Of a stretch of DNA of 64,000 nucleotides, positions 1-64,000 are shown in pieces. The DNA is from Thiobacillus sp. 0-1251. GTDB lineage: Bacteria > Pseudomonadota > Gammaproteobacteria > Burkholderiales > Thiobacillaceae. The notes under the pieces were generated by a model. That model saw only the letters and a list, made by a program, of their open reading frames with translations, was not told the origin of the DNA and made no database searches. Position numbers and translations under genes: made by a program. The DNA lies in contig MKWL01000001.1 of NCBI GenBank assembly GCA_001899305.1, positions 248,001 through 312,000 of the forward strand. Reading direction: 5' to 3'. The first letter of the stretch is position 1; the number at the start of each line of letters is the position of its first letter.

Positions 1-16
1 AGTCCAGGAAAAAGAT

Positions 17-1741
17 GTGATACATGCCAAGCGGGATTATTCGGTCGATCGCCGGCTCGTGATGGTGTCCGGCGTTGCCTTGTTGATAGGCGTTGCCAGT
101 ACGTTTGCGGCCGCTGCACTGCTCGCACTGATCCACTTCTTTACCAATCTGTTTTTTTACCAGCGCCTATCGTGGGCCGACGTCTCGCCGGCCCGGCATA
201 CGCTGGGAATGGGCGTCATCCTGGTGCCGGCGATAGGCGGTCTGCTGGTGGGGTTCATGGCGCGTTACGGCAGTGAAAAGATCCGGGGGCATGGCATACC
301 CGAAGCCATGGAGACCATCCTGTTCGGCAAGAGCCGGATGTCGGCGAGAGTGGCGGTGCTCAAACCCCTCTCGTCAGGCATTGCCATCGGCAGCGGTGGC
401 CCGTTCGGCGCCGAAGGCCCCATCATCATGACAGGCGGTTCGCTGGGCTCGCTGCTGGCGCAGTACCTGCACCTGACCGCCGCCGAGCGCAAAACCTTGC
501 TGGTCGCAGGCGCATGTGCCGGCATGACGGCAATCTTCGCCACGCCTGTCGCGGCGCTGCTTCTGGCCGTCGAGTTGTTGCTGTTCGAGTTGCGCCCGCG
601 CAGCTTGTTGCCGGTGGCGCTTGCCTGTGCCGTGGCCGGCTTTCTGCGTAACCTCGTATTCGGGCCGGGGCCGCTTTTCCCCTTGCATACCGACCCGGTT
701 TCCACGATTGCGTTTGCATCATGCGTTGCCGCAGGACTGATGTGTGGCGTATTGGCTGCGTTGCTGACGTTGGCGCTCTACAGGGTCGAAGACGGTTTCC
801 ACAAGCTGCCACTGCACTGGATGTGGTGGCCAGCTATCGGTGGCGTGCTTGTGGGCATCGGGGGCTACCTCGAACCGCGTGCATTGGGCATGGGCTACGA
901 TGTCATCGGCGACCTGCTCAATGGCCATCTACTTGTCGCTGCCGCGATCGCGCTGTTGACGGTGAAGGCGATCATCTGGGTCGTCGCACTCGGTTCGGGG
1001 ACGTCGGGAGGCGTACTCGCGCCGTTGCTGATGCTGGGGGCCGGCCTGGGCACCTTGTTGGCGCCTTATCTGCCGGGCGGGTCTCCCAGCCTGTGGGCGC
1101 TCGTGTGCATGGCGGGTGTGCTGGGCAGCACGCTTGGCGCGCCGCTCACCGCGATTGTCTTTGCTTTCGGCCTGACGCACGACAGCGAGGCATTGCTGCC
1201 CTTGATGCTGACGACTGCCGTGGCCTATGGCCTGACCACGCTGACGCTGAAGCGCTCCATCATGACCGAGAAGATCGCGCGCCGAGGCCTGCACATCTTC
1301 CGCGAATATGGTGTCGATCCGCTGGAACGCCAGCACGTGAGCGATCTGATGAACTCAGACGTCATCGCGATCGACGGTGCCATGAAGGTGGCGGATGCCT
1401 TGGCGCACTATGGCGACGAACATGACCCGCATCGGACTTATCCCGTGATCGGCGAAGGACGTGTACTGGGAATGCTCGATTATCCGACGCTGCGCAAACA
1501 TGCATGCTCATCGGCCCGCTGCGTGGATGTGTTCATTCCGTTGCAGCCCGAACATGTGTTGCTGCCCGGGGCGACCGCGCGCACAGCCGCAGGGCGCATG
1601 GCCCAGCTCGAAATGGGATGCCTGCCTGTGGTCAAGGATCTGGGCAGCATGCATCTCATCGGGACCTTGTCGCTGCGCGACCTGCTCGGGCCTAACCGCA
1701 GCTTGATCGAAGAGGAAACCTTGCGCGAGAGAATGCGCTGA
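17..1741 (+). CDS. CLC-family chloride channel/transporter with C-terminal CBS pair
   Basis: Membrane protein of the voltage-gated chloride channel (CLC) family, 574 residues. Signature loops are present in order: GHGIPEA near residues 91-97, GPFGAEGP near 128-135 (E133 corresponds to the gating glutamate of CLC proteins) and a GSGTSGGVLAP loop near residue 330. About 10 hydrophobic segments cover residues 15-420, followed by two CBS-like repeats (about 430-574) that usually bind adenine nucleotides in the cytoplasm. The start is a GTG six bases after AGGAA; the ATG two bases upstream runs straight into a stop. Whether it is a channel or a Cl-/H+ antiporter cannot be decided from sequence. 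No operon partner: oxyR follows after 135 bases. Confidence 0.9.
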   Translation: MIHAKRDYSVDRRLVMVSGVALLIGVASTFAAAALLALIHFFTNLFFYQRLSWADVSPARHTLGMGVILVPAIGGLLVGFMARYGSEKIRGHGIPEAMETILFGKSRMSARVAVLKPLSSGIAIGSGGPFGAEGPIIMTGGSLGSLLAQYLHLTAAERKTLLVAGACAGMTAIFATPVAALLLAVELLLFELRPRSLLPVALACAVAGFLRNLVFGPGPLFPLHTDPVSTIAFASCVAAGLMCGVLAALLTLALYRVEDGFHKLPLHWMWWPAIGGVLVGIGGYLEPRALGMGYDVIGDLLNGHLLVAAAIALLTVKAIIWVVALGSGTSGGVLAPLLMLGAGLGTLLAPYLPGGSPSLWALVCMAGVLGSTLGAPLTAIVFAFGLTHDSEALLPLMLTTAVAYGLTTLTLKRSIMTEKIARRGLHIFREYGVDPLERQHVSDLMNSDVIAIDGAMKVADALAHYGDEHDPHRTYPVIGEGRVLGMLDYPTLRKHACSSARCVDVFIPLQPEHVLLPGATARTAAGRMAQLEMGCLPVVKDLGSMHLIGTLSLRDLLGPNRSLIEEETLRERMR

Positions 1742-1876
1742 ACGGTCGCTGCTGGATGGCACATCGGGGATCGGCGTTTTCGCGGACAAGGCACAATGGG
1801 ATCTGCCGGTTTCATGCGCGTTCGCTTCCGTTGTCTAATACGGCTTTCGCGATAGCCGAGGAAGCGCGCAACCTCC

Positions 1877-2782
1877 ATGACCCTTCAAGAGCTGAAATAC
1901 CTGGTAGCCCTTGCCGATCACGGCCACTTCGGCCGCGCCGCCGAGGCCTGCTTCATCACGCAGTCGACGCTGTCGACGCAGATCAAGAAGCTGGAGGATT
2001 TCCTGGGCGTGACGCTGTTCGACCGCAGTCTGAAGCGCGTCACGCCTACCCCCATCGGCCGGGAAATCCTTGCGGCTGCGCGCAATATCGTCGAAGAATC
2101 CGAACGTATCCGCGAACTTGCCAAGCACGCGCAGGATCCGATGTCGCGCACGCTTCATCTGGGTGTCATTCCCACCCTGGGACCGTATTACCTGCCGCAC
2201 GCGCTGACCCTGGTCCACAGGAAGCATCCGGGTCTGCGTCTCCTGCTGCGTGAGGAGATGACGCCGCAGATTCTGGAGCATCTGGTTGACGGCAGGCTGG
2301 ATGCGGGTCTGCTGGCCCTGCCAGTGACCGACGACAGCCTGCGTGTCGAGCCGCTGTTCTACGAACCGTTTTTCGCCGCGCTGCCTGCCGGTCACGCGCT
2401 CGCCAAGCAGAATGTCCTCAAGGTGTCGGACATCATGAACGAGAAGCTGCTGTTGCTCGACGAGGGTCATTGCCTGCGCGACCAGGCACTCGACGTCTGC
2501 GGCACCGGCTCGCGCGGGCGCGAGGAAGTGCGTGCGACCAGCCTGGAAACCCTGCGCCAGATGGTGGCCATGGGATTGGGGTTGACGCTGATGCCGGCGC
2601 TGTCGGTGGACGCCGCGCCGCGTGCCAATAAAAAGGCGGTCGAAATACGTCCGTTCAAGAAGCCCGCGCCTGGCCGAACCATCGGCCTGGTGTGGCGCAA
2701 ACGTGCGCCGTTTCCCGAGACATTCGAACGCCTCGCTGCGACGCTGAAAGCGACTTTGCCAACTGAAGTGGAGCCTGTCTGA
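1877..2782 (+). CDS. oxyR: OxyR, hydrogen peroxide-sensing LysR regulator
   Basis: LysR-type transcription factor of 301 residues: N-terminal winged HTH (residues 1-60) and a periplasmic-binding-protein-like sensor domain. The stretch HCLRDQALDVC places cysteines at 199 and 208, exactly the redox pair that forms the activating disulfide in E. coli OxyR. This makes the assignment much stronger than a generic LysR call. The next gene starts two bases after the stop, so a DUF202 membrane protein is probably co-transcribed. Peroxide-responsive genes elsewhere in the window (rubrerythrin) are possible targets, but no OxyR site was identified with confidence. Confidence 0.95.
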   Translation: MTLQELKYLVALADHGHFGRAAEACFITQSTLSTQIKKLEDFLGVTLFDRSLKRVTPTPIGREILAAARNIVEESERIRELAKHAQDPMSRTLHLGVIPTLGPYYLPHALTLVHRKHPGLRLLLREEMTPQILEHLVDGRLDAGLLALPVTDDSLRVEPLFYEPFFAALPAGHALAKQNVLKVSDIMNEKLLLLDEGHCLRDQALDVCGTGSRGREEVRATSLETLRQMVAMGLGLTLMPALSVDAAPRANKKAVEIRPFKKPAPGRTIGLVWRKRAPFPETFERLAATLKATLPTEVEPV

Positions 2783-2784
2783 GC

Positions 2785-3147
2785 ATGTCCGATCTCAACG
2801 ACCCGCGCGTCTTTTTCGCCGCCGAACGCACGCTGATGGCGTGGAACCGCACCGGCCTGACCCTGATGGCCTTCGGCTTCGTGCTCGAACGCTTCGGCCT
2901 GTTTCTGCATGTGTTGCGTCAGACCGGCAATGTGGGACGGGACCTGTCGTTCTGGATCGGCATTGCCTTCATCTGTTTGGCGTTGTTCGTGATCGGTTTT
3001 TCTATCGTGCAGTTCAAGCGTGTGCTGCGCACCCTGAAGCCGATCGAGATTCCCGAGCGCTATTGCACCTGGGGTGGGATCGCGATGAATCTGTCGGTCG
3101 TGGTGCTCGGTTTCGCGCTGCTGGCGTACCTGTTTTCCGAACTGTAA
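2785..3147 (+). CDS. DUF202 (YidH-type) small membrane protein
   Basis: Short integral membrane protein of 120 residues with the N-terminal pattern of the DUF202 family (FFAAERTLMAWNRTGLTLM) and three hydrophobic helices at about residues 24-45, 52-75 and 95-118. Function in the family is unknown. It begins two bases after the oxyR stop and its GGAG ribosome site lies inside the oxyR coding end, so translation is probably coupled to oxyR. Convergent with modC, with only 14 bases between stops. Confidence 0.85.
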   Translation: MSDLNDPRVFFAAERTLMAWNRTGLTLMAFGFVLERFGLFLHVLRQTGNVGRDLSFWIGIAFICLALFVIGFSIVQFKRVLRTLKPIEIPERYCTWGGIAMNLSVVVLGFALLAYLFSEL

Positions 3148-3161
3148 GGACGCTGCCTTCC

Positions 3162-4226
3162 TCAGGCCACGGCCACGCTTTTCACCTGGGCCACCACCGG
3201 CGTGCCAGGCCGGAGTCCCAGCAGCAGTGCCGATTTCCGGGTGATGCGCGCGAGCAGCACCGTGTCGTCCAGCGCCAGCCGCACCAGGACCTGTCCCGGC
3301 GCATCGTCGGCCAGCTCGATGACCCGGGCAGGCAGCAGGTTCAGGATGCTGGTCTGCTGCGGCATGGCCAGCGTCAGGCTGACGTCGCGTGCGGCGACGC
3401 GTACCCGGAGCGATGCGCCGGGCGAACCGTGCAGGCCAGGCAATTCCAACACGACGGGGCCGCGGGCGACGTGGGTGAGCTGGAGCGTCCGGTCGTGTGC
3501 GATCACGGTGGCATCGACGATGGTGGCGGCGATGTCGCGGTGTGCCAGCGGTAGGTCGAGCCGGGTCAGGCCCTCTGTCAGGGGGCCTTGGTAGACGAGA
3601 CGGCCGGCCTCGATCAGCAGCAGGTGATCGGCCAGGCGCGTCACTTCGTCGAGTGCGTGGCTGACGTAGAGCAGGGGTAGTTCGAGTGCATGGTGCAGCC
3701 GTTCCAGGTAGGGCAGGATGTCGGCGCGTGCGCCTGTGTCGAGCGCGGCCATCGGTTCGTCCATCAGCAGCAACCGCGGACACGACAGCAGTGCGCGGCC
3801 GATCGCCACGCGCTGGCGCTGGCCGCCCGATAGCTGATGCGGCTGCAACGCGATCAGCGGCGCCAGTTCCAGCCAGTCGACCACTTCATCCCACTGGATG
3901 GTGCGTTCTCCGGACGGCACGCGCTTCCAGCCATATTCCAGGTTGGCGCGTACCGACAGGTGCGGAAACAGGCTGGCCTCCTGGAAGACATAGCCGAGCG
4001 CGCGGCGATGGGTGGGAACGAAGACCGAGTCGTCCTGCCAGACATCGCCGTCGACGACGAGCCGTCCGGGTGCACGCGCGAGCCCTGCGATCAGCCGTAG
4101 CAGCGTCGTCTTGCCCGAACCGGACTGGCCGAACAGGGCGGTGACGCCGTGCGACGGTACGCTGAAATCCGCATCGAGCGAAAATTCGCCGAGCGTGGCG
4201 CGGAACCGCCCCTCGATCCGGCTCAT
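3162..4226 (-). CDS. modC: ModC, molybdate ABC transporter ATPase
   Basis: ATP-hydrolysing subunit of the molybdate importer, 354 residues. Walker A GQSGSGKT is at 33-40, the ABC signature [15 protein letters not shown] at about 135-150, followed by Walker B LLLMDEP. The C-terminal ~70 residues match a TOBE/Mop-type oxyanion-binding domain, normal for ModC. The ATG shares four bases (ATGA) with the modB stop, so the two are translationally coupled; longer upstream frames are read-through into modB sequence. Molybdate supply fits the presence of the molybdenum enzyme NasA 40 kb away. Confidence 0.95.
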
Positions 4227-4906
4227 GTCGGGGTCCGCTGCCAATGCCCGCTGTAGCGGCCCAGCATCAGCAGCACGAGGAAGGAAAACGCGACCAGTCC
4301 GGCCGACAGCAGGTGCGCGTCGGCGTACTCGAGCGCTTCGACATGGTCGTAGATCGCTACCGACAGGACCCGCGTCTGGTCCGGAATATTGCCGCCCAGC
4401 ATCAGCACCACGCCGAACTCGCCCACGGTGTGGGCGAATGCGAGCACGGCGGCGGTGATGAAGCCGGGCCGGGCGAGCGGAATGGCCACGCTGGCAAAGC
4501 GGTCCCATGGCGAGGCGCGCAAGGTGGCGGCCACTTCGAGCGGACGCGTGCCGATGGCGGCAAACGCATTGGCGAGCGGCTGTACTGCGAAGGGCAGCGA
4601 GAACACCACCGATCCGACCACCAGCCCGGCAAACGTGAACGGTAGGGTCGATAAACCGAGTTGCTGCATCCCGTGTCCGACTGCGCCTTTCGGCCCCAGC
4701 AGTACCAGCAGATAAAACCCCAGCACGGTCGGCGGCAATACCAGCGGCAGCGATACCAGTGCGGTGACGCCCGCGCGCAGGCGCGCGTGGGTATGGGTCA
4801 GCCACCAGGCCAGCGGCGTGGCGATCAGCATCAGCAGCGCCGTCGTGATCGCGGCCAGCTTCAGCGTCAGCAGGATGGCCGACGTATCGGCCTCGGTCAG
4901 GGACAT
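4223..4906 (-). CDS. modB: ModB, molybdate ABC transporter permease
   Basis: Inner membrane permease of 227 residues with five hydrophobic helices and the conserved cytoplasmic coupling loop of binding-protein-dependent permeases ([22 protein letters not shown] near residues 125-146), which docks onto ModC. It starts three bases after the modA stop and overlaps modC by ATGA, giving a tight modABC operon on the minus strand. Confidence 0.95.
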
Positions 4907-4909
4907 GGA

Positions 4910-5662
4910 TTACAGGTCGTAGCCATAGCGGCGGATGATAGCCTGCGCACCCGGCGTTCCCAGGAAATCAAGCAGCGCACGCGCAGCCGCATTGTCGGCG
5001 CCGTGCTTCAGCAGGGCGGCATCCTGACGGATCGGCGAATACAGCTGGCTGGGAACGAGCCACATCGAGCCTTGGGTCAGCTTGCCGTCTTGCATGATCT
5101 GGGACAGGGCCACGAAGCCGAGGTCGGCATTGCCGCTGGCGGCAAACTGATAGGTTTGGCCGATGTTCTCACCCACCACGAGTTTGCCTGCGACCACATC
5201 GAAGAGTCCGAGTTTGCCCAGGGCTTCCTTTGCGGCGGCGCCATAAGGCGCCAGCTTCGGGTTGGCGACGGCAAGCCTGCCGAAACGGTTCTGCTTCAGC
5301 ACGGCATCGGTGCCGTCGATCAGGTTGGCGTTGGCGCTCCACAGGGCGAGCTTGCCGATGGCGTAGTTGCGGGTGGCGACGGCATCGCCTTCGCGCAGCA
5401 ACCGGGCCGGCGTGTCGTCGTCGGCGGCCAGCAACACGTCGAACGGGGCACCGTTCTTGATTTGTGCGTAGAACTTGCCGGTCGAACCGGACGACAAGGT
5501 GAGCGTGTGGCCGGTCGCCTGTTCGAACCGCACGGCCAGCACCTTCATTGGCGCGGCGAAGTTGGCGGCAACGGCGATATGCGCCGTGTCTGCCGCAGCG
5601 GGCAGGCTGGCGGATGCGGACAGCACAAGGATGGATGCCAGTTGCTTGAATATGCGTGTCAT
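4910..5662 (-). CDS. modA: ModA, periplasmic molybdate-binding protein
   Basis: Periplasmic solute-binding protein of the molybdate ABC importer, 250 residues. An N-terminal signal peptide (MTRIFKQLASILVLSAS, cleaved near AAADTA) precedes the mature start with the family motif VAANFAAPMKVLA; SSGSTGKFYAQIKNGAPFD contains the oxyanion-contacting serines. The start chosen is the ATG with AGGGGA nine bases upstream. An in-frame ATG further upstream would place the candidate ModE operator inside the gene and bury the signal peptide, so it is rejected. First gene of modABC. Confidence 0.93.
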   Translation of the reverse strand: MTRIFKQLASILVLSASASLPAAADTAHIAVAANFAAPMKVLAVRFEQATGHTLTLSSGSTGKFYAQIKNGAPFDVLLAADDDTPARLLREGDAVATRNYAIGKLALWSANANLIDGTDAVLKQNRFGRLAVANPKLAPYGAAAKEALGKLGLFDVVAGKLVVGENIGQTYQFAASGNADLGFVALSQIMQDGKLTQGSMWLVPSQLYSPIRQDAALLKHGADNAAARALLDFLGTPGAQAIIRRYGYDL

Positions 5663-5690
5663 GAAGGTCCCCTGGGTAAGCTGCACATTT

Positions 5691-5714
5691 CGATATATCC
5701 AGTATGTCATATCG
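5691..5714 (-). promoter_or_regulatory. Candidate ModE-type operator upstream of modA
   Basis: A 24-base dyad, CGATAT, 12 bases, ATATCG, lies 29 bases before the modA start codon. It has the same 6-12-6 geometry as the E. coli modA operator (CGTTAT, 12 bases, ATAACG). In E. coli this site binds molybdate-loaded ModE and represses transport. Function here is inferred from shape and position. Confidence 0.65.
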
Positions 5715-5750
5715 AATGGGAATAGAACAAGCGATGCATCTCCGGGCGCG

Positions 5751-6005
5751 TTAGCGCAACGCGCGCAGCGCCTGTCGCGTGGTTTCGTCTGCGGTCGCGT
5801 CGCGGAGGCGCGATTCGAGCGAGGCCGCGAACGTCTGCGACGCCTGCCCTGCGGCAATCAGGGCGAGCCCCTGCCGCAGGTCTTCGATCAGAAGCCAGTC
5901 GGCGTCCGTGATGTCCGAGGCGTCGTGGCCGTTCGCGGTTCGAGCCCAGCCGTCCAGGTCGCCATCGAAGCGTCGATAGATGTTGAGCTTGTCGAGCGTC
6001 AGCAT
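5751..6005 (-). CDS. Hypothetical protein between modE-like gene and modA
   Basis: Acidic cytoplasmic protein of 84 residues with no signal peptide or membrane segment. It has helical, well-behaved composition (YRRFDGDLDGWARTANG at the N-terminus, then ITDADWLLIEDLRQGLALI) and looks like a genuine small gene rather than a shadow. I do not recognise a named domain. It starts 15 bases after the modE-like stop, on the same strand, and ends before the modA operator, so it is probably the last gene of a metR-modE-orf unit. A molybdenum-related role is only suggested by position. Confidence 0.65.
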   Translation of the reverse strand: MLTLDKLNIYRRFDGDLDGWARTANGHDASDITDADWLLIEDLRQGLALIAAGQASQTFAASLESRLRDATADETTRQALRALR

Positions 6006-6020
6006 CGGCGCGCCGCAGGC

Positions 6021-6368
6021 TTAGCCGCCCGTCCGCAGATGCCGGGCGAGTTTGGCCATGTCCGCCTCGGTGGCCTTGCGGGCGCGGGTTTCCAGATGGC
6101 GGTACAGGGCGATCACTTCATCGGCCTGAGGCGTGAGCTGCGCCCCGCCTCCGTGCGCGCCGCCCTTGCTGGCTTCGACGAGCGGATGAGCGAAACAGCG
6201 GTTCATGGTGTCGACCAGATGCCAGGCGCGTTTGTAGCTCATCCCCATGGCACGGCCGGCCGCGGCGATGGAACCGGTTTCGCGGATGGCTTCGAGCAAC
6301 TGGACTTTGCCGGGTCCGAGCGCGATGTCGTCGCCGAGGATGAGGCGGAAGGTGAGGCGGGGCGTCAT
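6021..6368 (-). CDS. modE: ModE-like winged-helix regulator, DNA-binding domain only
   Basis: 115-residue LysR/ModE-type winged-helix protein: PGKVQLLEAIRETGSIAAAG and MGMSYKRAWHLVDTMN are the ModE N-terminal HTH signature, and FAHPLVEASKGGAHGGGAQL is the typical wing. Full-length ModE (about 260 residues in E. coli) has two C-terminal Mop domains that bind molybdate; these are missing here, and the frame closes cleanly with a stop. Such short forms exist in several bacteria. Its ATG overlaps the metR stop by four bases (ATGA). It presumably acts on the modA operator, but how it senses molybdate is unclear. Confidence 0.85.
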   Translation of the reverse strand: MTPRLTFRLILGDDIALGPGKVQLLEAIRETGSIAAAGRAMGMSYKRAWHLVDTMNRCFAHPLVEASKGGAHGGGAQLTPQADEVIALYRHLETRARKATEADMAKLARHLRTGG

Positions 6369-7300
6369 GGTGCGATGATAGCCGGGCGGATGCCCGGCAG
6401 GCGGGCAAAGCTGTCGCGTTTCACGGTTTCGATGAAGTCGGCGACGTAGGCGCGCGCCGCATCGGTCTCGCGCACCGCGACATGCAGTTCGGCCCAAAGA
6501 CCGTGTTTGCCGATGCGACGTGCGGCGATGTAGCCGCGTTCGAGATAGGGCGCGACCGCCCATGCCGGCAGCGCGGCGAGTCCGCGACGGCTGGCGACGA
6601 GTTGCAGGATGGCCACCGTCAATTGCGCTTCGCGCCGCACCGGTTTGATTCCGGCCGGTGCGAGCACGCGGCGAATCAGGTCGAGGCGGTCTTCCGGCAC
6701 CGGATAAGTGATGAGGGTGTGGCCGGCAAAGTCGGCCGGCAGCAGCCATTTCTTCGTGGCGAGCGGATGGTCCGGCGGCAGCAGCGCCAGCATCTCGAAG
6801 CCGAACAGCGGCGCATACGCGACGCCCGCGCGCGGCACGGTTTCCGACGTGATGACGAGATCGGCGCGCCCGTCCAGCAGCAGGCCCACCGGGTCGGCCT
6901 GGAAACCGCCCAGCAGGTCGAGTTCCACCCCGGGCCAGACGTCGCGGTAGCTATCCATGGCGGGCATCAGCCAGTCGTAGCAAGTGTGGCATTCCACGGC
7001 GATGCGCAATTCGCCGGCGTCGCCGTCTTTCAGCTTGGCCAGGTCGCGCAGCGCCGCCTCCACCTGCGGCAGTGCGGCATGCGCCAGCGTCAACAGCCGG
7101 CGCCCGGCGGCGGTGAGGCCAAGCGGACGCGTGGCGCGTTCGATCAGCGGCAGCCCCAGCGCGTCTTCCAGCGCCTTCAGCTGATGCGACACCGCCGACT
7201 GCGTTAGGTGCAGGCGTTCGGCCGCGGCAGTCAGCCCGCCTGCTTCCGTCACGGCCTGCAGCAGCCGCAGGTGGCGTAGCTCGATATGAGTAACGTTCAT
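6365..7300 (-). CDS. metR: MetR, LysR-type regulator of methionine biosynthesis
   Basis: LysR-type regulator of 311 residues with N-terminal HTH (RHLRLLQAVTEAGGLTAAAE, then LTQSAVSHQLKALED). It is transcribed divergently from metE, the classical metR-metE arrangement, and the protein matches the MetR pattern (binds homocysteine in E. coli). The stop overlaps the ATG of the modE-like gene, an unusual partner. The shared 80-base intergenic region holds two MetR-like dyads. Confidence 0.9.
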   Translation of the reverse strand: MNVTHIELRHLRLLQAVTEAGGLTAAAERLHLTQSAVSHQLKALEDALGLPLIERATRPLGLTAAGRRLLTLAHAALPQVEAALRDLAKLKDGDAGELRIAVECHTCYDWLMPAMDSYRDVWPGVELDLLGGFQADPVGLLLDGRADLVITSETVPRAGVAYAPLFGFEMLALLPPDHPLATKKWLLPADFAGHTLITYPVPEDRLDLIRRVLAPAGIKPVRREAQLTVAILQLVASRRGLAALPAWAVAPYLERGYIAARRIGKHGLWAELHVAVRETDAARAYVADFIETVKRDSFARLPGIRPAIIAP

Positions 7301-7321
7301 ATAAATAATGAAAAATATTCG
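7296..7321 (+). promoter_or_regulatory. MetR-type binding dyads between metR and metE
   Basis: Two overlapping dyads lie in the divergent promoter region: TTCAT, 7 bases, ATGAA, overlapping the metR start, and TGAA, 5 bases, TTCG, a one-base mismatch to the E. coli MetR consensus TGAA-N5-TTCA. Their location 60-85 bases before metE fits activation by MetR. Confidence 0.6.
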
Positions 7322-7380
7322 TTTGTTTCATGGTATTCGCGTCGGCATCATGGCGTCCATCATTTCTTGGGAGCATGCAC

Positions 7381-9660
7381 ATGGCACGGGCACACGTATT
7401 GGGCGTTCCGCGGATCGGTCCGAATCGCGAACTGAAATTTGCGCAGGAAGCCTGCTGGCGCGGCGAAATCGACGAAGCCGCACTGAAGGCCGTGGCCAGC
7501 GGCATCCGCCAGGCCAACTGGCGGCGGCAGCATGCGGCCGGGCTGGATTTCGTGACGGTGGGCGACTTTGCGTTCTACGACCAGATGCTGAACCATGTCG
7601 CGCTGCTCGGATGCGCGCCGGCACGCTTCGGCTTTGGCGAGCGGATCGCGCTATCGGAATATTTCCAGCTGGCGCGCGGCAATGCCGCGTGCCATGCGAT
7701 GGAGATGACCAAATGGTTCGATACCAACTATCACTATCTGGTCCCCGAGTTCAAACCGGACACGCATTTCGCGCTCGATCCCGGATGGCTATTCGACGAG
7801 GTGACCGAGGCGCAGACGGCCGGGTTCGCCGCCAAGCCGGTGCTGATCGGCCCGTTGACCTTCCTGTGGCTGGGCAAGGAAAAGGCGGCGGACTTCAATC
7901 GCCTCGACCTGCTCGACCGGCTGTTGCCGGTCTATGCGCAGGTTCTGGCGCGCCTGAAGGCGCAAGGGGTCGAATGGGTGCAGATCGACGAGCCTGTCCT
8001 CGCGCTCGACCTGTCCGCCGAGTGGCGGTCGGCATTCGAACGCGCCTACCACGCCCTCAACGGCGCGGGCGTCAAGCTCCTGCTCGCCAGCTATTTCGGG
8101 CCGTTGCGCGAGAACCTGCTGGTGGCGCTGAAGTTGCCGGTGGCCGGCGTGCATGTGGACTGCGTGCGCGGCGACGACGAGCTTGCCCAGGTGATCGACT
8201 GGCTGCCTGCCACCAAGGTGCTGTCGGTCGGCGTGATCGATGGCCGTAATATCTGGAAGACCGACCTGAACGCCGTGTTCGATCGCTTCGAGGGCCTGCA
8301 TGCGCGCCTGGCCGACCGGCTGTGGCTGGCGCCTTCGTGTTCGCTGTTGCATGTGCCGGCGAGCCTGGGGGGCGAAACTGCAATGGATGCGGAGCTGGGT
8401 AACTGGCTGGCGTTCGCCGACGACAAGATCGCGGCCCTGTCCACGCTCAAAACCGCGTTCAACCAGGGACGTCAGGCGGCGGCTGCGGAACTGTCCGCCC
8501 ATGCCCAGGCGCTGGCCTCCCGCCGGGCGTCATCCCGCGTGCACGACGCGGCGGTCGCGGCACGGCTGGCCGCCCTGACTTCCGTCCACGACGTGCGCAA
8601 CAGTCCATTCGCGGTTCGCCAGCCCGTGCAGCGTGCGCGTTTCAAGCTGCCGGATTTTCCTACCACGACCATCGGCTCGTTCCCCCAGACGCCGGAGATC
8701 CGTCATGCGCGTGCCCGCTTCAAGGCGGGTGCGCTCGGCGAGGCCGATTACATCGCTGCCATGCAGGACGAGATCGGCCACGCCATCGAGAAACAGGAAG
8801 CGCTGGGACTCGACGTCCTGGTGCACGGCGAAGCCGAACGCAACGACATGGTCGAATATTTCGGCGAGCAGCTGGCCGGCTTTGCTTTCTCGCAGAACGG
8901 CTGGGTGCAGTCCTACGGCAGCCGCTGCGTCAAGCCGCCGATCATTTATGGCGACGTGTCGCGTCCACGGCCGATGACGGTGGCCTGGGCGCGCCATGCG
9001 CAGTCGCTGACCGTGAAGCCGGTGAAGGGCATGCTGACCGGCCCGGTGACGATGCTGCAATGGTCGTTCGTGCGCGACGACCAGCCGCGCGCAACCACTG
9101 CCCTGCAGATCGCGTTGGCGATCCGCGATGAAGTGGCCGACCTTGAAACGGCCGGCATCGGCATCATCCAGATCGACGAACCGGCCTACCGCGAAGGCCT
9201 GCCATTGAGGAAAGCCGATTGGGCCGCGTATCTCGAGTGGGCGAGCCGGGCGTTCCGCATCAGCGCGTCGGGGGTGAGCGATGCGACGCAAATCCACACC
9301 CACATGTGCTATTCGGAGTTCAACGACATCCTGCCCGCGATTGCGGCCATGGATGCCGACGTCATCACCATCGAGACCAGCCGCTCGGACATGGAGCTGC
9401 TGCGCGGTTTCGGCGAGTTCAGCTACCCGAACGAAATCGGCCCCGGCGTGTATGACATTCACAGCCCGCGTATTCCCGATGTGGCGGACATGACGCGCCT
9501 GCTGGACAAGGCGGCCCAGGTGATCGCGCCCGACAAGCTCTGGGTCAATCCCGACTGCGGACTGAAAACGCGCGGCTGGGCGGAAACCGAAACGGCGCTC
9601 GCCAACATGGTGGCGGCGGCCCGCACCATGCGGGAATCGGTGCAGTCCGCAATCCAATAA
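7381..9660 (+). CDS. metE: MetE, cobalamin-independent methionine synthase
   Basis: Transfers the methyl group of 5-methyltetrahydropteroyl-triglutamate to homocysteine to make methionine, in the cytoplasm. With the start at the ATG seven bases after GGGAG, the protein has 759 residues and the zinc ligands fall at H641, C643 ([10 protein letters not shown]) and C726 (NPDCGLKTR), the same numbers as in E. coli MetE; this supports the start over the in-frame ATGs at 7330 and 7375. Two beta/alpha-barrel halves are present (about 1-400 and 420-759). Monocistronic, controlled by divergent metR. Confidence 0.96.
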
Positions 9661-9691
9661 CCAGTGCAGTGGTTTGTCTGCGCAAAAGAAA

Positions 9692-9717
9692 GCCCTGCCG
9701 GCTTGCACCGGCAGGGC
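9692..9717 (-). terminator. Intrinsic terminator between convergent metE and phoX-like gene
   Basis: Perfect 10-base stem (GCCCTGCCGG and its complement) with a 6-base loop. Read on the minus strand it is followed by TTTCTTTT, so it best serves the phoX-like gene; on the plus strand there is no T-run. Confidence 0.7.
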
Positions 9718-9774
9718 GCCTGATCCCGTCAAACTACTGACGGCGAGTCGAAGGTCGGCTCAGCGCCGGCTCAT

Positions 9775-11163
9775 TCAATCCCGGTCGTGATCGCGGTCGC
9801 GACCATGATGGTCGTCGTCGTGGTCATACTTCGCCTGCGGGCAGGGCGTGCTGATCATGATGGTGCGATCGACGCCGCTGTCGGGATGCTGCACGTTGAC
9901 GTAAGCGACATTCGGCTTGAACTTGTCGAAGTACAGGCCGGTGCTTTCCGCGCCCTTGGTCGACAGGCTGGCCCACTTGCCGATGGCTTCGGCGACACCA
10001 TCGTCGTTCTCGTCCTTGGCAAACCAGATGTCCTCGATGCCGCCCGGCTGGTCTTCGACGATGTAGATGTTGCCGTCGGCGTCGATCGCCAGGTTGTCCG
10101 GGTTGGTGAAGGCGCTGCCGGCCGGCTGCTTGGTGGCCATGTCCAGCGTGTCGCGGCTGGCGAACAGCTTGACCGTGTTGCTGCGCAGGTCGATCGAGAA
10201 CACCTTGTGGTTGGTGGTGGTTGCCACATACAGCTGCTGCTTGCCGTTTTTCAGCGTCTTGATTTCCAGGTCTTCGGGACGGTCGAAGTTGGTGCCCAGG
10301 AACGCCGGCAGGTTCGGGGTGGCGCGGCCGTCGATCGCGGTCAGGCCGTTGGGGTCGGTGACGACCACGGCGCCCGGCAGGGCAACCCCGTTGTTGTCGG
10401 TCAGCGGAACCCAGGTGGCGGCGCCGGTGGCTTCCTTGACCGTGCCGTCGCCCACGCGCAGCACGAAGGTCTGGCCGGCGGCGAAGAAGTCGTCGCCGTT
10501 GTCGGCCTGCGGGTTGGCCGAGGTGAACTTGAAGATGTGGCTATTGTCGCGCTCGTCGATGAAGTACAGGTTGTTCTTCTGGTCGAACGCCAGGCCTTCG
10601 TGGGAGACGCGCGGCAGGATGTCGCGGTGCTTGATCACGATGTCGGCGGGTGCGGCCAGCGGATTGACCACTTCGAACAGGCGGCCGTACTTGCTGGTCG
10701 GGCCGGCCGGATCGCTCCACGATTCTTCGGCGGTCAGGAACGTGCCCCACGGGGTCCAGCGGGAGGCATCAAAGGACACGTGGCTGTCCAGTGCGGGCGC
10801 GGCGGAGGGGCTGTGCCAGATGGTCTCGGTCTGCATGGTGCGCAGATCGGTGCGCTGGATGCCGGCCTGGCCGGTTTCGAACACGGTGAACAGGAAACGG
10901 CCGGCTTCGGGGCCGTTCTCGTTCACGGTGTGCATGTCGTAGTTGCCGCTATCGAAGCGGTGGGCCTGGGCGGGGTCGCGGGCCACGATGGTCATCTGGC
11001 TGAAATGCGGCGAGGCCAGCTTGTAGGGGGCCGACTCGGGCAGCGTGCCGGCGCCGACGTCGCCGGTCATGGGCACGAAGCGGTCGAAGGATGCGCTGCC
11101 GGCGAAGGCCGATGAACCGGCCAGAACCAGGCCGATGGCGAGCGAGAGTTTCTTGAGTGTCAT
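9775..11163 (-). CDS. PhoX-like secreted protein (DUF839 family)
   Basis: Exported protein of 462 residues with a Sec signal peptide (MTLKKLSLAIGLVLAGSSAFAG) and the beta-propeller architecture of the DUF839/PhoX family: WTPWGTFLTAEESW, SHEGLAFDQKNNLYFIDE and NPDNLAIDADGNIYIVED are characteristic. PhoX enzymes are calcium/iron phosphatases; whether this branch is a phosphatase is uncertain, because true PhoX is larger and usually Tat-exported. The C-terminus is a metal-binding-looking tail (KYDHDDDHHGRDRDHDRD). RBS AGGGAA precedes the ATG. No convincing Pho box was found in the 250 bases upstream. Confidence 0.75.
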   Translation of the reverse strand: MTLKKLSLAIGLVLAGSSAFAGSASFDRFVPMTGDVGAGTLPESAPYKLASPHFSQMTIVARDPAQAHRFDSGNYDMHTVNENGPEAGRFLFTVFETGQAGIQRTDLRTMQTETIWHSPSAAPALDSHVSFDASRWTPWGTFLTAEESWSDPAGPTSKYGRLFEVVNPLAAPADIVIKHRDILPRVSHEGLAFDQKNNLYFIDERDNSHIFKFTSANPQADNGDDFFAAGQTFVLRVGDGTVKEATGAATWVPLTDNNGVALPGAVVVTDPNGLTAIDGRATPNLPAFLGTNFDRPEDLEIKTLKNGKQQLYVATTTNHKVFSIDLRSNTVKLFASRDTLDMATKQPAGSAFTNPDNLAIDADGNIYIVEDQPGGIEDIWFAKDENDDGVAEAIGKWASLSTKGAESTGLYFDKFKPNVAYVNVQHPDSGVDRTIMISTPCPQAKYDHDDDHHGRDRDHDRD

Positions 11164-11416
11164 ATGGAGTTCCCTTGATCGTAAATGGAGTTTGTACTGA
11201 TGACTGGTACGGATCGACTACGGAAGCAGGCTGATGAGGCGCTGCATGCCGAGAGCCGATCGAATCAGTACGCAGGGCATCCTAACGAGGCGATATGTCA
11301 TGCGTATTGCATTCGCATCATGCTGCAGGTGGAATCCGGATTTTCTACCGGGCGCAGGGTGGAACTCGCTTATGCGCCCCCTGTCGTTTGGTGGAGTCGT
11401 TTAGAATCCCCTCACT

Positions 11417-12814
11417 TTGAACACCATCCTGCCTCGCTTCCTGTTATGCGTGCCGCTCGCGCTGTGCCCGGCATGGGCAGGTGCGGCAGCGTTCGATCTG
11501 CCCAAGCGCCCCGGAACCTTCTGGCAGCAGCCGGATGGCTTGCCCGTTCCGGCTGTGACGCCGACGGGTGTCGTGCGTTTTGCCAGCCTGGCCGCCCTGA
11601 CCGACCATGCGCTGCGCGAACGGGCGGAGACGCGTGCGGCCTGGCTCGGCATCCAGGCCGAGGCGGCGCGGCTGGATGCCGCCACCGCAGCCAACTGGCC
11701 TACGCTCACGGGGCAATTGAATTTCACCCAGAGCCGGGCGTTGTCCAGTTCGGGCGCGACCGTCCCCACGCTCAATCGCTATGGCCCCAGCCTCAGCCTG
11801 GCCTATGTGCTGGTCGACTTCGGCGCGCGCGCCGCCAGCATCGATGCCCAGCGCTATCAGCTCATGGCTAGTCTGCTGACCGGCAACCGCACCCTGCAGG
11901 ATACCGTTGCCGAAGTGGAGGCTGCTTATTTTGCCTTGCTGGCCGCGCGTGCGCAGGTCACCGCCCAGATCCAGCAGGAAACCGCCCTGCGCGCCAGCCT
12001 CGACGCAGTCGACGCCAAGTTGCGGGGCGGGCTGGCGTCGCGGGCCGACCAGCTGCGTGCGCGGGCTGCGCTGGTCGAGGCCGAGCTGGCACGCCAGGCG
12101 GCGGAACGGGATCGGGCCAAGGCAGAAGCCGCGTTGAAACAGGCTGCGGGCATCGCCCAGACGCAAACGCTGGAACTGGATTGGCAGGCCGTGCCGCCGG
12201 ATCCCCTGACTGCCACGACCCTGCTGGCCGATCTGCTGCAGGAGGCCCAGCGTAATCGTCCCGATCTGCAAGCACTGCAGGCTGCCGCGACCAGCGCGCA
12301 CTTCGAGGCCGAGCGTGCACGCGCGGCCCGCTGGCCGAGTCTGTCGCTGGCAGCCAACACCGGGCGCACGCTGTTTCTGGACAGCGATCGCTCGCCGTCG
12401 ACGACCTACAGCGTCGGCGTGAATGTGACGATGCCGCTGTTCGACGGCGGGCGGCTGGCCGCGCAGGCGCGCGCTGCCGCGCGCGATGCCGAGCGCCTGC
12501 AGGCCGATGCCGAGGCGCAGCGCAGCCAGGTTGCGCTGGCGGTGGCCGATGCCTATTACGATGTCCGCCAGGCTCAAGCCCAGCGCGAAGGCGTGGGGGC
12601 GCAGTTCGACAGTGCCAGCGAATCGGCACAGGCGGCCGAAGCGCGCTACAAGACCGGCGTCGGCAGCCTGCTCGAATGGCTGACCGCCCAGGCTGACCTG
12701 GCGCGCGCGCGCCAGGCGCAGGCACAGGCCGATAGCGACTGGCTGGCGGCCTTTTCCCGTTTGAATCATGCCTTGGGCCGCTTGCCCGCCACCTCACCTG
12801 CGAGCCTGCCATGA
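11417..12814 (+). CDS. TolC-family outer membrane efflux channel
   Basis: Outer membrane factor of a tripartite efflux pump, 465 residues, with signal peptide (MNTILPRFLLCVPLALCPAWAGA) and two outer-membrane-efflux-protein repeats rich in long coiled helices (about 65-260 and 280-455). GVNVTMPLFDGGRLAAQ is the conserved hinge motif of the second repeat. It has a TTG start without a strong ribosome site, so the start is uncertain, though the signal peptide fixes it to within a few codons. Its last four bases overlap the ATG of the adaptor gene. Confidence 0.9.
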   Translation: MNTILPRFLLCVPLALCPAWAGAAAFDLPKRPGTFWQQPDGLPVPAVTPTGVVRFASLAALTDHALRERAETRAAWLGIQAEAARLDAATAANWPTLTGQLNFTQSRALSSSGATVPTLNRYGPSLSLAYVLVDFGARAASIDAQRYQLMASLLTGNRTLQDTVAEVEAAYFALLAARAQVTAQIQQETALRASLDAVDAKLRGGLASRADQLRARAALVEAELARQAAERDRAKAEAALKQAAGIAQTQTLELDWQAVPPDPLTATTLLADLLQEAQRNRPDLQALQAAATSAHFEAERARAARWPSLSLAANTGRTLFLDSDRSPSTTYSVGVNVTMPLFDGGRLAAQARAAARDAERLQADAEAQRSQVALAVADAYYDVRQAQAQREGVGAQFDSASESAQAAEARYKTGVGSLLEWLTAQADLARARQAQAQADSDWLAAFSRLNHALGRLPATSPASLP

Positions 12815-13923
12815 AAATGCGCATCCTGTTGGTCGTCGTCGTACTCGGATTGATGGCCGGTGTGGCCTATCGCATCCAGTATTCCGCATCCGGCGACAAG
12901 AAGGGCGGCGGCGATCGCGCGCTCAGCGTCAGGACGGTTCCGGTGGCGGTGCGCGACTTTCCGCGGGTGATCGACCTGCCCGGCACGCTGGAAGCGGCGC
13001 AGCAGGTTGCCATCGTCGCCCAGACCGGCGGCACGGTGCTGCGCCAGCATGTGCAAGAAGGCGACGCCGTGCGAGCGGGGCAAGTCCTGTTCAGCCTGGA
13101 TAGCCGTCCCGCGCAGGCACGCATCGCGCAAAGCCAGGCGACGCTGGCCGGCGCCCGCGCCGAAACGGCCGATGCCGTCCAGAAACTCGATCGTCTCAGT
13201 CCATTGATGAAATCGGGCTATATCAGCCGCCAGGAGTTCGCCGACGCGCAACTGGCACTGGAATCCGCGCGTGCGCGCGCAGGCACCGCGCGCGCCGAAC
13301 TGGAGGCGGCGCAGCTGGACGTGGCGTACGGACAGATTCGCGCGCCGATCGACGGGCGCGTCGGGCGCATTGCCGTACGCCCCGGCACGCTGGTGCAGGC
13401 GGGCGGGACGCCGCTCACGACGATCCTGGCGCCGGGCACGCTCGACGTGCGGGCCAGCGTGTCGCAGCAGGACTGGCCCGAGCTTGCAGCCGCACGTGCG
13501 CATGGCAAGGTGACGGCCGAGGTGTTCCGGGATACGGATCGTACTGTCCGGGCGAAGGGCGAGCTCGTGTTCGTCGATTCGCAGATCGATGCCACCACGG
13601 GCGCGGTCCCGATCAAGGTGCGGCTGGCCGGGGCGCCGACCGCGCTGCTGTCAGGGCAGGGCGTACGCGTGCGCCTGTTGCTGGGTGTTGAACCGAACGC
13701 CAAGGTGGTGCCGGAGGCCGCACTGCAGCATGCGCAGGTCGGCTCGTATGTGTATGTGGTGCGCGGTGGCAAGGCCGTCGTGCAGACCGTGAACGTGACG
13801 CGCAGTCTCGACGGTGAGGAAGTGGTCGAAGGCGAACTGCATGCGGGCGAGCCGGTGTTGATCGAGATTCCGCAACGCCTCAAGGCGGGCAGCAAGGTCA
13901 AGCTCGAAGGCACGCATCGATGA
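12811..13923 (+). CDS. RND efflux periplasmic adaptor (MFP)
   Basis: Periplasmic membrane-fusion protein of 370 residues: N-terminal signal-anchor (residues 1-22), lipoyl half-motif (IVAQTGGTVLRQHVQEGDAV), helical hairpin (about 95-165), the second lipoyl half (IRAPIDGRVGRIAVRPGTLV) and beta-barrel domains. It links the inner-membrane RND pump to the TolC-like channel. Four-base ATGA overlaps with both neighbours show a co-translated operon. Confidence 0.92.
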   Translation: MKMRILLVVVVLGLMAGVAYRIQYSASGDKKGGGDRALSVRTVPVAVRDFPRVIDLPGTLEAAQQVAIVAQTGGTVLRQHVQEGDAVRAGQVLFSLDSRPAQARIAQSQATLAGARAETADAVQKLDRLSPLMKSGYISRQEFADAQLALESARARAGTARAELEAAQLDVAYGQIRAPIDGRVGRIAVRPGTLVQAGGTPLTTILAPGTLDVRASVSQQDWPELAAARAHGKVTAEVFRDTDRTVRAKGELVFVDSQIDATTGAVPIKVRLAGAPTALLSGQGVRVRLLLGVEPNAKVVPEAALQHAQVGSYVYVVRGGKAVVQTVNVTRSLDGEEVVEGELHAGEPVLIEIPQRLKAGSKVKLEGTHR

Positions 13924-16900
13924 ATCTGTCGCGGCTCTTCATCGAGCGCCCGGTCGCCACGCTGATGCTGGTGCTGGCGATGGCGCTGTTCGGGGCGCTT
14001 GCCTACAAGCAGCTGCCGGTGAACGACCTGCCGCAGGTGGATTTCCCGACGCTGCGCATCACCGCGTCGCTGCCCGGCGCCAATCCCGAGACCATGGCCA
14101 ACACCGTGGCGACGCCGCTGGAACGGCAATTGGCGACCGTGGCGGGGATCGAGTCGATGAGCTCGCAATCGGGCCAGGGCTCGACCAGCATCACGCTGCA
14201 GTTCGAACTCGGGCGCGACATCGATGCGGCCGCGCAGGACGTGCAGACCGCGATCGCGCAGGCGGCACGCAACCTGCCGCAGGGTATGGACCCGCCCCAG
14301 CTGAGGAAGATCAACCCGGCTGATTCGCCCATCATGTATCTGGCCCTGTCGGCCGAACGCCTGCCTTTGACCGAACTCGACGCCATCGCCGATTCGCGCG
14401 TGGCGCAAAAGCTGTCCAGCCTGTCCGGCGTGGCGCAGGTGCTGGTGTTCGGCTCGCAGAAATATGCGCTGCGCCTCTATCTCGACCCCGCCAAGCTGCA
14501 GCAGCGCGGACTGACTTTTGCCGACGTGATCCAGGCGGTACAGAATGCCAACGCCAACCTGCCGTCCGGCACGCTCGACGGCGCCAGTCGCGCCTATACG
14601 GTGAAGGCGCCGGTGGCGCTGGCCAATGCCGCGGACTTCGGCGACATCATCGTCGCCTATCACGACGGTACCGCGCTGCGGGTGAAAGACCTCGGCCGGG
14701 CCGAGGATGGCGTCGAGGACGACAAGCGCAAGACCTGGTACAACGGCACTCGCGCCATCGTGCTGGCAGTGCAGCGCCAGCCGGGGGCGAACACGGTCGC
14801 GGTCGCCGACCGCATTCGCGCGATGCTGCCGCAGATCGAGGCGGAACTGCCCGACGGCGTTCGCCTGCAGGTGCATTTCGATCGCTCGCGTTTCGTCAAG
14901 GATTCGCTGCACGAGGTGAATTTCACGCTGCTGCTCGCATTGGGACTGGTGATCCTCGTCATCTTCGCCTTCCTGCACAATGTCCGCGCCACGCTGATCG
15001 CCGCGCTGGTGCTGCCCAGTTCGCTGCTGGGCACCTTCGCCTTCATGCATCTGCTGGGCTACAGCCTCAACAACCTGAGCCTGATGGCGATCACGCTGGC
15101 GATCGGTTTCGTGGTCGACGACGCGGTCGTGGTCATCGAGAACATCGCGCGCCACCTGGAAATGGGCAAGTCGCGCATGCAGGCCGCGCTCGACGGGGCG
15201 CAGGAGATCGGCTTCACCGTGCTGTCGATGACCATCTCGCTCGCCGCCGTCTTTCTGCCCATTCTCTTCATGGGCGGCATGATCGGGCGGCTATTCCAGG
15301 AATTCGCGGTGAGCATCGGCATCGCCGTGCTGCTCTCCGGCGTGGTGGCGCTGACGCTCACGCCGATGCTGTGCGCGCGCGGGCTGGTCAACGAACCGCT
15401 CGACAATCGCCTGTCGCGCCTGTTCGATTCGGGTTTCAATCGCTTCCGCGATTTTTACGGCGACACCCTGCGCGCGTCGATGCGTCACCGGGGGAGCATG
15501 CTGTTGTTCTCGGTGGTCGTGCTCGCCGCAATGCTGTGGCTGGCCGGCCACGTCAAGCAGGGATTCATTCCTCGCGTCGACTCCGGGATGATCTTCGCCA
15601 GCGTGCAGTATCCGGAAGGCATTCCGTTCGACGAGCTGAGCAAGCGCCAGGAGGCACTCGCCGCCCTCGTGCAGAAGCACCCGGCGGTCGAAGGCCTGAT
15701 GTCGAGCGCCGGCCAGGGCGGCGGCGGGGTGACCGGCGGCAACATCGGGCGCCTGGTGATACGCCTGACGCCGCGCGGGACACGCAAGAGCGCAGACGAG
15801 GTGATCGACGAACTGCGCGCGATCACGCGCAAGGTCAGCGGCGTCAACGTCACCCTGCAGAATCCGGCATCGATCAACGTGGGCGCGCTGGCCTCCAGCA
15901 GCGATTACCAGTTGACCCTCATTTCGGGCGATTTCGAAGCGCTGAAAACGACGTCGGCCGAGGTCGAGAAGCGGCTTGAAGCGCTGCCCCAGATCGAGGA
16001 CGTCGACAGCAATCTCGAACTGCGCAATCCCGAATTGCGCGTCACGCTCGATCCGCTGGAAGCCGCCCGGCTCGGCATCACCTCCCAGCAGGTCCAGCAA
16101 ACGCTGTACGACGCACTGGGCGGGCGCCGCATCAGCGAGATCTACGGCACGAGCGACCAGTACGTGGTGAGCGTCAAGGCGCTGCCCGAAGCGCAGCTGG
16201 ATCCGGCGGTCATCGGCCAGCTGCCCCTGAGAACGGCGGCAGGCGGGATCACGCGGCTGGATGCCGTGGCACGGGTCGATCCGGGCGTGGGCCCGATCGC
16301 GGTCTACCATTACGGCCAGCAGCCGGCCGTCACGCTGTCCTTCAATCTCGCGCCGGGTGCCTCGCTCGATGCCGCGCTGGCCGCGGCATACGATGCCGCC
16401 AGCGAAGTCGTGCCGCCCGAGGTGGCGCTGGAATTCACCGGCGCCGCGCAGAAGTTCCAGGAGTCGACGGTCCAGCTGCCCTTGCTGCTGCTGTTCACCG
16501 TCGTGATCATCTACATGGTACTGGCAGTACTGTACGAGCATCTCGGCCATCCGCTGACCATCCTCACCGCGCTGCCGCTGGCGGGATTCGGCGCGTTGCT
16601 GGTGCTGCTGCTGACCAACGACGAACTCAATATCTTCAGTTTCGTCGGCATCATCCTGCTGGTCGGACTGGTGAAGAAGAACGGCATCATGATGATCGAC
16701 TTCGCCCTGGCCCGGCAGCGCGCAGGTATGAGCGCCGAGGATGCCATCGTCGAAGCTTGCCTGGTGCGTCTGCGGCCGATCATGATGACGACCTTCGCCG
16801 CCATCTTCGCCACCCTGCCGATTGCCATCGGCTTCGGCACGGGCGGCGAGGCGCGTCGCCCGCTCGGCATCGCCGTGGTCGGCGGCCTGTTCTTCTCGCA

Positions 16901-16991
16901 GTTCCTGACGCTCTATATCACCCCCACCTTCTACGTCAGCATGGCGCGGATGGAAGCAGCCCTGCGGCGCTGGCGCGCCCGTTTCGCCTGA
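13920..16991 (+). CDS. RND efflux transporter, MdtB/MdtC-like branch
   Basis: Inner-membrane proton-driven pump of 1023 residues with 12 predicted helices and two large periplasmic loops. Helix 4 carries the proton-relay aspartates (GFVVDDAVVVIEN). INPADSPIMYLAL and the overall N-terminus (FIERPVATLMLVLAMALFG) resemble the MdtB/MdtC/MuxBC branch, which exports drugs, bile salts or siderophore-like compounds. MdtB and MdtC form heteromultimers in E. coli; only one pump gene is present here. Substrate cannot be deduced. Confidence 0.93.
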   Translation: MNLSRLFIERPVATLMLVLAMALFGALAYKQLPVNDLPQVDFPTLRITASLPGANPETMANTVATPLERQLATVAGIESMSSQSGQGSTSITLQFELGRDIDAAAQDVQTAIAQAARNLPQGMDPPQLRKINPADSPIMYLALSAERLPLTELDAIADSRVAQKLSSLSGVAQVLVFGSQKYALRLYLDPAKLQQRGLTFADVIQAVQNANANLPSGTLDGASRAYTVKAPVALANAADFGDIIVAYHDGTALRVKDLGRAEDGVEDDKRKTWYNGTRAIVLAVQRQPGANTVAVADRIRAMLPQIEAELPDGVRLQVHFDRSRFVKDSLHEVNFTLLLALGLVILVIFAFLHNVRATLIAALVLPSSLLGTFAFMHLLGYSLNNLSLMAITLAIGFVVDDAVVVIENIARHLEMGKSRMQAALDGAQEIGFTVLSMTISLAAVFLPILFMGGMIGRLFQEFAVSIGIAVLLSGVVALTLTPMLCARGLVNEPLDNRLSRLFDSGFNRFRDFYGDTLRASMRHRGSMLLFSVVVLAAMLWLAGHVKQGFIPRVDSGMIFASVQYPEGIPFDELSKRQEALAALVQKHPAVEGLMSSAGQGGGGVTGGNIGRLVIRLTPRGTRKSADEVIDELRAITRKVSGVNVTLQNPASINVGALASSSDYQLTLISGDFEALKTTSAEVEKRLEALPQIEDVDSNLELRNPELRVTLDPLEAARLGITSQQVQQTLYDALGGRRISEIYGTSDQYVVSVKALPEAQLDPAVIGQLPLRTAAGGITRLDAVARVDPGVGPIAVYHYGQQPAVTLSFNLAPGASLDAALAAAYDAASEVVPPEVALEFTGAAQKFQESTVQLPLLLLFTVVIIYMVLAVLYEHLGHPLTILTALPLAGFGALLVLLLTNDELNIFSFVGIILLVGLVKKNGIMMIDFALARQRAGMSAEDAIVEACLVRLRPIMMTTFAAIFATLPIAIGFGTGGEARRPLGIAVVGGLFFSQFLTLYITPTFYVSMARMEAALRRWRARFA

Positions 16992-17017
16992 GCGGTTCAG
17001 ACAGGTCGATCGATATC

Positions 17018-17058
17018 ATCAATCGTTGTCATCCAAGGTTTCCGTTGGATCGATTGAT
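17018..17058 (+). terminator. Bulged stem-loop after the RND operon
   Basis: ATCAATCG, 5-base bulge, ATCCAA, 8-base loop, then the complements TTGGAT and CGATTGAT, followed by TTTG. The position 27 bases after the efflux operon suggests a weak intrinsic terminator. It also lies about 65 bases before the rubrerythrin gene and could instead be an operator. Confidence 0.4.
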
Positions 17059-17084
17059 TTGTAATCTCTAACATTGCTCCTGTC

Positions 17085-17105
17085 TTGATTGACATCGTAA
17101 ATCAA
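17085..17105 (+). promoter_or_regulatory. Palindrome upstream of rubrerythrin gene
   Basis: TTGATT, 9 bases, AATCAA lies 17 bases before the rubrerythrin start. The half-sites look like FNR/CRP-type halves, but the spacing is wrong for an FNR box (TTGAT-N4-ATCAA). Possible repressor site. Confidence 0.35.
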
Positions 17106-17122
17106 CCGAACAGGAGCGAATC

Positions 17123-17596
17123 ATGCAGAACACGACGTCCCCGACCATCCAGAACCTCGAAGCGGCCTTTGCCGGCGAGTCCATGGCCCACATCAAGTAC
17201 CTGTGGTTCGCACGCCAGTGCCGCAAGGTGGGCGACGAAGCGACCGCCAAGGTGTTCGAAGATACCGCCGCGCAGGAAATGCTGCACGCCTTCGGCCATG
17301 CCGAACTGCTGTTTTCCGACGAAACGATGACGCCGGCCAAGTGCCTGCAGTATGCGATCGACGGCGAAACCCACGAGTACACCGAGATGTACCCCAAGTT
17401 CCGCCACGAGGCGATGATCGAGGGCAACACAGCTGCGGTGGCCGAGATCGACGAGCAGATCGCCGAATCGAAGGAGCACGCCGAGAGGTTCAAGACGGTG
17501 CTGGACAAGGCCGCCAAGCGTTTTGCCGCGCTGGCCAAGGTGGAAGAGAAGCACGCGAAACACTACCAGGCGCAAAAAGACGCGATTGCCGCCTGA
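17123..17596 (+). CDS. Rubrerythrin (ferritin-like di-iron domain only)
   Basis: Cytoplasmic non-haem di-iron peroxidase of 157 residues. The four-helix ferritin-like fold shows the metal-binding pattern of the family: E in AFAGESMAHIKY, EMLHAFGH, the second-half ETHEYTEMYPKF, and ESKEHAERF. The C-terminal rubredoxin domain of classical rubrerythrins is absent; instead a separate rubredoxin gene follows 41 bases downstream and a rubredoxin reductase comes next. Together they make an NAD(P)H-reductase-rubredoxin-rubrerythrin chain that reduces H2O2. AGGAG lies six bases before the ATG. Confidence 0.93.
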   Translation: MQNTTSPTIQNLEAAFAGESMAHIKYLWFARQCRKVGDEATAKVFEDTAAQEMLHAFGHAELLFSDETMTPAKCLQYAIDGETHEYTEMYPKFRHEAMIEGNTAAVAEIDEQIAESKEHAERFKTVLDKAAKRFAALAKVEEKHAKHYQAQKDAIAA

Positions 17597-17637
17597 AGAA
17601 TTGTTGAAGACGATTTGATCGATTGAAAGGAAATATC

Positions 17638-17811
17638 ATGAAAGCTTGGCAATGTATCGTTTGCGGTTACATCTATGACGAATCCAAAGGCGACCCGGAG
17701 CATGGCATCGCCCCCGGCACCCGTTGGGAGGACGTGCCGGAAGGCTGGGAATGCCCCGACTGCGGCGTGGCCAAGGCGGATTTCGAGATGGTTGAAATCA
17801 CGGCTGCCTGA
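17638..17811 (+). CDS. Rubredoxin
   Basis: 57-residue electron carrier with a single Fe(Cys)4 site formed by CIVCGY and CPDCGV, and the conserved aromatic residues of the fold ([17 protein letters not shown]). The start is the ATG with AAGGA seven bases upstream; an in-frame TTG 15 bases earlier is less likely. Placed between rubrerythrin and the reductase, it is the likely shuttle between them. Confidence 0.95.
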
Positions 17812-17828
17812 TCGCCATTAACGTATAC

Positions 17829-17850
17829 GAGGCCGCGCCAATGCGGCCTC
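17829..17850 (+). terminator. Hairpin between rubredoxin and reductase genes
   Basis: Perfect 8-base stem GAGGCCGC with a 6-base loop and no T-run. It may stabilise the upstream message or reduce read-through into the reductase gene. Confidence 0.4.
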
Positions 17851-17869
17851 CATTCTCCAGGAGCTTTTT

Positions 17870-19006
17870 ATGCCCCCCATCGTCATTGTCGGCTCGGGTC
17901 TTGCCGGCTACACCTTGCTGAAGGAAATCCGCAAGCGCGACACGAGCACGCCTGTCACACTCGTTACGGCGGATGACGGCGCCTTCTATTCCAAGCCCAA
18001 TCTGTCGAACGCCCTGGCGGCGGGCAGGTCTGCGGCTGCACTGGCGGGCACCACTGCGGAGAAAATGGCGGCCGACCAGCAGGCAACGGTGCTCACACAT
18101 ACCCGTGTGACTGCGATCGATACACAGAAGCAACGCGTGCACACGGGAAGTGGCGCGCTCGACTACGGCAAGCTGGTGCTCGCGCTGGGAGCCGGTCCGA
18201 TCTCGCACGGCCTCTCCGGCAGCGGCGCGGCTGCGGTGCTGGCGGTGAATGATCTGGCCGATTACGCGGTCTTTCGCGATGCCCTCGAAGGCAAAAAGCG
18301 CGTCACGGTGCTCGGCGGCGGACTGATCGGATGCGAGTTCGCCAACGATCTGGTACACGCCGGCTTCACGGTCGATGTGGTCCATCTGGGCGCGTGGCCG
18401 CTGGAGCGGTTGTTGCCGGTCGAGGCCGGCCGGCGCCTGGCCGATAGCCTTGCTGCGCTGGGCGTGACGTGGCATTTCGGACGAACGGGAAGCAGCGTGG
18501 AGCCGGCCGCCGCAGGGTATCGGGTGACGCTGGACAACGGCGACACGCTCGCCGCGGATGTCGTGCTTTCCGCGATCGGCCTGCGACCGCGCACCCAACT
18601 GGCGCAGGCGGCGGGCATTCCGGTCGGGCGCGGGATCCAGACCAGCCGCCTGCTGGAAACGGGTGCACCGAATGTGTATGCGCTGGGCGACTGTGCCGAA
18701 GTGGAAGGCCAGAACCTGCCCTATGTGCAGCCGCTGATGGTCCAGGCGCGCGCGCTCGCGGCCACGCTCACCGGTACGCCGACACCGGTGGTGTATCCGG
18801 CCATGCCGGTGATGGTCAAAACGCCGGCGCACCCGGTGGCCGTGTTGCCGCCCAGGCTCGGCGCGTCGGGCGGCTGGAAAGTGGAATGCGGTGACACCGG
18901 CATTTGCGCGTTGCATGTGGACGACAACGGCCGTCTGCAGGGCTTCGCGCTCACCGGCAGCGAAACCGGTCGCCGCAATACGCTGGTGAAGGAACTGGCT
19001 GCCTGA
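17870..19006 (+). CDS. FAD-dependent rubredoxin reductase-like oxidoreductase
   Basis: Flavoprotein of 378 residues with an N-terminal FAD-binding Rossmann motif (IVIVGSGLAGYTLLKEI), an internal NAD(P)H motif (VTVLGGGLIGCEFAND at about 147-162) and the distal FAD motif (NVYALGDCAEV). It matches the rubredoxin-NAD(+) reductase group (AlkT/RubB type) and is placed directly after rubredoxin with its own CAGGAG ribosome site. It likely transfers electrons from NAD(P)H to rubredoxin. Confidence 0.88.
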   Translation: MPPIVIVGSGLAGYTLLKEIRKRDTSTPVTLVTADDGAFYSKPNLSNALAAGRSAAALAGTTAEKMAADQQATVLTHTRVTAIDTQKQRVHTGSGALDYGKLVLALGAGPISHGLSGSGAAAVLAVNDLADYAVFRDALEGKKRVTVLGGGLIGCEFANDLVHAGFTVDVVHLGAWPLERLLPVEAGRRLADSLAALGVTWHFGRTGSSVEPAAAGYRVTLDNGDTLAADVVLSAIGLRPRTQLAQAAGIPVGRGIQTSRLLETGAPNVYALGDCAEVEGQNLPYVQPLMVQARALAATLTGTPTPVVYPAMPVMVKTPAHPVAVLPPRLGASGGWKVECGDTGICALHVDDNGRLQGFALTGSETGRRNTLVKELAA

Positions 19007-19020
19007 GTCTGGCGCGGGCG

Positions 19021-19434
19021 CTACGCGCCGTCATGAGCAAGCGGCGGTTGCAACGCGTCGATCAACGGGCAGCGGACTTTGCCCCGCCTGCGGGCGCAGC
19101 GGCCGACGAGTTGCGTCAACACGCCCTCGATGCGCTGCAGGTCGGCCAGACGCTTGCGCACATCAGCGAGCTTGCGCTCGGCGATGGCGCGGGCATCCGA
19201 ACACTGGGTACCGTCATCCAATTGCAATAGCTGCGCAACCTCGTCCAGCGTGAACCCGATGCGCTGCGCCGCCTTGATGAACAGCAGGCGCGCCACGTCC
19301 GCCTGGCCGTAGCGACGGATGCCGCGCAGTGGCTTGTCCGGTTCCGCAAGCAGGCCGCGGCGTTGATAGAAGCGGATCGTCTCGACGTTGACCCCGGCCT
19401 CCTGTGCCAGCTTTGAAATAGTCAGTCCTTGCAT
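19021..19434 (-). CDS. merR: MerR, Hg(II)-type regulator
   Basis: 137-residue MerR-family activator: HTH ([20 protein letters not shown]), long dimer helix and three cysteines at 78, 113 and 122. Their spacing (35 and 9) equals that of the mercury-binding C82, C117 and C126 of Tn501/Tn21 MerR, and the [13 protein letters not shown] context matches too. It is divergent from a small GDCCVxC gene and directly abuts a mer-type operator. No merT, merP or merA lies in the window, so this is either a minimal mercury-response locus or a reused sensor. Confidence 0.9.
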
Positions 19435-19435
19435 C

Positions 19436-19466
19436 TTGACTCCGTACGTAGGTACGGAACTTATGC
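19436..19466 (+). promoter_or_regulatory. MerR-type operator/promoter (19-base spacer)
   Basis: -35 TTGACT and -10-like TTATGC are separated by 19 bases, with the dyad TCCGTAC-GTAG-GTACGGA inside the spacer. The block from TTGACTCCGTAC onward is nearly identical to the Tn21/Tn501 mer operator. The over-long spacer is the hallmark of MerR-activated promoters. It reads toward the GDCCVxC gene and overlaps the merR start. Confidence 0.85.
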
Positions 19467-19497
19467 TACGGCCATCGAAGCAATCGGCAAAGCCTCA

Positions 19498-19713
19498 ATG
19501 GACGGGAAATACACCCTGGAGTCCGCGCTGGCCTGCCCAGTCTGCGGCCATGTCAAGACCGAGACCATGCCTACCGACGCCTGCCAGTGGTATTACGAGT
19601 GCGAAGGGTGTCACACAGTACTGATGCCGCTACCGGGTGACTGCTGCGTATTCTGTTCATACGGCACGGTGCCCTGTCCACCCGTGCAGGCAGGGGCAGG
19701 CTGCCGGGGATGA
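19498..19713 (+). CDS. Small cysteine-rich GDCCVxC-domain protein
   Basis: 71-residue protein with ten cysteines: CPVCGH near residue 13, CQWYYECEGC, the family-defining GDCCVFC, then C60 and C70. There is no signal peptide or membrane helix. GDCCVxC proteins are a recognised but functionally obscure family; some members are selenoproteins. Here it is the only gene positioned behind a mer-type promoter, which suggests a thiophilic-metal binding or trafficking role. No clear ribosome site precedes the ATG. Confidence 0.8.
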   Translation: MDGKYTLESALACPVCGHVKTETMPTDACQWYYECEGCHTVLMPLPGDCCVFCSYGTVPCPPVQAGAGCRG

Positions 19714-19722
19714 GGTGGCACG

Positions 19723-20169
19723 TCAGCAGCGCGGACAGGGCTCAACCGGTAGCTTGCGTGCGATCCAGCCTGGTCCGGCGCTGCTCCCCAACATGCCTTC
19801 CTTGATGGTATAGACATGGGTGAAACCCGACGCTCGGAGTACTTCCTGAGCATGGGTGGCGCGGCTGCCGGCGAGGCCGATCAGGCCGATCGATGCATTC
19901 CTGTCGCCGCCCAGTGCCGCGTCCACCTGTCGTACGAATCCGGCCTCTCCCTGGGTGTTCGCCATGTTGATTCGCAGTGCGCCTTGGGCCACGCCGGTTT
20001 GCCGCCATTCGTCGGAGGTGCGCACGTCGATCAGCGTGAGCGTGCCGGCCTGGACCTGGGCATAGGCATCGGGCGCGGACAAGGTGAGTCCATTGTCGCG
20101 GGAGCATGCACCGAGCGACAACAGCGCGAATGCGGCAAGCGCGGCAACCGACAGGCGAGACACCGACAT
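19723..20169 (-). CDS. Rhodanese-fold lipoprotein lacking the catalytic cysteine
   Basis: 148-residue exported lipoprotein: lipobox LLSLGAC at about residues 16-22, then a rhodanese domain (LTLIDVRTSDEWRQTGVAQGA; LRASGFTHVYTIKEGMLG). The active-site loop that normally begins with Cys reads LIGLAGSRATHA, so sulfurtransferase chemistry by the canonical loop is not possible. The protein ends in CPRC, a possible metal or redox site. The start is the ATG whose downstream sequence gives the lipoprotein signal. Convergent with the GDCCVxC gene and divergent from queD. Confidence 0.8.
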   Translation of the reverse strand: MSVSRLSVAALAAFALLSLGACSRDNGLTLSAPDAYAQVQAGTLTLIDVRTSDEWRQTGVAQGALRINMANTQGEAGFVRQVDAALGGDRNASIGLIGLAGSRATHAQEVLRASGFTHVYTIKEGMLGSSAGPGWIARKLPVEPCPRC

Positions 20170-20272
20170 GATCGCTCCACAGCAAGACAGGACGGCGCAT
20201 AGTGTAGCCGGGGCGACCGGTGTTCGATAGCCGCCGCATAGCCAGCGCGGGCGACATGCGAGAAAATGCCAT

Positions 20273-20626
20273 ATGGACATCTTCCGCATCTTCCACCTGC
20301 AATGCGCGCGCCGACTGCCCGCCTTGCCGGAATCCCATCCCTGCTCGCGCCTGCACGGCCATTCGTTCAAGATCGAACTGACCGTCAGCGGCGACATCGA
20401 TCCCGTGCTGGGCTGGGTGCTCGACTTCGCCGACATCGAGGCGGCCTGGCGCCCCATCCATGCCGCGCTTGACCATCGCTGCCTCAACGACATCGACGGC
20501 CTGGACAACCCGACCAGCGAAAATCTGGCCGTGTGGCTATGGCGGCAACTCAGGCCGGCGCTGCCCGGCTTGAGCGCCGTCTCGGTCATGGAAGCCCACG
20601 ACGCGGGTTGCATCTACCGCGGCTGA
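20273..20626 (+). CDS. queD: QueD-like 6-carboxy-tetrahydropterin synthase with an altered zinc site
   Basis: 117-residue T-fold enzyme of the queuosine (7-deazaguanine) pathway, closely similar to E. coli QueD along its length: CSRLHGHSF, GWVLDFADIEAAW, LDHRCLND, NPTSENLA and EAHDAGCIYRG are all present. The first zinc-binding histidine of the AAHRLP motif is replaced: here it reads CARRLP, with Arg (CGC) in place of His. The remaining zinc histidines (HGH) and the catalytic Cys, Asp-His and Glu are kept. Function is therefore probable but not certain. Confidence 0.85.
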   Translation: MDIFRIFHLQCARRLPALPESHPCSRLHGHSFKIELTVSGDIDPVLGWVLDFADIEAAWRPIHAALDHRCLNDIDGLDNPTSENLAVWLWRQLRPALPGLSAVSVMEAHDAGCIYRG

Positions 20627-20654
20627 CGGCTGCGCAGACCCGGTGCAATAAAAA

Positions 20655-20687
20655 CCGGCCCCCTGACACATGGCATCAGGAGACCGG
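20655..20687 (-). terminator. Intrinsic terminator after the 56-residue gene
   Basis: Imperfect stem (CCGG/CCGG with CCTGA/TCAGG inside) followed on the minus strand by TTTTTATTG. It sits 42 bases past the small-protein stop. Confidence 0.65.
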
Positions 20688-20729
20688 CGTGGTTGTCGAA
20701 GATGGGCCGCTTCAAGTGCCGCCCGGGGA

Positions 20730-20900
20730 TTAGAGACCCATGCTGGAAAAATCCAGATCGGCATGCGGCGTGTCGGCCACATTTTCATCGATCATCGCCC
20801 ACGTTTCTTCGTCGACGATGTCTTCGGCAGGATGGTGGGCAAAGGCCGAAAACGAGGCGAGCAGGGAGGTGAGTACTGCAGCTTGAAGCATGCTTTTCAT
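20730..20900 (-). CDS. Small exported protein, 56 residues
   Basis: Short gene with a clear signal peptide (MKSMLQAAVLTSLLASFSAFA) followed by an acidic mature peptide of 35 residues (HHPAEDIVDEETWAMIDENV...). AAGGA lies about ten bases before the ATG and a terminator follows the stop, so it is very likely expressed. The mature part has two N-terminal histidines and many Asp/Glu; no family recognised. It precedes a run of other exported proteins on the same strand. Confidence 0.7.
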   Translation of the reverse strand: MKSMLQAAVLTSLLASFSAFAHHPAEDIVDEETWAMIDENVADTPHADLDFSSMGL

Positions 20901-21068
20901 AATCTGATTCCTTAAAGAATTGAAAGTGAAACGTCACTCGGCATGCAGCGATCGCGTATCGAGCTGTTCGCGCCGGCCGATGGAAAGCATCTTAGGCAGA
21001 AGAGGTGTCGGGCGTGTGTCCTGCCGGCATCAGTGTGTGGCAGTGTGTGTCAGGGGGGCGGGACAAAA

Positions 21069-21095
21069 AAAGGGCACACGAACCGTGTGCCCTTT
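21069..21095 (-). terminator. Strong intrinsic terminator
   Basis: 12-base perfect stem (AAAGGGCACACG and its complement) with a 3-base loop, followed on the minus strand by TTTTTTGTCC. It ends the His/Ser/Gly-rich protein gene. Confidence 0.85.
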
Positions 21096-21115
21096 GTCCT
21101 GCAACGAATCAACGA

Positions 21116-21448
21116 TCAATGCGTATGCTCGGTGCCGCTGCTCTCATGGCCGGCTTCGGTGCTGGCCTCGTCGTGGCCGCCGGAGTTGCCGTGGAAAATC
21201 TTGCTTTCCGTCGACTTGCTGCCGCCTTCCGAACTGTCATGGTGCGAACTGCCGCCCTTGTGGGCACTGCTGCTGTGGCTGCCCCCCTTGTTGCCACCGC
21301 CCATGTACTTCGGCCCCTTCTTGCCCTCCGAATGACCGCTATCGGAATGGCCGTCGCTGTGGCTGTCGGCTGCATACGTCGCTACGCTGCCCGTTGTCAG
21401 GGCTGCAGCCAGCAACGCCATCGTTGCCCATCTGCTGTAAGCATTCAT
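21116..21448 (-). CDS. Exported His/Ser/Gly-rich protein
   Basis: 110-residue protein with signal peptide (MNAYSRWATMALLAAALTTGSVATYAA) and a low-complexity mature region made of Ser, His, Gly, Lys and Glu. There are 17 histidines, many in SGH, SHH or HKGG contexts, ending in EHTH. Metal binding is plausible but unproven. A short motif SKIF occurs after the Gly/Lys-rich part, as in the larger exported protein upstream (SKKIF), hinting at a shared family feature. It has its own terminator. Confidence 0.75.
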   Translation of the reverse strand: MNAYSRWATMALLAAALTTGSVATYAADSHSDGHSDSGHSEGKKGPKYMGGGNKGGSHSSSAHKGGSSHHDSSEGGSKSTESKIFHGNSGGHDEASTEAGHESSGTEHTH

Positions 21449-21506
21449 GAATCAAAACTCCTGTTGCGTGTGCAAACACCGAGCGGCGAACCGCCCGGTC
21501 AAGCGA

Positions 21507-22646
21507 TCAACGAACGCCGTTGTCGTGAACGAACTCGATCACCTTCAGATAATCGTCCGCAGCGGTCGCGAAGTCGTCCGCGCCACCGACTGGCGTCGGA
21601 TCGGTCCAGTTGGTGCTGTTGAACACCGCGTCGTACAGATTCACCGTTTCCGCTTTGTACGTCACGCCATCCGGCTGCAGCACCAGCACGGTTGCAGTCG
21701 CATTCTTCCAGGTGGTGTAGCGATCGTAGTTGACGGAGGAGAAGTCATAGTACGTGGTGCCGCTGTTGATCCCCAGGATGGAGTCCATATAGACCACGGT
21801 ATCCACGCTGATGTTGCCAGTCTTGTCCGCCGCGGCGGCCAACAGCGCAGCCGGATTGAAGTTGGCCGGCAATGTCACGCCCGGTAACGTACCGGTCTTC
21901 ATGTAGGTGTCATACAGCGCCAGGTTTTCCAGCGGCGAATCGATGGCCGTACCGTTTACCGTCAGGCGACCGGCGGCGTCCAGCGCAATCACCGCGCCAG
22001 AGGTCGTGAGTTTGGCAAGCGCTTCATCCAGCGAATGCTGCAGCACCTTGTCCGGCGCGCGCGCCACGCTCAGCCGGCCCAGATCGACCTCGGCCGAATA
22101 GACCGGCACACCGTTGATGGTGGTGGCCAGTTCGCCGTCCACATAGGGAATCACCACCGGATTGCCAGAGGCATCCTTCAGCGGAACCAGGTTGCCGGAC
22201 GCATCGTAGACGTAGGCGATGACCTGCACCAGGCCGTCGGAGGTCAGGATGGGCACGCCGTTGGCGTCGCGCAGCACGACAACCATGTCGCCGAACAGAT
22301 CGCCCTTCTTGGTGCCCGCACCGACCGGCTTGCCGCCGCCACCGGACTTGCCGCCCTTCACGCCCGCCCACACCGGACGGTCGCTGTCTTCTTCTGCGGC
22401 CGGAATGCGGAAAATCTTCTTGCTCGCCTCGCCACCCTTACCCTGAGCGCCCTTCTGGCTGCCGGCCTTGCCTTTGTGGCCGCCGCCCTTCTTGGAGGAA
22501 CCGCCATCATCTGCAGCATGGGCGGCCGAAATCACACCCAGATCCACACCGGTGACCGAATTGACGGCCAGCGGTACAGCCAGCATGGCAAACATGGTGC
22601 CGCCTGCCAGAATCAGTTTTTTGAAATTGTATGTGGGGTATGCCAT
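21507..22646 (-). CDS. Exported Gly/Lys-rich protein of unknown function
   Basis: 379 residues. A long signal peptide ends at AAHAADDGG (about residue 44). Residues 45-115 form a Gly/Lys/Ser-rich linker containing SKKIFRIPAAEEDSDRPVWAG. The remaining ~260 residues look globular, with repeated 'name-and-value' patterns (VVVLRDANGVPILTSDG; AYVYDASGNLVPLKDASGN) resembling beta-hairpin repeats. There is no cysteine and no recognised domain. The ATG with GGAG six bases upstream is chosen; an in-frame ATG four codons earlier has no ribosome site. Located just downstream of the multi-barrel outer membrane protein, on the same strand. Confidence 0.75.
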   Translation of the reverse strand: MAYPTYNFKKLILAGGTMFAMLAVPLAVNSVTGVDLGVISAAHAADDGGSSKKGGGHKGKAGSQKGAQGKGGEASKKIFRIPAAEEDSDRPVWAGVKGGKSGGGGKPVGAGTKKGDLFGDMVVVLRDANGVPILTSDGLVQVIAYVYDASGNLVPLKDASGNPVVIPYVDGELATTINGVPVYSAEVDLGRLSVARAPDKVLQHSLDEALAKLTTSGAVIALDAAGRLTVNGTAIDSPLENLALYDTYMKTGTLPGVTLPANFNPAALLAAAADKTGNISVDTVVYMDSILGINSGTTYYDFSSVNYDRYTTWKNATATVLVLQPDGVTYKAETVNLYDAVFNSTNWTDPTPVGGADDFATAADDYLKVIEFVHDNGVR

Positions 22647-22745
22647 GTATCTCTCCATATTTGATGACTTCGATCTTTTGCGCCCGGTTTTGCGACCGGA
22701 CCAAAATTGCATTCACTACAATTGCAGACTAGCAGGTCCCTTTAA

Positions 22746-22775
22746 AACGGCCATTGATTTTTCGCAATGGCCGTT
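22746..22775 (-). terminator. Intrinsic terminator after the outer membrane protein gene
   Basis: 11-base stem AACGGCCATTG with its complement and an 8-base loop; followed on the minus strand by TTTAAA and on the plus strand by CATTAAATTTT. It separates the barrel gene from the Gly/Lys-rich gene. Confidence 0.7.
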
Positions 22776-22802
22776 CATTAAATTTTCCTAGGATTCAGTA
22801 AG

Positions 22803-25484
22803 TTAGAAGCGATAGCCGAGGCCCAGACGGGCCAGGGTTTCCGTGTTGTCGAAGCGCATGATGTCCGCCGTCGATTGCGGAGGGCTGACTGTCAACGCGT
22901 CGTTGTAGCGGGTATAGCTGTAGTCCATGCGAACGAAGGTGTTGCGCGAGGCCGGAATCTCGGCGCCGAGGCCGACGCGTGTACCGTCGAGGTTGTCGCT
23001 CTGGTTGACGGGCGTACCGGCACCCCGGCTGTAGAACGTATTGAAGCGGGTCTGCACCTGGCCGATGCGGCCGTAGAGCAGGCTGCCGTTGGGCAGGACA
23101 TAACCGACCCGCAGGCTGCCGCCATAGCCGCCGCGCTTCTCCGAGGCAAAGTCACGGCCGCCCGCGCCTGCGGTATCCCGTTCGTGTTCCCAGCCGAAAT
23201 TGGCTGCCTCCGCCTCCAGTTCCAGACCGACATAGATCTGGTTGAAGGTGTAGCCGTAGCCGGCGAAGAAGCCGCCGGTGAAGCCGGAGCGGGCGAAGTC
23301 GCCGGTGAAGTCATAGGGTCCGACACCGCTATCGTACTGTGTGCCGGTCAGCCGCGTACCCAGGGTGCCGTGGCCGAGGTTGGCGCCCATATAGAGACCG
23401 CGCAGTTCGGTGGCCGGGCGTGTGGCGACGAGGGGACGTTGACCGCCGAAACGCCAGCCGAGGCCGAGACTGAAGACGGCGTCGCCGGTCTTGAAGGTTT
23501 CCGTCGTGGTCGCGCCGCCGCCGGAAGACTGATAGGGCACGTCATAGCTGCCATAGCGGGTGACGCTGTAATCGGTGCGCACGAACAGGTTGCGCGAAGC
23601 CGGGATTTCCAGCCCCAGCCCGACACGGTTGCCGGTCAGGGTTTGATCCCGGTCGTAGGCACCCATGCTGAACTGGTTCTCGGTGTAGTAGGTATGGAAA
23701 TCGGTCCGCACCTTGCCGAACTTGCCGTACAGCATGCCGCCGTCGAGCAGATAGCCGGCGCGCAGGCTCAGGCCATAGTTGCTGTCCTTGTCGACGAATA
23801 TGGTGGGGGCGTCATTCTTGATCTTGCGGTGTTTCCAGTTGGCGTTGCTGTCGCCGCCGTCGAGTTCGACGCCGAGATACCAGTTGTCGGCGAGCTCGGT
23901 GCCCCAGCCGCCGAACAGCGCGTAGCTGGCACCAAAGCCCCCCATGCCGGCGGTGTCGCTGCCCCCGCCGCCACGCGGACCCCAGGTTGCCGTGGTCAAC
24001 CCGCCATGACCGAGCTGGGCGCCCAGGTAGAAGCCGGAATATACGCCTTGCGCACGCGGCGCTTCGGGGGCGCCGGCCTCGCGTTCGGGGATGATGGAAT
24101 AGTCGCGGTTGCGCGCCGGGGTGTAGCCGACGCTGACCAGCATCTGGTTGCGACTGTATTGCGCGGCGATGTCGCTGGAAGCCCGGTCGATGATGCGCAG
24201 GTCGGCACCCAGATAGACGTTGGGCATCACGTAGTAGCGCAGGCCCGCGCCCGCGTCGACGATCTTGTCGACACGGGCGAAGTCGTTGAAGTCGCTATGC
24301 GTGTAGGCGGCGCGGCCGTTGACCGACAGCTTGCTGGTCAAGTGGCGTTCGACCTCGAAGCCGTAGGTCGTGTCGGTCGAGCTGGAGGCATAGCTGGGGC
24401 CGCTGAATACGGTGGTTTCTTCGAGCGAGCGGTCGATGAAGAGGGTCGCGGTTGTCAGCGAGGTCGGCTTCCAGACGGTCAGCAAGCCGAAATACGGCTT
24501 GGTGATGTCGGAGAACCCGCTGTAGTCGAAATTCTGGCCCATTACGCCGGCGAAGGCTTCGCCCGTCAGGCGCTGGGGCTGCAAGGTGTATTTCACTCCG
24601 GCCGCGGCACGGTAACCGTCCGAGTCGCGATTGAAGGTCTGGCCGGGGATCAGGTTGTCGTAACGGCGGTTGTCGGTCGCGACCTGGCCAAAGATTTCGT
24701 AGCGGGGAGACAATACATAGCCTAGGCGTACGCCCAGCGAATTCAGGTTGTGGTCCCGATAATCGTTGTTGGTCGGCAGGCCGGAGATGAGCGCACCATT
24801 CTTGTAGTCGTAACGGTCGTAGGTGCCGCCAAGACGCAGACGGAAGGCACCGAACGCGTGGGCCACGCCGAGATGGGCTTCGTCGTGGTCATACAGGGTG
24901 GGCTTGATCTGGCCGATATTGCTGCCCGGAGTGGAACGGTCTTCGTGATCGCGCGAATGGCGGGCGCCGCCAAACACGTTGGTCGTCGGACTGAGGTCAT
25001 AGCGGCCGTCGAAACCGAGCCAGTAGTCGTTGACGTTTTCCGAGTCGTGGTTGCGGTAACGGTCCAAGTCGCCGCCCGCATCGAAGTTCAGCGCGTGTTG
25101 CTGCCATTTGGATTTGAGCGCGATCGACGGCGACAGCGTGTAGACCACGTCATCGGTCACATAGGTGCGCGGGGCAGTGTAGGGGCGCTCGGCGTAGATA
25201 TTGTCGTCGTAGGTGGCGGCCAGCGACACTTCGGGGAACACCAGGAAAGAGCCCCAGGGTATGCCGGGAAACTCGTTCGGCTGAGTCGGGAAGACCGACG
25301 TCATCGGGCGGGTCGCCAGCACGGCCGGGACCGTGGCGGCGGGCGCGCCGAACTGGGCGCCGCTAGGGTTCTGGTTCTGGGTTTGGACCGGGGGCGTGGC
25401 CGGCGGTGCACCCCACACGTTGAACGATGCGGCGCCAAACAGGGTGGCCATGCATGCGGCTAGCGGCTTCAAAGCATATTTCAT
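22803..25484 (-). CDS. Three-barrel outer membrane protein
   Basis: 893-residue exported protein (signal peptide MKYALKPLAACMATLFGAAS, cleaved near VWGA). Three beta-barrel-like modules follow. Residues ~80-455 resemble the large outer-membrane beta-barrel (BBP2-type) family. Residues ~481-679 and ~695-893 are two OmpA-like eight-strand barrels similar to each other (GFYLGAQLGHGG versus GLYMGANLGHGT; LEIPASRNLFVRTDYS versus AEIPASRNTFVRMDYS). Each small barrel ends in a membrane-insertion type C-terminus (GLGWRF, GLGYRF). Pro-rich residues 26-75 form a linker. Function unknown; size and fusion are unusual. Confidence 0.85.
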   Translation of the reverse strand: MKYALKPLAACMATLFGAASFNVWGAPPATPPVQTQNQNPSGAQFGAPAATVPAVLATRPMTSVFPTQPNEFPGIPWGSFLVFPEVSLAATYDDNIYAERPYTAPRTYVTDDVVYTLSPSIALKSKWQQHALNFDAGGDLDRYRNHDSENVNDYWLGFDGRYDLSPTTNVFGGARHSRDHEDRSTPGSNIGQIKPTLYDHDEAHLGVAHAFGAFRLRLGGTYDRYDYKNGALISGLPTNNDYRDHNLNSLGVRLGYVLSPRYEIFGQVATDNRRYDNLIPGQTFNRDSDGYRAAAGVKYTLQPQRLTGEAFAGVMGQNFDYSGFSDITKPYFGLLTVWKPTSLTTATLFIDRSLEETTVFSGPSYASSSTDTTYGFEVERHLTSKLSVNGRAAYTHSDFNDFARVDKIVDAGAGLRYYVMPNVYLGADLRIIDRASSDIAAQYSRNQMLVSVGYTPARNRDYSIIPEREAGAPEAPRAQGVYSGFYLGAQLGHGGLTTATWGPRGGGGSDTAGMGGFGASYALFGGWGTELADNWYLGVELDGGDSNANWKHRKIKNDAPTIFVDKDSNYGLSLRAGYLLDGGMLYGKFGKVRTDFHTYYTENQFSMGAYDRDQTLTGNRVGLGLEIPASRNLFVRTDYSVTRYGSYDVPYQSSGGGATTTETFKTGDAVFSLGLGWRFGGQRPLVATRPATELRGLYMGANLGHGTLGTRLTGTQYDSGVGPYDFTGDFARSGFTGGFFAGYGYTFNQIYVGLELEAEAANFGWEHERDTAGAGGRDFASEKRGGYGGSLRVGYVLPNGSLLYGRIGQVQTRFNTFYSRGAGTPVNQSDNLDGTRVGLGAEIPASRNTFVRMDYSYTRYNDALTVSPPQSTADIMRFDNTETLARLGLGYRF

Positions 25485-25599
25485 TCGTATTCTCCGGGCA
25501 GACTGCCTGCTGGCGCCTCCCCTTTCGTTATTGGGGTTTCAACGGATCGGGCAAAATCGGGTCCAATTCTAAGAGATTAATTTGTGTAGCCCGATCGAA

Positions 25600-25613
25600 T
25601 TGAGAATTGTCAA
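25600..25613 (-). promoter_or_regulatory. FNR-like box upstream of the three-barrel gene
   Basis: TTGAG, AATT, GTCAA matches 8 of 10 positions of TTGAT-N4-ATCAA and lies about 115 bases before the outer membrane protein start. The FNR-type regulator gene ends 34 bases away. Inference from similarity only. Confidence 0.4.
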
Positions 25614-25646
25614 TGCGACAAATGTATCAATTAGGCAACAGGCCAT

Positions 25647-26351
25647 TCAGCTCTGCGCCAGTTGCGTCAATCCGTTGTAGTCGTAGTCGATGCAGCCGCC
25701 TTTTTCGATATGGATCAGACCGCGTCGTCTGAACTCGGCCATGATGCGGCTGGCGGTTTCGGTCGTGATGCCGAGCAGGGCGCCCATGTCCTCGCGGCTG
25801 GGCAACAGCGTCTCGGAGAGTGTGCCGTCGCAGCCGAGGGTGATCAGGAGGCGCGCCATGCGGGCTTCCGCCGGGCCGGTGGAGAGTGCCACGATGAAAT
25901 GGTCGGCTTGGTCGACCGAGCGCTGCCAGCGCTGCTGCAGGGCCTGGTGCACGCTCGGGTTGGTCTTGTCGAGCTGCATGACGACCTCGCGCGGGATGCG
26001 GCAGACATCGGCGTCATGCAGGGCGATGGCGGTGTGGTGATAACGCTCGCCCACCAGGGTTTCCATGCCGGCTACGTCGCCCGGCCGCAACAGCCGCACG
26101 ATGCGCTGTCCGCCGTTGGGCAGATCGACCTTGAGCTTGATGAGTCCGTGACGCAAGGTAAAGACGCTGGGCGCTGTCGCTCCCTGCTCGTACAGCACGG
26201 CATGCTGGGGCACATGCAGATTGTCGATGGGCTGGAGGATCGTATCCAACTCGTTCATGGACAGGCCCGAGAACAGGACGAAATTGCGTACGTCGCACAT
26301 GGCGCATTTCGCGCGGCCAACCCATTCGGGATTGGTGCAATTTGGTTTCAT
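25647..26351 (-). CDS. FNR-type regulator with atypical cysteine arrangement
   Basis: 234-residue Crp/Fnr protein: cyclic-nucleotide-binding-like beta roll (~30-140), dimer helix, and winged HTH with recognition helix ITTETASRIMAEF, where E..SR is the FNR-type base-contact set (target TTGAT-N4-ATCAA). Four cysteines at 5, 16, 19 and 117 could ligate an iron-sulfur cluster: E. coli FNR uses C20, C23, C29 and C122, so the internal C117 matches in place, but the N-terminal spacing (X10, X2 rather than X2, X5) differs. Probable oxygen or NO sensor. Divergent from the ArsR-rhodanese gene. Confidence 0.85.
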   Translation of the reverse strand: MKPNCTNPEWVGRAKCAMCDVRNFVLFSGLSMNELDTILQPIDNLHVPQHAVLYEQGATAPSVFTLRHGLIKLKVDLPNGGQRIVRLLRPGDVAGMETLVGERYHHTAIALHDADVCRIPREVVMQLDKTNPSVHQALQQRWQRSVDQADHFIVALSTGPAEARMARLLITLGCDGTLSETLLPSREDMGALLGITTETASRIMAEFRRRGLIHIEKGGCIDYDYNGLTQLAQS

Positions 26352-26506
26352 TGGGCGACTCCTCCGCCCAAGGGGCCATCATGCAATCGACTACCTGAAT
26401 ACATCAAATTCCATTCTTTAGTTTTGTGAACATCGTTCCGGACGCTGTTTCTATGTGGTTTGCGGCCGGGCGGGCCGTGTATATCACACCATAGATGCAA
26501 TTCTTA

Positions 26507-26520
26507 TTGCGATAAATCAA
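26507..26520 (+). promoter_or_regulatory. FNR-like half-conserved box
   Basis: TTGCG, ATAA, ATCAA has one perfect FNR half-site, about 90 bases before the ArsR-rhodanese start in the region shared with the divergent FNR-type gene. Confidence 0.35.
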
Positions 26521-26580
26521 TTTGGGATGGGCGGGCGTGTCCTGACTTGTTTTTCACGCCTGAGCGGTACAGCTTGCAAT

Positions 26581-26600
26581 ATTCTAATAATCGTGAGAAT
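26581..26600 (+). promoter_or_regulatory. Inverted repeat before ArsR-rhodanese gene
   Basis: ATTCT, 10 bases, AGAAT, ending nine bases before the ATG. ArsR-family repressors commonly bind such A/T-rich dyads over their own promoters, so autoregulation is plausible. The spacing does not equal the published SqrR site (ATTC-N8-GAAT). Confidence 0.45.
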
Positions 26601-26609
26601 GTTCGTTTC

Positions 26610-27272
26610 ATGACTTCACGACAAACTAAGGATCTGCTCTACGAGCAGGTCGCCCACATCGGCAAGGCGGTCTCCAGTCCCAAGCGGCTGGAGCTGCTGG
26701 AGTTGCTGGCGCAAGGCGAGAAAACCGTCGACGTCCTGGCCGCCGAGGCCGGCATCGACATCAAGCTGGCAAGCGCACATCTAAAGGTACTGAAGGCTGC
26801 GCGGCTGGTCGAGGCGCAGCGCGACGGCCGCTTCATCGCGTATCGGCTGTCGGGCGAGGACGTCAGCGCGCTGTGGGTCAACCTGCGTACGGTGGCGGAA
26901 GAGCATCTGGTCGAACTCAAGGTGGAAATGGAGCGAATTTTTGCCGCCCCGGAAAAGCTCGATGCCGAAACGCGGCGTTCGCTGATGGAAAAAGCGCGGC
27001 GCGGTGACGTGGTGGTGATCGACGTGCGTCCCTCGGCCGAATATGCCAGCGGTCACCTGCCGTTCGCACGCTCGCTGCCGCTGTCCGAACTCAAGCAGCG
27101 CCTGGCCGAACTGCCTGCCGACCGCGACATCGTCGCCTACTGCCGCGGACCGTTCTGCATGATGTCCGCGGAGGCGGTGTCCTTGTTGAAGGCGCACGGC
27201 TATCGCGCGCAGAAGATCGCCGACGGCATCCCCGAATGGCAGGCGGCCGGATTGCCGCTGGCCGAGTCGTAA
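26610..27272 (+). CDS. ArsR-family regulator fused to a rhodanese domain
   Basis: 220 residues: ArsR winged HTH (~12-95, with LASAHLKVLKAARLVEAQRDG) then a rhodanese domain (~125-218). The HTH part has no cysteine at all, so it cannot sense thiols as SqrR/BigR do. The rhodanese loop CRGPFC has the catalytic C178 and a second C183, suggesting that the sulfane sulfur signal is received by the rhodanese module. It is followed by a persulfide dioxygenase-like gene and an MFS transporter, the expected targets. The start is the ATG after the inverted repeat; longer frames lack a ribosome site. Confidence 0.9.
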   Translation: MTSRQTKDLLYEQVAHIGKAVSSPKRLELLELLAQGEKTVDVLAAEAGIDIKLASAHLKVLKAARLVEAQRDGRFIAYRLSGEDVSALWVNLRTVAEEHLVELKVEMERIFAAPEKLDAETRRSLMEKARRGDVVVIDVRPSAEYASGHLPFARSLPLSELKQRLAELPADRDIVAYCRGPFCMMSAEAVSLLKAHGYRAQKIADGIPEWQAAGLPLAES

Positions 27273-27309
27273 ACCGCCTTTCGCTTACACAATACTCCAG
27301 GAGACTTCC

Positions 27310-28041
27310 ATGTTTTTCCGTCAATTGCTGGCCAAGGACGCTACCCTGTCCTACTTTTTCGGCTGCGGCTCATGCCATGTCGGCGTCGTCGTCGATCCCG
27401 TTCTGGGCGACGAGCTGTGGTTCCTCGAGGAAGCAGCGAAACAGGATGTGAAGATCACCCACGTGATCGATACCCATGTGCATGCTGACCACTTTTCCGG
27501 CGGCCGTGCGCTCGCCGAGAAGACTGGCGCCGTCTACTGTCTGCACGAGGCGAACGCCGGGCGCGTGAAATACCCGTTCGAGCCGTTGAAGGACAAGCAG
27601 CGCATCGACGTGGGCAACGTCTTCATCGACGTGCTGCATACCCCAGGCCATACGCCGGATTCGATCTGCCTCCTGGTCACCGACAAGCGCCGCGCCGAGA
27701 CGCCATGGTTCGTCCTGACCGGCGACACGCTGTTTGTCGGCAGTGCCGGACGGCCCGATCTTGCCGGCAAGGAAATCGAGATGGCAGGGCAGATTTACGA
27801 CACCCTGCACCAGCGCCTGATGACGCTGCCAGCCGAGGTCGAGCTCTATCCCGGCCATACCTCGGGCAGCGCCTGCGGCGCCGGCATGTCGGGTAAGCCG
27901 ATGTCGACGATCGGCTTCGAGAAACGCTGGAACCCCATGCTTGCGATGAGCCGGGATGCGTTCGTTACCGCATTGACCGAAGCCATTCCACCGCGCCCTG
28001 CGGAAATGGATCGTATGGTCGCCTTCAACCTGGGTAACTGA
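27310..28041 (+). CDS. MBL-fold persulfide dioxygenase-like hydrolase
   Basis: 243-residue metallo-beta-lactamase fold protein with THVHADH (55-61), HTPGHTPDS, LTGDTLFVG and LYPGHTSGS, the metal-ligand set of the glyoxalase II/ETHE1 superfamily. The C-terminal block SGSACGAGMSGKPMSTIGFE is typical of the Blh/persulfide dioxygenase branch, which oxidises glutathione persulfide to sulfite with non-haem iron. The gene lies directly behind an ArsR-rhodanese regulator and has CAGGAG eight bases before the ATG. Substrate is inferred from family and context. Confidence 0.85.
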   Translation: MFFRQLLAKDATLSYFFGCGSCHVGVVVDPVLGDELWFLEEAAKQDVKITHVIDTHVHADHFSGGRALAEKTGAVYCLHEANAGRVKYPFEPLKDKQRIDVGNVFIDVLHTPGHTPDSICLLVTDKRRAETPWFVLTGDTLFVGSAGRPDLAGKEIEMAGQIYDTLHQRLMTLPAEVELYPGHTSGSACGAGMSGKPMSTIGFEKRWNPMLAMSRDAFVTALTEAIPPRPAEMDRMVAFNLGN

Positions 28042-28043
28042 TC

Positions 28044-29351
28044 ATGCTGTTGACCCAGGACGTGGCGGAGTATCGCTACGGCATCCGCCACAACTTTGCG
28101 CAGTTCTCGCACCAGTTGGTGCAGGTGTTTCTCGTCGGCCTCACCATCGGCATGTTCCGCACCGTGGTGCCGGCGCTGGCCGAAACCGAGTTCGGCGTGG
28201 CCAAGGGCTCGTTCATGATGCTGATGGCCTTCGTCACCGCTTTCGGCTTCGTCAAGGGCACGCTCAACTTCGTCGCCGGACGCCTGTCCGAGCGCATGGG
28301 CCGCAAGAAAGTGCTGTTCATCGGCTGGCTCGTCGCGGTGCCGATGCCTTTCATGATCCTGTATGCGCCGAACTGGAACTGGATCGTGGCAGCGACGGTG
28401 CTGCTGGGCGTGAATCAGGGCCTCACCTGGTCGATGACGCAGACCTCCAAACTCGATCTCACCAGCGCCAGCCAGCGCGGGCTCACCATCGGTCTCAACG
28501 AATTCTCCGGCTACTTCGGCGTGGCAGTCGCGGGCATCGTCACCGGCTACATGGCCACCGCCTTTGGGCCGCGCGAGGGGCTGATGCTGTTTGGCCTCAG
28601 CGTGATCCTGCTGGCTGGCCTGTTGACGTTACTGTGGGTGAAGGACACGCTGCCGTGGGCGCAGGCTGAGGGCAAGAAGCACGCCGCCGGGCAGATGACC
28701 GGCCCGAAGCCGCGCTATCCCGCCAACATCGCGGACCAGCCCGGCACCTGGGACGTATTCACCCTGATGTCCTGGCGCGATGCACGCATGGCGTCGATCA
28801 GCCAGGCCGGGCTGGTCGAGAAATTCGTCGACGCGCTGGTGTGGGTGTTCTTTCCGGTCTACCTGCATCAGCGGGGCCTGTCGCTGCCCGGCATCGGCTG
28901 GGTGGTCGGCATCTACGGCTTCGTCTGGGGCATGTCGCAGTTCTTCACCGGCCACCTGTCCGACCGTGTGGGCCGCAAGCAGCCCATCGTCTGGGGCATG
29001 TGGCTGTGCGGCGCCGGCGTCGCCCTGGTGATGCTGGGCGAGGGCAAGCTGTGGTGGTCGTTCGCTGCCGCAGTCATGGGCTTCGGCATGGCGCTGCTGT
29101 ACCCGACGCTGTCTGCCGCCGTCTCCGACATCGCGCATCCCAACTGGCGCGGCTCGGCCATCGGCATCTACCGCTTCTGGCGCGACCTCGGCTACGGCAT
29201 CGGCGCGCTGCTGCTGGGTGCGGTGGCCGCGCTGTTCGGCGGCATCGAATCAGGCTTCTGGTTCACCGCCGCCGCCATGTTCGTCTCGGGCCTCATCGTC
29301 CTGCTGGCATGCGAGGAAACCCATCCTCGCCTCAATCCTGCCGACGCTTGA
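28044..29351 (+). CDS. MFS transporter
   Basis: 435-residue major facilitator with 12 hydrophobic helices and the loop 2-3 motif GRLSERMGRKKVLF plus its repeat GHLSDRVGRKQPIVWG in the second half. It starts two bases after the hydrolase stop, so it belongs to the same operon. Operon context suggests a sulfur anion (for example sulfite or thiosulfate) exporter, but sequence alone does not specify substrate. Confidence 0.88.
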   Translation: MLLTQDVAEYRYGIRHNFAQFSHQLVQVFLVGLTIGMFRTVVPALAETEFGVAKGSFMMLMAFVTAFGFVKGTLNFVAGRLSERMGRKKVLFIGWLVAVPMPFMILYAPNWNWIVAATVLLGVNQGLTWSMTQTSKLDLTSASQRGLTIGLNEFSGYFGVAVAGIVTGYMATAFGPREGLMLFGLSVILLAGLLTLLWVKDTLPWAQAEGKKHAAGQMTGPKPRYPANIADQPGTWDVFTLMSWRDARMASISQAGLVEKFVDALVWVFFPVYLHQRGLSLPGIGWVVGIYGFVWGMSQFFTGHLSDRVGRKQPIVWGMWLCGAGVALVMLGEGKLWWSFAAAVMGFGMALLYPTLSAAVSDIAHPNWRGSAIGIYRFWRDLGYGIGALLLGAVAALFGGIESGFWFTAAAMFVSGLIVLLACEETHPRLNPADA

Positions 29352-29840
29352 GCCTGCCCGCAAGAAAGCTGCCATGAACAAAGTCCTTATCGCCCTGTTT
29401 GCCGGCTTCGTCGTGCAGCCGCGCCCGCTCGCAGCCGCCCGGTATTGAGTTGGGTGGCAGGCGATGCGTGCGACTGCCGTTCGCCGACGCCAGCTTGGAC
29501 CATGTACTGTCCCGCCGCTTTGCCATTGGCTGGCTCAACCGGTCCAGTCTGCTATACAGGGAGAAGGGTAAAAAACGGAAGCGGCGCCTATCAAGGCGCG
29601 CGCTGGCAGACAGGCCATGGGGTGCGGATGCTGCTTGCGGGATTGCCTATGCGTAACCTGACTGTGCGCGTGGCTAATTTTCTGCCCTCCCGAACATCTT
29701 GGACAAGGCTGCTTGAACAAGGCGTGCCCGTCAGTGGCGCCGTGGGATGAATTGCTCGTGGTGCAGGGCGGAAGGGGCTGATCGGACCCATGACGCAAAC
29801 GGCGATCGAAATCGCAGTCCATAACCAGGGAGATAAAGTC
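29352..29840. other. 489-base gap with decayed coding fragments
   Basis: It begins with an ATG whose first codons look like a signal peptide start (MNKVLIALFAGFVV) but stop after 24 codons. A methyltransferase-like fragment follows (separate entry). Nothing else recognisable; the end carries the GGGAG ribosome site of the FmdE-like gene. Confidence 0.5.
29441..29536 (+). pseudogene. Fragment resembling a SAM-dependent methyltransferase
   Basis: One frame encodes GIELGG...VRLPFADASLDHVLSRRF followed by IGWL. LPFADASLDHVLS is the motif after the SAM pocket of class I (type 11) methyltransferases. No upstream SAM-binding glycine loop and no C-terminal half are present, so this is a remnant at best. 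Confidence 0.35.
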
Positions 29841-30722
29841 ATGCGCATATTTTTCCAGCCGGCCATGTGGGCCTTGAGCACGTTTCTTTGCGCGGCCGGG
29901 GTCGAAGCTGCGGAGCCCACCTACAAGGAAGGCGAAACGATCTTCGTCGAGACCGGCGTCGAAGCCCCCGACCGCAATCCGACCTGGTATGCGTCGATGG
30001 TTGCCAAACCCTATGCACCTGTTTTCGAGATGTTGGCCACGCAAGGCACACAGGGCCGTTACTACCCGTATACCTATCCGGTCACGCTCAAGGATCTGGT
30101 TCGCTTCCACGGCCACGACTGCGAAGGAACGACGACCGCGGCCAACGCCGCCTGGGTGGCGTTCAAGATCCTCTTCCCGGACGGCATCATCGATCGCAGC
30201 GTGCTCTGGGGCATCAGCGGCGAGTCGCCTTGCTGGTCGGATGCCGTGGCCTTCCTCACCGGGGCGCGGTTGCAATACGGCAACCTGGGGTTCTTCAGGG
30301 ACAAGCGCTACAGCCATGCCATCGTCCTGTACCGCGAAGACACCAAGGTGGCGGTGCTCGCGACGTGGAAGGAGGGCATCAACAACATCCCTGGCGAGCC
30401 GGTCATGCTGCCCGGCAAGGTGACCTGGCAGCCCAAAGTGACGATGAAGGACGTGGAAGTGTTGAAGGCCGTGGTGAAAAAAGCCGGCGGCAGCCCGACG
30501 CCTTACCAGGTCGACCTCATGCGCTATCAGCAATGGGCGCATATCAACGACATCCTCGAGCATCCGCTTGAAGAAAGCTACCAGGCCAAGGTCATCGAGA
30601 ACTTCAAGTGGCAAGACTGGATCGACCCGACCAAGACCCTCGCCCAGCCTCACGTGCGCACGGACACGCGTCTGAAGAATTATCCCTACCGTGACAGGCC
30701 GGTCGTGGTGCCCGCCCAGTAG
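29841..30722 (+). CDS. Exported FmdE-domain protein
   Basis: 293 residues with a signal peptide (MRIFFQPAMWALSTFLCAAGVEAA) and a domain similar to subunit E of formylmethanofuran dehydrogenase (FmdE): FHGHDCEGTTTAANAAWVAF and WGISGESPCWSDAVAFLTGA carry the conserved His/Cys residues thought to bind metal, including C in HDCEG and SPCWSD. Archaeal FmdE is cytoplasmic; bacterial exported homologues have unknown roles. The ATG with GGGAG upstream is preferred over an ATG 51 bases earlier that would spoil the signal peptide. Convergent with the CorC-like gene. Confidence 0.75.
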   Translation: MRIFFQPAMWALSTFLCAAGVEAAEPTYKEGETIFVETGVEAPDRNPTWYASMVAKPYAPVFEMLATQGTQGRYYPYTYPVTLKDLVRFHGHDCEGTTTAANAAWVAFKILFPDGIIDRSVLWGISGESPCWSDAVAFLTGARLQYGNLGFFRDKRYSHAIVLYREDTKVAVLATWKEGINNIPGEPVMLPGKVTWQPKVTMKDVEVLKAVVKKAGGSPTPYQVDLMRYQQWAHINDILEHPLEESYQAKVIENFKWQDWIDPTKTLAQPHVRTDTRLKNYPYRDRPVVVPAQ

Positions 30723-30728
30723 CCGGGA

Positions 30729-32051
30729 TCAGGTTGGCCCGCCAGGCGTGTCGGGCGACGGGGATTCGATGGATGCAATCGGCGTGGCGAGCACTTTGTC
30801 GATACGCTTGCCGTCGAGATCGACCACTTCCAGCCGCCAGTTCTCCCAGGTCAGCACGTCGCCCGTCTGCGGCAGCCGCCCGGACAGCCACATCACCATT
30901 CCGCTCAGCGTGTGGTAGCGGCCGCGTTCCTCTTCCGGCACGCTTCTCAGTCCCAGCCGGTCCTTGAGTTCCGGAATGGGGATGAGACCGTCGAGCAGCC
31001 AGGAGCCGTCCCCGCGCTGCACCGCCCACGCTTCGTCCGCGCTGCGCGGCTTGAATTCGCCGGTCACCACCTCCAGCACATCCTGCAGCGTGACCAGGCC
31101 GTTGATCTCGCCATATTCGTCGATGACCAGCATCAGGTGGGTGTCGGATGCGCGGAACTGTTCCAGCAGGTCCAGGCCGCTGAGACGTTCCGGCACGAAT
31201 ACGGCGGGCTGCAGCGGACCCTCCAGGCCGGGTGACGAACCGGCCAGCATCGCGTCAAGCAATTGCTTGGCGCTGAGGATGCCCAGCACCTCGTCGAGCC
31301 CGTCACGGCAGACCGGGAAACGGGTGTGCTCCGATTCGGCCATGCGGCGAAGGTTGTCTGCCAGCGGAAGCGTGGTGTCGAGGTAGATGATGTCGGCGCG
31401 TGGTGTCATCAGCGACTCGATCGGGCGGTCGTCGAGACGGAACACATTGCGCACCATCTCATGCTCCTGCCGTTCGATTTCGCCGGTATCCGACCCCTCC
31501 TGCAGCAAGGCATGGATTTCCTCCTCGATGATGTCCTCGCGCGCGAACGATCGTCGGGCGAACAGGCGCAGCAGCGCATCGGTGGAGGCCGACAGCAGGC
31601 GAACGAACGGTCGAGCCAGTTGCGCCAGAAATTGCATGGGTCGGGCGAGGCGGCAGGCCATGCGCTCGGGATCGATCTGGCCGATGCGCTTGGGCACCAG
31701 CTCGCCGATCACGATCGTGACATAGGTGATGAGGATCACGACCAGCGCAGTGGCCACGATCCCGCTCGCTTCGTTTCCCATGCCCAGCGTCTGCAGCCAG
31801 GCCGACAACGGGCCAGCCAGCGCAGCCTGGCCAATGATGCCATTGAGAATGCCGATCAAGGTGATGCCGACCTGGACCGTCGACAGAAAACGCGTCGGGT
31901 CGTCGTGCAACTGGATGGCGACGGACGCCGCCCGGTTGCCTTCGTCGGCCAGCCGCGCGAGTCGGGCCCGGCGCGACGTCACCAATGCGATTTCCGACAT
32001 GGCGAATACGCCATTCAATACGATCAGGACGGTCAGAAGCAGGATTTCCAT
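30729..32051 (-). CDS. HlyC/CorC (CNNM) family membrane protein
   Basis: 440 residues: DUF21/CNNM transmembrane domain (~1-195, four hydrophobic segments), a CBS pair (~215-335, MTPRADIIYLD at its start) and a C-terminal CorC_HlyC domain (~350-430). The family includes magnesium/cobalt exporters and is often misnamed hemolysin. No operon partner; likely ion homeostasis. Confidence 0.88.
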   Translation of the reverse strand: MEILLLTVLIVLNGVFAMSEIALVTSRRARLARLADEGNRAASVAIQLHDDPTRFLSTVQVGITLIGILNGIIGQAALAGPLSAWLQTLGMGNEASGIVATALVVILITYVTIVIGELVPKRIGQIDPERMACRLARPMQFLAQLARPFVRLLSASTDALLRLFARRSFAREDIIEEEIHALLQEGSDTGEIERQEHEMVRNVFRLDDRPIESLMTPRADIIYLDTTLPLADNLRRMAESEHTRFPVCRDGLDEVLGILSAKQLLDAMLAGSSPGLEGPLQPAVFVPERLSGLDLLEQFRASDTHLMLVIDEYGEINGLVTLQDVLEVVTGEFKPRSADEAWAVQRGDGSWLLDGLIPIPELKDRLGLRSVPEEERGRYHTLSGMVMWLSGRLPQTGDVLTWENWRLEVVDLDGKRIDKVLATPIASIESPSPDTPGGPT

Positions 32052-32098
32052 GAATGATCCGGTTGCGGGGTAGGAAAGGGGCGGGAGGCAAAAAAAAA

Positions 32099-32122
32099 GC
32101 GGCGCCTCAAGAAGGGCGCCGC
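32099..32122 (-). terminator. Strong intrinsic terminator after hsp20
   Basis: 8-base stem GCGGCGCC with an 8-base loop, followed on the minus strand by nine T residues. Confidence 0.9.
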
Positions 32123-32144
32123 GCCGGGCTTCCGTGGCGGGGCT

Positions 32145-32588
32145 TTACTGGACTGCCAGCTTCCTGGCCGAACTGACTGCTTTCTTCGGCAGGGTCAGTT
32201 CCAGTACGCCATCGTTGTATTTGGCCTGGGCCTTGGCTTCGTCGACGTCATGGGCCAGGGTGAAGCTACGCGACACCTTGCCGCTGTAACGTTCCGAACG
32301 CAGCACTTTCTCGCCTTCTTTTTCTTCTTTCTCCATCTTGGTTTCGGCGCTGATCGAAACCTGGTTGCCTTCGATGCTGACGTGGATGTCGTCCTTCTTC
32401 ACGCCCGGAATGTCGGCATGCACGGTATAGGCATTGTCGTTTTCCTTCACATCCATCTTGATCTGCATCTGCGGCTGGCCTTCGAAGAGCGCAGGCCGCA
32501 CGAAAAAGCCCTTGAGCAGGTCGTCGATGTCGCCAAAGGGATCGATGCGGGCGAGATTCAACGGATCGTAACGTGAGAGATTGGCCAT
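32145..32588 (-). CDS. Hsp20/alpha-crystallin small heat shock protein
   Basis: 147-residue ATP-independent holdase. The alpha-crystallin domain (~40-140) shows NAYTVHADIPGVKKDDIHVSI and the C-terminal DGVLELTLPKK motif. AAAGGAG precedes the ATG. A GCCGCA/TGCGGC hairpin lies in the leader, but no clear pairing with the ribosome site (RNA thermometer) could be drawn. Confidence 0.93.
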   Translation of the reverse strand: MANLSRYDPLNLARIDPFGDIDDLLKGFFVRPALFEGQPQMQIKMDVKENDNAYTVHADIPGVKKDDIHVSIEGNQVSISAETKMEKEEKEGEKVLRSERYSGKVSRSFTLAHDVDEAKAQAKYNDGVLELTLPKKAVSSARKLAVQ

Positions 32589-32775
32589 GATGGTCTCCTT
32601 TCAAACGGATTGTCTGATAACGAACTCGGCCGCAACTGCGGCTACATTTCCAATCTAGATACATATTCCGCCAAATCAAGACCCATGCATCCCCTTATTG
32701 CGTCCAGACTTTGGAAGAGAGGGGACGGGCTGTCGGCGGGGCGCTCAAGCCTCGATGCGCGTTGAAAAAGCGCGA

Positions 32776-33717
32776 TCAACTGCCTTTGACGATGCAGTTC
32801 CGGCCGTGTTGCTTCGCCTGGTAAAGTCGCTTGTCCACCGTTTCGACGAACGCGAGCGGATCGTCCTGGTGCGAGGGAATGATCGTGCCGACCCCGAGGC
32901 TGACGGTGAGGATCTGGCTGACCGGGGATTGCGCGTGCGGGATCTGTTCCTTGAAGATCAGGCTGCGGCAGCGCTCGGCGATCTTTGCCGCCGACCCTTC
33001 GTCGGTTCCGGGCAGCACCAGCACAAATTCCTCCCCGCCGAAGCGGGCGAAGAGATCGCGCGCGCGGGTCGCGGCCGAACTCAGGGTCTGGGCGACCCGT
33101 TTCAGGCAGGCATCCCCTTCGATGTGGCCATAGCAGTCGTTGTACTGCTTGAAGTAATCGATATCGAGCATGATGACCGACAGCGGCTGGTTGTTGCGCC
33201 GCGCAAGGGCCCATTCCTCTTCCAGGATGCTGTCGAACATGCGCCGGTTGGCGACGCCGGTCAGGCCGTCCTTGAAGGACAGCGCCTCCAGTTCCTTCTG
33301 CAGGACGACCAGTTGTTCCTCGGTTTTTTTCCGCTCGCTGATGTCGAACATGAATCCGACCAGGGCATCGACCTCGCCGGCATCGTTGCGGACCACGTGC
33401 ACCACGTCGCGGATCCAGACGTGATCGCCGTCCTGCGTCAGGGCGCGGTAGTCGGCTTCGTGGTCGGTTCCGGCCTTGGACTGCGCGACGCAGAAATTCA
33501 CCACCCGCTCCCGGTCTTCGGGATGGATCCGAGTCGCCCAGTCTTCCACGGTCGCCCAGCTTGCCGGCGACCAGCCGAGCAGGCTCTCGATCTGCGGCCC
33601 GATGTAGGCGAAACGCATGGTGTGCCAGTCGATCTTCCAGGGGATGGCCCGGGTCGATTCCAGCAGGGTCTTGTAGACCGCGCTGTCGATTTCCGTGTCT
33701 TTTGAACTATCAGTCAT
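32776..33717 (-). CDS. PAS-GGDEF diguanylate cyclase
   Basis: 313 residues: N-terminal PAS domain (~15-130, closing with FMFDISERKKTEEQL) and a GGDEF domain (~145-313) with active-site GGEEF at 227-231 and a product-inhibition I-site RARD at 218-221, exactly five residues upstream. It should make cyclic-di-GMP and be feedback-inhibited. No signal peptide or membrane helix, so it is a cytoplasmic sensor. A longer frame starts 20 codons upstream; the chosen ATG fits the PAS boundary. Confidence 0.9.
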   Translation of the reverse strand: MTDSSKDTEIDSAVYKTLLESTRAIPWKIDWHTMRFAYIGPQIESLLGWSPASWATVEDWATRIHPEDRERVVNFCVAQSKAGTDHEADYRALTQDGDHVWIRDVVHVVRNDAGEVDALVGFMFDISERKKTEEQLVVLQKELEALSFKDGLTGVANRRMFDSILEEEWALARRNNQPLSVIMLDIDYFKQYNDCYGHIEGDACLKRVAQTLSSAATRARDLFARFGGEEFVLVLPGTDEGSAAKIAERCRSLIFKEQIPHAQSPVSQILTVSLGVGTIIPSHQDDPLAFVETVDKRLYQAKQHGRNCIVKGS

Positions 33718-33819
33718 TGTGGAAACACCCGATCTGCAGGGAAATATGTTCGCGCCGTTCAGCATACAACGACGCATCGTGGCGAGGGATTCCGTGCGTC
33801 CGGGAGGTGACCATACACC

Positions 33820-35115
33820 TCAGCGTTGCGAAGCGCGAGCAAAAAGCTGCAACAGCTGCGCCGGCTCGTCGTAGGCGATCCGTTTCCCGGCGCGCAGGTC
33901 GCGGCGCATCAGCCGGATCATGCGGTTCAGCACGGCTTCCGGGAAGCTTTCCGCCGCCTGGCCCGTGACCTCCGCCAGGCGCCCGGCGATCACCGCCGCA
34001 TCGCTGACGACCGGGCAGATGCGATACCGATAGGCGCCGCCGATGGCTTCCGGCGGCAGGTCCATGAAGCGCCCCGCCTGCTGGCGGAAGAAACTCAGCG
34101 GCAGGCGGTAGGCGTTGTTGCCCAGTATCGGAAGGTCGTCGGGGACCGGCTCCTCCTCGTCCAGCACCTGAAGCCGTGTGGCCAACTGCAGCAGCTGGTC
34201 CAGGCGGTAGCTGGCCTGCATGTGCGGATTGCCCACGCGCACCAGATTGGCGATCAATTCGCCCAACGAGGCATGGCCGATGATCGCCGCCCGCTTGGGC
34301 AGCCCGCCCCAGGCGCCATCCGCGCCGTTGAGCAGCGCTTCGATCACGGACGCATTCTCGAAGCCGCCGCCGGCATGCATATGCACCAGCAGTTTCAGCG
34401 GCGGTGGCAGGAAGCTGCGGGCCACCGCGACGAACGCGCCCACCTGGAAGGGCAGGTAGGTGCCGCGGTCATCCTCAATGCTGATGCCTTCGATGGCCTG
34501 CTCGGCCAGCAGGCTCAGGATCGAACAGGCCGTATCGGGGTCTTCCGCGAAGGCATCGCAGCCGTCCACGATATTGATCAGGATGCGTGGCTGGCCGCCG
34601 TCGTCGCCGCGGATGTTGGCGTTGAGCCACGCGATGCTGGCCGGCAGGCTGCGGCGCAGTGTCTCCAGGTCATACTGCCCGGCCATGCCTGCCTTGCTCA
34701 GATAGATTTCGTGCAGGGTATTGGGTACGCCATAGGCCTGCAGCTTGCGCTGCGAAGGCGAGGGCGTGAACGTACCGTCGGCCGCCGCGATGCCGATGTC
34801 GGTGAACGCGAAGCAGCCGTTCATATCGAGCTGGTGGTCGCGCAGGTGCATCATGAAATCGTCGTCGACCTCCGGTTCATCCGGCATGGCGTAATCCAGC
34901 GTACCCAGCAGGATGTTGCGGAAGCCGAACTCGCGCAGCCTGGGGAGAATGGCCAGCTTGTCTGCGAGCGTCTGGCCTATGCGTGCGCCAACGGGGTTCT
35001 CCCGCAGGGACAGGTCGATCAGATACGGCTGCATGCTGCGGAGCCTGTCGATTTTTTCCTGTGCCCCGGCCAGAATGGCGCGGGCCTGGGCGACCGTATC
35101 GTGTGAACAAGGCAT
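33820..35115 (-). CDS. DRE-TIM metallolyase superfamily protein of unknown substrate
   Basis: 431-residue protein with the pyruvate carboxyltransferase/HMG-CoA-lyase fold: DLSLRENPVGARIGQT at 34-49 holds the catalytic Arg (R38) and Glu of the DRE signature, and HMHAGGG (245-251) supplies the two metal-binding histidines, followed by NGADGAWGGL where the family has AGA..V.G. It lacks the features of IPMS, homocitrate synthase or HMG-CoA lyase that would name the reaction, and no metabolic neighbours help, since it lies between two diguanylate cyclases. Confidence 0.75.
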   Translation of the reverse strand: MPCSHDTVAQARAILAGAQEKIDRLRSMQPYLIDLSLRENPVGARIGQTLADKLAILPRLREFGFRNILLGTLDYAMPDEPEVDDDFMMHLRDHQLDMNGCFAFTDIGIAAADGTFTPSPSQRKLQAYGVPNTLHEIYLSKAGMAGQYDLETLRRSLPASIAWLNANIRGDDGGQPRILINIVDGCDAFAEDPDTACSILSLLAEQAIEGISIEDDRGTYLPFQVGAFVAVARSFLPPPLKLLVHMHAGGGFENASVIEALLNGADGAWGGLPKRAAIIGHASLGELIANLVRVGNPHMQASYRLDQLLQLATRLQVLDEEEPVPDDLPILGNNAYRLPLSFFRQQAGRFMDLPPEAIGGAYRYRICPVVSDAAVIAGRLAEVTGQAAESFPEAVLNRMIRLMRRDLRAGKRIAYDEPAQLLQLFARASQR

Positions 35116-35392
35116 GGTTATTCCGGACTAAATGAATGGGTTGAAACGAATAGTCGGGGACAATACAAATACGGCTATCTTCTATTGTGGAGTGACTTTT
35201 GTCATTCGCGTTACCCGGCCGCTGGCAGCGTGTCTGCGTTCACGGCCACACAGGCTAGAATAGGGACAGCCTGAAGGCTGCTCCAGGGAGCGATCCGTGA
35301 CTCGACAGGATATGCAGCGAGAAATCCTATGCAGCAACAATGAAGCCCTTATGACCGATCCGGATCGGCTGCCCATCCCATGATGCGATTGC

Positions 35393-36724
35393 ATGAAGCC
35401 GAATAGCCCCGTTTCCCTCAACAACGTCATGGACCTGCTGCTCGACGCCATCTGCGTCGTGGATATGCAGGGACACTTTGTGTTTGTCAGCGCCGCGTGC
35501 GAGCGTATTTTCGGCTACACCCCCGAAGAGATGATCGGCAAGCCGATGATCGATTTTGTATTCCATGAAGACCGGCCGCGGACGCTGCAGGCCGCGGCCG
35601 AGATTGTCGCCGGCCACCCCCAGCCCCATTTCGAGAACCGCTATGTGCGCAAGGACGGCCAGATCGTCCATGTCATGTGGTCGGCCCGATGGTCCGAGAC
35701 GGATCAGGTGCGGGTCGCCGTGGCGCGCGACGTGACTCAACGCAAGCGCGCCGACTCCATGCAGGCGGCCCTGTATGACATTTCCGAGGCTGCGCACTGG
35801 GCTGAGGATCTCGTCACCCTGTTTCAGCAAATACACCAGATCATCGGTGGCTTGCTGCCCGCCGCCAATTTCTTCGTGTCGCTTTACGATGAAGACAAGG
35901 CTGCGTTGAGCTTTCCGTATCTGGTCGATGAGCACGACTCGTCGCACATGGAACCGGCTACAACCGCCCTGATCGAAGAGATCATCCGGGGCGGACAAAT
36001 CCTGCTGCTGACGCCCGATGCCAAGGGACATTCATTGAACTGGCTGGGCGTTCCACTCAATGCGAAAAAGGGCGTCATCGGGGCCCTCGTGGTGAAGAAC
36101 TATCACGCCGAGGCCCGCTATACCTTGGAGGATGTCGAACTGCTGCAGTTTGTCGCCAACCAGGTTGCGCCCGTGATCGAACGCAAGCAGATGGAAGCCT
36201 GGCTGCAGCACATCGCACGCCACGACCCGCTGACCGGCCTACCCAACCGCGAACTGTTCCACGATCGCCTGCAGACCGCGCTGCGCTGTGCAGAGCGGCT
36301 TCGGACCCCGCTCGCCCTGCTCTATCTCGACCTCGACAAATTCAAGCAGGTAAACGACGTATTTGGACATCAAGTCGGCGACCTCCTCCTGCAGGAAGTC
36401 GCCCATCGCCTCCGACAGTGCGTGCGCGAATCGGACACCATCGGCCGCGTCGGTGGCGACGAATTCCTGGTGCTGCTCAATGGCGTTTCCCCTCCGGAGT
36501 GCGCCGAAGTGGTCGCCGAGAAGATCCGGGTGGCCCTCGACCGGCCTTTCGACCTGGCCGGGCATACGGTACACGCCCCGCCGAGCATCGGCATCGCGCT
36601 GTATCCCGAACACTCCAACGATTACACGCAACTGATCCGCCATGCCGACGAGGCGATGTATGAAGCCAAACGGAACGGCGGCAACCGCTTCCAGGTATCA
36701 ACCCTGCCCAGTAGTCAGAAGTAA
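35393..36724 (+). CDS. PAS-GAF-GGDEF diguanylate cyclase
   Basis: 443 residues: PAS (~10-125, ending VAVARDVTQRKRAD), GAF (~125-270, WLGVPLNAKKGVIGALVV) and GGDEF (~275-440) with GRVGGDEF and an I-site RESD five residues before GGDEF. No EAL domain. Cytoplasmic c-di-GMP synthase with two sensory modules; ligands unknown. Divergent from the metallolyase gene; the 277 bases between them show no clear site. Confidence 0.9.
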   Translation: MKPNSPVSLNNVMDLLLDAICVVDMQGHFVFVSAACERIFGYTPEEMIGKPMIDFVFHEDRPRTLQAAAEIVAGHPQPHFENRYVRKDGQIVHVMWSARWSETDQVRVAVARDVTQRKRADSMQAALYDISEAAHWAEDLVTLFQQIHQIIGGLLPAANFFVSLYDEDKAALSFPYLVDEHDSSHMEPATTALIEEIIRGGQILLLTPDAKGHSLNWLGVPLNAKKGVIGALVVKNYHAEARYTLEDVELLQFVANQVAPVIERKQMEAWLQHIARHDPLTGLPNRELFHDRLQTALRCAERLRTPLALLYLDLDKFKQVNDVFGHQVGDLLLQEVAHRLRQCVRESDTIGRVGGDEFLVLLNGVSPPECAEVVAEKIRVALDRPFDLAGHTVHAPPSIGIALYPEHSNDYTQLIRHADEAMYEAKRNGGNRFQVSTLPSSQK

Positions 36725-37401
36725 TCGGGGATTTCAGGCAACGGCCTGGATGCGTTTTCCACTTTGGTTACGCGGGAAAATTGACCGTATCAATCCTGAG
36801 CAGCAATTCGGTCCGGTTGGGCATGACGTCCGGTTCTCGGCCATTTCGGGTAGCCGGTTCTGATCAACCTTCATCCGCAGGCCTTGAGCAGTCACAGGTC
36901 AGACGCACACACTTAACGGCGGCATTTCCAATGCAGCGAACGCGTACTTTCGACCCGAAGCGGCGGGTCATGGCGTGCTCATCGACCGTCCGTTGATGTA
37001 ATAACCGGCCATCTGACAATCAGTGCCACTTAACCCCACTTCTGGCGACTGCTAAAAATGGGGATTACCGCTTGACCTACGGCTTCTGGAAGAACGACAT
37101 CGGCCCATGGGACCCCAGACGTGCGTTCAGGCTGTCTTAAGTTTTGAAGTTCAGAGTGCAGGGACAGTCAGCGTCGACTGGGCTCGATCGAAAGGAAGAA
37201 TCATGAAGCCATGCAATATTGCCGGGGTGCTGAGCGTCGTAGCAACCATAAGGCAACCGACGCCGCCTGACCCTCCCATGTCAAACGTTGACCGCTAAGG
37301 GAGGCAGGGCGGACCCGACCGGCCGCTCCTGGCCTATTGTGTGAGTTCGACGTGGTGCCGTAAGCCGATATAAGCGCTGACGTAGTGAAAAGGAGTTTTC
37401 C
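36725..37401. other. 677-base non-coding stretch left of the PepSY cluster
   Basis: Short broken frames only. One fragment, CGACCCGAAGC (36951-36961), recurs in inverted orientation in the gap right of the cluster (about 41613-41623). A 31-codon frame with a good ribosome site is listed separately. No IS ends, tRNA or integrase found. Confidence 0.5.
37203..37298 (+). pseudogene. 31-codon frame behind a strong ribosome site, possibly a truncated gene start
   Basis: AAAGGAAGAATC precedes the ATG; the product begins MKPCNIAGVLSVVATI, like the start of an exported protein, then turns Pro-rich and stops. Most likely the 5-prime relic of a deleted gene; a real short peptide cannot be excluded. 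Confidence 0.3.
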
Positions 37402-37818
37402 ATGAAACACCCGCATCGCAAATCGTTTGTCATGCAATCCTCGCTGCGCCGTGGCTTGCTGGTCTTGTCACTTGGCCTGGCCGCCCTGCCCGCATTGGCC
37501 GATGACGATTGCGATGCGCCGGTGGATCGCTGGCAATCGCGCGAGGCCGTGCGGCAGATGGCAGCCCGACAGGGCTGGCAGATCCAGCGGCTGAAAATCG
37601 ACGACGGCTGCTACGAAATTCGCGGAACGGACGCCCAGGGCCGCATCTTCAAGGCCAAAATCGATCCGGAAACCCTGAAGGTATTGACGATGAAGCAAGG
37701 GAACCGCCAGCGTTCCCGGGAGCGCGACCGTGAGCACGCCGCGCCGCAACCAGACGGCGCCACCGCGCCATCGCCCCCATTCACCCCTGGCACCGCACCG
37801 CGCGGCCAGACCGAGTAA
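37402..37818 (+). CDS. Exported PepSY-domain protein
   Basis: 138 residues with a signal peptide ending near ALPALADDD and a single PepSY domain (~45-95: REAVRQMAARQGWQIQRLKI and DAQGRIFKAKIDPETLKVL). The C-terminal 40 residues are Arg/Glu then Pro-rich and look disordered. AAGGAG seven bases before the ATG. First gene of a four-gene operon (PepSY, DUF2271, reductase, ApbE). Confidence 0.85.
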   Translation: MKHPHRKSFVMQSSLRRGLLVLSLGLAALPALADDDCDAPVDRWQSREAVRQMAARQGWQIQRLKIDDGCYEIRGTDAQGRIFKAKIDPETLKVLTMKQGNRQRSRERDREHAAPQPDGATAPSPPFTPGTAPRGQTE

Positions 37819-37840
37819 CCACCACCATTGGAGAACCCTC

Positions 37841-38317
37841 ATGTCCAAACCTCTCTTGACCACGTTGGCCGCCGCCTGCGCGCTGGCCGTTCCCGCCCTG
37901 GCGCACAGCCGCCAGCTCACGCTGACCGCCCAGCTCAAGAACTACGGCGGCGACGGCGCCTACCTGGCCGCGTACCTGACCGACGCCAAGGGCGCCTATG
38001 TGCGCACGCTGTGGGTGGCCGGCGGCAAGGCCAAGTACTACAAACACCTGTCGAACTGGAATCGGCTGTCCGCCGGTGACGCCAAGCGTTTGAATGGCGT
38101 GACCGGCGCCAGTGTGGGCGCGGGGCGCACGCTCAAGGTCACGGCCGACCTGGCCGAGGCACTGATTGACGCAGGCTACGAAATCCGCCTCGACGCGGCC
38201 GTGGAAGACATGCGCGACAGCCCGTCGGACGTGCGCGTGCCGCTGTCCACCGGCAACATCGGCAAACCGCAGGCTGGCAAGCAGTACATCCAGACGCTGA
38301 CCTTCCAACTGCGGTAA
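37841..38317 (+). CDS. DUF2271 periplasmic protein with a flavinylation-type motif
   Basis: 158 residues with signal peptide MSKPLLTTLAAACALAVPALA. The body matches the DUF2271 family (YLAAYLTDAKGAYVRTLWVAG). Residues 85-91 read NGVTGAS, which fits the ApbE target pattern [D/N]xx[S/T]GA[S/T]; S91 would be the residue that receives FMN. With ApbE encoded two genes downstream, covalent flavinylation is a strong inference. It would be the periplasmic electron carrier of the operon. TGGAG ribosome site before the ATG. Confidence 0.85.
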   Translation: MSKPLLTTLAAACALAVPALAHSRQLTLTAQLKNYGGDGAYLAAYLTDAKGAYVRTLWVAGGKAKYYKHLSNWNRLSAGDAKRLNGVTGASVGAGRTLKVTADLAEALIDAGYEIRLDAAVEDMRDSPSDVRVPLSTGNIGKPQAGKQYIQTLTFQLR

Positions 38318-38328
38318 AGGACGCGCGC

Positions 38329-40536
38329 ATGGACTGGAAGTCAATCCACCGCTGGCTGGGCCTGACGATAGGCACCCTGGCCGTGGTACTGGGCATTACC
38401 GGCGCCATCCTGGCGTTCGATCCGGTGCAGCAGGCGTGGCAGGCACCCGCCGCGCCGGACGACCTGTCCGTGGCCACGCTGGTGGAGCGCGTGACACGCA
38501 CCGTCCCGGGTGCGGAGGAAATTCGACACCTGCCCTCGGGCGCCATCGTGGTGTTCGGCTTTGTCGGCGACCAGGCGCAGGCGCACTACGTGGACCCGGC
38601 CGATGGTCGGGTGCTGGGCGCTTGGCAGCCTTCGGCGCTGCCGCGCTGGGTGAAGAACCTGCACCGCTCGCTGCTCCTGGGCGACGCCGGGCGTTGGGGG
38701 GCGGCGGGCATTGCGCTGGCCATGGGGGGGCTGTGCGTCTCGGCCCTCGTACTGCTGCTGCGCCGCATGGGCGGCTGGCGGCGGCTGGCGGCACGGGTGC
38801 GTGGCTCGTTGGCGCAGCGCATCCACGTGGTCACGGGCCGGGTGGTGCTGGCGGTGCTGTGCCTGACGTCGCTCACGGCGCTGACCATGAGCGCCTCGAC
38901 CCTGGGACTGGTGGCGCTGGACGCCGGGGCCGAGCCCGACGTGGTCTCCGTGGCCACCGGCCAGACGGCCCTGCCCGTGGGGCAGCTTGCCATGCTGCAA
39001 AACCTCTCCGTGGGGGATTTGCGTAAGCTGAATTTCCCCGACGCTGCCGATCCTGAAGACACCTGGAAGGTGGCCACCGGCCAAGGCGAAGGCTGGATCG
39101 ACCGCTACTCAGGAAAGACGCTGGCCTGGCAGGACGTCACCCTGGCGCAGCGCGTCTACGACTGGGCGCTGGTGCTGCACACGGGTGAAGGGGCTTGGCC
39201 CTGGGCCGTGGTGCTCGCGCTCGTGGGCGCCAGCGTGCTGTTGTTCTGGCTGTCGGGCGTCTTCATCTGGTGGCAGGCACGCCGCCAGGCGCCGCACATC
39301 ACGGACAACAGCCCGCTGGCACAGGCCGACGTGCTCATCTTCGTTGCCAGCGAAGGTGGCAGCACGTGGGGCTTTGCCCAGACGTTGCACGATGCGCTGA
39401 GCCACAACGGTCACCGCGTGTACACCGGCGCACTGGAGCTTTTCCAGACCACAGCCGCCACGCGGCAGGTGTTTGTGCTCGCCGCAACCTATGGCGAGGG
39501 CCAAGCTCCGACTCACGCCAGCCATGCCTTGGAGCGCATGGCAAAGCTCGGCGCCAGCGCCGTGCCGGTGACGGTGCTGGGCTTTGGCGACCGGCAATAC
39601 CCGGCCTTCTGCGCCTTTGCCGAGGCGCTGGAGAAAACGCTGCGTGCACAGGGTTGGCCCGCGCTGCTGCCGCTGGAGTGCATCCACCAGCAATCGAGCC
39701 AGCAGTTCGCGCGCTGGGGACAGGGTCTGGCGCAGGTGCTCGGCGAATCCCTGGTGCTGGAGCATGTGCCGCGCATGCCGCCCACCACGGCACTCACGCT
39801 CGTGACGCGCCAGGACTACCCGGGGCTCGTCGACCAGCCCACGGCGATCCTGCGCTTTGCGTGGCCCGCGCAGAGCGGTGGGAAGCACCTGCACGGGCAC
39901 GATCTGGCGCACTTTGCAGCAGGCGACCTCGTGGGCATCGTGCCGCCGGGCTCCGCCGTGCCACGCTACTACTCGCTGGCGTCGGGCTGGGAAGACGGGT
40001 TTCTGGAAATCTGCGTGCGCCAGATGCCCGGCGGCCTGTGCTCGACGCACCTGCTGGGCCTGAAGCCGGGCGACCACATCGCCGCGTACATCCGATCCAA
40101 TCCCGGCTTTGCGCTGCCGCGCACGCGGCGGCCCGTGCTGCTGATCGGGGCGGGCACGGGGGTGGCGCCCTTGGCAGGCTTCATCCGCCGCAACGACCGG
40201 CACACCCCCATGCACCTGTACTTTGGTGGGCGCGATCCTGAGCGGGATTTTTACTTCGGCCCCGAGATCCGGCACTGGCTCGGCGAAGGACGCCTGGCCA
40301 GTGTGGAGACGGTGTTCTCGCGCATACCGGAAGGGGGTGGCTATGTGCAGGATGCCCTGCGCCGCGACGCCGAGCGCCTGCGCGACTTGGTGGCCCAGGG
40401 CGCCATCGTGCGTGTCTGCGGCAGCCGCGCCATGGCGCGCGACGTGGCCAAGACGTTGGACGCCGTGCTGGCGCCGCTGCGGTTGAGCATATCGCAGCTC
40501 AAAGCGAAGGAACGCTATGCCGAAGATGTCTTCTGA
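38329..40536 (+). CDS. PepSY membrane / flavodoxin / NADPH-flavin reductase fusion
   Basis: 735 residues in one chain. Residues 1-325 form a PepSY-associated membrane domain with four helices and the usual histidines (IHRWLGL, LHRSLLL, RIHVVTGRV, VLHTGEG), probably haem ligands. About 335-480 is a flavodoxin-like FMN domain (VLIFVASEGGSTWGFA). About 500-735 is a ferredoxin-reductase-type module with FAD motifs RYYSLASG and GGLCSTHL and NADPH motif LLIGAGTGVAPLAGF. It should carry electrons from NADPH via FAD and FMN to haem and across the membrane. It overlaps apbE by 20 bases. Confidence 0.9.
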   Translation: MDWKSIHRWLGLTIGTLAVVLGITGAILAFDPVQQAWQAPAAPDDLSVATLVERVTRTVPGAEEIRHLPSGAIVVFGFVGDQAQAHYVDPADGRVLGAWQPSALPRWVKNLHRSLLLGDAGRWGAAGIALAMGGLCVSALVLLLRRMGGWRRLAARVRGSLAQRIHVVTGRVVLAVLCLTSLTALTMSASTLGLVALDAGAEPDVVSVATGQTALPVGQLAMLQNLSVGDLRKLNFPDAADPEDTWKVATGQGEGWIDRYSGKTLAWQDVTLAQRVYDWALVLHTGEGAWPWAVVLALVGASVLLFWLSGVFIWWQARRQAPHITDNSPLAQADVLIFVASEGGSTWGFAQTLHDALSHNGHRVYTGALELFQTTAATRQVFVLAATYGEGQAPTHASHALERMAKLGASAVPVTVLGFGDRQYPAFCAFAEALEKTLRAQGWPALLPLECIHQQSSQQFARWGQGLAQVLGESLVLEHVPRMPPTTALTLVTRQDYPGLVDQPTAILRFAWPAQSGGKHLHGHDLAHFAAGDLVGIVPPGSAVPRYYSLASGWEDGFLEICVRQMPGGLCSTHLLGLKPGDHIAAYIRSNPGFALPRTRRPVLLIGAGTGVAPLAGFIRRNDRHTPMHLYFGGRDPERDFYFGPEIRHWLGEGRLASVETVFSRIPEGGGYVQDALRRDAERLRDLVAQGAIVRVCGSRAMARDVAKTLDAVLAPLRLSISQLKAKERYAEDVF

Positions 40537-41515
40537 ACCTGCGCTCTGCAAAAGAACCACCCTGCACGGCCCGACCATGGGCACGCGCTGGTCCGCCAGT
40601 GTGGACGCCGACGCCAGCCTGGACTTGGCGGCCCTGCACCGGGACCTCGCAACCGCAGTGCAGCAGGTGGACGAGCAGATGTCTCCCTGGAAGCCTGATA
40701 GCGACCTCATGCGCCTGAACCGTGCGCCCGTGGACGCCTGGGTCGAACTGCCCGCCGAAATACTGGAGGTGCTGGCCTGCGCGCTCGATATTCACCGTCT
40801 CAGTGCCGGCGCGTTTGATCCGGGCGTCGGCGCGCTGGTCGATGCCTGGGGCTTTGGCGCGGTGCGCGATGCGCCCGACGCTGAGGCGATCCGCACCGCA
40901 CGCCAGCTCGCGCCGCGCCCTACGCACGCGTGCCTGGAACTCGACCGGCCCGCAGGCCGCGCCCGCAAGCGCGCCCCCCTGCAGCTCGACCTGTGCGGCA
41001 TTGCCAAGGGCTACGCGGTAGACCGCATGGCCGCCGTACTGCAGCAGCACGGGGTGCAGCATGCACTGGTGGCGCTTGATGGTGAGCTGCGCGCAGTGGG
41101 CGCCCAGGCCAGCGGCGCGCCCTGGGCCGTGGCGCTGGAGCAGCCCGAGACTGGGCTTCGCGCGGTTCACGGAGTCATCGAACTGCAGGACCTGGCCGTG
41201 GCTACATCAGGCGACTACCGGCGCTATCTACAGGTGGGTGATGCGCGCCTCGCACACACCATGGACGCGCGCCGCGCTGCACCCGTGAACAATGCCGTCG
41301 CATCGGTCACCGTGCTGGCGCGCACCTGCATGCACGCGGACGCCTGGGCCACCGCACTGCTGGTGGCCGGCCCTGGAGAAGGCTTGGGCCTGGCGCAGCG
41401 CATGGGGCTGGAAGCCCTGTTTCTGGTGCGCCGTCCCGAAGGGCTGGTGGAAATGGGGCTAGGGCGGTTCGGTGCCTCCACCGTGCAGGGAGGCATGGGG
41501 GACTTCGCTGAATAA
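40517..41515 (+). CDS. apbE: ApbE-type FAD:protein FMN transferase, no signal peptide
   Basis: 332 residues with the ApbE motifs in order: GPTMGTRW, LDLCGIAKGYAVD, VATSGDYRRYL, AHTMDARRAAPVN and the Mg-binding CMHADAWATALLV. It transfers FMN from FAD to a Ser/Thr in a target protein. Typical ApbE is a periplasmic lipoprotein; here the N-terminus (MPKMSSEPALCKRTTLHG) has no export signal, although the presumed target (DUF2271) is exported. GAAGGAA six bases before the ATG supports this start. Confidence 0.9.
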   Translation: MPKMSSEPALCKRTTLHGPTMGTRWSASVDADASLDLAALHRDLATAVQQVDEQMSPWKPDSDLMRLNRAPVDAWVELPAEILEVLACALDIHRLSAGAFDPGVGALVDAWGFGAVRDAPDAEAIRTARQLAPRPTHACLELDRPAGRARKRAPLQLDLCGIAKGYAVDRMAAVLQQHGVQHALVALDGELRAVGAQASGAPWAVALEQPETGLRAVHGVIELQDLAVATSGDYRRYLQVGDARLAHTMDARRAAPVNNAVASVTVLARTCMHADAWATALLVAGPGEGLGLAQRMGLEALFLVRRPEGLVEMGLGRFGASTVQGGMGDFAE

Positions 41516-41789
41516 GCACCCTTGAAACACCAACGCCAAAGCATGACAGCGCGATTTAGGGCTGAACCGCCCCCGGGCCTCGTGGTGGCATCACTCGACA
41601 CGTTGTGTGGCTGCTTCGGGTCGGGCTCTGACGTCTGAACCGGGTAAAGCAGTCGTTCAGGAACGAGAGGCCCGTCAACGGCCGGTTTTGCGGATACAGC
41701 GGACGCAGCAGGTTAAGAGGCCGGCGGCGCCATTGGCCGAACATGAGACAGTCCTAGCGATCCTGAGCGCTATTGCGATGACGCCTGCC

Positions 41790-42956
41790 TCATTGAACCC
41801 TGATCACGGGCACGCCCTGATAGCTCACGTCATAGGTCAGCTCGTAGGCCGGAACGTGCACGATGAGCGGCTTGGTGTGGCCGGGGCCGGGCGGCTGGCT
41901 ATAGGTCTTGGTGATTTGAAGCGTGTGGCGACCGGGGCCATAGTTCGCCGTCTGGGGGAAGACGTCGAAGGCGCTGTCCTGGATACTGCTCGCGCCTTCC
42001 TGATTGACATTGGCGATGACCACCAGCTTGTCGAACAAGGGCGGTTGAATCACGGCGGGCGGCATATTGAGGGTCACGACGTCGTTTTCTTTGAGCGTGA
42101 GTGCAGAGCTCACGCGCTGCGTGAAATCGGCATAGGTGTCCAGCACGATGTTTTCCGTGGGTTGATAGAGGACGGTGCCGCCGGGCAGGGCATGCGCCAC
42201 CAGTCGCTTGAGGCTGATATAGGTCACGGTGATGTGAGGTTTGAGCGCCCCGGTGACGTCGCCCAGATGCCCCCGGGTAGGGCCGCCGCCGGTTGTCGGC
42301 GGCAGGTCGAAGAGGATCGCCGCAAACTTATCGTTGGGACCGGTGCCCTGCGCCACGCCCAGGCTGACGCAGGGGCTGAGGAGCTGCGACATGGCGGCCG
42401 GCAGGTTGAAGCTGCTGCGCACTTGCGCATTCACGGCGTCCTTGATCAGGGCCAGACCAGGCGCGTCTTCGACCCAGCTGCCGCCCTCGAAACTGGGCGG
42501 CCCGAACTGCGGATCCACCTTGAGATTGCCTACGCCCGTCTGCCAGCCGTTGCAAGTAACGTTCAGATTGAGCGGAACGAAAACGTCGCGATCGAACCAG
42601 TGCGGCACATGCACGTGGATGTTGATCATGACCGGCAAGGTGACCATCCATTCGTTGGGCTGGTTGGTGTGCTGTGTGGCAATGATGTAGGGAGAATTGA
42701 ACTGCACCGGCCCGGCGGACACGCGAGCGTCCTTACCGTGCGCCGCGAGGCTGGCATTGTTTTCGTCCACCACCTGCTTGACTTGCAGGTTCACCATGCC
42801 GGTCAGCACGCCCGCGCTCAGATCGGTCTTGTCCACGGTGATGAGCGGCGGCCCGAGCGGGGGTGACTGTGCCCAGACAGCGCCCGCAAGCATGAGGCCT
42901 GCCGCGCCGGCAAACGCGCGCGCCAGGGCGCGCATCGAATCGATTGTGGTAGACAT
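41790..42956 (-). CDS. Exported protein of unknown function
   Basis: 388 residues with a signal peptide (MSTTIDSMRALARAFAGAAG, cleaved near VWAQS). The mature part has beta-rich composition, two cysteines (CNGW, SPCVSL) and His-containing stretches such as INIHVHVPHWFDRDVFVPLN. I do not recognise a domain. GAGGAG nine bases before the ATG fixes the start; the longer in-frame version would hide the signal peptide. It stands alone, convergent with the PepSY-ApbE cluster and divergent from nasA. Confidence 0.7.
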   Translation of the reverse strand: MSTTIDSMRALARAFAGAAGLMLAGAVWAQSPPLGPPLITVDKTDLSAGVLTGMVNLQVKQVVDENNASLAAHGKDARVSAGPVQFNSPYIIATQHTNQPNEWMVTLPVMINIHVHVPHWFDRDVFVPLNLNVTCNGWQTGVGNLKVDPQFGPPSFEGGSWVEDAPGLALIKDAVNAQVRSSFNLPAAMSQLLSPCVSLGVAQGTGPNDKFAAILFDLPPTTGGGPTRGHLGDVTGALKPHITVTYISLKRLVAHALPGGTVLYQPTENIVLDTYADFTQRVSSALTLKENDVVTLNMPPAVIQPPLFDKLVVIANVNQEGASSIQDSAFDVFPQTANYGPGRHTLQITKTYSQPPGPGHTKPLIVHVPAYELTYDVSYQGVPVIRVQ

Positions 42957-43479
42957 CGCAGAACTCCTCGTTGGGCGATGCCCGCCGGGGCCGTGCAAGA
43001 ATGGCCTCGGCACGCTTGCCGCCGTGTTTGAACGATCGCCGCGCTCCTGCGTAGCAGGAGGATGCCGCGATGCGACGCCCTCCATCTGCACCGCCCGCGC
43101 GACGAAACCTCGCGGAGTCCGACCGCCGGCCAACCGTGGCATCGGGCACCATGAATGAAATCTGACTAACTTCATGGACTTGCGTGATTCGAATGAAATA
43201 AAGAGAAGGATGGGTCAATTCACGATCAAATCTTTACTGTTCACTCCGGCCTCCTTGTTTCATTGTTTTCGGGAACGAATGCCATTCTGTTTTCTTGGGC
43301 GGCATATGCGAATTGCCGAGTCTCTTTATAGCCAATAACTCCGTTTGTTCTATATGCCAAACGGCGACGTCCTCCCAGGTTCAGTCGCATTCTTCGCCTG
43401 GACTTGCGCGTCCACCTCGGCCGATGGCGACTGGCCTCAGTTATTTGCTTGATCGTCTGCGTTCGGACTGCCACCCGTT

Positions 43480-43494
43480 GCACCAATTTGCAGC
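43480..43494 (+). promoter_or_regulatory. Imperfect NtrC-type site upstream of nasA
   Basis: GCACCA-ATT-TGCAGC: the left half is perfect and 10 of 12 half-site positions overall match GCACCA-N3-TGGTGC. It lies about 110 bases upstream of the sigma-54 element, a normal enhancer distance. Confidence 0.45.
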
Positions 43495-43590
43495 GTATCC
43501 CCCCATCCATGCACTGCAGTTGAGCGTACCCCCCATATCGCGCCCTACGGAATTTCATCAAATCCTTGAATTCATTACGCAGTATCGCCT

Positions 43591-43606
43591 TGGCACAGAC
43601 CCTGCT
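43591..43606 (+). promoter_or_regulatory. Sigma-54 promoter of nasA
   Basis: TGGCAC-AGACC-CTGCT, with GG and GC separated by 10 bases as required for RpoN. One mismatch from TGGCAC-N5-TTGCT. Predicted start about 13 bases before the ATG, so the leader is very short and just includes AAGGAG. Confidence 0.75.
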
Positions 43607-43629
43607 GACGGACAGGGCAAGGAGTCATC

Positions 43630-46311
43630 ATGTCTGTCGTTTCATCTGTCTGCTGTTATTGCGGCACCGGTTGCGGGGTGTTGATCGAAGCCGACGCGGG
43701 GAAGATCACCGGCGTGCGCGGCGATCCCGCGCATCCGGCGAACCGGGGAAAACTCTGCACCAAGGGCGCGACGCTCGCCCTGTCGGCGGCTGCGAGCGGG
43801 CGTGCGCTGTATCCCGAACTGCGGGTCGACAGGACCGCGCCGCGCCAGCGCGTGGGCTGGGACACGGCGCTCGACCATGTCGCCGAGAAATTCCGTGCGG
43901 TCATCCAGGAACACGGCCCCGACGCGGTGGCGTTCTATATTTCCGGACAGCTCACCACCGAGGCGTATTACGTCTTCAACAAGCTCGCCAAGGGGCTGAT
44001 CGGCACCAACAACGTCGACACCAATTCGCGCCTGTGCATGTCGTCCGCGGTGGCGGGCTACAAGGTCACGCTGGGTGCCGATTCGCCGCCGGGCTGCTAC
44101 GACGACATCGATCACGCCGGCACGATTTTCATCGCCGGATCGAACACGGCCTATGCGCATCCGATCCTGTTCCGCCGCATCGAGGCGGCGCGCAAGGCCA
44201 ACCCGGACCTGAAGCTGGTCGTGGTCGATCCGCGCCGCACCGACACCGCGGCCGAGGCCGACCTGCATCTCGCGATCCTGCCCGGTACCGACGTCGCGCT
44301 GTATCACGCCATGCTGAACGTGATGCTGTGGGAAGACCTGCTCGACCGCGAGGCCATCGCCGCGCACACCGAAGGCTGGGAGGCATTGCGCGACCAGGTG
44401 CGCGACTACACGCCGGAAAAAATGGCGCCGATCTGCGGCGTGGCGGCGGCCGACATCGTGCAGGCGGCGCGCTGGTTCGCCGCCGGGCCGACGCTGTCGC
44501 TGTATTGCCAGGGCCTGAATCAGTCGAGCTGCGGTGTCGACAAGAATGCCGCGCTGATCAATCTGCACCTGGCCACGGGCCAGATCGGCAAGCCGGGCGC
44601 CGCGCCGCTGTCGCTCACCGGCCAGCCCAACGCGATGGGCGGGCGCGAGGTCGGCGGGCTGGCCAATCTGCTGTCCGCACATCGCGATCTTGCCGACCCC
44701 GAACACCGTGCCGAGGTCGCGCGCCTGTGGGGGGTGGACGCGGTGCCGGCGACGCCGGGCAAGACCGCGGTGGAAATGTTCGAGGCCGTGCGCCGCGGCG
44801 AAATCAAGGCGATCTGGATCGCCTGCACCAATCCCGCGCAATCGCTGCCTGATCAGCGTCTGGTCCATGATGCCCTGCAGGCGGCCGAATGCGTGGTGGT
44901 GCAGGAGGCGTTTGCCGATACCGAGACCGTGGCGTTCGCCGACGTGCTGTTGCCGGCCGCCAGCTGGGGCGAGCAGGACGGCACCATGACCAATTCCGAA
45001 CGCTGCATTTCGCGCGTGCACGCGGCGGTGCCGCCGCCGGGCGAGGCCCGTGCCGACTGGGTCATCGCAACTGAATTTGCACACCGGCTGATGCCGGGCG
45101 AGGGCGCGCGGCTGTTTCCCTACGACAGCGCCGAAGCCGTGTTCAACGAACATCGCGAGACCACGCGCGGGCGCGATCTCGACATCACGGGCCTGTCCTA
45201 TGCATTGCTGGATCAGGCGCCGCAGCAATGGCCGTTTCCCGAGGGCGCGTCGGTCGGCCAGCCGCGCCTGTACGCCGACGGCGTCTATCCCACCGCCAGC
45301 GGACGTGCACATTTTCATGCCGTGCCGTATCGCCCGGTGGCCGAGGCGATCGACGCGCGCTATCCCTTGCACCTCAATACCGGCCGCCTGCGCGACCAGT
45401 GGCACGCGATGAGCCGCACCGGCCGCGTCGCGCGTCTGTTCGCTCATGCCGACACGCCGCTGCTGTCGATGGCAACGCGCGACATGGAACTGCGCCGGTT
45501 GAACCCAGGCGACCTGGTGCGCGTGAAAAGCCGTCGCGGCGACGTGGTGGTGGCGGTCGAAGCCAGCGAGAGCCTGCGTCCCGGGCAATGTTTCCTACCG
45601 ATGCATTGGGGTGCACGCTTCATGGGTGGACTGGGGATCAATGCGCTGACCCTGCCGACTTTCGATGCGATGTCGAAGCAGCCGGAACTTAAGCATGCCG
45701 CGGTGCAGGTGGCGAAGGCCGAGCTGCCCTGGCGCATGGCCGCGCTGGCGGTGGGCGACGGCGCGAAGCTGCTCGATGCCGTGCAGCCGCTGCTGCGTGC
45801 CTGCGATTACGCGGCCGCCGGGCTGGCAGGGCGCGAGCGCGACGTGCTGACCTTGCACCTGGCGCATACGCAGCCGCTGCCGGATGGACTGCTGGCGGCG
45901 CTCGATACCGCGCTTGGGCTGGACGATCCGCTCGCGGTGATGCATTACCAGGACAGTCCGCGCGGCATTTCCAAACGTGTGCGCGTCGAGTCGGGCAAGG
46001 TCGTCGCCGCACGTCTCACCGGTGAGACGGCCGCCTTCGATTGGCTGCGGGATGTCATCGTGGAAGGCGTGGATGCCGCTTCGCTGCGCAACTGGATGCT
46101 GGCGCCGGTGGCGCGCCCGCCGGCCGGCGGGGCCGGCCGCGGTCGCATCGTGTGCAACTGCCTGAACGTGGCGGAGCCGGACATCGTCGCTGCGATCGCG
46201 GCAGGGGCCGATCTGGCCGCGCTGCAGGCCACGCTGAAATGCGGCACCGAGTGTGGCTCGTGCGTGCCGGAATTGAAACGGCTGCTCGCCGGGAATCGGG
46301 CGGCGGCATGA
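43630..46311 (+). CDS. nasA: NasA, assimilatory nitrate reductase catalytic subunit
   Basis: 893-residue molybdopterin enzyme reducing nitrate to nitrite in the cytoplasm (no signal peptide). The N-terminal [4Fe-4S] site is C8-X2-C11-X3-C15-X27-C43. Molybdopterin-guanine-dinucleotide domains follow, with SRLCMSSAV around the molybdenum-ligand cysteine. The C-terminal ~60 residues (CNCLNV...CGTECGSC) are a BFD-type [2Fe-2S] domain, typical of the NasA branch that receives electrons from a small reductase or ferredoxin. Its stop overlaps the ATG of a 12-codon mini-frame. Molybdate is supplied by modABC. Confidence 0.95.
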   Translation: MSVVSSVCCYCGTGCGVLIEADAGKITGVRGDPAHPANRGKLCTKGATLALSAAASGRALYPELRVDRTAPRQRVGWDTALDHVAEKFRAVIQEHGPDAVAFYISGQLTTEAYYVFNKLAKGLIGTNNVDTNSRLCMSSAVAGYKVTLGADSPPGCYDDIDHAGTIFIAGSNTAYAHPILFRRIEAARKANPDLKLVVVDPRRTDTAAEADLHLAILPGTDVALYHAMLNVMLWEDLLDREAIAAHTEGWEALRDQVRDYTPEKMAPICGVAAADIVQAARWFAAGPTLSLYCQGLNQSSCGVDKNAALINLHLATGQIGKPGAAPLSLTGQPNAMGGREVGGLANLLSAHRDLADPEHRAEVARLWGVDAVPATPGKTAVEMFEAVRRGEIKAIWIACTNPAQSLPDQRLVHDALQAAECVVVQEAFADTETVAFADVLLPAASWGEQDGTMTNSERCISRVHAAVPPPGEARADWVIATEFAHRLMPGEGARLFPYDSAEAVFNEHRETTRGRDLDITGLSYALLDQAPQQWPFPEGASVGQPRLYADGVYPTASGRAHFHAVPYRPVAEAIDARYPLHLNTGRLRDQWHAMSRTGRVARLFAHADTPLLSMATRDMELRRLNPGDLVRVKSRRGDVVVAVEASESLRPGQCFLPMHWGARFMGGLGINALTLPTFDAMSKQPELKHAAVQVAKAELPWRMAALAVGDGAKLLDAVQPLLRACDYAAAGLAGRERDVLTLHLAHTQPLPDGLLAALDTALGLDDPLAVMHYQDSPRGISKRVRVESGKVVAARLTGETAAFDWLRDVIVEGVDAASLRNWMLAPVARPPAGGAGRGRIVCNCLNVAEPDIVAAIAAGADLAALQATLKCGTECGSCVPELKRLLAGNRAAA

Positions 46312-46346
46312 GTTACGCCACTTCAATGGGCTCCGTCATTTCATGA
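46308..46346 (+). CDS. 12-codon mini-frame bridging nasA and ybiB
   Basis: ATGA at the nasA stop opens a frame encoding MSYATSMGSVIS whose own TGA overlaps the ATG of the next gene (ATGA again). The first five residues equal the first five of the downstream protein (MSYAT). This looks like a small duplication of the downstream start, keeping translational coupling across the 31-base gap. Confidence 0.4.
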   Translation: MSYATSMGSVIS

Positions 46347-47308
46347 GCTACGCGACCCTGATCCGCCAGATCGAAGCCGGCGAAGGACTGGGCTTTGTCG
46401 ATGCGCGTGCGCTGGGCGCGGCGCTGCTCGATGGCGGCGTGCCGGAACTGGAGACGGCCGCATTTCTGGTCGCGTTCAACCAGCACGATCCGGGACTGGA
46501 CGCCTGGCTCGGCATGCATGCCGCACTGGCCGAACGCTTGCCGGATTTCGTTGCGCCGACAGGGCCGTTCCGCACCGTGGTGCTGCCTACCTATCACGGC
46601 GTGCGTACGCAGCCGCATCTCACGCCGTTGCTGGCGCTGCTGTTGAGGAGTTTCGGCATACCGGTGCTGATCCATGGCGTGCTCGAAGGGGGTGGCGGGA
46701 CGGCCGCGGCTTACGTCCTGCGCGAGCTCGGCATCATGCCCTGCAGTACGGTGGCCCAGGTCAATGCTGCGCTGCAGGATGACGGCATCGCCTTCGCGCC
46801 GGTAGCCTTGCTGAGTCCCGGACTGGCCGCGCTGCTGGCCTTGCGCGCGCGGCTGGGTATCGACGGCTGGGTGACGCGTCTGGCGGCACTGGTCGACATA
46901 CTGGGCGAGCGTTCGGTGCGGGTGACGCCCGTGATCTCGGATGGGGACGTTGCGCCGACGCGTGCCGTGCTGGAAGCCCTGGGCGGACACGCCTTGCTGC
47001 TGCAGGGCTGCGAGGGCGAGGCGTTTGCCGACCCGTCGCAGCGGCCGGACATGGTGCTGGTGCAGGACGGGCAGGGGGAGCGGGTGTACGAGGCCCAGCC
47101 CGCATCGTCGCTGCTGGCGAACCTTCCGGAACTGGATGCGCGGGCAACCGGCGCCTGGACGGATCAGGTCATGCATGATCATCTGCCGTTGCCGCTGCCG
47201 ATTCGCAATCAGCTGGCGGTCTGCCTGTTTGCGGCGGGGTATACCGAAGACCTCAACCAGGCGCGCGCCATCACCGCCATCAACGGCTTCGGCCGGGTAG
47301 CGGCCTAG
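46343..47308 (+). CDS. ybiB: YbiB/TrpD2-like protein of the nitrate operon
   Basis: 321 residues with the fold of anthranilate phosphoribosyltransferase: helical N-terminal domain (~1-70, FLVAFNQHDPG) and an alpha/beta domain with VLIHGVLEGGGGTAAAYVLRELG where TrpD has its PRPP loop. The true TrpD catalytic motifs are not conserved; the match is to the YbiB/TrpD2 group, which binds nucleic acid in E. coli and is often encoded next to nitrate assimilation genes in betaproteobacteria. Cotranscribed with nasA. Confidence 0.8.
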   Translation: MSYATLIRQIEAGEGLGFVDARALGAALLDGGVPELETAAFLVAFNQHDPGLDAWLGMHAALAERLPDFVAPTGPFRTVVLPTYHGVRTQPHLTPLLALLLRSFGIPVLIHGVLEGGGGTAAAYVLRELGIMPCSTVAQVNAALQDDGIAFAPVALLSPGLAALLALRARLGIDGWVTRLAALVDILGERSVRVTPVISDGDVAPTRAVLEALGGHALLLQGCEGEAFADPSQRPDMVLVQDGQGERVYEAQPASSLLANLPELDARATGAWTDQVMHDHLPLPLPIRNQLAVCLFAAGYTEDLNQARAITAINGFGRVAA

Positions 47309-47332
47309 CTTCGGTGCATGGCAGGCGATCAG

Positions 47333-47347
47333 GCACCACGATGGTGC
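47333..47347 (+). promoter_or_regulatory. NtrC-type site upstream of nirB
   Basis: GCACCA-CGA-TGGTGC is a perfect dyad identical in halves and spacing to the strong NtrC site of E. coli glnA (GCACCA-N3-TGGTGC). It lies 77 bases before the sigma-54 element. Confidence 0.85.
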
Positions 47348-47423
47348 GCATCGCAGCGGCGGGTTTTCGAGACACGCCGCTGAAACCCTGAAAAAACAAG
47401 GTGTCCAGTGGGTGCCCTCACCA

Positions 47424-47439
47424 TGGCATAGCGATTGCT
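47424..47439 (+). promoter_or_regulatory. Sigma-54 promoter of nirBD
   Basis: TGGCAT-AGCGA-TTGCT, GG to GC spacing 10 bases. The expected transcript begins about 65 bases before the nirB ATG. Confidence 0.85.
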
Positions 47440-47515
47440 AGGTATCGTAGCAAGCAGACCGAATGCAACGGCGTATCTCGGTCATCACTTTTGGTCTTCC
47501 GTTTGGAGTGGTGAT

Positions 47516-49972
47516 ATGGATATGAGTACGCCCATGGGACGCGGTCCCAAAATGAAACTGGTCATGGTCGGCAATGGCATGGCGGGGGTGCGCACCCTCG
47601 AAGAGCTGCTGAAGCTGGCGCCCGACCTCTACGACATTACGGTGTTCGGCGCCGAACCGCATCCCAACTACAACCGCATCCTGCTGTCGCCGGTGCTGGC
47701 AGGCGAGCAGACGGTCGACGACATCATCCTCAATCCCACCGACTGGTATGCGGAAAACGGCATCCATCTCCACATGGGCCGCAAGGTGGTGAAGATCGAC
47801 CGCTCCGCCCGATTTGTCGAAGCCGAGGACGGCACCCGCGCCGACTACGACCGCTTGCTGCTCGCCACCGGTTCCAATCCCTTCATCCTGCCGGTACCCG
47901 GCGCCGACCTGCCCGGCGTGATCAGCTTCCGCGACATCGCCGACGTCGACGCGATGATCCGTGCGTCCAGCCAGTACAAGCACGCGGTCGTCATCGGCGG
48001 CGGCCTGCTGGGGCTGGAAGCCGCCAACGGCCTGATGAAGCGCGGCATGGATGTGGCCGTGGTGCATATCGGCCCTTGGCTGATGGAACGCCAGCTCGAC
48101 GAACCCGCCGCACGCCTGCTGCAGAAGAGCCTGGAAGAAAAAGGCATGAAGTTCCTGCTGCAAAAGCAGACGGCGGAACTGGTGCAGGGCGAGTCCGGGC
48201 GGGTGGCGGCGATCAAGTTCAAGGATGGCGATTCCGCCCCCGCCGATCTGGTGGTGATGGCCGTCGGCATCCGTCCCAACACCGAGCTTGCCGAATCCGC
48301 CGGCCTGCACTGCAACCGCGGCATCGTCGTCAACGACACCATGCAGACCTTCGATCCGCGCATCTATTCCATCGGGGAATGCGCCGCCCACCGTGGCGTC
48401 GCCTACGGACTGGTCGCACCGCTGTTCGAGCAGGCCAAGGTGTGCGCCAACCATCTCGCGCATTACGGCATCGGCCGCTACCAGGGTTCGGTCACGTCGA
48501 CCAAACTCAAAGTCACCGGCATCGATCTCTTCTCGGCCGGCGATTTCATCGGCGGCGAGGGCACCGAGTCCATCCTGTATTCCGATCCCCTCGGCGGCGT
48601 GTATAAAAAACTGGTCCTCAAGGACAACAAGCTGGTCGGCGGCGTGATGTATGGCGACACCGTCGACGGCGCCTGGTATTTCTCGCTGCTGCGGGACGGC
48701 AAGAACGTGTCCGAGCTGCGCGACCACCTGATGTTCGGCCAGGACCACTGCGGCAACCTCGGCCATCAGGGCATCAACAAGGCTGCGACGATGACCGACG
48801 ACATGGAGGTGTGCGGCTGCAATGGAATTTGTAAAGGCGACATCGTCAAGGCGATCCGCGAGAAGGGGCTGTTCACGCTGGAGGACGTGAGGAAGCACAC
48901 CAAGGCCTCGTCGTCGTGCGGCTCATGCACCGGCCTCGTCGAGCAGATCCTTGCGGTGACCGCCGGCGGCGACTATTCGGCCGCGCCGAAGACGAAGTCG
49001 ATGTGCGGCTGCACCGACCACACCCACGAGGCGGTGCGCGAGGCGATCCGTGAGAACAAGCTGCTGACGATTCCGCAGGTGATGCAGTTCATGGAATGGC
49101 GCACGCCGAATGGCTGCGCCAGCTGCCGCCCGGCGCTCAACTACTACCTGATCTCGACTTGGCCGGGCGAGGCGGAAGACGATCCGCAGTCGCGCTTCAT
49201 CAACGAGCGCGCCCACGCCAACATCCAGCGCGACGGCACTTATTCGGTGATCCCGCGCATGTGGGGCGGGCAGACCACGCCGGCCGAGCTGCGCCGCATC
49301 GCCGAGGTCGCCGAGAAATATGCCATCCCTTCGGTCAAGGTCACCGGCGGCCAGCGCATCGATCTCTTGGGCGTGAAGAAGGAGGACCTGCCGAAGGTGT
49401 GGGCCGATCTCGACATGCCGTCCGGCCACGCCTACGGCAAGGCCCTGCGCACGGTGAAGACCTGCGTCGGCTCCGAGTGGTGCCGTTTCGGCACGCAGGA
49501 TTCGACGCAGATGGGCATCGACCTCGAGAAGGTGTTCTTCAAGATGTGGGCGCCGCACAAGGTCAAGCTCGCGGTGTCGGGCTGCCCGCGCAACTGTGCC
49601 GAGGTCGCGATCAAGGACGTCGGCATCATCGGCGTCGATTCCGGCTGGGAGATCTACGTCGCCGGCAACGGCGGCATCAAGACCGAGGTCGCACAGTTCC
49701 TGGTCAAGGTGAAGACGCCCGACGAGGTGATCGAGTATTCCGGCGCCTTCCTGCAGCTGTACCGCGAGGAGGCGCGCTACCTCGACCGCACCGTCCACTA
49801 CGTCGAGCGCGTCGGCCTCGACTATGTGAAAAAGAAAATTCTCGACGATGCCGACAACCGGCGCGCGCTATACGAGCGTCTGCTGTTCGCGCTGTCGGTC
49901 GAGCGCGATCCCTGGGTCGAGCGTGCCAGGGAAGGCAAGCTCAAGCATGAATTCGAAACCGTCGCCGCATGA
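47516..49972 (+). CDS. nirB: NirB, NADH-dependent nitrite reductase large subunit
   Basis: 818-residue cytoplasmic enzyme reducing nitrite to ammonia. Order of domains: FAD (MKLVMVGNGMAGVRTLEEL), NADH (AVVIGGGLLGLEAANGL), two BFD-type Fe-S clusters (CGCNGICKGDI...CGSCTGLVEQ; CGCTDHTHE...GCASCRPAL) and the sirohaem/[4Fe-4S] domain with C-X5-C (CVGSEWC) and C-X3-C (CPRNC). The start is the ATG eight bases after GGAG; an earlier in-frame GTG/TTG-type extension would include the sigma-54 promoter. nirD follows after 12 bases. Confidence 0.96.
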   Translation: MDMSTPMGRGPKMKLVMVGNGMAGVRTLEELLKLAPDLYDITVFGAEPHPNYNRILLSPVLAGEQTVDDIILNPTDWYAENGIHLHMGRKVVKIDRSARFVEAEDGTRADYDRLLLATGSNPFILPVPGADLPGVISFRDIADVDAMIRASSQYKHAVVIGGGLLGLEAANGLMKRGMDVAVVHIGPWLMERQLDEPAARLLQKSLEEKGMKFLLQKQTAELVQGESGRVAAIKFKDGDSAPADLVVMAVGIRPNTELAESAGLHCNRGIVVNDTMQTFDPRIYSIGECAAHRGVAYGLVAPLFEQAKVCANHLAHYGIGRYQGSVTSTKLKVTGIDLFSAGDFIGGEGTESILYSDPLGGVYKKLVLKDNKLVGGVMYGDTVDGAWYFSLLRDGKNVSELRDHLMFGQDHCGNLGHQGINKAATMTDDMEVCGCNGICKGDIVKAIREKGLFTLEDVRKHTKASSSCGSCTGLVEQILAVTAGGDYSAAPKTKSMCGCTDHTHEAVREAIRENKLLTIPQVMQFMEWRTPNGCASCRPALNYYLISTWPGEAEDDPQSRFINERAHANIQRDGTYSVIPRMWGGQTTPAELRRIAEVAEKYAIPSVKVTGGQRIDLLGVKKEDLPKVWADLDMPSGHAYGKALRTVKTCVGSEWCRFGTQDSTQMGIDLEKVFFKMWAPHKVKLAVSGCPRNCAEVAIKDVGIIGVDSGWEIYVAGNGGIKTEVAQFLVKVKTPDEVIEYSGAFLQLYREEARYLDRTVHYVERVGLDYVKKKILDDADNRRALYERLLFALSVERDPWVERAREGKLKHEFETVAA

Positions 49973-49984
49973 AGGAAGCACACG

Positions 49985-50317
49985 ATGAATAACTGGACTG
50001 ACATCCTGGATGTGGACGACATCCCCAAACTCGGCGCACGCGTGGTGCGCCACGGCAGTCTGGATATTGCCGTGTTCCGTACCGCCGACGATGAGATCTT
50101 CGCGCTGGAGGACCGTTGCCCGCACAAGGGTGGTCCGCTGTCGCAGGGGATCGTGCATGGCAGGAAGGTCGCCTGTCCGATGCACAACTGGAACATCGAG
50201 CTGGATTCCGGTTGTGCGGTGGCGCCGGATCATGGCTGCGCGCGCGAATTCGCAGTGAGAGTCGAAGCGGGCCGGGTGTGGCTGGATTTCACTGAAGCGG
50301 TCAGCGCCACTGCGTGA
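49985..50317 (+). CDS. nirD: NirD, nitrite reductase small subunit (Rieske-type)
   Basis: 110 residues with the Rieske fold; CPHKGGPLSQG and CPMHNWNIEL supply C-X-H and C-X2-H ligands, so this NirD retains a complete Rieske [2Fe-2S] ligand set, unlike E. coli NirD, which lacks it. It partners NirB in the cytoplasm. Last gene of nirBD, convergent with minE. Confidence 0.93.
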   Translation: MNNWTDILDVDDIPKLGARVVRHGSLDIAVFRTADDEIFALEDRCPHKGGPLSQGIVHGRKVACPMHNWNIELDSGCAVAPDHGCAREFAVRVEAGRVWLDFTEAVSATA

Positions 50318-50350
50318 AGTCCAGTGCCCCCTCCCTCGATCCCAGGGGGA

Positions 50351-50605
50351 TCAACGCCCCTCGGGCAGCACGATGTTGACTTCGAGTACTTCGTAGTTGC
50401 CCTGCTTCTCGAGCCCAACCTTGATGTCGTCGGGGTTGACCGGGAAGTATTTGGAAATCACCGCAACCAGATCCTTTTGCAGCTCAGGCAGGAAATCCGG
50501 GCCGGACGCGCAGGCGCGTTCGTGCGCGATGATGAGTTGCAGGCGCTCTTTGGCGACCGAGGCAGTGGCTTTCTTTTCGCCGAAAATGAGGGAGAGCCAG
50601 GACAT
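50351..50605 (-). CDS. minE: MinE, cell-division topological factor
   Basis: 84 residues: N-terminal membrane/MinD-interacting segment ([30 protein letters not shown]) and C-terminal dimerisation domain. It stimulates MinD ATPase and drives the pole-to-pole oscillation. One base separates it from minD. Confidence 0.95.
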
Positions 50606-50606
50606 G

Positions 50607-51422
50607 TCACTTGCCTCCGAACAGACGCTTGATCAGGCCCGGCTTCTCGTACTCGACGAAGCGCAGCGGGTGTTCTTCGCCGAGGAAGCGGGCGATCGCA
50701 TCCTGGTAGGCGTCGGCCACCGGCGTGCCTTTCTGGTGGATCGCGGGGATGCCCTGGTTGGAGGCCTGCAGCACGGCCTCGGATTCGGGAATGACGCCCA
50801 GCAGCGGAATCCGCAGCAGTTCCTGGATGTCGGTGTAGGTCAGCATCTCGCCTTCGTGCGCGCGCTTCGGCGAATAGCGCGTGACCAGCAGGTGCTCCTT
50901 CACCGGCTCGCGGCCTTCGATGGCGCGGCGGCTCTTCGACTGGATGATGCCGAGGATGCGGTCGGAGTCGCGCACCGATGAGACCTCGGGGTTGGTGACG
51001 ACGATCGCCTCGTCGGCGAAGGTCAGCGCCATGACCGCGCCGTGTTCGATGCCGGCGGGCGAATCGCAGACGATGTAGTCGAAGCCCTGGTGTTCCAGTT
51101 CCTTCAGCACCTTCTCCACGCCTTCCTCGGTGAGTGCATCCTTGTCGCGCGTCTGCGAGGCGGGCAGCACGAACAGGTTGTCGCAGTGCTTGTCCTTGAT
51201 CAATGCCTGGTGCAGGTTGGCGTCGCCCTGGATGACGTTGACGAAGTCGTACACCACGCGGCGCTCGCAACCCATGATGAGGTCGAGGTTCCTGAGGCCC
51301 ACGTCGAAGTCGATCACGGCCGTCTTGAAGCCGCGCAGCGCGAGGCCGCTGGCGATCGAGGCGCTGGTGGTGGTCTTGCCGACGCCGCCCTTGCCGGAGG
51401 TGACAGTGATGATGGTGGTCAC
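50607..51422 (-). CDS. minD: MinD, septum-site ATPase
   Basis: 271-residue deviant Walker ATPase: GKGGVGKTT at about 10-18 with the signature lysine, [13 protein letters not shown], and the C-terminal amphipathic membrane-targeting helix (LIKRLFGGK). It recruits MinC to the membrane. minC lies 24 bases upstream. Confidence 0.97.
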
Positions 51423-51446
51423 GGAGCTTCCTTTTTTTACGTGAGG

Positions 51447-52217
51447 TTAGAGAGGTTCAATGACGATCTGGCTGGTGTCGGCCAGGCGGATCTGCGCCGG
51501 CTTCTTCGCCACGGCGGCGTCCGGCGCGGTTTCGAAGGTGCGGTACACGCCGGCGATCGACACCAGTTCGGCTTCGAGATACGTGGTGAAAATCCGCGCC
51601 GAGGTGTCGCCGCGCGCGCCCGCGAGTGCTTTTCCCTTGAGCGGCGCATAGACGTGGATGCTGCCGTCGGCGATCACTTCCGCGCCGGGGTTGACCGCGG
51701 CCAGCACGACGATGTCGCCGCCGGCCGCGTAGACACGCTGGCCGGAGCGCAGCGGCTTGTCGATGATGCGGGTGGCGGAAGCTGCGGCCGGCTCCGCTGC
51801 GGGTTCGGCCGCCGATGCCGGTTCGGCGACCGGTTCAGGTTCCGGCGCGGGGGCCGCTTCGGCGGCGACGATGGCCGGCGCAGGCGCCACATCGTTCAGC
51901 ACCAGCAGTCCTGCCTGTCTAGCGCTGGCGGCCAGTTCGGCCGACGCGTTCTGCACCGCAAACGGGTTCAGACCCCGGCTCTTCAGTTCCTGCGCCAGCC
52001 AGCCCCAGTCGGGCGAAGGCGCGTCCGCCGGTAGGCGTCCGCATTCGAATACCGCCGGCTCGCCGCCGAAGAAATCCGGCGTCGCGGCGAACAGCGTGGA
52101 AATATGGGTATCCAGCGCGGCGTGCTCGGCGCTGTTGAGGATGACCTGGATCCCGGCGAGCCGCGTGGTCTTCAGTTCCAGCGCGGGCGCGGGGCGGGGC
52201 TCACGTCGGCGCGGCAT
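51447..52217 (-). CDS. minC: MinC, septum formation inhibitor
   Basis: 256 residues: N-terminal FtsZ-inhibiting domain (~15-100), an Ala/Pro/Glu-rich linker (~115-150) and the C-terminal beta-helix that binds MinD (RSGQRVYAAGGDIVVLAAVNPGAEVIADGSIHVY). First gene of minCDE. The unit is inserted between nirBD and the nitrate transporter genes, with no functional link to them. Confidence 0.95.
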   Translation of the reverse strand: MPRRREPRPAPALELKTTRLAGIQVILNSAEHAALDTHISTLFAATPDFFGGEPAVFECGRLPADAPSPDWGWLAQELKSRGLNPFAVQNASAELAASARQAGLLVLNDVAPAPAIVAAEAAPAPEPEPVAEPASAAEPAAEPAAASATRIIDKPLRSGQRVYAAGGDIVVLAAVNPGAEVIADGSIHVYAPLKGKALAGARGDTSARIFTTYLEAELVSIAGVYRTFETAPDAAVAKKPAQIRLADTSQIVIEPL

Positions 52218-52324
52218 GGCGGGCAGGGGTCTGGAAATTCACAAAACGGACGGTTCGAAAGCAACCCCGAGAGTCTAGCCGCACCGGCCACGCGGGGCAA
52301 CCGCGGGCTGCCCCGGACGCGCGT

Positions 52325-53122
52325 TCAGGCCGCTTCTTTGGGCCGCATCTGGCGGCTGTAGAGGAATTCCAGCACCTGGCTGCGCAGCGCGTGATAGTGC
52401 GGGTCGTGCGCCAGCGCGAGGCGGTCGCGCGGGCGCGGCAGGTCCACGCTGAGGATTTCGCCGATGGTCGCGGCCGGGCCGTTGGTCATCATCACGATGC
52501 GGTCGGACAGCAGCACCGCCTCGTCGACGTCGTGGGTGACCATGATGACCGTGCTCTGCGTTGCCGCGACGATTTTCATCAGTTCGTCCTGCAGGTGGGC
52601 GCGGGTCAGCGCGTCGAGCGCCCCGAAGGGTTCGTCCATCAGTAGCACTTTCGGCTCCATCGCCAGCGCGCGGGCAATACCGACGCGCTGCTTCATGCCG
52701 CCGGAAATCTCGCCCGGCAGCTTGTTGGCGGCGTGAGTCAGGCCGACGAGCTCGAGCGCGGCCGTGGTACGTGCCTTCAGCTGAGCCTTCGATTCGCTGG
52801 CGCCGAACACCTTTTCCACCGCGAGGTAGACGTTCTCGAACGCGGTGAGCCAAGGCAGCAGCGAGTGGTTCTGGAACACTACCGAACGCTCCGGCCCCGG
52901 GCCCCTGATTTCCTTGTTGGCGAGCAGCAGCACGCCGTCGGTGGCGTCGAGCAGCCCCGCCACCAGGTTCAGCAGCGTGGACTTGCCGCAGCCGGAATGG
53001 CCGATCAGCGCAATGAACTCGCCCTCATCGATGTTGAGGTTGATGTCGGTGAGCGCGGTGAACTTGCCTTTCTTGGTACTGAACACCATGCCGGCGTTTT
53101 CGATCTGGACGTAGGATTGCAT
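52325..53122 (-). CDS. nrtD: NrtD-type nitrate ABC transporter ATPase
   Basis: 265 residues: Walker A GHSGCGKS, signature ISGGMKQRVGIARALAMEP, Walker B VLLMDEPFGALD. It belongs to the nitrate/sulfonate/taurine ATPase group; context with NrtA and NrtB assigns nitrate. The C-terminus lacks the NrtA-like sensor domain of cyanobacterial NrtC. Separated from nrtB by an 81-base gap that holds a repeat. Confidence 0.9.
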   Translation of the reverse strand: MQSYVQIENAGMVFSTKKGKFTALTDINLNIDEGEFIALIGHSGCGKSTLLNLVAGLLDATDGVLLLANKEIRGPGPERSVVFQNHSLLPWLTAFENVYLAVEKVFGASESKAQLKARTTAALELVGLTHAANKLPGEISGGMKQRVGIARALAMEPKVLLMDEPFGALDALTRAHLQDELMKIVAATQSTVIMVTHDVDEAVLLSDRIVMMTNGPAATIGEILSVDLPRPRDRLALAHDPHYHALRSQVLEFLYSRQMRPKEAA

Positions 53123-53132
53123 GTCTTTCTCC

Positions 53133-53193
53133 GTGAGGGGCGAGGCGTCAGGCGTGAAGAAGGGCGTGCGTGCGGGTTCGCCTCACGCCTCAC
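53133..53193. repeat. Inverted GTGAGG(C/G)G(T/C)GAGGCG repeat between nrtB and nrtD
   Basis: GTGAGGGGCGAGGCG at 53133-53147 faces the complement of GTGAGGCGTGAGGCG at 53179-53193. Such GTGAGGCG arrays resemble dispersed REP-type elements. The hairpin lies inside the nrtABD transcription unit. Confidence 0.55.
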
Positions 53194-53203
53194 TCCTTAC
53201 GCC

Positions 53204-54118
53204 TTACTCGTAGGAAAACCGCTTTGCCAGCAGCATCAGCCCCTGTTCGAGCAGCAGGCCGACGATGCCGACGATGAAGATGGCGATGATGATGTGGGCG
53301 ACGTTGAGGTTGTTCCACTCGTCCCATACCCAGAAGCCGATGCCGACGCCGCCGGTGAGCATCTCGGCGGCGACGATCACCAGCCAGGCCACGCCGATCG
53401 ACAGCCGCACGCCGGTGAGCACATAGGGCAGCACCGCCGGGAACAGGATCTTGGTGAACACCTTGAGCTCCGACAGGTTCAGCACGCGCGCGACGTTCAT
53501 GTAGTCCTGCGGGATGCGCTGCACGCCGGCGGCGGTGTTCAGAACCATCGGCCAGATGCTGGAGATGAAGATCACCCAGATCGACGCCGGCTCGGCCTTC
53601 TGCAGCACCAGCAGGCCGATCGGCAGCCAGGCCAGCGGTGATACCGGGCGCAGGATGCTGATGATGGGTGACAGCATGCGGTTGAGGAAGTCGAAGCGGC
53701 CGACCATGAAGCCGAGTGGAATCCCCACCAGCGCGGCGGCGCCGAAGCCCATGCCGACGCGGTAGAGCGAATTGAGGATATTCCAGCCGATGCCCTGGTC
53801 GTTGGGGCCGTTGTCGTAGAACGGATCGGAAAACAGTTCCACCGCCGAATGCCAGGTTTCCACGGGGCCGGGGATGTTCTTGACGCTATGGGCGGTCAGT
53901 CCCCACAGGCCGATGAACAGCAGCATGCCGAGCAGGGGCGGGATGGCGTTCCTGAACAGGGTCAGCGTGTTCTCGACGAGGCGCTTGCCCGATTCGGTTT
54001 CGAAATAGGGAACGCGGCGGGTGGGGAGGGCCGCCGCCGGCACCGGGGGCGGTGGGGCGATGTCCTCGCCCGACAGGATGTCGTTCAGATTTTCGGTTGT
54101 TGCATTGACTGCACTCAT
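53204..54118 (-). CDS. nrtB: NrtB-type nitrate ABC transporter permease
   Basis: 304 residues with six hydrophobic helices and the EAA coupling loop (NVARVLNLSELKVFTKILFPAVLPY). The 60-residue N-terminal cytoplasmic extension is Pro/Ala-rich. The start is the ATG after AGGAG. In this lineage nrtB lies between a globin relic and nrtD. Confidence 0.92.
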   Translation of the reverse strand: MSAVNATTENLNDILSGEDIAPPPPVPAAALPTRRVPYFETESGKRLVENTLTLFRNAIPPLLGMLLFIGLWGLTAHSVKNIPGPVETWHSAVELFSDPFYDNGPNDQGIGWNILNSLYRVGMGFGAAALVGIPLGFMVGRFDFLNRMLSPIISILRPVSPLAWLPIGLLVLQKAEPASIWVIFISSIWPMVLNTAAGVQRIPQDYMNVARVLNLSELKVFTKILFPAVLPYVLTGVRLSIGVAWLVIVAAEMLTGGVGIGFWVWDEWNNLNVAHIIIAIFIVGIVGLLLEQGLMLLAKRFSYE

Positions 54119-54153
54119 ATCGCACTCCTGGATGTTTACGCGGCGGCGGCGGC

Positions 54154-54282
54154 CTACTTCATGGCTGATGCCAGCGTGGCGGCGGCTTCCGCCCACACCT
54201 CGAACAGCTGGGCTGCCGTGTCCTTGATCGGCAGCACCTGCTGCCTGCTGCTGCGTACCAGTGCAATTTTTTCCGGGGTCAT
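54154..54282 (-). pseudogene. Internally deleted single-domain globin (42 codons)
   Basis: The intact frame encodes MTPEKIALVRSSRQQVLPIK followed by DTAAQLF, which is the A/B-helix start of bacterial single-domain globins, and then jumps to EVWAEAAATLASAMK, which resembles their final helix (W.EAY..LA..M). About 90 central residues including the haem pocket are missing. An AGGA ribosome site is retained six bases before the ATG. Likely a relic of a nitrosative-stress globin of the nitrate operon. Confidence 0.6.
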
Positions 54283-54300
54283 GGCCATTCCTTTCTTCAA

Positions 54301-55572
54301 TCAGGCCTTGATCTTGAAGCTATCCGCGTAGGCCTTGGGGTTCTTGCCATCCCACACCACGCCGTCGATCAGCTTGCTGCTGCGCATGTCGGACTTCGGC
54401 AGCGGCGTCTTCGTCATCGCGGCGGCCTGCTTGTAGATGTCGATGCGGTTGACCTTCTTCGCCACGGCCAGGTAATCCGGATGCTCTTTCAGCAGTCCCC
54501 AGCGCTTGTGCTGGGTGAGGAACCACATGCCGTCGGACAGGTAGGGGAAGCCGACCGCGCCGCCGTTGTAGAACTTCATGTAGTTGGGGTCCTGCCACTT
54601 CCTGCCGATGCCGTTGTCGTACTGGCCGAGCATGCGGTCTTCGATCGAGTCGAAGTCGGTGTTGACGTAGGACTTGGCCGAGATGATCTTCGCGACTTCC
54701 GAGCGGTTCGACATGGTGTCGATGTACTTCGATGCATCGAGAATGGCCGCCACCATCGCGCGCGCCGTGTTCGGATATTTCTGCACGAACTCGGCGGTGG
54801 TGCCGAGCACCTTCTCCGGGTGATCCTTCCAGATGTCCTGCGTCGTCACCGCGGTGAAGCCGATGTTGTCGTGAATCGCGCGCGCACCCCACGGCTCGCC
54901 CACGCAGAAGCCGTCCATGTTGTCGACCCGCATGTTGGCGACCATCTGCGGCGGCGGCACGGTGATGACCTTGGCCTGGGTGAAGGGGTTGATGCCATAC
55001 GCCGCCAGCCAGTAATACAGCCACATCGCGTGGGTGCCGGTGGGGAAGGTCTGCGCGAAGGTGTATTCCTTCGGCTCGGCGGCGACGAGGCGGGCGAGCG
55101 AGGCGCCGTCGGTCACGCCCTTGGCCTTCAGCTGGTTCGACAGCGTGATCGCCTGGCCGTTGTTGTTGATCGTGGCGAGCACCGCCATGTCCTTCTTCGG
55201 CCCGCCGATCCCCATCTCCACGCCGTAGATCAGGCCGTACAGCACGTGCGCCGCGTCGAGTTCGCCGTTCACCAGCTTGTCGCGCACCGCCGCCCACGAG
55301 GCTTCTTTCGAGGGCGTGATGGTGAGGCCGTATTTCTTGTCGAATCCCTTCACCGACGCCATCACGACCGACGCGCAGTCGGTGAGCGGGATGAAGCCGA
55401 TGTTGAGGTTGGGTTTCTCCGGCGCGTCGGAGCCGGCGGCCCAGGCACCCTGGCGCACGCCGGGCGGCACCATGGCCATGAGGGCGGCGGCGACGGAAAG
55501 TCCGGTGGTCTTTTTCATGAAATCACGCTTGCTATGGTCTTGCACAATGGGTTTGTTCGGGGTGTCGCTCAC
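54301..55572 (-). CDS. nrtA: NrtA-type periplasmic nitrate-binding protein
   Basis: 423 residues. The N-terminus SKRDFMKKTTGLSVAAALMAMV is a Tat-like signal with KR instead of RR. The mature protein is an NrtA/CmpA-type solute-binding protein (IGFIPLTDCASVVMASVKGFDKKYGL; FCVGEPWGARAIHDNIGFT). First gene of nrtABD, preceded by a 120-base leader with an ANTAR-type attenuator. GTG or ATG: here ATG-type reading is replaced by GTG (GTGAGCGACACC) with TTTGGAG upstream. Confidence 0.93.
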   Translation of the reverse strand: MSDTPNKPIVQDHSKRDFMKKTTGLSVAAALMAMVPPGVRQGAWAAGSDAPEKPNLNIGFIPLTDCASVVMASVKGFDKKYGLTITPSKEASWAAVRDKLVNGELDAAHVLYGLIYGVEMGIGGPKKDMAVLATINNNGQAITLSNQLKAKGVTDGASLARLVAAEPKEYTFAQTFPTGTHAMWLYYWLAAYGINPFTQAKVITVPPPQMVANMRVDNMDGFCVGEPWGARAIHDNIGFTAVTTQDIWKDHPEKVLGTTAEFVQKYPNTARAMVAAILDASKYIDTMSNRSEVAKIISAKSYVNTDFDSIEDRMLGQYDNGIGRKWQDPNYMKFYNGGAVGFPYLSDGMWFLTQHKRWGLLKEHPDYLAVAKKVNRIDIYKQAAAMTKTPLPKSDMRSSKLIDGVVWDGKNPKAYADSFKIKA

Positions 55573-55608
55573 GGTGTGTTCTCCAAATGCCCAGAGGGCA
55601 TAAATAAA

Positions 55609-55638
55609 AAAGGCGTCGCCTTCAGGGCGGACGCCTTT
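55609..55638 (-). terminator. Leader attenuator of nrtA
   Basis: On the minus strand: AAAGGCGTC(C)GCC, loop CTGAA, GGCGACGCCTTT, followed by a T-rich run (TTTTTTATTTAT). One bulged base. It sits 37 bases before the nrtA start, inside the transcript, so it must be bypassed for expression. Confidence 0.85.
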
Positions 55639-55690
55639 GTCCAGTGATGAATGATTTGACGGTCACGCTGAAAGCCACAACGTTGCGACT
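55629..55690 (-). ncRNA. ANTAR-type antitermination RNA (two hexaloop hairpins)
   Basis: P1 (55673-55690): AGTCGC, loop AACGTT, GTGGCT. P2 (55629-55642): GGAC, loop AAAGGC, GTCC. Both loops are six bases with A at position 1 and G at position 4, the published ANTAR recognition rule, and P2 uses the 5-prime arm of the terminator, so P2 and the terminator are mutually exclusive. NasT, encoded just upstream, is an ANTAR protein. Confidence 0.8.
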
Positions 55691-55705
55691 GTTCAGTCCA
55701 GGTTT

Positions 55706-55721
55706 AGCAACCGCTGTGCCA
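55706..55721 (-). promoter_or_regulatory. Sigma-54 promoter of nrtA
   Basis: TGGCAC-AGCGG-TTGCT on the minus strand: perfect consensus with correct GG-N10-GC spacing. The expected transcript start is near 55695, just before hairpin P1. Confidence 0.88.
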
Positions 55722-55798
55722 GCTTCCACAATGCCTTGTATTGCATGGGTTTTCAGGAAACCCGGCGGATCATGGGCCCTTGCAGGCCGTCCATTCGC

Positions 55799-55844
55799 GC
55801 ACCCGTGCGGTGCATGTTTTCAGTGCCGTGCACCAATCGGGGCG
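55799..55844 (-). promoter_or_regulatory. Tandem NtrC-type sites upstream of nrtA
   Basis: GCACCC-GTG-CGGTGC (one symmetric pair away from GCACCA-N3-TGGTGC) and, 31 bases away, GCACCA with a degenerate partner. They are about 80-130 bases upstream of the sigma-54 element, immediately after the nasT stop. Confidence 0.65.
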
Positions 55845-55851
55845 GCACGCC

Positions 55852-56418
55852 TCATGCCAGCGGATTTTGCAGAATCTGCCGCGCAATGTCCGCCAGCTTC
55901 AGGCCGCGATCCATCGCCGCACGGCGCATCTCGCGATACACCTCGGGTTCCGACGCGCCGGTCTGCTTGATCAGCAGCGCCTTGGCCTGGTCGATCAGCT
56001 TGCGTTCCGACAGTTCGAGCCGCGTCTGTTCCAACTGGTCGTGCAGCGCCTGGAAGGCCTCGAAGCGCGAGACAGCGACGTCGAGGATCGGCCGGATGCG
56101 CGCCGGGTCGAGGCCGTCGACCACATATGAGGTCACCCCCGCCTGCGTCGCCGCGCGGATCGAATCCGGACTGCCGTCGCCGGTGAACATCACGATCGGA
56201 CGCGGGCAGTCCTGGTTCACCACGCAGATGTGCTCGAGCGTATCGCGGTCGGGTGAGTCCTGCGCGATGATCACCACGTCCGGCCGCAGCGCCTGGATCT
56301 GCACGTCGAGGCTGCGCGCCGAATTCAGCGTGGCCGTCACCACGCAGCCTGCCGCCTCCAGTGCGGGCACCAGCATGGCCAGCCGTTCCGGCTGGTTCTC
56401 AACAATCAGTACGCGCAT
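55852..56418 (-). CDS. nasT: NasT, ANTAR-domain antiterminator
   Basis: 188 residues: N-terminal receiver-like domain (1-120; D54 is present, but the acidic pair is replaced by E-N in LIVENQP, suggesting a pseudo-receiver), a coiled-coil linker, and an ANTAR RNA-binding domain (~130-185: LSERKLIDQAKALLIKQTG, AMDRGLKLADIARQIL). NasT frees the nitrate operon leader from termination; in characterised systems it is held by the nitrate sensor NasS. No nasS is in the window. It lies immediately upstream of nrtA on the same strand. Confidence 0.93.
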   Translation of the reverse strand: MRVLIVENQPERLAMLVPALEAAGCVVTATLNSARSLDVQIQALRPDVVIIAQDSPDRDTLEHICVVNQDCPRPIVMFTGDGSPDSIRAATQAGVTSYVVDGLDPARIRPILDVAVSRFEAFQALHDQLEQTRLELSERKLIDQAKALLIKQTGASEPEVYREMRRAAMDRGLKLADIARQILQNPLA

Positions 56419-56453
56419 GCTTGTTTCATGTTCTGGGTTGTCTCCAAAAAAAC

Positions 56454-56473
56454 GCGGCCTCCTGAGAGGCCGC
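56454..56473 (-). terminator. Hairpin-T-run in the nasT leader
   Basis: Perfect 8-base stem GCGGCCTC with loop TCAG, followed on the minus strand by TTTTTTT, 28 bases before the nasT start. It lies downstream of a sigma-54 promoter, so it is in the leader rather than at the end of an upstream gene. Confidence 0.8.
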
Positions 56474-56534
56474 TAAGTCGGAGGAGACTGCCTGAGCAAC
56501 CTGGCCTTGCGGTTTGGATACTCAATCAGGATTT

Positions 56535-56550
56535 AGCAGGGGGCGTGCCA
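56535..56550 (-). promoter_or_regulatory. Sigma-54 promoter of nasT
   Basis: TGGCAC-GCCCC-CTGCT on the minus strand, GG to GC spacing 10. About 105 bases of leader precede nasT. A single NtrC half-site TGGTGC occurs about 75 bases further upstream (near 56627). Confidence 0.7.
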
Positions 56551-56717
56551 GCTCGCAGTTTGGTTAATAATCAAATACTTATTGACAATCGAGGGGCTGG
56601 GCAAGCTGGCCGGGATGTGCGCTTGTGGTGCATGAAGCGGGCTAACCGAATCAAAACGGGGCGCATGCGAGGTGGCCGGACATTTCGCTACCCGAATGTC
56701 CAGTCATCGCATACACG

Positions 56718-57140
56718 TCAGCGTGAACGGTCGTGGGATGGCCTGTCGCGGGGCCGGGCGGGCGGGTGCCGCCGCGGCGGATGCCGGACAGGCGGGTAAT
56801 AGATCGGCTGGGGTACGTAAACCGGCTTCTCGATCACAATGGGGGCCGGAGGCTGCAGGGCCCGACGCCGGGCATCTTCGGCCTCCTGCGCGCGACGGGT
56901 GGCTTCCATTTCGCGGGCCAGTTCCTGGGCTTTTTTCGCCCGCACCTCGGCCTGGCGGATGGCTTCCGCGTCGGGTTGCGACGCGTCCTTCAATTGTTCC
57001 GCCTTGAAACCGGGCGGCGGCGGCAGAGAGGAATAGGTGATACGCCCCGCGCTGTCCCGCCATTTATACAGGGGTGCGGCCTGCGCCGCCTGCCAGGCAA
57101 ACCCGATAAGCAGCAAACAAAGAAACTTGTGTGGAATCAT
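56718..57140 (-). CDS. DUF4124-domain exported protein
   Basis: 140 residues: signal peptide (MIPHKFLCLLLIGFAWQAAQA), the DUF4124 motif LYKWRDSAGRITYSSLPP, an Ala/Glu/Arg coiled region (~45-85) and a Pro/Arg/His-rich tail. The start with TGGAG upstream is preferred to an ATG nine codons earlier. Function of the family unknown; periplasmic. Confidence 0.8.
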   Translation of the reverse strand: MIPHKFLCLLLIGFAWQAAQAAPLYKWRDSAGRITYSSLPPPPGFKAEQLKDASQPDAEAIRQAEVRAKKAQELAREMEATRRAQEAEDARRRALQPPAPIVIEKPVYVPQPIYYPPVRHPPRRHPPARPRDRPSHDRSR

Positions 57141-57234
57141 CGTGGCTCCAGTCGGGATTCCCGGCACGCGGGAATCGCCATCTCGTTTCCCTTCTGGAAA
57201 GCAGGGCCGGACATTTCGCCCCGCCGATTCCGGC

Positions 57235-58029
57235 TTACGCGCAGCGCATCGCCGGCGTCAGCTTCATCCATTTCATCAGCCAGGCTTGTGCCCGCGCCCG
57301 GGCATGGCGCGTGGCGATTTTCTCCTCGGGCGTCTGGTCGGGGCGGAAGTCGAACGCGCGCCGCGCCATCGGATATTCCTGCCATTCCACCGGTACGCCG
57401 CGCTCCCACAACGCATAGAATGCCCGCCCGCCGTTCATGCGGCGTAGTTCGTAGTCGGCGTCGCCGATGAGATACAGGACCGGCGTCGTGATCTGCATGA
57501 TCTCGGGCGCGACGCGAAACAGCTGATCCGGCTCGGGCGCGTTGGGATTCTGCATGTGGCCGTAGTAGCTGACGATGGCGGCGATATCGGGGCCGCGCCT
57601 GGCGGCCAGACGGATCGCGTAATAGGGGCCGCGCGACAGGCCGACGATGCCGACCGGCTGCTTGCAGGCATTGGGCAACGATTTCAGATAGTCGAGCCCG
57701 GCTTCCACGTCCATTTCGGTGTCGGGGTTGTGTGCCGACGGCCAGCGTTCGATGAAGCGGCCGCTCTGCCAGTCGGGGGCGACGACGAGAAAGCCTTGTT
57801 CGGCAAGTTCGCGCACGTGGGCGCGCTCGTCGCCCTCGTAGCCGCGCTTGGCGTGGATGAACAGCACGGGCGGGAACGGGCCCTTGCCGGCAGGCGTGGC
57901 GATTTCCACAGGCACCTCGGTGCCGTCGGCGGACTGGATGGTGGTTTTGCTCAGATCGACGGCCAGGGCGAGGGCCGGGGCCGCCAGCGCCGATGCTAAG
58001 ATGGCGCCCGCGATGACGAGTCTTCTCAT
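57235..58029 (-). CDS. Exported dienelactone hydrolase-like protein, incomplete catalytic triad
   Basis: 264 residues with signal peptide (MRRLVIAGAILASALAAPALALA) and an alpha/beta-hydrolase fold of the dienelactone hydrolase family. Nucleophile elbow GLSRG uses Ser instead of the Cys of classical DLH; the acid is in LIGDADYE. The catalytic His expected in a GHAF/GHGF motif reads ARRAFDF, so the canonical triad lacks its histidine. Hydrolase activity is therefore doubtful. Confidence 0.75.
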   Translation of the reverse strand: MRRLVIAGAILASALAAPALALAVDLSKTTIQSADGTEVPVEIATPAGKGPFPPVLFIHAKRGYEGDERAHVRELAEQGFLVVAPDWQSGRFIERWPSAHNPDTEMDVEAGLDYLKSLPNACKQPVGIVGLSRGPYYAIRLAARRGPDIAAIVSYYGHMQNPNAPEPDQLFRVAPEIMQITTPVLYLIGDADYELRRMNGGRAFYALWERGVPVEWQEYPMARRAFDFRPDQTPEEKIATRHARARAQAWLMKWMKLTPAMRCA

Positions 58030-58101
58030 GGTCTTCTCCTGTCGTTTTTCTGGCCCTCATTCTAGGCCCGTGCCTTCGATTTCACGTGCAGTCAAAACGT
58101 A

Positions 58102-58126
58102 CCCCGGATGGCAATGCCATCCGGGG
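58102..58126. repeat. Perfect 11-base hairpin in a divergent promoter region
   Basis: CCCCGGATGGC, AAT, GCCATCCGGGG. It lies between the divergent hydrolase and TonB-like genes. There is no long T-run on either side (TTTT after five bases on the minus strand), so an operator or mobile repeat is as likely as a terminator. Confidence 0.6.
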
Positions 58127-58179
58127 CATGAATACCCGGCAGTGGCTGGGCGTCGGTCCCTTGAAGGGGACGGTTCGCC

Positions 58180-58923
58180 GTGAGCGCGTCCTTCGACGAG
58201 CCGTCGATCCCGCCGCGGCTGCGGCGGCCGCTTGCGGCCCTGTGGATTTCGCTGGGGCTGCATGCGGCCGTGATCGCACTGGTGCAGGTGGTGCCGCCTG
58301 CGGGCGTCAGTGTGGAGGCGCCGGTGATCGAGGTACGCCTGGTGGCGCCGCCGGCGCCCGCGGCCAATGTGCCGCCGCCATCGCCGGTCGTACTGTCGCC
58401 GGCGGTCGCGCCCGTTGCGCAGCCGGCCCCGAGCCCTGCGCCGGAGGCCTTGCCCGTGGCGCCGCCGCCTGTTGTCCCGCCGCCCGCCGCCACGCCGGCG
58501 CATGACGCGCCGTTGCCGATGGCGCCGACCGTGCCTGCAGCGGCAAAGACGGCACCGGCCCTTTCGCCGGAGGCGGCCCCGGTGCCGGCTGCCGCGCTTA
58601 CCAGTTCGGTCGACCTCACCTATTACAACGCGCGCGATCTCGATGTGCAGCCGCACGCGCTGCGTGTCATCCGGCCGGACTATCCGGCCGAGGCCGACCG
58701 TCAGCGCGTGTCCGGCACGCTGCGTCTGCAATTGAAGCTGGAAGCCGATGGGCGCGTCAGCGACATCGAGGTCGTGAGCGCGACGCCGCCCGGCGTATTC
58801 GAGGACTCTGCGATCAAGGCGTTTCGCGATGCGCGTTTTGCGCCGGCACAGAAGAATGGCCGCCCGGTACGCGCACTGGTGGTGATCGAGGTGGTGTACG
58901 ACTGGGCGGGCCAGCCTCGCTAG
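58180..58923 (+). CDS. TonB-family energy transducer
   Basis: 247 residues: short cytoplasmic N-terminus, one membrane helix (~18-40), a Pro/Ala/Val-rich periplasmic spacer (~55-145) and a TonB C-terminal domain (~165-245: DYPAEADRQRVSGTLRLQLKL, SAIKAFRDARFAPAQKNG). GTG start. No exbB/exbD or TonB-dependent receptor lies nearby, so the partner is elsewhere. Confidence 0.88.
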   Translation: MSASFDEPSIPPRLRRPLAALWISLGLHAAVIALVQVVPPAGVSVEAPVIEVRLVAPPAPAANVPPPSPVVLSPAVAPVAQPAPSPAPEALPVAPPPVVPPPAATPAHDAPLPMAPTVPAAAKTAPALSPEAAPVPAAALTSSVDLTYYNARDLDVQPHALRVIRPDYPAEADRQRVSGTLRLQLKLEADGRVSDIEVVSATPPGVFEDSAIKAFRDARFAPAQKNGRPVRALVVIEVVYDWAGQPR

Positions 58924-58944
58924 CGGGGCGACAGGCCGCGCGCC

Positions 58945-59339
58945 TCAGGAATCGGGCGGCGCGGCAAGTCCTTGCAGGATGGGACAGTCGGGACGGTGAT
59001 CGCCGTGGCAGGCCTGTGCCAGTGCGACCAGGGTGGCGCGCATCTCGCTCAGTGCGGCGATGCGAGCGTCGAGGTCGGCGATATGGGCCTCGGCCAGATG
59101 TTTGACGTCGGCGCTGGCGCGTTCGGGGTCGTCCCACAGCGACAGTAACTGCCGGATCTGGTCGAGCGAGAATCCGAGGTCGCGGGCGCGGCGGATGAAG
59201 CGCAGCAGGTGCACATCGCGTTCGTGATATTGCCGGTAGCCCGAGAACGTGCGGCTGCTTTCGCGGATGAGGCCGATATGTTCGTAATGACGGATCATCT
59301 TGGCCGACACGCCGCTGGCGCGGGCGATTTCGCCGATGT

Positions 59340-59343
<4 letters not shown>
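58945..59343 (-). CDS. cueR: CueR, Cu(I)-responsive MerR-family activator
   Basis: 132 residues: HTH ([20 protein letters not shown]), dimer helix and metal loop with C112 and C120 (CHGDHRPDC), the same numbers as E. coli CueR. S77 marks the monovalent-ion (Cu+, Ag+, Au+) subgroup as opposed to the Cys of Hg/Zn/Cd sensors. Its ATG overlaps the copA stop (ATGA), so it is co-transcribed with, and controls, copA. Confidence 0.94.
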
Positions 59344-61706
<2,363 letters not shown>

Positions 61707-61736
61707 GTGCAAACTCCTGTGGATACGGTTGAGTGC

Positions 61737-61767
61737 ACCATAAACCTTGCCATCATGGCAAGGTCAA
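61737..61767 (-). promoter_or_regulatory. CueR-type promoter of copA
   Basis: On the minus strand -35 TTGACC and -10 TATGGT are 19 bases apart, with the perfect dyad ACCTTGCCA-N3-TGGCAAGGT spanning the spacer. Long spacer plus ACCTT..AAGGT ends match known CueR operators. Confidence 0.88.
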
Positions 61768-61783
61768 GCCCATCGGCCGCGGG

Positions 61784-62518
61784 TCAGATCAAGGGACGTG
61801 CACGTAGCGGCAGGGCGTAGTAATCAGCCAGGCGAGCCATGGCGGCCGGATTGGTCAGTTTGAGCCAGCCGTTACCAAGGGTATAGAGTCCCATGGCCTG
61901 CAGACGTTTCAGGGTTTTGTTGGTGTGCACCAGCGACAGGCCGAGCGCATCGGCGATGTGTTGCTGGATCAAGGGAAAGGGCACGCCGTCGGGGCCGCCC
62001 AGGCCGACGCTCTCCGCCCGTTTGTACAGGTGGATCAACAGCATGGCGATGCGTTCCGCCGCCGACCGCCGGCCTACCGACAGCAGGTTCTCGTCGACGA
62101 TCAATTCCTCGTGCGCGCACAGCCAGGTGATGTCGAATCCCAGTCCAGGGTGGCTGCGGTAAATGTCCCAGAGGCGCTCATTCGGAAAGGCGCACAGGGA
62201 GACGTCGGTCAAGGCCTCGACGCCGTGCGGCGAGGCCTGCCCCAGCTGATGCTGCAGGCCGATGAAGTCGCCCGGCAGAAGAAAATTGAAAATCTGGCGC
62301 CGACCGTCGCTCAACGTGCGATAACGGAAGGCCCAGCCCGACAGCAGCGTATAGAGCGTGCTGCTGGCATCGCCTTCGCGCACGATTCCTTGGCCGGCCT
62401 GTACCGGTATCTGGCGTTGCTTGATCGCCTGGATAAACTCGATCTCCGCTTCGCTATTGGCGGAAAAGGCGCCGGTTTTGCGCAAAGGACAGGCACTGCA
62501 AGGGGTGAGCTGATTCAT
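61784..62518 (-). CDS. Crp/Fnr-family regulator
   Basis: 244 residues: N-terminal CSACPL pair (C7, C10), cNMP-binding-like domain (~25-140) and winged HTH (~165-225, IADALGLSLVHTNKTLKRLQ). Only two N-terminal cysteines plus C60s/C120s-type singles are seen, so a FNR-type [4Fe-4S] set is not evident. The recognition helix (HTNKTL) differs from both CRP and FNR. Target unknown. Divergent from the BLUF gene. The ATG is used; the preceding TTG codon is an alternative. Confidence 0.8.
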   Translation of the reverse strand: MNQLTPCSACPLRKTGAFSANSEAEIEFIQAIKQRQIPVQAGQGIVREGDASSTLYTLLSGWAFRYRTLSDGRRQIFNFLLPGDFIGLQHQLGQASPHGVEALTDVSLCAFPNERLWDIYRSHPGLGFDITWLCAHEELIVDENLLSVGRRSAAERIAMLLIHLYKRAESVGLGGPDGVPFPLIQQHIADALGLSLVHTNKTLKRLQAMGLYTLGNGWLKLTNPAAMARLADYYALPLRARPLI

Positions 62519-62645
62519 CAATCGATACCGGTAAACAGGCCGCAGGAATCGTAAGGGATTTCGCGTAACGACAAGTATGTCTTTTCACATTGTTGCCACC
62601 CCGGCCATCGATTATGTTGCACTTCCGCTACCGGAAACCCATCGC

Positions 62646-63056
62646 ATGCCGAATGCCTATCAGTTGATCTATCTGAGTCGCCTGGCCGAGGCAGCCTCGC
62701 CTGCTTGCGTGGCCGAAATCGTACGGGTGGCGCGCCAGCGCAATCTGGCTTTCCACATCAACAGCCTGCTTGTATTCGATGGCTGGCGATTTTGCCAAAC
62801 GCTCGAGGGCGAGTACGCAGTGGTATGCGACCTGGCCGATCGCATTCGCCGGGATGAACGGCATACCGGCTTCCGGGTGCTGCATCAGGCGGAATCGTCG
62901 GCAGAGAATCTGTTTGGCCGGAGCAGTCTCGACTATGCCTTGAGCTATGACGATAGCTTGGGCGGTCTCGAGGCTGTACGTGGCCCGGAAACGCTTGTCC
63001 TGCTCTCCGGACTGTTGCCCAGGCTGGATCGGGAGCCGGCCCGTCCCGATCTGTGA
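62646..63056 (+). CDS. Stand-alone BLUF blue-light photoreceptor
   Basis: 136 residues, a single BLUF domain plus short C-terminal helices. FAD-contacting residues Y9 (LIYLSR), N33 and Q51 (FCQTLEG) have exactly the AppA spacing (24 and 18). The semi-conserved Trp/Met of AppA (W104/M106) are replaced here by Ser/Leu in NLFGRSSLDY. With no output domain, it must signal through a partner. An in-frame ATG 23 codons upstream exists; the chosen start fits the domain boundary. Divergent from a Crp/Fnr regulator. Confidence 0.85.
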   Translation: MPNAYQLIYLSRLAEAASPACVAEIVRVARQRNLAFHINSLLVFDGWRFCQTLEGEYAVVCDLADRIRRDERHTGFRVLHQAESSAENLFGRSSLDYALSYDDSLGGLEAVRGPETLVLLSGLLPRLDREPARPDL

Positions 63057-63243
63057 ATTGCTGCCGTTACTTTTTCGGCTGATTCCTACGCGGGCCTGCA
63101 ACCGCTTCCGACTGTAGCCTCCCCGCCGCTCATCCACACTGCCCCTACAGGCTCGGATCCACTCCCTTCCGCTTCAGGTGCGCGAGCCAGGGTCTGTCAT
63201 GCCGGGCATCCGCCGGGCATGTATTTCGAACAGGAGAAATGTC

Positions 63244-63555
63244 ATGAAACCCAATACGAGCAAATCCGGAATTCAGGGCGAGGGCAATTACGACTCCGCC
63301 AAGAAATACGACGAAGAAACGCGTGCCTTTGCCGAGTCCGGCAAGGTCGAGCAGGCGGCGAGAGCTGCCGCCCCGCGCAATGCACAGGAGCAGGAGGACA
63401 TGCAGCGGGCCGAGCGCGAAGGACGATCGCATGCCAAGGGCGACCCGAAAGGTGAGCGAGGCGAGGAGCCCGGCCGTCCCAAGCCGACAAAAGAAGCGCC
63501 GGGCAAGCATCCCGATGGCCGCAACCCCATTCCGGAAAAAGTGCCCGGACGCTGA
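63244..63555 (+). CDS. Hydrophilic small protein, stress-type
   Basis: 103 residues, very charged (Lys, Glu, Arg), no hydrophobic core: GEGNYDSAKKYDEETRAFAE, then QRAEREGRSHAKGDPKGERG and a Pro/Lys-rich tail. Likely intrinsically disordered. Similar sequences occur near stress and PRC-barrel genes in betaproteobacteria. AGGAG eight bases before the ATG. Confidence 0.7.
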   Translation: MKPNTSKSGIQGEGNYDSAKKYDEETRAFAESGKVEQAARAAAPRNAQEQEDMQRAEREGRSHAKGDPKGERGEEPGRPKPTKEAPGKHPDGRNPIPEKVPGR

Positions 63556-63604
63556 GTCCGCCCACCTGTCACGCCAATTCAACCAATCGAATCAGGAGAT
63601 ACCC

Positions 63605-63967
63605 ATGAATATGTTTGCATCAAGCCCCATCCTCTCATCCAGCACCATTTCGGGCGACAAGGTCGTCAACCGCCAAGGCGAAGATCTGGGCGACATCAAG
63701 GATCTGATGATCGATGTCGAGAACGGTCGCGTCGCGTATGCGGTTCTGGAATTCGGCGGTTTCCTCGGTTTGGGCAGCAAGTTGTTTGCCGTTCCCCTTT
63801 CCGCGATGGAACTCGACCCGGGAAACCATCGCTTCATCTTCGATCAGAGCAAGGAAACGCTGAAAAACGCGCCCGGGTTCGACAAGGACGACTGGCCGAA
63901 TTTTTCCGATCGCGATTGGGGTACGAATGTCCATGCGCATTATGGCGTCCGCCCCTATTGGGAGTAA
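63605..63967 (+). CDS. PRC-barrel domain protein
   Basis: 120 residues with a PRC-barrel (~18-85: GDKVVNRQGEDLGDIKDLMIDVENGRVAYAVLEF, given here as two halves of one fold) and a C-terminal tail ending GVRPYWE. PRC-barrels occur in RNA processing factors and photosynthetic reaction centres; stand-alone members are stress-associated with unknown function. AGGAG nine bases before the ATG. Follows the hydrophilic protein after 49 bases. Confidence 0.85.
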   Translation: MNMFASSPILSSSTISGDKVVNRQGEDLGDIKDLMIDVENGRVAYAVLEFGGFLGLGSKLFAVPLSAMELDPGNHRFIFDQSKETLKNAPGFDKDDWPNFSDRDWGTNVHAHYGVRPYWE

Positions 63968-64000
63968 TGGGCTTCCGTCCTCGCCTGTATGGAGCGGGAC

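Follow-up and report, generated by a model that had tools for sequence, protein, structure and literature searches.

The window analysed here comprises 64,000 nucleotides of the Thiobacillus sp. 0-1251 genome. Its minus strand carries nasT and, downstream of it, the nitrate transporter genes nrtABC:

55852..56418, minus strand: nasT, a 188-aa protein with REC-like and ANTAR domains (Pfam ANTAR 59.6 bits, Response_reg 34.9 bits) in which Ala52 replaces the phospho-acceptor Asp
54301..55572, minus strand: nrtA, nitrate-binding protein (PF13379, 356 bits), with a GTG start and GGAGA at 55580-55584
53204..54196, minus strand: nrtB, nitrate ABC permease (TIGR01183, 257 bits against a cut-off of 209)
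52325..53122, minus strand: nrtC, nitrate ABC ATPase (TIGR01184, 345 bits against a cut-off of 292)

NrtA begins with a KR-type TAT-like signal (judged by eye), and its best solved relative is the NrtA of entry 2g29. The NrtC of the window gave no NMT1_2 match and thus has no fused NrtA-like domain. As had been proposed for the gene next door, nasT encodes an ANTAR protein, and no other ANTAR gene was found in the genome. Its product is 86-99% identical to the NasT of 33 loci, mostly from records named Thiobacillus or Hydrogenophilales, and 39.3% identical to the Paracoccus denitrificans protein. On the opposite (plus) strand, positions 43630-50317 contain nirB, nirD and, at 43630-46311, a frame that by eye resembles a molybdopterin oxidoreductase.

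The nasT-nrtA gap measures 279 nt and is read, in transcript order, as an NtrC-like dyad, a sigma-54 box, hairpins P1 and P2, a terminator, a six-T tract, a ribosome-binding site and the GTG of nrtA. The elements ahead of the ribosome-binding site are:

55799..55813, minus strand: NtrC-like dyad GCAC-N7-GTGC, 92 nt before the sigma-54 box
55706..55721, minus strand: sigma-54 -24/-12 box TGGCACAGCGGTTGCT, from sequence
55668..55696, minus strand: hairpin P1, inner loop AACGTT at 55679-55684 (A1/G4), inner stem 55690-55673
55643..55667, minus strand: linker between the two hairpins, 25 nt measured from the outer stem of P1; counted from the 6-bp inner stem it is 30 nt, the length originally proposed
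55629..55642, minus strand: hairpin P2, GGAC-AAAGGC-GTCC (A1/G4)
55606..55638, minus strand: intrinsic terminator with a six-T tract, which overlaps P2 in its loop and 3′ arm

A sigma-54 promoter had been predicted, and its box is present, but at 55706-55721 it lies outside the 55573-55700 to which the leader had been assigned. Transcription is predicted to start near 55695. The box recurs in all 37 leaders compared (the window, 32 nrtA leaders and four second leaders described below), and GCAC-N7-GTGC stands upstream of it in 31 of the 37 promoters, at -91 to -93 in 25 and at -79 to -82 in 6, against a background of 0.03 per 350 bp; the 37 promoters are mutually related and so do not amount to 37 independent cases. 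One NtrC above the curated cut-off is encoded in the genome, so that a box, an upstream NtrC-like dyad (a predicted site) and an NtrC gene are all in place. The patterns used for these sites are what we take to be the sigma-54 and NtrC consensus sequences.

P1, P2 and a terminator sharing the P2 arm are all found on the minus strand, just as the original prediction described them. Both loops also follow the A1/G4 rule as claimed; however, RNAfold pairs A1 with U6 of AACGUU and closes P1 as a tetraloop, so that the P1 hexaloop is only nominal in the window sequence, a point that weighs against antitermination. Through their shared arm P2 and the terminator are mutually exclusive, as they should be in an ANTAR leader. 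The calculated energies are -4.0 kcal/mol for P2 alone, -17.8 for the terminator alone, -17.3 for P1 with P2 and -30.1 for P1 with the terminator. Because the terminator far outweighs P2, termination should be the default and the persistence of P2 would need help. The 128-nt stretch as a whole folds with z = -2.91, none of 200 shuffles being equally stable. An architecture finder, which requires a pair of A1/G4 hexaloop hairpins with stems of 4 bp or more, the second overlapping a terminator, was run over both strands of the 64-kb window and returned this one match, and none in 10 dinucleotide shuffles. Before the nirB/nirD region of the window it found no ANTAR leader, unlike the NalA-nirBD arrangement in Pseudomonas. 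Between the terminator and the ribosome-binding site, at 55587-55601, lies the palindrome ATGCCCTCTGGGCAT; related inserts occur in some relatives (loci L006 and L009) and are absent in others (L008 and L010).

The covariance check against Rfam that had been suggested did not succeed at the curated level, as no family reached its gathering score anywhere in the window. Six matches came out of a permissive scan over 601 bases; two of them, both below their cut-offs, fit the architecture: P11 (RF00625; 27.5 against 70 bits, E 4.5e-4), which runs from promoter to terminator over the whole model, and narK (RF03032; 22 against 43.2 bits, E 0.069). The other four look like chance. P11 is presumably NalA, the NasT-opened leader of Pseudomonas nirBD, with which the window leader shares the order of sigma-54 promoter, P1, P2 GGACAAAGGCGUCC and terminator. 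It differs from NalA in preceding nrtABC instead of nirBD, in its P1 sequence, in its genome, where no NasS was found, and in a score below gathering. Rfam's name for P11 is that of an sRNA, and this match, although sub-threshold, would suit a reading in which the terminated transcript acts mainly as a small RNA and read-through into nrtA is minor. We hold that to be very unlikely, since a ribosome-binding site and the nrtA start follow within about 35 nt of the terminator in the window, and since the available text of two papers (PMC12830290, PMC3973561) treats NalA as the leader of its own operon. The review among them (PMC12830290), in its available part, describes NalA as driven by a sigma-54/NtrC promoter and opened by NasT, whereas for one strain of Pseudomonas protegens the available part of PMC3973561 states that an NtrC motif was not found before nalA. 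By analogy with NalA, the window leader would follow a two-layer logic, in which nitrogen limitation starts transcription and NasT lets it pass. Beyond this locus, the P2 pattern had one perfect site in the genome and 220 sites with 1-2 mismatches, fewer than the 337 of a reversed-pattern control, so that no further targets can be claimed from it; a blast of the leader against plasmids gave no matches.

Relatives allowed us to ask what is conserved. Of the 33 loci related by NasT, 32 have the leader. The exception is L019 in G028, a MAG of the Thiobacillus group: at 4555-4950 it still has the sigma-54 box and a loop resembling P1, with neither P2 nor the terminator, which may reflect a natural leader loss or an assembly fault. 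Aligned with the window, these leaders make a set of 33, 31 of them distinct. Loss of the A1/G4 hexaloops in close relatives had been named as a result that would speak against the leader, and it was looked for: all 33 leaders have A1 and G4 in P1, with positions 3, 5 and 6 of the loop differing among them. P1 passes a strict stem test in 32 of 33, failing in L023 with a C.C closing pair. The invariance of P2 is no test, because the leaders were picked by that 14-mer. Linkers span 25-31 nt. Base pairing holds in 96.6% of cells, whereas slid structures reach 34.5-58.1%. Covariation is modest, amounting to three P1 pairs and 5 cells changed on both sides; among 500 shuffles, 5 attain the three pairs and 2 attain the 5 cells, and a slide of +1 gives 2 pairs and 4 cells. 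Extra pair types tell against antitermination in so far as their observed number was reached by 61 of 500 shuffles.

Some of the relatives carry more than one leader. A second sigma-54 box, with P2 (AAAGGC or AACGGC) and a terminator, is found at L015:5232, L016:6257, L018:6309 and L023:3257, and in L016 and L018 a distinct second nrtA-like gene follows it. The stem test found no A1/G4 hexaloop in the transcribed part before P2 in any of the four, so that either their P1 differs or NasT reads P2 alone. In the loci L016 and L018 (at 4845 and 4851, respectively) the first nrtA has no ordinary start codon ahead of the SKRDF/S motif, whose codons remain upstream, and the TAT-like motif may thus have been lost from that protein; in L015 and L023, where a GTG lies upstream, the motif may or may not be kept.

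Leader, nasT and nrtA also travel together. Among 40 congeneric genomes, an ANTAR gene is present in 28, this nrtA in the same 28, and the leader in 27, all of them within the 28 and none among the 12 that lack the ANTAR gene. As nasT and the leader are neighbours, joint loss within a genus is expected without any function, and co-occurrence alone is weak. Of 200 genomes in the order, 75 carry an nrtA of this type (E <= 1e-130), and 72 of these 75 have an ANTAR gene as against 30 of the 125 others; the remaining three have this NrtA type and no ANTAR match. In one of the 72 (G162) the leader and nrtA lie on a different contig from nasT. A model trained on the genus, run with stricter filters, found the leader in only 9 of the 200 genomes, compared with the 102 that carry an ANTAR gene; the low yield is due to changes in P1 sequence. 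The structural finder recovered it in 14 of 21 nasT/nrtA loci of the order. In a count that did not require A1/G4, the rule held for 20 of 28 hexaloops in 19 other nasT-linked leaders versus 8 of 91 in coding controls, where the 19 (of 24 chosen loci) are those with a sigma-54-like box in the expected stretch and hexaloops of one leader are not independent of each other. P1 and P2 are short, and P2 by itself is weak (-4.0 kcal/mol), as hairpins might be that stand by chance beside an ordinary terminator under no NasT control. Such a coincidence is highly improbable in view of the empty shuffles, the strict retention of A1/G4 in P1 (33 of 33) and the enrichment of A1/G4 in distant leaders.

Anatomy, conservation and co-occurrence, all observed directly, argue that the stretch is very probably a NasT-controlled transcription antitermination leader of nrtABC, which would extend NasT-type antitermination to these genes in a Thiobacillus-type genome. 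Under nitrogen limitation, NtrC-P and sigma-54 would start transcription near 55695. Where active NasT is absent, the terminator would form and transcription would end before nrtA. A NasT dimer on the A1/G4 loops of P1 and P2 would keep P2 closed; with P2 closed, its 3′ arm would be kept from the terminator, and polymerase would read through into nrtABC. We infer the protein-RNA contact and the read-through, and the action of NtrC and a response to nitrate are likewise predicted.

The spacing of the two hairpins is where the leader departs most from the EutV/AmiR/NasR dual-hairpin antiterminator as set out in the available text of PMC3369931. The two have in common a pair of A1/G4 hairpins, a terminator overlapping P2 and an ANTAR protein in the genome. 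According to that source, however, the eut leaders of Enterococcus faecalis have linkers of 5-12 nt, as against 25-31 nt in the Thiobacillus group, and linkers of 3 or 14 nt drastically reduced induction. The 25 or 30 nt of the window fall outside the short range seen for EutV, which we weigh against antitermination; we do not count a short linker as defining, because the published motif definition (same source, in its available part) permits a variable one. Across the other nasT/nrtA loci, the P1-P2 spacing runs from 1 to 47 nt, so that in this leader and its relatives spacing is far looser than work on EutV suggested. Either NasT tolerates spacing differently, or extra structure draws P1 and P2 together. 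A linker hairpin that would shorten the distance was sought by eye in the folds and is not general. Two loci of the order (L068 and L079) have, in the nasT-nrtA gap, three consecutive A1/G4 hairpins ahead of the terminator, not two, and these triple hairpins may be part of the answer.

If the leader is opened by NasT, then NasT needs a signal. In the published NasS-NasT system (Paracoccus and others; PMC3795266, available text), NasT is held by NasS, an NrtA relative that has no signal, and binding of nitrate or nitrite ends this hold. The window shares with that system a NasT relative beside a nitrate cluster and a related nitrate-binding protein, but its nasT is adjoined by a TAT-like NrtA behind a leader, and no signal-less NasS was found. 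The assembly searched is rated 100% complete and lies in 24 contigs; none of its 4 PF13379 matches is signal-less, all having TAT- or Sec-like signals by eye. Thus a NasT orthologue with REC-like and ANTAR domains is encoded, whereas a cytoplasmic, signal-less NasS is not seen, and NasT is probably freed by some signal other than that of the published system. Moreover, Ala52 occupies the phospho-acceptor site in every aligned NasT of the Thiobacillus group; over 69 aligned rows, some of which represent the same gene twice, residue 52 is Ala in 40, Asp in 26 and Gly in 3. With no NasS found and Ala52 in NasT, neither known input (NasS or phosphorylation) is visible. A link between Ala52 and the loss of NasS was considered and dropped, as most NasT rows outside the Thiobacillus group keep Asp. 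A literature search, mostly without subscription papers, found no report of a NasS-less NasT beside a TAT-NrtA.

The missing NasS poses the question of what signals nitrate to NasT, and two answers were considered. First, NasT may not be gated by nitrate at all: its abundance, or another ligand such as c-di-GMP, would set read-through, and NtrC alone would gate nitrate uptake. The lack of a detectable NasS and the Ala52 common to all aligned Thiobacillus-group NasT fit this explanation, as does the statement in the available part of a review (PMC12830290) that c-di-GMP binds and impairs the NasT of P. putida. Yet little would be gained from a terminator that NasT always opens, and A1/G4 of P1 is strictly kept; we regard the explanation as rather unlikely.

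The second answer lies in the relatives of NasS. A Caballeronia NasS used as query found the nasT-linked NrtA as its best match in our genome (46%), followed by a CynA-like TAT protein (29%), and in all 14 congeneric genomes searched the nasT-linked protein again ranked first. The query was run over 37 genomes, and the 20 stretches taken for second or unusual matches each contain a homologue whose N-terminus looks export-like by eye. Outside the 33 close loci, we chose further loci and classed 53 nasT genes by script according to the nearest homologue, a regular expression and inspection by eye serving to judge export signals. In 25 of the 53 that homologue is TAT-like (one of them, L127, probably with a wrong start), and a leader was found in 18 of these 25; it is signal-less in 17, only one of which (L071) yielded a leader. 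A further 3 are unclear, with a leader in 1, and 8 have no homologue nearby. Signal-less NasS genes mostly abut nasT, standing upstream of it in L119 and L120. The division is not clean, since three of the 25 TAT loci (L118, L122 and L112) also have an NrtA-like domain without a visible signal. In L118 it is a signal-less protein 3.9 kb on. Near nasT, L122:9020-11167 encodes an NrtA-like domain fused to an ABC ATPase, and L112:202-2352 a 716-aa protein with an NrtA-like domain and an unassigned N-terminus; either is possibly another cytoplasmic nitrate sensor.

A tree of 49 proteins places signal-less NasS in two clades, each including nasT-linked TAT proteins. Group one neighbours the TAT-NrtA clade that includes the window's protein (the branch uniting the two has support 100/100), and group two clusters with four TAT proteins linked to nasT (97/93). 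Forcing every NasS row into one clade is rejected with p-AU 8e-9, although the groups were named after a first tree (66 rows) had been seen and NasS rows have an odd composition and some long branches. The 17 rows left out comprise duplicates and near-duplicates, proteins with doubtful starts, and homologues that do not adjoin nasT (one of them signal-less, in L118). Well-supported branches require at least two switches, in whichever direction, between keeping and losing the signal. In three signal-less NasS the sequence AGSDAPE or GGSDAPE is also retained, with letters found at the end of the NrtA signal.

One possible hypothesis is that NrtA itself is the nitrate sensor of NasT in Thiobacillus and in many related bacteria. 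Unexported apo-NrtA would hold NasT in the cytoplasm, and nitrate would free NasT, which would then open the nrtA leader. TAT substrates fold in the cytoplasm before export, and apo-NrtA could therefore hold NasT before leaving. The hypothesis adds to the antitermination reading, for which it would supply the source of the signal. In its favour are the lack of a detectable signal-less homologue in the genome, the uniform result of the Caballeronia query, the association of the leader with TAT-like and only rarely with signal-less loci, the mixing of NasS with nasT-linked TAT proteins in both clades, and the signal-end letters. Against it, kinship is no proof of shared function; the signals were judged by regular expression and eye, and the tree has the limits given above; some TAT loci hold a signal-less NrtA-like domain as well; three genomes have this NrtA and no ANTAR match; and the cytoplasmic pool may be nil after TAT export. 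We consider it unlikely on balance. Were it true, one gene product would both transport and sense, feeding back on its own leader; NasS and nasT-linked NrtA would represent a single protein in two forms, which had switched between keeping and losing the signal at least twice; and the relation of NasS-type sensors to transporter components would be a testable, repeated event. The leader is real and most likely works as proposed. Its RNA belongs to the NasT/NalA class, and in the circuit NasT, with no NasS in view, would act on the gene whose product is the closest NasS relative.

The weaker of the two fitting Rfam matches touches on another family. A literature search on the narK RNA family found no paper. 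The match in the window spans the sigma-54 box and the P2-like GACAAAG(A/G)CGUC, in model columns that are shown unpaired; narK RNA may be an unrecognised NasT-type leader. Set against window positions 55628-55720, its consensus has a sigma-54-like GGCAC..UUGCU and a P2-like CGACAAAGACGUCG with A1/G4.
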